From a virus: a stretch of 21,349 bases of DNA. A program made the position numbers and the translations under genes. The stretch spans positions 1 through 21,349 of the IMG/VR virus record IMGVR_UViG_3300006924_000249, one strand, 5' to 3'. Under the pieces are notes generated by a model, which saw only the letters and a list, made by a program, of their open reading frames with translations, was not told where the DNA came from and ran no database searches. Position 1 is the stretch's first letter; each line of letters begins with the position of its first letter. Of this stretch, positions 1-21,349 are shown piece by piece.

Positions 1-2
1 AT

Positions 3-59
3 ATTGACATCAACACTGGAGCAATAAACTACCCAGAAGATGAGCAAGCTGATTCGTAA
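3..59 (+). CDS. 3' end of an upstream gene (partial)
   Basis: An open frame enters from the left edge and reads IDINTGAINYPEDEQADS before a TAA at 57-59. The composition is protein-like, acidic at the end, and consistent with the C-terminus of a soluble protein. The next gene starts inside it at 40, a 20-nt overlap, which fits the tight packing of this block. Too little is present to name a product. It could also be a chance open frame, since only 18 codons are visible. Confidence 0.45.
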   Translation: MDINTGAINYPEDEQADS

Positions 60-261
60 AATCACAATAGGTAAAGACTATAAAATAGATGCTATGCATT
101 ACTCCGTAGGCCAAGAGGTCTATGGAGGGCATACCATCTGTGATATTATAGAAGAAGAAAATAAGTATTCTATATATATTAAAAAAAATAAAGATGTGCT
201 GCCTTGGAAAGACTTTAACAAAAACATGGCTATATCTATAGAATATAATTTACAGTACTAA
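40..261 (+). CDS. Small conserved phage protein of unknown function (73 aa)
   Basis: This is a short, probably beta-rich protein. Its N-terminal part (residues 7-33) has the pattern KITIGKDYK..AMHY.VGQEVYGG. I recall similar small proteins in marine phage genomes but know no function for them. There is no signal peptide or membrane segment, and no metal-binding cysteine cluster. The ATG at 40 is preferred over the internal Met at residue 19, because the later start would cut through the conserved pattern. The start has no Shine-Dalgarno sequence. Its stop overlaps the next start by one base (TAATG at 259-263), which suggests coupled translation with the GroES-like gene. A regulatory or accessory role near the packaging genes is possible but unproven. 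Confidence 0.7.
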   Translation: MSKLIRKITIGKDYKIDAMHYSVGQEVYGGHTICDIIEEENKYSIYIKKNKDVLPWKDFNKNMAISIEYNLQY

Positions 262-842
262 TGCAATCGTTAAACGATTATATAGTTAAGCCTAAAGGTA
301 AAAGATATAACAACGCTGTAGATATTGGTGGTAAAAAGCTGATAATAAACACAGAGGTATTTAATCATCAGTTTGTAAATAGAGAAGCTGAAGTTATAGC
401 TATACCTAAGAACACTAAAACTAACATTAAAGTTGGCGACACTGTTATATTGCATCATAATGTTTTTAGAAGATGGCACAATATAAAAGGTGAAGAAAAA
501 AACAGTAGAAGTTACTTTAGAGAAAACACGTACTTTATAAAAGAAGATCAAATATTCGCTTTTAAAAGAGATGGTAAATGGAAGCCAACAAAAGGTTATT
601 GCTTTGTAAAACCAATAAAAAATAAAGATATTTTCTCGCCTAATAAAGAACAGCCATTAGTTGGTATAGTCAAGCAGAGCGATGGAACAGTGGGCGTTGG
701 AGATTTAGTTGGTTTTAGGCCAAACAGTGAATACGAGTTCGTAATAGATGGCCAAAGACTCTACAGAGTATTATCTAGTTTTATAACAATTAAATATGAA
801 TATCAAGGAGACGAAGAAGAGTATAATCCAAGCTGGGCATAG
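261..842 (+). CDS. Double-domain GroES-like co-chaperonin
   Basis: The 193-aa protein appears to contain two GroES (Cpn10) folds in tandem. Domain 1 covers about residues 2-103: LNDYIVKP opens it, GGKKLIIN (23-30) sits where the GroES mobile loop carries GGIVL, then come NREAEVIAIP (40-49), IKVGDTVILHH (56-66), and EDQIFAFKRD at the end, like the ESDILAIVE terminus of GroES. Domain 2 covers about 110-180: GYCFVKPIKNKD, then PLVGIVKQ, VGVGDLVGFRP, and YRVLSSFITIKYE. Ordinary GroES has one such domain of about 97 aa; phage co-chaperonins such as T4 gp31 are also single. The likely role is to cap the host GroEL while capsid protein folds. It lies directly upstream of the terminase and head genes. 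The second domain has no obvious hydrophobic GroEL-binding tripeptide. The last 47 nt overlap the next gene. Confidence 0.72.
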   Translation: MQSLNDYIVKPKGKRYNNAVDIGGKKLIINTEVFNHQFVNREAEVIAIPKNTKTNIKVGDTVILHHNVFRRWHNIKGEEKNSRSYFRENTYFIKEDQIFAFKRDGKWKPTKGYCFVKPIKNKDIFSPNKEQPLVGIVKQSDGTVGVGDLVGFRPNSEYEFVIDGQRLYRVLSSFITIKYEYQGDEEEYNPSWA

Positions 843-1071
843 AGCAGTTGAAGAGCTTATTAAAGTAGCTAAAGAAGCTATTGTTGACAGTGGTGATGAT
901 ATTACAGCTGACAGACTTAAAAATGCTGCTGCTACAAAAAAACTAGCAATATTCGATGCTTTTGAAATACTTAATCGCATACAAGAAGAACAAGCCCTAC
1001 TTGATGGCAAGGTTGTAGAAGAAAAAAAAGAAAGAGTTTTTAAAGGATTTGCAGAAGGAAGATCTAAATGA
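796..1071 (+). CDS. Putative terminase small subunit
   Basis: This 91-aa protein is predicted all-helical and highly charged, with an Ala/Lys-rich centre (KNAAATKKLAIFDAFEIL, residues 42-59) and a basic tail. It lies immediately before the large terminase, where the DNA-recognition small subunit is normally encoded, and its size suits a small TerS. No helix-turn-helix can be proved by eye, so the call rests mainly on position. The only ATG lies inside the last 15 codons of the GroES-like gene, giving a 47-nt two-frame overlap. The stop overlaps the terL start as ATGA (1068-1071), typical of coupled translation. The alternative is a small head or packaging accessory protein. Confidence 0.5.
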   Translation: MNIKETKKSIIQAGHRAVEELIKVAKEAIVDSGDDITADRLKNAAATKKLAIFDAFEILNRIQEEQALLDGKVVEEKKERVFKGFAEGRSK

Positions 1072-3287
1072 GTTACGAGCAAAGTCTATATAAAATAATA
1101 GAACCTATAAAGGTTAATACCATAAAAAGACTTAATAAGTCTAGAAAGTGGGGGTATGGCTACAATAAAGAGAATGATGTTGTAGTAATATCTAAAACCG
1201 GACAAATAGGTGAAGTTTACGAAATGCAAGGTTTAAAAATAGCTTTACCTAAAGCGCCTACAAACGCTCATAAATTTGACAAAAACAAGTGGGGTCAATT
1301 AGAAAAGCCAGATGTTCTTAAAAAAATAAAAACAATATTTGACTGGAAAGCATATCCAGAAGAGCAAAAAGATCAATGGTACGATTATATAGATGACGAA
1401 TTTAAAAGGAGAGACGAAGGTTTCTGGTTTCAAAATGCTGGTGTTCCAACTTATATTACAGGAGCTCATTACATGTACCTCCAGTGGAGCAAAATAGATG
1501 TTGGTGCTCCAGACTTTAGAGAGGCTAATAGGTTGTTTTTTATATTTTGGGAAGCTTGCAAAGCTGATAAACGATGCTACGGCATGTGTTATTTAAAAAA
1601 TAGACGTTCTGGTTTTTCGTTCATGAGTAGCGCTGAAACCGTTAACTTAGCTACTATATCGAGTGACTCTAGATATGGTATACTATCAAAGAGTGGTGCT
1701 GATGCAAAAAAGATGTTTACTGACAAGGTTGTACCTATATCAATAAACTATCCTTTTTTCTTTAAACCAATACAAGATGGTATGGATAGACCAAAATCCG
1801 AACTAGCATATCGTGTGCCAGCGAGTAAGTTTACTCGTAAAAAAATAGAGGTAAACGAACGGCTAGAAGAGATCAAAGGTCTAGACACTACGATTGACTG
1901 GAAAAACACTGGTGATAACAGTTATGATGGTGAGAAACTTTCTCTACTTGTGCACGATGAAAGTGGTAAATGGGAAAGACCTGATAATATACTTAATAAC
2001 TGGCGAGTTACAAAAACTTGTCTTAGATTAGGTAGTAGAATTATCGGTAAGTGTATGATGGGGTCGACGAGCAACGCTCTTGACAAAGGTGGTGATAATT
2101 TTAAAAAGTTATATAACGATAGTGATGTAACGCAAAGAAATAAAAATGGTCAAACAAAATCTGGTTTATATGCTTTGTTTATACCAATGGAGTGGAACTT
2201 TGAAGGATTTATTGACGAGTATGGACGACCTGTCTTCACTACTCCTGGAGAAGACGTTTATGGACCAGACGGTGAATTAATAGATATTGGTGTAATAAAT
2301 CACTGGGAGAACGAAGTAGAGGGATTAAAAAGTGACCAAGATGCTTTAAACGAATTTTATCGTCAGTTTCCAAGAACTGAAGAGCACGCGTTTAGAGATG
2401 AAACAAAAAATAGCTTGTTTAACTTAGTTAAGATATACGAGCAAATAGATTACAATGAAGGTGTTAACAACTCCTCTAATATATCAACTGGAAACTTCCA
2501 GTGGGCTAATGGAGTTAAGGATACTCAAGTTGTATTTTACCCAGACCCAAAAGGACGGTTTAAAATAAGCTGGATACCAAATCAAAACCTACAAAATAAT
2601 ATAGTTATAAAAAATGGAATTAAGTATCCTGGGAACGAGCATATGGGCGCTTTTGGCTGCGATAGTTATGATATTAGCGGTACTGTTGATGGTAGAGGAT
2701 CCAACGGATCTCTTCATGGACTAACTAAGTTTAGTATGGAAGACGCTCCTGCTAATCAGTTTTTTTTAGAATATATTGCTAGACCACAAACCGCTGAAAT
2801 ATTTTTTGAAGATGTATTAATGTCATTAGTATTTTACGGTATGCCATTACTTGCTGAGAACAATAAACCAAGATTATTATATTATCTTAGAAGAAGAGGA
2901 TATAGAGGATTTAGCATGAATAGACCCGATAAAGTTTGGAATAAACTATCTGTTACCGAAAAAGAAGTAGGTGGTATGCCAAACTCTAGTGAAGATATAA
3001 AGCAAGCTCACGCTGCAGCTATTGAAATGTATATCAATGATCATGTTGGTCATTTAGGTGATGGTAACTATGGATCTACATATTTTAATAGAACTTTAAA
3101 TGATTGGGCTAAATTTGATATAAACAAGCGTACTAAGTTTGATGCATCCATAAGTAGTGGTTTAGCTATTATGGCTTGCAACAGACATATGTACAAACCA
3201 AGCGGTAATATAACTAAACAGAAACTAAACATAAACTTTGCTAGATACGAAAATGGTGGAGTTTTTTCTAAAATAATTAAAAATTAA
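1068..3287 (+). CDS. terL: Terminase large subunit (packaging ATPase and nuclease)
   Basis: TerL pumps DNA into the procapsid and cuts the concatemer. The 739-aa protein has an N-terminal ATPase and a C-terminal RNase H-like nuclease. The ATPase P-loop is deviant: KNRRSGFS at 177-184 has its lysine at the first position and Phe where Lys normally follows Gly, matching the lambda gpA type (KSARVGYS). Walker B is LSLLVHDE (291-298), with Glu298 the likely catalytic base. The coupling motif is probably MGSTSN (331-336). In the nuclease half, GCDSYD places a catalytic Asp at 532, with acidic FFED (579-582) and FDASISSGLA (Asp692) as the other candidates. It starts by an ATGA overlap with the preceding gene and ends 2 nt before the portal gene. 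Isoleucine is coded mostly by ATA. Confidence 0.93.
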   Translation: MSYEQSLYKIIEPIKVNTIKRLNKSRKWGYGYNKENDVVVISKTGQIGEVYEMQGLKIALPKAPTNAHKFDKNKWGQLEKPDVLKKIKTIFDWKAYPEEQKDQWYDYIDDEFKRRDEGFWFQNAGVPTYITGAHYMYLQWSKIDVGAPDFREANRLFFIFWEACKADKRCYGMCYLKNRRSGFSFMSSAETVNLATISSDSRYGILSKSGADAKKMFTDKVVPISINYPFFFKPIQDGMDRPKSELAYRVPASKFTRKKIEVNERLEEIKGLDTTIDWKNTGDNSYDGEKLSLLVHDESGKWERPDNILNNWRVTKTCLRLGSRIIGKCMMGSTSNALDKGGDNFKKLYNDSDVTQRNKNGQTKSGLYALFIPMEWNFEGFIDEYGRPVFTTPGEDVYGPDGELIDIGVINHWENEVEGLKSDQDALNEFYRQFPRTEEHAFRDETKNSLFNLVKIYEQIDYNEGVNNSSNISTGNFQWANGVKDTQVVFYPDPKGRFKISWIPNQNLQNNIVIKNGIKYPGNEHMGAFGCDSYDISGTVDGRGSNGSLHGLTKFSMEDAPANQFFLEYIARPQTAEIFFEDVLMSLVFYGMPLLAENNKPRLLYYLRRRGYRGFSMNRPDKVWNKLSVTEKEVGGMPNSSEDIKQAHAAAIEMYINDHVGHLGDGNYGSTYFNRTLNDWAKFDINKRTKFDASISSGLAIMACNRHMYKPSGNITKQKLNINFARYENGGVFSKIIKN

Positions 3288-3289
3288 AT

Positions 3290-5674
3290 ATGGCTGAGTC
3301 AGTACATAGAAATTTTCCAAGTCAAGTAGTTAGCGATTTTGAAAAAGCTAGCTACGAGTACGGTTTAAAAGTAGCGAAAGCTATAGAAGGCGAGTGGCTT
3401 GATAAAACAACAAGCAACAAGCTTGGAACTTATAGAAATAACTTTCACAACCTTAGGCTTTACGCTAGAGGTGAACAAGCAATACAAAAATATAAAGATG
3501 AGTTATCTATTAACGGTGACTTGTCTTACTTAAACTTAGACTGGAAGCCAGTGCCTATTATACCTAAGTTTGTAGACATCTTAGTTAATGGTATGGCTGA
3601 TAGAGATTATGAGATAAAAGCATATTCTCAAGATCCTTACGGAGTTAGCAAAAGAACTGAGTACATGGAGTCTATACTAAAAGACATGCGCACTAAAGAC
3701 TTTAACGACGCTGCTTTACAAAACTTTAACATAGATCTTTATCAAAACGATAAGGAAACTTTACCTGACTCTGAAGAAGAACTTGCTTTGCATATGCAGC
3801 TTAGCTACAAACAAGCTGTTGAAATAGCAGAAGAGCAGGCTATAAACGTGTTGCTTGAAGGTAATAACTACGAATTAATAAAGAAAAGATTATTTTACGA
3901 TTTAGCTGTACTAGGTATAGGCTGTGTTAAAACAACGTTTAATACATCTGAAGGTGTTACAGTTGATTATGTAGATCCAGCTAACCTAGTATACTCGTAC
4001 ACTGACTCACCGTATTTTGAAGATATATATTACGCTGGTGAAGTTAAAAGTATACCTATTAACGAGCTAGTTAAACAATTCCCTTGGTTGAGTCAAGAAG
4101 AGTTAAAAGAAATTCAGCAAGATGCCATGATATACGAAAAAGGTAAAGCTTATCGTATGAATGACAGAGATAAAAATAAAGTTCAAGTTCTTTATTTTAA
4201 TTATAAAACTTACACTAATCAAACGTATAAAATTAAAGAGGTTGGTAGTGGTGCTGAAAAGGTTATAGAAAAAGACGATAGTTTTGATCCACCAATAGAC
4301 AAAGAAGGTAACTTCAATAAACTACAGAGACAAATAGAGTGCTTATACGAAGGCGCTATTGTTGTTGGATCTAAAAGATTACTTAAATGGGAGAAAGCTA
4401 AAAACATGCTTAGACCTAAAAGTGATTACAGTAAAGTTAAAATGAACTACTCTATAGTAGCTCCTAGAATGTACAATGGTAAAATTGAATCTTTAGTTAG
4501 CCGTATTACAGGTTTTGCTGATATGATTCAGTTGACACACTTAAAGCTACAGCAAGTAATGTCACGTATGATACCTGACGGTATTTATCTTGATGCAGAC
4601 GGATTGTCAGAAATAGACTTAGGTAATGGAACAAATTATAATCCGCAAGAGGCGTTAAATATGTTCTTCCAAACAGGTTCTATTATTGGTAGATCTTTTA
4701 CAGGTGACGGAGACATGAACCCTGGTAAAGTTCCAATACAAGAAATATCTTCTAGCTCTGGTGGACAGAAAATGCAAAGTCTTATTCAGACTTACAACTA
4801 TTATCTGCAAATGATACGCGATGTGACCGGATTAAATGAAGCTAGAGATGGTTCAACACCTGACGCTAATGCTTTAGTAGGTGTTCAAAAGCTTGCCGCA
4901 GCTAATTCAAATACCGCTACTAAGCATATATTAGATTCAGGATTATTCTTGACAGCTGAGGTTGCTGAGCAGCTATCACTACGTATATCTGATATTATAG
5001 AGTACTCGCCAACTAGAGATGCATTTATACATGCTGTCGGTGCTCACAATGTAGCTACACTTGAAGAGATGAGTGGACTACACTTGTACGATTTTGGTAT
5101 ATTTATTAATCTAGCTCCAGACGAAGAAGAAAAAGCAATGCTTGAAAATAACATTCAAGTAGCTTTAGGTCAAGGATTAATAGACTTAGACGATGCTATA
5201 GATATACGTGATATAAAGAACTTAAAACTTGCAAATCAATTATTAAAAATAAGAAGAAAGAAAAAGCAAGATAGAGATCAAAAAATGCAGCAAGAAAATA
5301 TTCAGGCTCAATCACAAGCAAATGCTCAAGCTCAACAAGCTGCAGCTCAAGCTGAAGTGCAAAAGAAAAAAGAACTTGTGGCTTCAGACATACAACTTGA
5401 ACAAGCGAAGGCAGAAATGAAAACTAAGATACTTCAAGAAGAAGCTAAAGTTAAAAAGCAATTGATGGATCATGAGTTTGAGTTACAAGTAAAAATGGCA
5501 CAGATGACGGGTGGTCAATCTTTGTCAGAGGCTGAAAAGGAAGATAGAAAAGACAAGCGAGCTAAAATGCAAGCGTCACAGCAATCTACACTTATAGATC
5601 AGCGTCAAAACAACAAACCACCTAAAAACTTTGAGTCATCAGGTAATGATATACTTGGTGGAGTAGAAGTATAA
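3290..5674 (+). CDS. Portal protein
   Basis: The portal forms the dodecameric ring at one capsid vertex through which DNA enters and leaves. The 794-aa length fits large P22-like and crAss-like portals. Supporting features are the segment KPVPIIPKFVDILVNGM (86-102), typical of portal N-terminal wings, a central region with VDYVDPANLVYSY (225-237), and the helical stretch around YNYYLQMIRDVTGLNEARDG (502-521), which recurs in this family near the stem and tunnel loop. Residues about 645-740 form a long Gln/Ala/Lys-rich helix that could build a barrel extending into the capsid, followed by a polar tail. Position between terL and scaffold is canonical. The start, ATG 2 nt after the terL stop, has no Shine-Dalgarno sequence. 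Confidence 0.9.
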   Translation: MAESVHRNFPSQVVSDFEKASYEYGLKVAKAIEGEWLDKTTSNKLGTYRNNFHNLRLYARGEQAIQKYKDELSINGDLSYLNLDWKPVPIIPKFVDILVNGMADRDYEIKAYSQDPYGVSKRTEYMESILKDMRTKDFNDAALQNFNIDLYQNDKETLPDSEEELALHMQLSYKQAVEIAEEQAINVLLEGNNYELIKKRLFYDLAVLGIGCVKTTFNTSEGVTVDYVDPANLVYSYTDSPYFEDIYYAGEVKSIPINELVKQFPWLSQEELKEIQQDAMIYEKGKAYRMNDRDKNKVQVLYFNYKTYTNQTYKIKEVGSGAEKVIEKDDSFDPPIDKEGNFNKLQRQIECLYEGAIVVGSKRLLKWEKAKNMLRPKSDYSKVKMNYSIVAPRMYNGKIESLVSRITGFADMIQLTHLKLQQVMSRMIPDGIYLDADGLSEIDLGNGTNYNPQEALNMFFQTGSIIGRSFTGDGDMNPGKVPIQEISSSSGGQKMQSLIQTYNYYLQMIRDVTGLNEARDGSTPDANALVGVQKLAAANSNTATKHILDSGLFLTAEVAEQLSLRISDIIEYSPTRDAFIHAVGAHNVATLEEMSGLHLYDFGIFINLAPDEEEKAMLENNIQVALGQGLIDLDDAIDIRDIKNLKLANQLLKIRRKKKQDRDQKMQQENIQAQSQANAQAQQAAAQAEVQKKKELVASDIQLEQAKAEMKTKILQEEAKVKKQLMDHEFELQVKMAQMTGGQSLSEAEKEDRKDKRAKMQASQQSTLIDQRQNNKPPKNFESSGNDILGGVEV

Positions 5675-5698
5675 CACTAATTTATATATTATTTTATT

Positions 5699-6853
5699 AT
5701 GGAAGAAAATCAAGAAATTGAAGAAGTTAAACAAGTGGAAGAAGTTAACGAGGTTAATGAAGAGAAATCAGAGGGCTCAAAGTTTATGTCCGAAGGAGAT
5801 GACTCTGTTATTAAAATAGATTTAACAAAACCGCCAGTAACAAAAGAAGATGCCGATACAGAGCAAGAAGCAGCAGACGTGGTTGCAGATGAACAAACCG
5901 AACCTATACAAGAAGTGGTTGAAGAAGTACCACAAGGGGAAGAAGCCGTTCAAGTTGAAGAACCCGTTTCAGAATCTACAGAAGTAGAAGAAACTGTTGA
6001 AACTGTAGAAGAGCCTGTAGTTAACGCAGTTCCTGAGAATTTACAAAAGCTAGTAGATTTTATGGAAGAAACTGGAGGTACGGTACAAGATTTTGTAGAG
6101 CTAAATAGAGATTATAACGATATGGATAATCTAACGGCTTTACGAGAGTATTATAAAAAAACAAAACCACATTTAAGTGGTGATGAAATAGACTTTTTGA
6201 TGGACGATCAGTTTTCTTACGAAGAAGACCTTGATGACGAAAAAGAAATCAAAAGAAAAAAGTTAGCGCTAAAAGAGCAAGTTGCCAGCGCCAAAGCCTA
6301 CTTAGACGGGCAAAAGTCTAAATACTATGAAGAAATCAAGGGCGGATCTAAACTTCCAGATGAAGCGCAGAAAGCTATGGATTTCTTTAATAGATACAAC
6401 AAGGAATCTGAAGAAAAAGCTAAAATGGCTAAGAAACAGAAATCTAGTTTTCTAAATAAAACCAACGAGGTTTTTAACGACGAGTTCAAAGGTTTTGAAT
6501 ATAATGTCGGTGAAAAGAAATATAGATTTAATGTTAAAAATTCAGGCGAAGTAAAACAAACGCAAAACGACATTAATAACTTCATTAGAAAGTTTCATGA
6601 TGAAAAAGGCGAAATGTCCGATGCTAAAGGCTATCATAAGTCTATATTTACAGCCATGAATGCAGACGCCATTGCAAAGCATTTTTACGAACAAGGCAAA
6701 GCTGACGCTACTAAAGATAGTGTTGCTAAAGCTAAAAATGTTGACATGAAGCCTAGAGAGGCTCATAAAACAATTGAAGCTGGTGGTCTTAAGTTTAAAG
6801 TGTTGGGTGATAATTCTTCTGATTTTAAGTTTAAAATTAAAAAACGAAAATAA
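5699..6853 (+). CDS. Probable capsid scaffolding protein
   Basis: Scaffolds guide capsid assembly and leave before or during packaging. This 384-aa protein lies between portal and major capsid protein, the usual scaffold position. Residues 1-110 are strongly acidic with Glu/Val repeats (EEV, VEE, EEPV) and are probably disordered. Residues 112-245 are helical and rich in Lys/Glu, including LQKLVDFMEETGGTVQDF (115-132) and a long charged helix at 180-215. The C-terminus is basic (KFKIKKRK), matching the positively charged capsid-binding tails of known scaffolds. No protease motif is visible. Its leader of 24 nt contains no G and no Shine-Dalgarno sequence. I recall similar sequences before capsid genes of marine phages. 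The alternative is a head protein that stays in the virion. Confidence 0.68.
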   Translation: MEENQEIEEVKQVEEVNEVNEEKSEGSKFMSEGDDSVIKIDLTKPPVTKEDADTEQEAADVVADEQTEPIQEVVEEVPQGEEAVQVEEPVSESTEVEETVETVEEPVVNAVPENLQKLVDFMEETGGTVQDFVELNRDYNDMDNLTALREYYKKTKPHLSGDEIDFLMDDQFSYEEDLDDEKEIKRKKLALKEQVASAKAYLDGQKSKYYEEIKGGSKLPDEAQKAMDFFNRYNKESEEKAKMAKKQKSSFLNKTNEVFNDEFKGFEYNVGEKKYRFNVKNSGEVKQTQNDINNFIRKFHDEKGEMSDAKGYHKSIFTAMNADAIAKHFYEQGKADATKDSVAKAKNVDMKPREAHKTIEAGGLKFKVLGDNSSDFKFKIKKRK

Positions 6854-6881
6854 TTTATTAACCATTTAAAACTAATTAAAA

Positions 6882-8297
6882 ATGGCAATTACAGGTGTAC
6901 CCAATGGGGTAATTAAGCCTTCTCCAACGAAGGCAACTTTAGCTGAGTCTTATATAGACTTTGCTGACGCTGGCGCTAACAGTGCAAACTGGGCACAGCA
7001 ATTTTTACCAGACCTAATGGAAAAAGAAGCTGAAATTTTTGGAAACAGAACTATCGGTGGATTTTTATCTCAAGTAGGTGCTGAAGAATCTATGACTGCT
7101 GATCAAGTTATTTGGTCTGAGCAAGGTAGATTACACTTATCATATACCAGTACTGCTTCTGGTGGTTCTGCTACTGAAACTGATCTTACTTTAGGTGCTG
7201 ATCAAGACGGTAACACTATCAGCGCAAGTAATGCTCACGGTATTAGAATTGGTGATATGGTTTTATTAAGTGATGGAACTACTTCTGTTACTGCTTATGT
7301 AACTGACTTAGGTACTACTGCAGCTACTCAAATCGACGTTGCTACTTATACTGGCGCTAATGTTCCAGCTAACTGTAACGTATTCGTGTTTGGTTCTGAG
7401 TATGCTAAAGGTCAAAAAGGTAGAGCTGAAGGTTTGACTCCAAACTTTAAGTCTTTCACTAACAAGCCAATTATCATCAAAGACAAGTTTGAGATCAACG
7501 GATCTGATACTTCTGCTATCGGTTGGGTTGAAGTTTCTGGTGAAGATGGACAATCAGGTTATTTATGGTATCTAAAAGCTGAAGGCGATACTCGCGTTCG
7601 TTTTGCTGACTACCTAGAAATGGCAATGATTGAGTCAGAAAAAGCTACTGCTACAATCTCTGCTCACAGAGGTGGAAGTGTTAAAGGTACTGAAGGTTTA
7701 TTCGCAGCTGTTAAAGCTCGTGGTAACCAAGCTTCAGGTATCTCTGGTGTTAACGCTGCTACTGATTTAGCTGAGTTTGACGCTATTCTAGCTGAGTTTG
7801 ACAAAAACGGTGCTATCGAAGAAAACATGATGTTTGTTAATCGTTCAACTGCTTTAGCTATTGACGATATGCTAGCTTCTATGAATTCTTACGGTGCTGG
7901 TGGTACTTCTTACGGTGTATTTGACAACGATGAAGACATGGCGTTAAACTTAGGTTTCTCTGGTTTCCGTAGAGGTTCTTATGACTTCTATAAGTCTGAC
8001 TGGAAATATCTTAACGATAAAGTAACAAGAGGATCTGTTTTAGACAACAGCGTTAGAGGAATCTTTATTCCTGCTGGTGTATCTTCTGTGTACGATGAAG
8101 TTTTAGGTAAAAACTTAAAGCGTCCATTCTTACACGTACGTTACCGTGCTTCTGAGACAGATAATCGTAGAATGAAGACTTGGACTACTGGTTCGGTTGG
8201 AGCTTCTACTTCTGACTTAGATGCGATGGAAATGCACTACTTATCTGAAAGATGTTTAGTGGTACAGGGTGCTAATAACTTCATGTTATTATCATAA
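6882..8297 (+). CDS. Major capsid protein (HK97 fold inferred)
   Basis: The 471-aa product is called the major capsid protein from its place after portal and scaffold, its length, and its pattern. It has an N-terminal arm, then a strand-rich loop (70-95) as expected for an E-loop, then a beta insertion at about 100-180 (IRIGDMVLLSDGT, VFVFGSEYAKG). P/A-domain-like segments follow, ending in ERCLVVQGANNFMLLS. Codon use differs sharply from the rest of the window: 22 of its 23 isoleucines use ATT or ATC and one uses ATA, and CGT/CGC arginine codons are frequent. This fits very high expression. The 28-nt leader contains no G, and a strong terminator follows at 8307-8336. The fold itself is inferred, not seen. 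Confidence 0.88.
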   Translation: MAITGVPNGVIKPSPTKATLAESYIDFADAGANSANWAQQFLPDLMEKEAEIFGNRTIGGFLSQVGAEESMTADQVIWSEQGRLHLSYTSTASGGSATETDLTLGADQDGNTISASNAHGIRIGDMVLLSDGTTSVTAYVTDLGTTAATQIDVATYTGANVPANCNVFVFGSEYAKGQKGRAEGLTPNFKSFTNKPIIIKDKFEINGSDTSAIGWVEVSGEDGQSGYLWYLKAEGDTRVRFADYLEMAMIESEKATATISAHRGGSVKGTEGLFAAVKARGNQASGISGVNAATDLAEFDAILAEFDKNGAIEENMMFVNRSTALAIDDMLASMNSYGAGGTSYGVFDNDEDMALNLGFSGFRRGSYDFYKSDWKYLNDKVTRGSVLDNSVRGIFIPAGVSSVYDEVLGKNLKRPFLHVRYRASETDNRRMKTWTTGSVGASTSDLDAMEMHYLSERCLVVQGANNFMLLS

Positions 8298-8306
8298 CCA
8301 TTTATT

Positions 8307-8336
8307 ACTACCTCACCTTCGGGTGGGGTAGTTTTT
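8307..8336 (+). terminator. Intrinsic terminator after the capsid gene (UUCG loop)
   Basis: CTACCTCACC (8308-8317) pairs with GGTGGGGTAG (8322-8331) to give ten pairs with one U-G wobble. The loop is TTCG, the exceptionally stable C(UUCG)G tetraloop, and five T residues follow at 8332-8336. It lies 9 nt past the capsid stop. It should end or stabilise most capsid transcripts and leave partial read-through for the downstream tail genes. Confidence 0.9.
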
Positions 8337-8360
8337 ATTAATTTTTTATTTTATTTTATC

Positions 8361-9200
8361 ATGGCTAAAAAGCAAACAAAAAAGGTTGATGTAGCACCTA
8401 AAGTAGAAGCTACAAATGAAATGCAACAAGTTGTTATTGAAAAAGAACCTGTTGTTAAGAAAAAGAACGAAAAAGTAAATACTTGGGAGTTTAAAGATAG
8501 AGTTTATAGACTTTCTAATAACGCTTCACCTTTAAGTTATTCTATCAAAGTATCAGACATATATTACTTTGATGAAGAAAAAGGTTACGAAAGAGAGTTA
8601 AAACTTACGTCTAACCAAAGAACTGTTTTTGTAGATGAAATGGTGGGCGATCAAAGATTAGAACACGTAGTATTTAGAAATGGTATACTAGTAGTGCCAA
8701 AAGAAAAAGTTGTTTTACAAAAACTACTTTCTTTACACCACCCTCAAAGAGACAAATTGTTCTTTGAAGAAAAACCTGTCGAGCAAGCTATTAACGAGCT
8801 TGATATGATAGAACTTGAAATTGAAGCTCTAATGGTTGCCAGAGACATGGATATTGACATGGCTGAAGCTATTATGCGAGTAGAAATAGGTTCTAAAGTA
8901 TCTGAGATGAGTTCTAAGGAACTTAAAAGAGATTTGATGGTATTTGCAAAGCGAAGACCTATGCTGTTCTTAGAATTAGCGCATGACGACAATGTTCATT
9001 TGAGAAACGTTGGTATTAGAGCTAACGAGATGAAGATTATAAAGTTATCGCCAGACCAAAGAACTTTTTATTGGGCTTCTAACGATAGAAAACTAATGAC
9101 AGTACCATTTGATGAGCATCCGTATTCTGCTTTAGCCGCTTGGTTTAAAACAGACGAAGGTATGGAGGTTTACACAAGTATTGAGAAAAGATTAAATTAA
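8361..9200 (+). CDS. Conserved structural-block protein of unknown function (279 aa)
   Basis: I cannot assign a function. Residues 1-40 are Lys-rich and probably disordered. Residues 43-130 hold a conserved-looking segment with SPLSYSIKVSDIYYFDEEKG (56-75) and VFRNGILVVP (104-113). Residues 135-210 are helical (MSSKELKRDLMVFAKRRP at 183-200). The end is a compact domain with MTVPFDEHPYSALAAWFKT (246-264). I recall relatives beside capsid genes in marine phages, always uncharacterised. It could be a head-completion, decoration or connector protein. The gene is isolated on both sides by UUCG hairpins (8307-8336 and 9212-9237), so its mRNA level may be set separately from its neighbours. The 24-nt A/T leader after the terminator contains no G. 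Confidence 0.8.
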   Translation: MAKKQTKKVDVAPKVEATNEMQQVVIEKEPVVKKKNEKVNTWEFKDRVYRLSNNASPLSYSIKVSDIYYFDEEKGYERELKLTSNQRTVFVDEMVGDQRLEHVVFRNGILVVPKEKVVLQKLLSLHHPQRDKLFFEEKPVEQAINELDMIELEIEALMVARDMDIDMAEAIMRVEIGSKVSEMSSKELKRDLMVFAKRRPMLFLELAHDDNVHLRNVGIRANEMKIIKLSPDQRTFYWASNDRKLMTVPFDEHPYSALAAWFKTDEGMEVYTSIEKRLN

Positions 9201-9211
9201 TCACCTAGTTG

Positions 9212-9237
9212 AGCAGCCACTCTTCGGGGTGGTTGCT
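9212..9237 (+). promoter_or_regulatory. UUCG-capped RNA hairpin without U-tract
   Basis: AGCAGCCACTC (9212-9222) pairs with GGGTGGTTGCT (9227-9237) to give eleven pairs, two of them G-U wobbles, around a TTCG loop. The bases that follow (AAACTAAAAATAC) contain no T-run, so it is not a standard intrinsic terminator on the + strand, and neither flank gives a U-tract on the - strand. It lies 11 nt after one stop codon and 18 nt before the next start. Likely roles are an mRNA 3'-end stabiliser or processing site, or a weak or factor-assisted terminator. Confidence 0.8.
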
Positions 9238-9255
9238 AAACTAAAAATACATATA

Positions 9256-9969
9256 ATGGCGGTAAATATAGATACAGTATATCAAAGAGTTTTGGCTATC
9301 GCCAACAAAGAGCAAAGAGGTTATGTAACACCTCAAGAGTTTAATTTATTAGCTAATCAAGCTCAACTTCAAATATTTGAGCAATACTTTTATGAAGCTG
9401 GTAGACGATCTAGAACAGATGCTGACAAAGTTCCTAATACAGAGCAAATGAACTCTAAAGGTGATGTTAAAGCATTGTTAGATGAAAAACTAGATATTTT
9501 TAAAACAGTATCAACTGTAACTTCTGGTCATACTTTCCCTTCTAACTACACCGTAGGTAAGGTTTGGGCTAATGGATATGAAGCTCAAAAAGTTCCTTTT
9601 AACGATTTAAAAAGAGTTGCAGCAAGTTCTAGACATGTATCTGGAACTACAACCGAGCCAATATATTGCGAAAGCAATACAAATGGTCAAGATGTAATAG
9701 TTTTAAGCGGTTCTTCAACTCCCGCTACAACCGCAGTATCATGCGAGGTATTTAATAAACCGGCAGCTGCAGAATGGGATTATGTTGTTGTAGCTGGCAA
9801 AGCACTATACAACGCTGCAGGTTCAACAAATTTTTCTTTGCACGAAAGTGAAGAAACTGAGCTAGTTAATGTGATACTAGAATTAGCCGGTATAGTAATT
9901 AACAAACCAGGGTTGGTACAGTTAGCGGCACAGAGAGAAGCCAACGCTAAAGCAATTCAAGATAAATAA
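9256..9969 (+). CDS. Putative head-tail connector/adaptor protein
   Basis: The start is set at ATG 9256 (MAVNIDTVYQRVLAIANKEQ), giving 237 aa. An in-frame GTG at 9229 lies inside the stem of the hairpin at 9212-9237 and is rejected. The N-terminal 55 residues are helical (RGYVTPQEFNLLANQAQLQI at about residues 20-39), and the rest is mixed alpha/beta. This N-terminal pattern is familiar to me from marine phages, next to the tail-tube and muzzle genes. Its position after the head genes and just before a second connector-like protein suggests an adaptor or ring between portal and tail, comparable in place to P22 gp4 or the crAss ring proteins. That role is inferred from order. Its TAA overlaps the next ATG by one base, indicating coupled, perhaps stoichiometric, expression. 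Confidence 0.65.
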   Translation: MAVNIDTVYQRVLAIANKEQRGYVTPQEFNLLANQAQLQIFEQYFYEAGRRSRTDADKVPNTEQMNSKGDVKALLDEKLDIFKTVSTVTSGHTFPSNYTVGKVWANGYEAQKVPFNDLKRVAASSRHVSGTTTEPIYCESNTNGQDVIVLSGSSTPATTAVSCEVFNKPAAAEWDYVVVAGKALYNAAGSTNFSLHESEETELVNVILELAGIVINKPGLVQLAAQREANAKAIQDK

Positions 9970-10859
9970 TGAGTATAACATTACCAAATAACAACGACTT
10001 AAACTACTATGCTGGAGCTGGTGATCACGGTGAGTATCAATATGTAAATGTATCTGATATAAAAGCGGCTTTTAAGGCAACATACATTGGTAGTGGGAAA
10101 ATATGTCAAGGTGTTTTACATACCGACGTAGACTATTGGGCTAATAGAGCGGTGCAAGAGTTATCTTACGATACGCTTAAATCTATAAACGCTCAAGAAA
10201 TAGTTGTTCCTCCTTCATTAACTATGATATTACCTAGAGACTATGTAAACTACGTTAAGTTAACATGGACAGATAATTCTGGTTTAGAGCATACTATAAT
10301 GCCAATGCAAAATAGTTCTAATCCTACTAAGGTAGATCAAAACACTGATGGAAGCTATAAGTTTGTAGGTAATGATCTTAGCACTACAGAAACATCTACT
10401 ACTTTAACTAACTTTCAAACATTTGATCCTAGTGAAGATGTAGATGATTATCCTGACTATAACGAAGAAACGTTTTTTGCATTAAACTCAGGCGAAAGAT
10501 ACGGTATGGAGCCTTCGTTTGCTAATGGTAATGGAAGATATATAATAGACAATCTAAATGGTAAAATACACTTTAGCTCGCACTTAAGCGGTGAAACCGT
10601 TATATTAAAGTACATTAGCGATGGTGTTGGTGTAGATGCTAACGATAGAAAAGTACATAAGTTTGCTGAAGAAGCAGTTTTAAAATATATGTTATACGGA
10701 TGTCTTCAGGCAAGATTAGACACACCACCTCAACTACTGGCTAATATCAAAAAAGAAAGGTTTGCTGAAATTAGAAAAGCAAAAATAAGATTGTCTAACT
10801 TCAATATTGAAGAGATAGCACAAATAATGAGAGGTAAGTCTAAACAAATCAAGCATTAA
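9969..10859 (+). CDS. Putative tail tubular / ring protein (T7 gp11-like role)
   Basis: The 296-aa protein has an N-terminal helical part (TDVDYWANRAVQELSYDTL, about 52-70), a beta segment with PPSLTMILPRDYVNYVKLTW (81-100), and a variable acidic loop (about 115-170). A second beta segment with GETVILKYISDGVGVD follows (about 207-222), and then C-terminal helices (KFAEEAVLKYMLYG, KKERFAEIRKAKIRLSNF). This sandwich of helices around a beta core is what tail tubular protein A and crAss ring proteins look like, and the LPRDYV..V.L and RKAKIRLSN patterns recur in marine phages. It is probably a gatekeeper or adaptor stacked under the portal. It is coupled to the preceding gene by TAATG. Function is inferred from position and general shape. 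Confidence 0.6.
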   Translation: MSITLPNNNDLNYYAGAGDHGEYQYVNVSDIKAAFKATYIGSGKICQGVLHTDVDYWANRAVQELSYDTLKSINAQEIVVPPSLTMILPRDYVNYVKLTWTDNSGLEHTIMPMQNSSNPTKVDQNTDGSYKFVGNDLSTTETSTTLTNFQTFDPSEDVDDYPDYNEETFFALNSGERYGMEPSFANGNGRYIIDNLNGKIHFSSHLSGETVILKYISDGVGVDANDRKVHKFAEEAVLKYMLYGCLQARLDTPPQLLANIKKERFAEIRKAKIRLSNFNIEEIAQIMRGKSKQIKH

Positions 10860-10862
10860 TAG

Positions 10863-13800
10863 ATGTCTGAAATAAAAAGAAATTTTTCTAAAGCAAGAAT
10901 GAGTAAGGATCTTGATGAGAGACTTATTCCTATTGGAGAGTACAAAGAAGCGCATAACGTACAGGTATCAACATCTGATGGTTCTGACGTTGGTTCTTTG
11001 CAAGCTCTCTTAAGTAACAAATCTCTTTTTGCAGCTGGACACTTCTTAAACAGCGCTACGTCTGTAAAATGTGTTGGTGTAGTTGCAGAACCTGTTAATA
11101 ACAAAATATACGCTTTATTTAAAGCAGAGTTTTCAACCTACAAAGCTAACTATGTAATTTGCTTTAATGACGACGAGTTTAACAATACTAGTGAAGTTTA
11201 CTTTGCGGATTATTACGACATAAAGTTAACGGCAACAGCGGCAGGAAACGCGAGCAATGAAGTAGCAATAAGCGGAAATTTAGATAAAGTTAAAGAAGGT
11301 TCTACAGTTCGATACAATATTGGTGGCACTTTATACAAAACTTATGTTAAGTCAATACAGCAAGCTGGTGTTTATCCAGCCGCTGGAGCTACAGGCGTTT
11401 TTATAACTTTAGGAGACGATGCCGATATAGTTAACGGCACAGAATTAACTATAAACTTAAACGAGAGCGTTTTAGAGTTAGACCACCCTATATCAGCTAT
11501 AAATGTAGTGACTGAAGCTAAGCCTCAAGGCACGAACATTAAGGCTGACGATATGCTTTTTTGGACCGACGGATATACAGAGCCTAAAAAAATAAACTTA
11601 ACGCAGAGTTGGGCAGGAACAAACTTATCGGATAGAACTAGCCACAGAAGTGTTGCTCAAGCAGCGTCGAGTGAAGGTTCTACATTTCCAACCTTAATAA
11701 TACACAAAGATGATCAAGGTGCGTGGAAAAGTCCTTGGAAGCCTGGGTTAAAAGTTAAGTTTGCTCAAAAAGAAAACGTAACAGTTATAAAAAGAGGTCC
11801 TAATGTTCCTCCTAGTATATCTATGTCTTCTACTACCGCTAAGCGTGTTAATTCAGCTGGTGTAGAAAATTTAGTCATAACATCTATAAATACAAACCTA
11901 TACGGACTAACAGGTAGTACTACGCAACTAACATTTTTAGATTCTGTAGACTACAGGCCCGGCGATATACTACAGTTTAACTTTTCTGAAGATGATGAAG
12001 ATGATACTGTATTTGAGGCTAGAGCACAAGTGTTGCCGAAGCCAGACTCTGAAGACGGAATCTATGGAAATCCACCTGAGGCTTTAGTCCCTGGTCCTTA
12101 CACCGTTGTATTTCTATCTGTAAGCTCTGAAGTTCCAGATGGTAATAAAAATTATGTGGTAAGTCTTTATCAAGATGACCCACTATTTGAGTTTAAATTC
12201 CCTAGATTTGCTTATAGATATAAGTATGTCGATGGTCAATATTCAACTTTCTCACCTTGGTCTGAAGTAGCGTTTTTACCTGGAAACTTTGATTACGAAC
12301 CTAAAAAAGGTTATAATCTAGGTATGACTAACACTGTTAGAAGTATAACACTAAAGGATTACGCTCCAGAGCATTCTGAAAGACCTGATGATGTTGTTGC
12401 TATAGACGTGCTATATAAAGAAGATTCCTCACCTACTGTTTATGTTTTAAAAACGGTAACACCTAAAGATATTGATGTAACCAACTTATGGCCTCAAAAC
12501 GCTGCTTGGAATACAGATAGAGGTAACATGATAATTGAGTCTGAACTCATTCATAATGTTGTTGAAGGTAATCAAATACTAAGACATTGGGATAATGTGC
12601 CTAGAGCAGCACTAGCTCAAGAGATAACAGCGAATAGATTAATATACGCTAACTACAAGCAAAATTATAATTTAGTTGACAGCAACGATGATATAATAAA
12701 GCCTAAAGTTCAACTTTGGTTAGATGAATCACAACACCCCATAAAGACTACGACAATTCCTTCTGGTGAAAAGTCTATAAAAACAATGAGAACTTATCAG
12801 ATAGGTATTGTGTATGTAGATAAGTTTGGTAGAGAAACTCCAGTGTTAGCAGATAAAAAGCAAGGTTCAATAACAATAAAGAAAGAGCACGCGTGTTCTG
12901 TTAATGCTATAAGAGCTAAAATACTTTCACCACCGCCAGCTTGGGCTAAGTACTTTAAATTTTTCTTAAAAGAAACATCAAACGAATACTACAACTTAGC
13001 TATGGACCGCGTTTATGACGCTGAAGATGGTAATGTTTGGATTTCATTTCCTTCATCTGAAAGAAACAAAGTACAAGAAGATACTTTTTTAGAATTAAAG
13101 AAAGCTCATGACTCTGACACTTGCGTAAAAGAAGATGCTAAGTTTAAAATATTAGCAATAGAAAATGAAGCTCCACAGTTTATAAAGCTAGACAAAAAGT
13201 CTCAAGGTGTTTTAATAAACAACGCCAGTAAAACTTTGATAGGTAATTCTGACGAAGGATTTCCTTTTGAAGATTATAACTTTGTGATATTAGATGGTGA
13301 CCAGGCGGAAAGCCAAATAGGTAACATGTCGGAAGTGTTATCTTCAGCTGGAGATATGTCTATAGTGTTTTTAGCTGCTGGTGTTCAAACTAAGACATAC
13401 GATATTACAAGAATAATTACTTTGGCTAGCGGGGATTATAAGATAGTTGTTGACGAACCTTTTGGCGATGACATATTATTCTTATCACCAGCACAAACTT
13501 GGGCGGGTAGAATAGATGGTATATCTTGTGAAATAATAAAAAAAGAATACGAAAATAAACCTGAGTTTGACGGTAGATTTTTTGTTAAGCTTTACAGAGA
13601 TTCTATATTAGAGCAATACATAATAAACCCTACTGTTCAAGCTAACACCGTAGTTGTTGGTGCCAAGTCTATAAATTTTATACACACATACGATCAATCA
13701 ACACCTTACAATACAGACAGTAATATAAATTTAGTTAGCGTGGGCGTAGAAAATGGCTGGCCTCAAACTGCTAGTCCATCTCATCCACTTTCAACTGGCT

Positions 13801-16337
13801 ACACTTGGGGTGGTAACAACTTCTCTGGAGTAGAGCCAATAGACGCTAGATATATACACAGCTCTAATAGAGCCAACACGACAGGTGAAAAGTTTTGGCG
13901 AGAGTTTTACACAGCAGACTCCGCTGGTAATCTAGGAGGGTATACTAAGATTTTTATTGATCAAGCAAATGCCTACGAATGGGATGGAGACGACGCAGCT
14001 GGTGCTGGCATATGGGATCCTGACGACTCAACTATATCAAACGCTGAATCACCTGGAACTTGGAACGACGGCCCGGGGTCTTACAATAATGGCTCTCAAG
14101 GAATTTGGTCTTCAGGAGGGTTTGGGTTTATTGACATTGGCATAACAGGGTTTCATCAGCCTTCTTTTGGGGAGAATGGCGACGCTGATAACAATGGAAG
14201 CAATGATATACAAGACTCTAATTACATGGACTTTTTTAAGGGTAATTTCCATTCTTCAGGAGCTGACAACGACAGGGCTGAAGATGTTAGAAGTTTTCTA
14301 AACAAGTGGAAAACTAAAAACCAAATGTGGAGGTTTAAAAATGATCCAAACGAAACAGTGTACACAACCGTTGGTAGCCACAATGTTTATGGTATACTCA
14401 ACTACGAAACAAGCACGGCTTTAGGGGTGCTTGCCAAAAGATGGCATCATTTTTGGGCTGGAGCTAATAGAAACAAGCTTACTTTAAAGTTTAAACCAAC
14501 CTTGTCAGGCGGGTTTGATCCAAGAAATATAGCTCACGATGGTACTGAAAGTACTACTATAGAGCTGTTGCAGCAACTTGCTTCGCTTGACGGCTCGTTT
14601 GTTAGTGACAACCCAGCGGTGTTTGAAACTGAGCCAAAAGAAGCTGTTGACGTTGATATTTATTACGAGTTAGCCAGAGCATATCCAGTAGAAGCTGTTA
14701 TACAAGGTTCTGGAGAGGGCGCGAATATAAAGTGTCAAGGAGAAGTTTGGGCTCAAGTGAACTGTCCAGTAACACTGCACTCAACAGCGGCGGCGGGTTC
14801 AAGTATACCAGCTGGAACTATATTTTCTAATTATTCTGGTAGCTCAGAGTTTCCAGTTGAAACATATTTAAACTTTGTAGATTCCTCAGGCACCGCGGTC
14901 AACGTAACGTTAGCCGAAAATGATTTATTAGAAATACACACTAGATGGGGTGGTAAAGTTACTTATGAGGTTCATACGGCTGTAGCTGGAGCTTCTACCG
15001 TAAGAGTAAAGCCATTTGTTCATAACAACGAAATTAAACTTCCTTGGTACAATTGCTATTCGTTTGGTCAAGGCGTAGAGTCTAATAGAATAAGAGATGA
15101 TTTTAATCAGTCGTATATAGCTAAAGGCGTTAAAGCATCGACAACACTACAAACACCTTACGCTGAAGAAAAAAGAAGAAATGGTTTCATATTCTCAGGT
15201 ATATATAATTCTAACAGTGGAGTTAACGAATTAAACCAATTTATACAAGCTTTACCTATAACTAAAGACATAAATCCAGATTACGGTAGTATACAAAAGT
15301 TATTTAATAGAGACACGAATTTGCTAACTCTATGTGAAGATAAATGTATTAAAGTTTTGGCTAACAAAGATGCTTTATACAATGCTGATGGTAATACCAA
15401 CGTGACGGCTACAAATAAAGTTTTAGGAGCTGTAACTCCTTTGGCTGGTGATTATGGAATATCGTTGGATAGATTCTCGTTTGCAGCTGAAGAAAACTCC
15501 GTGTTCTTTACAGACGCTCAAAGAGGAGCTGTTATAAAAGCTACAGGGGATAAAGTAATGCCAATATCAGAGTTAGGTATGAAAGATTATTTCTCCGACA
15601 TTTTAAAGCTTGCTGGCTCTAAAGGGTATTGGAACAGTATATCTGGTTCGTATGATAGAAACAAAAGAGAATACAATGTAACTCTTTTTAACGCTAATGC
15701 AGCTGGACATTTTGTTAATAATGGCACGGCGACAACTGTAAGCTATAACGAAAAAAGTAAAGGTTGGGTTAGTTTTAAATCTTTCTTGCATAGCTTTGGA
15801 TTAAGCATAAACACTAGTTACGTTACTTTTCCAGATTGGAGCAATAATAAAACGCTACCTTGGAAGCACCACTCTGATGGAATTAGTATAAATAAGTTTT
15901 ATGACGTTCAATACGATTCATCTGTAGAATTAGTTTTCAATGACAAGCCTAGCTCTGTCAAGTCTTTTGCTACAATGAACTACGAAGGAACTAAGTCAAA
16001 AATAACAGCATTTACAACAGTCAACGTTGGTGGTGTTAATTACACTGACGCTGAGTACTACAACTTGAACGACGAGACTGGTTGGTACGTGGAAAGAATG
16101 AACACTGATCTTCAAACAGGCGTTGCTGCAGAGTTTAAAAACAAAGAAGGTAAATGGTTCAGCGTTATAAAAGGTCAGGAGGAAACAATAGCTAAACCAG
16201 GTGATCATAATATATACGACAACAACTATTCTTTAGACACAAGCGAGTTTATAGTTCAAGGTATAGGCATGGCTAACATTAGTATTGATGATACCACTGA
16301 AAGATTTGAGTATGTGTTTGGAGAAGAAGACTTTTAA
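10863..16337 (+). CDS. Giant tail nozzle / muzzle-like protein (1824 aa)
   Basis: It is probably the large beta-propeller-type protein that forms the tail end, equivalent in place to T7 gp12, P22 gp10 or the crAss muzzle. The N-terminus has the pattern SKARMSKDLDERLIPIGEY (9-27) followed by NVQVSTSDGSDVGS (32-45), which I associate with this family in marine phages. The C-terminal third has propeller-like repeats: YGSIQKLFNRDTNLL from residue 1474, FSFAAEENSVFFTDAQRGAV (about 1539-1558), and GMKDYF near 1575. Between them, about residues 979-1190 form a Trp/Gly/Asp-rich insertion with GIWDPDD, GTWNDGPG and GIWSSGG, and a calcium-loop-like DADNNGSNDIQD (1107-1118). The insertion may be a surface or receptor-facing domain. 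At 5.5 kb it is the largest gene in the window. The start follows the previous stop by 3 nt. Confidence 0.72.
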   Translation: MSEIKRNFSKARMSKDLDERLIPIGEYKEAHNVQVSTSDGSDVGSLQALLSNKSLFAAGHFLNSATSVKCVGVVAEPVNNKIYALFKAEFSTYKANYVICFNDDEFNNTSEVYFADYYDIKLTATAAGNASNEVAISGNLDKVKEGSTVRYNIGGTLYKTYVKSIQQAGVYPAAGATGVFITLGDDADIVNGTELTINLNESVLELDHPISAINVVTEAKPQGTNIKADDMLFWTDGYTEPKKINLTQSWAGTNLSDRTSHRSVAQAASSEGSTFPTLIIHKDDQGAWKSPWKPGLKVKFAQKENVTVIKRGPNVPPSISMSSTTAKRVNSAGVENLVITSINTNLYGLTGSTTQLTFLDSVDYRPGDILQFNFSEDDEDDTVFEARAQVLPKPDSEDGIYGNPPEALVPGPYTVVFLSVSSEVPDGNKNYVVSLYQDDPLFEFKFPRFAYRYKYVDGQYSTFSPWSEVAFLPGNFDYEPKKGYNLGMTNTVRSITLKDYAPEHSERPDDVVAIDVLYKEDSSPTVYVLKTVTPKDIDVTNLWPQNAAWNTDRGNMIIESELIHNVVEGNQILRHWDNVPRAALAQEITANRLIYANYKQNYNLVDSNDDIIKPKVQLWLDESQHPIKTTTIPSGEKSIKTMRTYQIGIVYVDKFGRETPVLADKKQGSITIKKEHACSVNAIRAKILSPPPAWAKYFKFFLKETSNEYYNLAMDRVYDAEDGNVWISFPSSERNKVQEDTFLELKKAHDSDTCVKEDAKFKILAIENEAPQFIKLDKKSQGVLINNASKTLIGNSDEGFPFEDYNFVILDGDQAESQIGNMSEVLSSAGDMSIVFLAAGVQTKTYDITRIITLASGDYKIVVDEPFGDDILFLSPAQTWAGRIDGISCEIIKKEYENKPEFDGRFFVKLYRDSILEQYIINPTVQANTVVVGAKSINFIHTYDQSTPYNTDSNINLVSVGVENGWPQTASPSHPLSTGYTWGGNNFSGVEPIDARYIHSSNRANTTGEKFWREFYTADSAGNLGGYTKIFIDQANAYEWDGDDAAGAGIWDPDDSTISNAESPGTWNDGPGSYNNGSQGIWSSGGFGFIDIGITGFHQPSFGENGDADNNGSNDIQDSNYMDFFKGNFHSSGADNDRAEDVRSFLNKWKTKNQMWRFKNDPNETVYTTVGSHNVYGILNYETSTALGVLAKRWHHFWAGANRNKLTLKFKPTLSGGFDPRNIAHDGTESTTIELLQQLASLDGSFVSDNPAVFETEPKEAVDVDIYYELARAYPVEAVIQGSGEGANIKCQGEVWAQVNCPVTLHSTAAAGSSIPAGTIFSNYSGSSEFPVETYLNFVDSSGTAVNVTLAENDLLEIHTRWGGKVTYEVHTAVAGASTVRVKPFVHNNEIKLPWYNCYSFGQGVESNRIRDDFNQSYIAKGVKASTTLQTPYAEEKRRNGFIFSGIYNSNSGVNELNQFIQALPITKDINPDYGSIQKLFNRDTNLLTLCEDKCIKVLANKDALYNADGNTNVTATNKVLGAVTPLAGDYGISLDRFSFAAEENSVFFTDAQRGAVIKATGDKVMPISELGMKDYFSDILKLAGSKGYWNSISGSYDRNKREYNVTLFNANAAGHFVNNGTATTVSYNEKSKGWVSFKSFLHSFGLSINTSYVTFPDWSNNKTLPWKHHSDGISINKFYDVQYDSSVELVFNDKPSSVKSFATMNYEGTKSKITAFTTVNVGGVNYTDAEYYNLNDETGWYVERMNTDLQTGVAAEFKNKEGKWFSVIKGQEETIAKPGDHNIYDNNYSLDTSEFIVQGIGMANISIDDTTERFEYVFGEEDF
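14181..14216 (+). other. Calcium-loop-like motif coded within the muzzle protein
   Basis: These 12 codons read DADNNGSNDIQD. Oxygen-bearing residues occupy positions 1, 3, 5, 9 and 12, with Gly at 6, as in EF-hand-like and thrombospondin type-3 calcium loops. The usual hydrophobic residue at position 8 is replaced by Asn and one occurs at position 10, so the match is good but not perfect. It lies in the Trp/Gly/Asp-rich insertion. Confidence 0.45.
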
Positions 16338-16340
16338 AAT

Positions 16341-17909
16341 ATGGCGGTAAATTTATGTACAGTAAGTAGTTTTAGTGCTACCGTTGATTCAGGAAACACG
16401 GTTAGCGGTCCAGCTTATATTAAAATAACTCCAGATGCGGGTTATGTTATAACACCTGACATGTTTACAATACCTGGATCTACATCTAGTGGGACTAATA
16501 CGTGGGACACATCTGGATCTAGTAGTGTTACTAGTGGTATTACTCAGGTTAAGTTTTTAAACAAAGATGATGCAAACGCTTTATCAGCCGGACTATGTGT
16601 TGACGGTGAAGTTGGAGTTCAAATTACGTTTAACTCTTTCACAATGTCTTTAGCAAATAGTGGAAGTAGAAACATAGATATTGAATTTGTTAGTGGAAAA
16701 GCACCTTTAGTAGATGATGGTAGAGGAAATCGAACCGATAGATTTGTAGCTTTTGTGCATGAATACGATAACCCAAGTTCTAATGTCACTGTTACTGTTA
16801 GTAATCCTAATGTAACACTAGAGTCAGGACCAACCACGGTCAGTGGTGTTGCTACATCCGCATACAGTAAGCAGTTGTCTTACGTTGTAGAAGAAGGTAA
16901 TTTTGTTTGGAACGATGTTGAGGTACTACATGTGGATTATGAAGCTGCAGCAAATTATTATATTTCTGTTCTTCAGCATGGTTGTATAGAAGATCAAGGA
17001 GTATATGGAATTACAGAGTGTGTTCAAGAAGTGTTGCAATTAAATACTGATGGCACGATTAAAAAAGTAAGATTCAAAATTAACTATTCGCCTAATCAAG
17101 AGCTTCAAGAATCAGAACCTCAAACAGCCGCAGCTGCCATAATTGATTTTATACGACCTGTCGTAAGAACTAGAGTTTTAGTTAGACAAAAAGTTGTTGA
17201 TACTAAAACAGTATCAGGTCATGAAAGACTTTTTGAAGAGTTTACTAGTGCTGGAGGTAGAGCTGACGTAGATGTTTTTGGAACTGATGGATCTGTATTT
17301 AACGCGTTTTTTCAAAGAAGTAGCGACGGATATTATTATCAAAACACAACAGGCACTTGGGTATCAGCACCTAAAAGTTTTTCTTATACAGTAAGTAAAG
17401 GCTCTGCTAGAGCCTTTGCTGCTATTCCATATTCTGCCACGGCCGAAACTTACAAATACTGGTTTACAGCTGCATCTGGAACAACTCTTGGAACTGGCGT
17501 GCCTAGTAGCGCTGCTACGGCTGTTGAGTTTTATCAATATCCTAAAGCAACGCTAACTTACAACATGAATCCTGGTGGAGGGTTTACAGTGCTAAGTAGC
17601 GATAGAACAAAAACAGATCAGGCTAATTATGTTGTGCCTAGTGGGTCACCTTTACAATCTGTTGATGTACAGTTTAAAATACAAGATGCCGGAACGGGTA
17701 CGTTAACGGTTCTTAACCAAAACTACCTAAAGTACACTGCCGCAGAGTATGCTGCTGGCTGGGACTATGCAATAGAAGCAATACGAATAACATCAGACAG
17801 TTCAACTCCTAGAACGACAACTATAGACGGTAAATTTGTAATGTACAGGTTTGGTAATAGTGACACTGATAGAGACTTTGATATATCTGATATACTAACA
17901 CTTACATAA
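16341..17909 (+). CDS. Beta-rich tail-associated structural protein (522 aa)
   Basis: There is no recognised enzyme motif. The sequence is almost all Thr/Ser/Val/Gly-rich strands. Residues 1-115 form one domain containing ITPDAGYVITPDMF (29-42). Residues about 118-205 look like an Ig-like sandwich, and 205-290 contain the only cysteines after residue 86 (Cys215 and Cys227). The C-terminal domain (about 310-522) has YYYQNTTGTWVSAP (331-344) and ends with DGKFVMYRFGNSDTDRDFD. Such chains are common in phage fibres, collars and decoration proteins. Its place directly after the muzzle gene suggests a tail appendage or receptor-binding part, but no collagen-like or coiled-coil shaft is visible. 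It starts 3 nt after the muzzle stop and is followed after 1 nt by the next gene. Confidence 0.6.
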   Translation: MAVNLCTVSSFSATVDSGNTVSGPAYIKITPDAGYVITPDMFTIPGSTSSGTNTWDTSGSSSVTSGITQVKFLNKDDANALSAGLCVDGEVGVQITFNSFTMSLANSGSRNIDIEFVSGKAPLVDDGRGNRTDRFVAFVHEYDNPSSNVTVTVSNPNVTLESGPTTVSGVATSAYSKQLSYVVEEGNFVWNDVEVLHVDYEAAANYYISVLQHGCIEDQGVYGITECVQEVLQLNTDGTIKKVRFKINYSPNQELQESEPQTAAAAIIDFIRPVVRTRVLVRQKVVDTKTVSGHERLFEEFTSAGGRADVDVFGTDGSVFNAFFQRSSDGYYYQNTTGTWVSAPKSFSYTVSKGSARAFAAIPYSATAETYKYWFTAASGTTLGTGVPSSAATAVEFYQYPKATLTYNMNPGGGFTVLSSDRTKTDQANYVVPSGSPLQSVDVQFKIQDAGTGTLTVLNQNYLKYTAAEYAAGWDYAIEAIRITSDSSTPRTTTIDGKFVMYRFGNSDTDRDFDISDILTLT

Positions 17910-17910
17910 C

Positions 17911-18309
17911 ATGCCCAATATAACATTAACATTTTCGTACGATATAAACGTATCGGTAGCCGTTGGAGATACAGCATACTATACGCCAACAACCTCGAGC
18001 GGAGGCTTCGATACTTCTTCGCAGAGTAGTATAATAACAATAGGTAATATTACTTCTATAAATAGATCAACTAATACAATGATAGTAAACACTGCCTTGG
18101 CAGCTCCATTGCCAGTTAACAGTTTTATATTCTTTTCTAAAGACAAGACGTCTAACACGTCTTCAATAACAGGGTATTATTGCTCAGTATTAATGCGAAA
18201 CAACTCAACTAGCGTAGAAACATTTTTCAACTCTGCTCAAAATAAAACCTCTAGTAAAACACCAGAGTTGTTTTCAGTTGGTATGCAGACGTTTGAAAGT
18301 AGTAAATAA
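17911..18309 (+). CDS. Small beta-rich structural protein (132 aa)
   Basis: A short protein with a beta domain: NITLTFSYDINVSVAVGDTA at the start, then IGNITSINRSTNTMIVN, FIFFSKDK, and LFSVGMQTFESSK at the end. I recall the FFSKD and ELFSV..ESSK patterns from small structural proteins of marine phages, but no function is known. It follows the 522-aa gene after a single base and is probably co-translated with it, so the two may form one appendage. An inverted repeat (18145-18163) lies in the coding sequence between FFSKDK and GYY. There is no signal peptide or membrane segment. Confidence 0.65.
   Translation: MPNITLTFSYDINVSVAVGDTAYYTPTTSSGGFDTSSQSSIITIGNITSINRSTNTMIVNTALAAPLPVNSFIFFSKDKTSNTSSITGYYCSVLMRNNSTSVETFFNSAQNKTSSKTPELFSVGMQTFESSK
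18145..18163. repeat. Perfect 7-bp inverted repeat inside a gene
   Basis: AAGACGT (18145-18151) and ACGTCTT (18157-18163) are exact inverted copies around a 5-nt loop, CTAAC. The hairpin is modest and wholly within the 132-aa structural gene, in codons for a Thr/Ser-rich loop. It may be chance or an mRNA structure. No T-run follows. Confidence 0.6.
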
Positions 18310-18351
18310 AAGGCTATAAATGTAATTATAAAGACATACTTTAATTAAATT

Positions 18352-18828
18352 ATGTCTAAAAATAAACTCAAAAAGAACGAAAGCGATAAAATAGTCGTAA
18401 GTTCTAGAGAAAAAATATTAAAACTTCAGCAATATCTAGTAGATAAGGCCGACGGAGAGAATATTGTTACAACTCAAGACTCTCATTTGTTTCCATTAAA
18501 GCATACTTTTGCAGATGGAATTTATGTTAGACAGATGTCGATGGGTATAGGAACATTAGTTGTTGGAGCAATCCATAAACATCTACACGTTTGGTTCCTA
18601 CTACAAGGTCACATCTCAGTAGCAACAGAAGACAACATAGAGGATTATATTGCGCCATGTTATGTTGTATCGTCTCCAGGAGTAAAAAGAGTTATATACG
18701 CTAACGAAGATTCTATATTTGTTAACGTACATAAAAACCCAACTAATTCACAAGACATCGATTATCTTGAAAAAGAAATAGTTGCACAAACATATGAAGA
18801 GTACGAAGAATATATAAAATCAAAATAA
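18352..18828 (+). CDS. Cupin-like protein
   Basis: The 158-aa protein appears to hold one small beta-barrel of the cupin type, about residues 45-130. The first cupin motif is visible as GAIHKHLHVWFLLQG (72-86) with His75, His77 and His79. The usual Glu of that motif is missing. The second motif is degenerate: SPGVKRVIYANED, then VNVH with His127. Cupins bind metals, sugars or small acids and many are not enzymes. Residues 1-40 are basic and helical, and the C-terminus is acidic (YEEYEEYIKSK). Similar cupin-like genes occur in marine phage structural blocks as I recall, with unknown role. It is preceded by a 42-nt A/T-rich leader without a Shine-Dalgarno sequence, and followed by the ejection-protein genes after 1 nt. 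Confidence 0.65.
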   Translation: MSKNKLKKNESDKIVVSSREKILKLQQYLVDKADGENIVTTQDSHLFPLKHTFADGIYVRQMSMGIGTLVVGAIHKHLHVWFLLQGHISVATEDNIEDYIAPCYVVSSPGVKRVIYANEDSIFVNVHKNPTNSQDIDYLEKEIVAQTYEEYEEYIKSK

Positions 18829-18829
18829 T

Positions 18830-19444
18830 ATGTCATTTTTAGTAGTAGGAGCAATTGGTGTAGCGGCGGGAGCAGCTCAAGCTATATCTGGAGCCGTTCA
18901 AAAGAAAAGAGCTAAAGAAGCAAAAGAACAAGCTCAAGCTGAAATGGATCAGCAAAAAGAAAAATATGCTAGCATGGACACGTCAAACTTATATGCTAAC
19001 ATGGAAAATGTAATGGAAGATCTCACTGTTAATACAAAACAAGCTGAGTTTGAAGCACAGCAAAATCAACAAAATCAAGCCAACGTATTAGCTAGCATGA
19101 AGAGTGCAGCTGGAGGATCTGGTGTAGCTTCACTTGCTCAAGCTATGGCTAATCAAGGACAACTCGCTGCTCAAAAAGCTTCTATATCCATTGGTAAGCA
19201 AGAACAAGCTAACCAAATGGCAGAACGAAAAGAAGCTGGTAGACTACAAGACTTAGACGTCCAAGGTCAATATCAGCAAAGAGCTAAAGAAGAAGAAAAG
19301 TTAACTACACTTATGGGTATGACAGCGGCAGATATTGAAGCCGCTAGAGAAGAGCAAGCGATGGCAGATGAAAAAATGTGGGGAGGAATAGGTAGCGCAG
19401 CGTCTTCAGCTGGAAGCGCCTACGGACAATTTAAAGCTCAATAG
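18830..19444 (+). CDS. Probable internal virion / DNA-ejection protein
   Basis: The 204-aa protein has a hydrophobic, Gly/Ala-rich N-terminus (FLVVGAIGVAAGAAQAI, 3-19) that could insert in a membrane. A long Gln/Ala/Lys/Glu helical region follows (24-180), broken by a Gly-rich kink AAGGSG (93-98), and the C-terminus is Gly/Ala/Ser-rich (185-200). This plan resembles small ejection proteins such as T7 gp14, which leave the capsid first and form a channel in the outer membrane. The segment SNLYANMENVMEDLTVN (52-68) is a conserved-looking core that I recall from marine phages. It lies after the tail genes and before two larger proteins, the same arrangement as T7 gp14-gp15-gp16. The role is inferred from composition and position. 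Confidence 0.62.
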   Translation: MSFLVVGAIGVAAGAAQAISGAVQKKRAKEAKEQAQAEMDQQKEKYASMDTSNLYANMENVMEDLTVNTKQAEFEAQQNQQNQANVLASMKSAAGGSGVASLAQAMANQGQLAAQKASISIGKQEQANQMAERKEAGRLQDLDVQGQYQQRAKEEEKLTTLMGMTAADIEAAREEQAMADEKMWGGIGSAASSAGSAYGQFKAQ

Positions 19445-19446
19445 CA

Positions 19447-20505
19447 ATGAACACAGCATTAGTAAACGCATATAGAAGATCAGTTATGCCTAGTCGTCGT
19501 GGAGACGGCATGAGTAAGGCTATGGATAAAATAGCTGAAACCACTGGAGGTATTCTTGAAAACGAGTCGGCAAGAAGAAAAGGTCTTAATGATGCTTACG
19601 CAGAAAACGCAGATAAAATAATAGAGTCGGGTGGATCGCTAGGAGAAAACTTTTACGAGCCAATGTACGATGCTATATCTGGTATGCAAGAAGAATATGA
19701 CCAAGCTGTCAAAAGCAACGATAAAAAAGCTCAAGCTGATTTAAAAATGAAAATGGGTCAGAAAAAAGCTTACGTAGATAGTTTTAAAGATACTTGGACT
19801 AGCTTAGGTGAATGGAATAATAGCAAAATCAAATCTAACTCTTCTACGCCTGATCAAGATTTTATTAGAGCTTATGCAACAAGCCCTGATAACAAACCAG
19901 TTCTTACTGATGATGGTTATGCTTGGAAAGATGTTGAAATGCCTAACGGCGAAGTAAAAGACATAACTACTAAAGACTTAGAAAACTCTATACCTTACAA
20001 AGCTACAGAGGAAATAAAAGCTATAAAAGATTTAGGTGTAGGTTATTTAAGTCAAGGCGCTTATCAAATGAACTTTAGTGAAGATAAAGCTAAGTCTCAA
20101 ATGAAAGATATTATCAACGTTGGCAACATGAGAAGCTTAATGTTTGATGAAAACGGTGTTAGTCAAAGAAGTTTTGTTGATGATCTTAGAGGTCAAGTTT
20201 TAACTAAGGAAAATGTAGTCAACATGTTTTCTGGTTTAACAAACGATGACATAAAAGCCGAAGACGGTGAGAAAAACTGGTATGATAATATAAGCGAAGA
20301 GGATTTAAAGCAGTTAGAAGACGCTATAACAGATCCTAGCAATGACTTTTTTGATGAAGAAAGATCTAAAGATATATTATCAGGCTATTATACTAAAATA
20401 TTAAAATCACAGTACGACGAAGGATTTTCATCTACAGCTAAAAGTTCAGCTGAAGATAGATACGCGGGCGTGAGTGCATTAGATTTAATTAATAAATACA
20501 GTTAA
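19447..20505 (+). CDS. Putative internal virion protein (352 aa)
   Basis: No domain is recognised. The protein is soluble, charged and mostly helical, with basic residues near the N-terminus (YRRSVMPSRRGDGMSKAMDK, 9-28) and acidic patches later (KAEDGEKNWYDNISEEDLKQ). It has no cysteine, signal peptide or membrane segment. Its position between the probable ejection protein and another long helical protein makes an internal virion role, like T7 gp15, the best guess. It begins 2 nt after the previous stop and ends 1 nt before the next start, so the three genes are one translational unit. Confidence 0.5.
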   Translation: MNTALVNAYRRSVMPSRRGDGMSKAMDKIAETTGGILENESARRKGLNDAYAENADKIIESGGSLGENFYEPMYDAISGMQEEYDQAVKSNDKKAQADLKMKMGQKKAYVDSFKDTWTSLGEWNNSKIKSNSSTPDQDFIRAYATSPDNKPVLTDDGYAWKDVEMPNGEVKDITTKDLENSIPYKATEEIKAIKDLGVGYLSQGAYQMNFSEDKAKSQMKDIINVGNMRSLMFDENGVSQRSFVDDLRGQVLTKENVVNMFSGLTNDDIKAEDGEKNWYDNISEEDLKQLEDAITDPSNDFFDEERSKDILSGYYTKILKSQYDEGFSSTAKSSAEDRYAGVSALDLINKYS

Positions 20506-20506
20506 A

Positions 20507-21349
20507 ATGAGCGTAGAGTTACAAAACATAGTAAGCAAAATGATGGCTGACAGCGTTCCAGAAGAACAAATAGCAGCTGTTATACAACAATATAAACAAG
20601 CTCCACCTCAACCTGAAGTTGAACAGCCGGGAAAAGCACAGACTCCTCAGAAAGATGTAACTGTGGAGTCTCAAGAAGATACGGCATCAACTTTGGAAAA
20701 TTCTTTGTTGGAGTCACAATACAAAAGTAGTCTTGAAACTCCAGAAAAAGTAAAGTCTGAATTTGAACTAGACAAAGACGTTAGTTCTATGATTAGATCT
20801 TATGATCTAACAGCACAAGAAGAGCAAGACATTAATGATACAATAGACAAAGAGTTAGAGCTAGAGTTAAAATATCTAAGCTATCAAGAAGAAGAAAATA
20901 AAAAGCTTGAAGAAGATCCTATAAATTATCTTATACAACAAAACTTAGAATCCGGTACTTTTAGTTCTTCATTCACTCCTCCGCCACCAATAATAGATAT
21001 TGACGAAAGAAATAAACAAGTTCAACTTGACGTTGAGGAGGCGCCTGGTAAAATAGGTAGCGAAATTATAAGAGATCATTTTAGGACAGCAAGAAAAAAT
21101 ATTGAAAATGGTAGCACGTTGTCTAACGACGATCCTAAGTTATTAGCTGAGGTTAAAAGACTTCGAAGGCAAGAGCTTGAGCAAAACCACATGGACAGTA
21201 GGATTGAAGATCAAATGGAACTTCTCGCTGACACTGAGGCTCAACTTAAGTATGGTCCAGGTGTAGCTTCAAACTTTATAGGTGGAACTTTAAAATCAGA
21301 CGTTCAAGAAAAGCTATACGAAAAAGCTAAGACAGCTAAAGATGGCTTA
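20507..21349 (+). CDS. N-terminal part of a large virion protein, cut by the window edge
   Basis: An open frame starts with ATG at 20507 and runs to the last base without a stop: 281 codons are visible. The first 25 residues (MSVELQNIVSKMMADSVPEE and on) look like a short helical module. A Pro/Gln/Glu-rich linker follows (about 29-60), then charged helices and a proline knot TPPPPIID near residue 160. This disordered, acidic opening is common in very long phage proteins carried inside the capsid, such as lysozyme- or polymerase-containing ejection proteins. No catalytic motif is reached, so the function is open. The start lies 1 nt after the preceding stop. Confidence 0.75.
   Translation, partial: MSVELQNIVSKMMADSVPEEQIAAVIQQYKQAPPQPEVEQPGKAQTPQKDVTVESQEDTASTLENSLLESQYKSSLETPEKVKSEFELDKDVSSMIRSYDLTAQEEQDINDTIDKELELELKYLSYQEEENKKLEEDPINYLIQQNLESGTFSSSFTPPPPIIDIDERNKQVQLDVEEAPGKIGSEIIRDHFRTARKNIENGSTLSNDDPKLLAEVKRLRRQELEQNHMDSRIEDQMELLADTEAQLKYGPGVASNFIGGTLKSDVQEKLYEKAKTAKDGL

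Follow-up and report, generated by a model that had tools for sequence, protein, structure and literature searches.

What does a stable RNA hairpin do between two late genes of a marine phage when it lies just behind the first of them and carries no U-tract? The question is raised by a junction in the virus record IMGVR_UViG_3300006924_000249, the whole of which (21,349 bases) was analysed and is called the window here. Its genes run in the order terminase, portal, an unassigned gene, capsid, a gene for a protein of 279 amino acids and two virion structural genes. The kin of the window are Flavobacterium elemo phages, Cellulophaga phages such as phi38:1, Maribacter phage Panino and an uncultured Manatee Spring podovirus, with capsid protein identities of 43.6–48.1% among the 40 of 85 records listed. 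The cultured relatives found have Flavobacterium, Cellulophaga and Maribacter as hosts. Hairpins without a U-tract, which we call U-less, also occur in two contigs filed under bacterial bins, one of Sphingobacteriales and one of Maricaulis, and bin membership is not proof of host.

We compared 188 distinct junctions. They were drawn from three scans of IMG/VR, each giving the best 80 of at least 596 relatives, and all counts are counts of this sample. The clade (116 junctions) consists of the window and the loci of two scans; the outgroup (72 junctions) consists of the loci of the third scan together with five named records, four of them from cultured phages and one from the Manatee Spring podovirus. 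A U-tract was called where 8 nt contain at least five T, and five labels assigned by T count were reset by hand from the sequence (L024 and L109 to U-tract; L020, L056 and L126 to U-less).

The stem-loop in the window

The first-pass annotation described two hairpins that bracket a single gene, and two do flank the 279-residue gene (8361–9200, plus strand; PHROG 34748/16922, function unknown). Hairpin 1 (8307–8332, plus strand) lies 3' of the capsid gene (6882–8297, plus strand; PHROG 13704, virion structural protein), is followed by a U-tract and is by its sequence an ordinary intrinsic terminator. Hairpin 2 (9212–9237, plus strand) lies 3' of the stop codon of the 279-residue gene (9198–9200) and fills the gap before the next, co-directional gene, as an intercistronic stem-loop does. 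This next gene encodes 237 amino acids (9256–9969, plus strand, with its ATG at 9256; PHROG 14543, virion structural protein).

The arms of hairpin 2, AGCAGCCACTC (9212–9222) and GGGTGGTTGCT (9227–9237), form 11 pairs, two of them G–U, around a TTCG tetraloop (9223–9226). Across a G/A mismatch the fold continues into an outer stem of 5 bp, TAGTT (9206–9210) with AACTA (9239–9243), giving a structure that spans 9206–9243 on the plus strand. The minimum free energy of the segment 9190–9260 is −24.8 kcal/mol, compared with −10.5 ± 2.6 kcal/mol for shuffled sequences (z = −5.6), and none of 200 shuffles folds as well. An in-frame GTG within the stem (9229–9231, plus strand) had been called a false start of the 237-residue gene, correctly, because the relatives of that gene align from the ATG at 9256.

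Hairpin 2 shares with an intrinsic (Rho-independent) terminator the stable, G–C rich stem and the TTCG loop shortly 3' of a stop codon, and the outgroup has such a terminator at the same junction. It differs in what follows the stem. The tail, AAACTAAAAATA, has no directly adjoining U-tract and holds a single T among the 10 nt 3' of the main stem; a U-tract is likewise absent from 91 of the 116 clade junctions. A terminator scan of the window reported 8307–8332 and not hairpin 2. Hairpin 2 indeed does not look like an ordinary terminator, as had been proposed. In the window an A-rich gap of 18 nt (9238–9255, plus strand) separates the main stem from the start codon; it contains no U-tract, and a promoter would have little space there.

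Searches with the window gave no match to Rfam at the gathering score, and the region 8280–9320 gave eight weak matches, with E values up to 5, none of which touches hairpin 2. We found no account of hairpin 2 among the papers listed, which is not proof that none has been published. Outside open reading frames of at least 100 amino acids, three hairpins in the window have at least nine pairs and at least four G–C pairs: 102–127, 8307–8332 and 9212–9237. The first of these, with 11 pairs, lies inside a small open reading frame (40–261). Among homologues of this frame in four clade contigs, one folds into a like stem (G004, −11.6 kcal/mol) and three fold weakly (G007, G001 and G003; −5.5, −4.2 and −2.9 kcal/mol). 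We dropped 102–127 as a conserved element because only G004 of the four folds into a like stem; it is probably a coding coincidence.

The protein encoded between the hairpins matches no Pfam family at an E value of 0.1 and no fold in the PDB at 0.001. The matches to its predicted model (pLDDT 84.6, pTM 0.61) are all uncharacterised phage proteins, from Tenacibaculum phage Gundel_1 (E = 4.9e-13), Cellulophaga phage phi14:2 (9.5e-6) and crAss-like phages (1.1e-5 and 2.0e-5), with TM-scores near 0.5. A likeness to part of RecA was set aside; the best VIA-align row has Z = 7.7 over 57 residues, a level that the tool calls common. In phi18:3 the capsid and further structural proteins are annotated from MS/MS proteomics and the homologue of the 279-residue protein is not, a weak indication that this protein may serve in assembly instead of forming part of the virion.

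Covariation and conservation of hairpin 2

In the first scan most relatives carry a hairpin in the same slot. Covariation was measured on 40 selected sequences, 37 of them distinct. Paired cells make up 95.3% of this set, and controls with the alignment slid are 27–63% paired. Changes on both sides of a pair occupy 56 cells, against 22.5 ± 3.8 after shuffling, a number that none of 500 shuffles reaches. Two of the five covariation measures do not rise above the shuffles: 149 of 500 shuffles have as many doubly changed pairs, and 391 of 500 have as many further pair types.

The ten inner pairs were then counted in 43 distinct hairpins with a loop of four nucleotides. All 430 cells are paired, 357 as Watson–Crick pairs and 73 as G–U, and no A–C combination occurs; the count omits 11 of 58 stem rows, five with a U-tract and six with other loops or registers. 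The stem finder demands at least seven contiguous pairs, and thus pairing is partly pre-selected in this count, although the further pairs are not. Because the wobbles are G–U and never A–C, the RNA of the plus strand is the form under selection, and the same observation disfavours a structure on the minus strand or an operator read in the DNA.

The first-pass annotation had pointed to compensatory changes in relatives as a check, and these are present: they preserve the stem and in most cases a UNCG loop, which is found in 73 of the 91 U-less hairpins. Much of the stem sequence varies. The annotation had also called the two hairpins alike in design. In the window they do share the TTCG loop, but across relatives they are of two kinds. 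Hairpin 1 keeps its U-tract and its stem changes freely; in hairpin 2, which has no U-tract, it is the stem and the loop that are conserved. At least five T in 8 nt follow hairpin 1 in all 81 loci where both hairpins were found, a further seven of 88 loci having been set aside for want of a hairpin 1 stem by the finder, and follow hairpin 2 in three of the same 81. These three (L020, L056 and L126) have broken T-rich stretches and no run of T.

A covariance model of hairpin 2, whose training set includes relatives of most of the sites that it matched, gives a single strong match per contig, always at this site, in the window and in five other U-less contigs. We therefore rejected the idea of a repeated element, with the proviso that the contigs may be incomplete. 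The model gives no strong match in a U-tract contig (G004) or in the parts of the five named phage records that were searched, where the best score is 16 bits (E = 0.9).

The overall length of the stem is also fairly constant. The main stem mostly has 10–12 pairs. Of the 91 U-less hairpins, 83 have an outer stem of 4 bp or more set apart from the main one, and five of the other eight are uninterrupted stems of 17–18 bp. When main and outer stems are added up, 88 of the 91 have 14–22 pairs and 62 have 15 or 16, with a mode of 16 and a range of 10–22. Such constancy would not be required of a mere block to exonucleases. It brings to mind a site for RNase III or another double-strand nuclease, which would cut the late mRNA, giving the following gene a free 5' end and the upstream gene perhaps a new 3' end. 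The internal-loop hairpins that RNase III processes between the genes of phage T7 have a similar architecture, with main stem, internal loop and outer stem; hairpin 2 is likewise intergenic with an internal loop, but it is shorter, mostly 15–16 pairs, and its cleavage is hypothetical. RNase III sites usually want roughly two helical turns of double strand, of which the 11 + 5 pairs in the window may fall short, and three of the 91 (L010, L046 and L151) have 10–11 main pairs and no outer stem of 4 bp. We consider such a site unlikely.

The junction in clade and outgroup

Three states of the junction occur in the clade. Of the 116 distinct junctions, 91 have a U-less hairpin and six have no hairpin; at the other 19, a U-tract terminator stands directly ahead of a conserved AT-rich block. 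In the first-pass annotation, relatives with the flanking genes kept and the stem gone were to count against hairpin 2. Such relatives exist as a minority, the 19 with a terminator and the six without a hairpin, and the stem is otherwise preserved. Among the 72 outgroup junctions, 63 have a U-tract terminator, none has a U-less hairpin and nine have no stem by the finder; seven of these nine contain a run of six or more T within 110 nt. The terminator is present in all five named outgroup records, phi38:1 among them.

One relative, L158, keeps both flanking genes without a hairpin and has 8 bases between stop codon and ATG; on the capsid tree it adjoins L182, which has kept the hairpin. Because L158 and five other loci (L015, L041, L128, L133 and L174) do without it, the hairpin is dispensable. 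In these five, a long AT-rich leader is found 3' of the 279-residue gene instead. L015 and L041, the two that were followed as far as the next gene, have other genes at the junction, and the 237-residue gene comes after about 1.5 kb of different sequence. Natural absence of this kind is what a chance or inherited hairpin without function would show. Such a hairpin is nevertheless very improbable, given the z of −5.6, the covariation beyond that of shuffled and slid controls and the absence of A–C from 430 cells. Hairpin 2 is real and under selection, strongly favoured yet not indispensable.

The AT-rich block has the core TTATTATGTAACTATA and accompanies the U-tract in 19 of 19 loci and the U-less hairpin in none of 91. 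Directly 3' of the U-tract hairpin it reads GCTAACCTT..ACTTTATTATGTAACTATA..ATAGTAAAATA in the 19 clade members, which include L018, L019, L024, L055, L066 and L071, and it is found once in G004, the one large contig of the U-tract class that was searched. It is a putative promoter or operator of unknown type.

We mapped the U-tract-plus-block state on a capsid tree of 130 rows, made by a quick method from 112 of the 116 clade members and 18 of the 72 outgroup members (thinned by number and by stem presence), with long outgroup branches and a long branch to the window itself. On this tree a single branch divides the outgroup from the rest. The state needs 12 changes, at least ten of them forced by supported branches, and U-tract and block change together in ten of ten independent tree pairs. 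The coupling in 19 of 19 may be physical, the terminator and the block lying close together and being swapped as one cassette. Because the two may travel in this way, the pattern shows two interchangeable modules at the junction and not two independent adaptations.

The sequence TAnnTTTG is the consensus of the Bacteroidetes −7 promoter motif (PMC6847099). Within 110 nt of the stop codon of the 279-residue gene it occurs at 68 of the 72 outgroup junctions (9.0 expected from shuffles) and at none of the 116 junctions of the clade (5.6 expected). At the capsid junction the raw counts are nine of 113 in the clade and two of 72 in the outgroup. An AT-rich block at the capsid junction is present within four mismatches in 100 of 113 clade loci and in one of 72 outgroup loci. 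In the window the corresponding leader of the 279-residue gene (8333–8360, plus strand) has diverged from the clade block by six mismatches and is a possible promoter or leader; in the clade the leader ahead of this gene, TTATTAATTTTATTATATATTATATTATG, is well kept. The pattern fits a shift of the operon border from the 3' to the 5' side of the 279-residue gene, and we infer that the AT-rich blocks may be promoters. Because TAnnTTTG is absent here, the promoters of the clade may be of an unrecognised kind, and the junction at hairpin 2 would be only presumptively free of one. A promoter hidden in the 3' end of the 279-residue gene was rejected on a weak test, the fraction of identical codons at its end (0.64) lying within the 0.50–0.73 of other blocks.

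Could hairpin 2 be a partial terminator? A U-less intrinsic terminator or pause site would act as an attenuator, stopping some polymerases so that the downstream structural genes receive less mRNA. The site is a U-tract terminator in 63 of 72 outgroup junctions and in 19 clade members, and the stem core of this clade class, AGCCAC..C / G..GTGGCT, resembles the stem of the window. The U-less tails, however, are A-rich, with a mean of 4.8 A and 1.7 T in 8 nt. Moreover, all 81 of the hairpins 1 from the same loci have kept the U-tract, and for this reason the system can be said to have U-tracts where it appears to terminate. We judge partial termination improbable, on a par with RNase III processing, both ranking next after protection of the message.

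The spacing of hairpin 2 does not decide which gene it serves, because the distances from stop codon to stem (12.3 ± 2.1 nt) and from stem to ATG (19.8 ± 2.3 nt, in 90 U-less loci) are about equally constrained. An optional small gene, absent from the window, lies between hairpin 2 and the 237-residue gene in L014, L016, L017, L020, L035, L038 and others; by eye, its product has the conserved end Asp-Cys-Gly-Cys ... Phe-Pro-Tyr. In 13 inspected U-less loci where a small gene comes next, the hairpin stays behind the 279-residue gene and none precedes the 237-residue gene. This bears on a translational element, a hairpin that binds a protein or a fold that joins stop and next start, through which initiation of the following gene would be controlled. 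The distance from stem to ATG is kept even where another gene follows, and the UNCG loop is common (73 of 91), as such an element might have it; but the 13 loci speak against attachment to the 237-residue gene, and much of the stem sequence is variable and ill-suited to a sequence-specific binder. Control of translation is accordingly a distinctly unlikely role for hairpin 2.

Start codons of Flavobacterium johnsoniae are reported to have low pairing from −20 to +20 (PMC6847099). The main stem ends about 20 nt 5' of the ATG, about where this region begins. Hairpin 2 would then lie as close to both ribosomes as it could without blocking them.

A candidate role in the late message

Hairpin 2 is a structure of the plus-strand RNA under selection, in a fixed place, with no U-tract and no TAnnTTTG, and it stays with the upstream gene. 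Among the roles first put forward for it, a protector of the 3' end and a processing site are the best readings left; that the 279-residue gene would thereby have its own mRNA is conjectural. Our best explanation, to which we give nearly even weight, is that hairpin 2 may be an intercistronic hairpin in the late mRNA that is read through and protects a 3' end.

Polymerase would pass hairpin 2. Given that the junction has neither a U-tract nor a recognised promoter, leaves a promoter little space and is followed by structural genes, the simplest assumption is that it is read through. The RNA would fold immediately beyond the ribosome that ends the 279-residue gene, close to the region where the next gene is initiated but still outside it. 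An endonuclease would open the mRNA downstream of hairpin 2, and the UNCG-capped stem would block 3'–5' exonucleases, leaving a stable 3' end on the message for the 279-residue protein. The level of this message would be set apart from that of the following structural genes. Hairpin 2 would have replaced a terminator-plus-promoter when the operon border shifted one gene upstream. Read-through, cleavage, protection and the effect on dosage are thus what we infer for hairpin 2. Protection and processing are not exclusive, since a cut near hairpin 2 could make the protected end.

Known systems offer parallels. The intercistronic stem-loop of puf is reportedly a 3' decay terminator. In Escherichia coli, intercistronic hairpins at malE-malF and elsewhere stop 3'–5' decay (PMC5927463). 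Hairpin 2 resembles these in being a stable stem behind the upstream gene of a co-directional operon. It differs in belonging to phage genes, with one site in each contig searched, and in that the outgroup carries a terminator in place of its UNCG-capped stem. The exchange of stem-loop and promoter seen here is closely paralleled in the cip-cel operon of Clostridium cellulolyticum, a case of selective RNA processing and stabilization (PMC4423207): the intergenic stem-loops are orthologous across species, and a relative without them is reported to have internal promoters. That operon has several stem-loops with mapped processing sites; at hairpin 2 such a site is hypothetical.

As to how the junction arose, we tentatively suggest a terminator turned stabiliser, a history that we rate as possible though somewhat doubtful. 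TAnnTTTG would have been lost and then the U-tract, the stem being kept, with a UNCG loop and an outer clamp, as a 3' end made by nucleases. The operon border would have moved upstream to the capsid junction. On the capsid tree, the junction behind the 279-residue gene has switched from one state to the other ten times or more.

If hairpin 2 protects a message that is read through, these phages would set the levels of neighbouring late genes with neither promoter nor terminator between them. The family offers a natural experiment. At one and the same junction, some members have a U-less hairpin, others a full terminator together with a putative promoter, and others neither of these, so that it can be tested directly whether a U-tract is all that distinguishes a terminator from a protector of the message. 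If the terminator did turn stabiliser, the junctions would form a natural series of conversions between the two. A word of caution also follows for annotation, in that a U-less phage hairpin need not be a decayed terminator.
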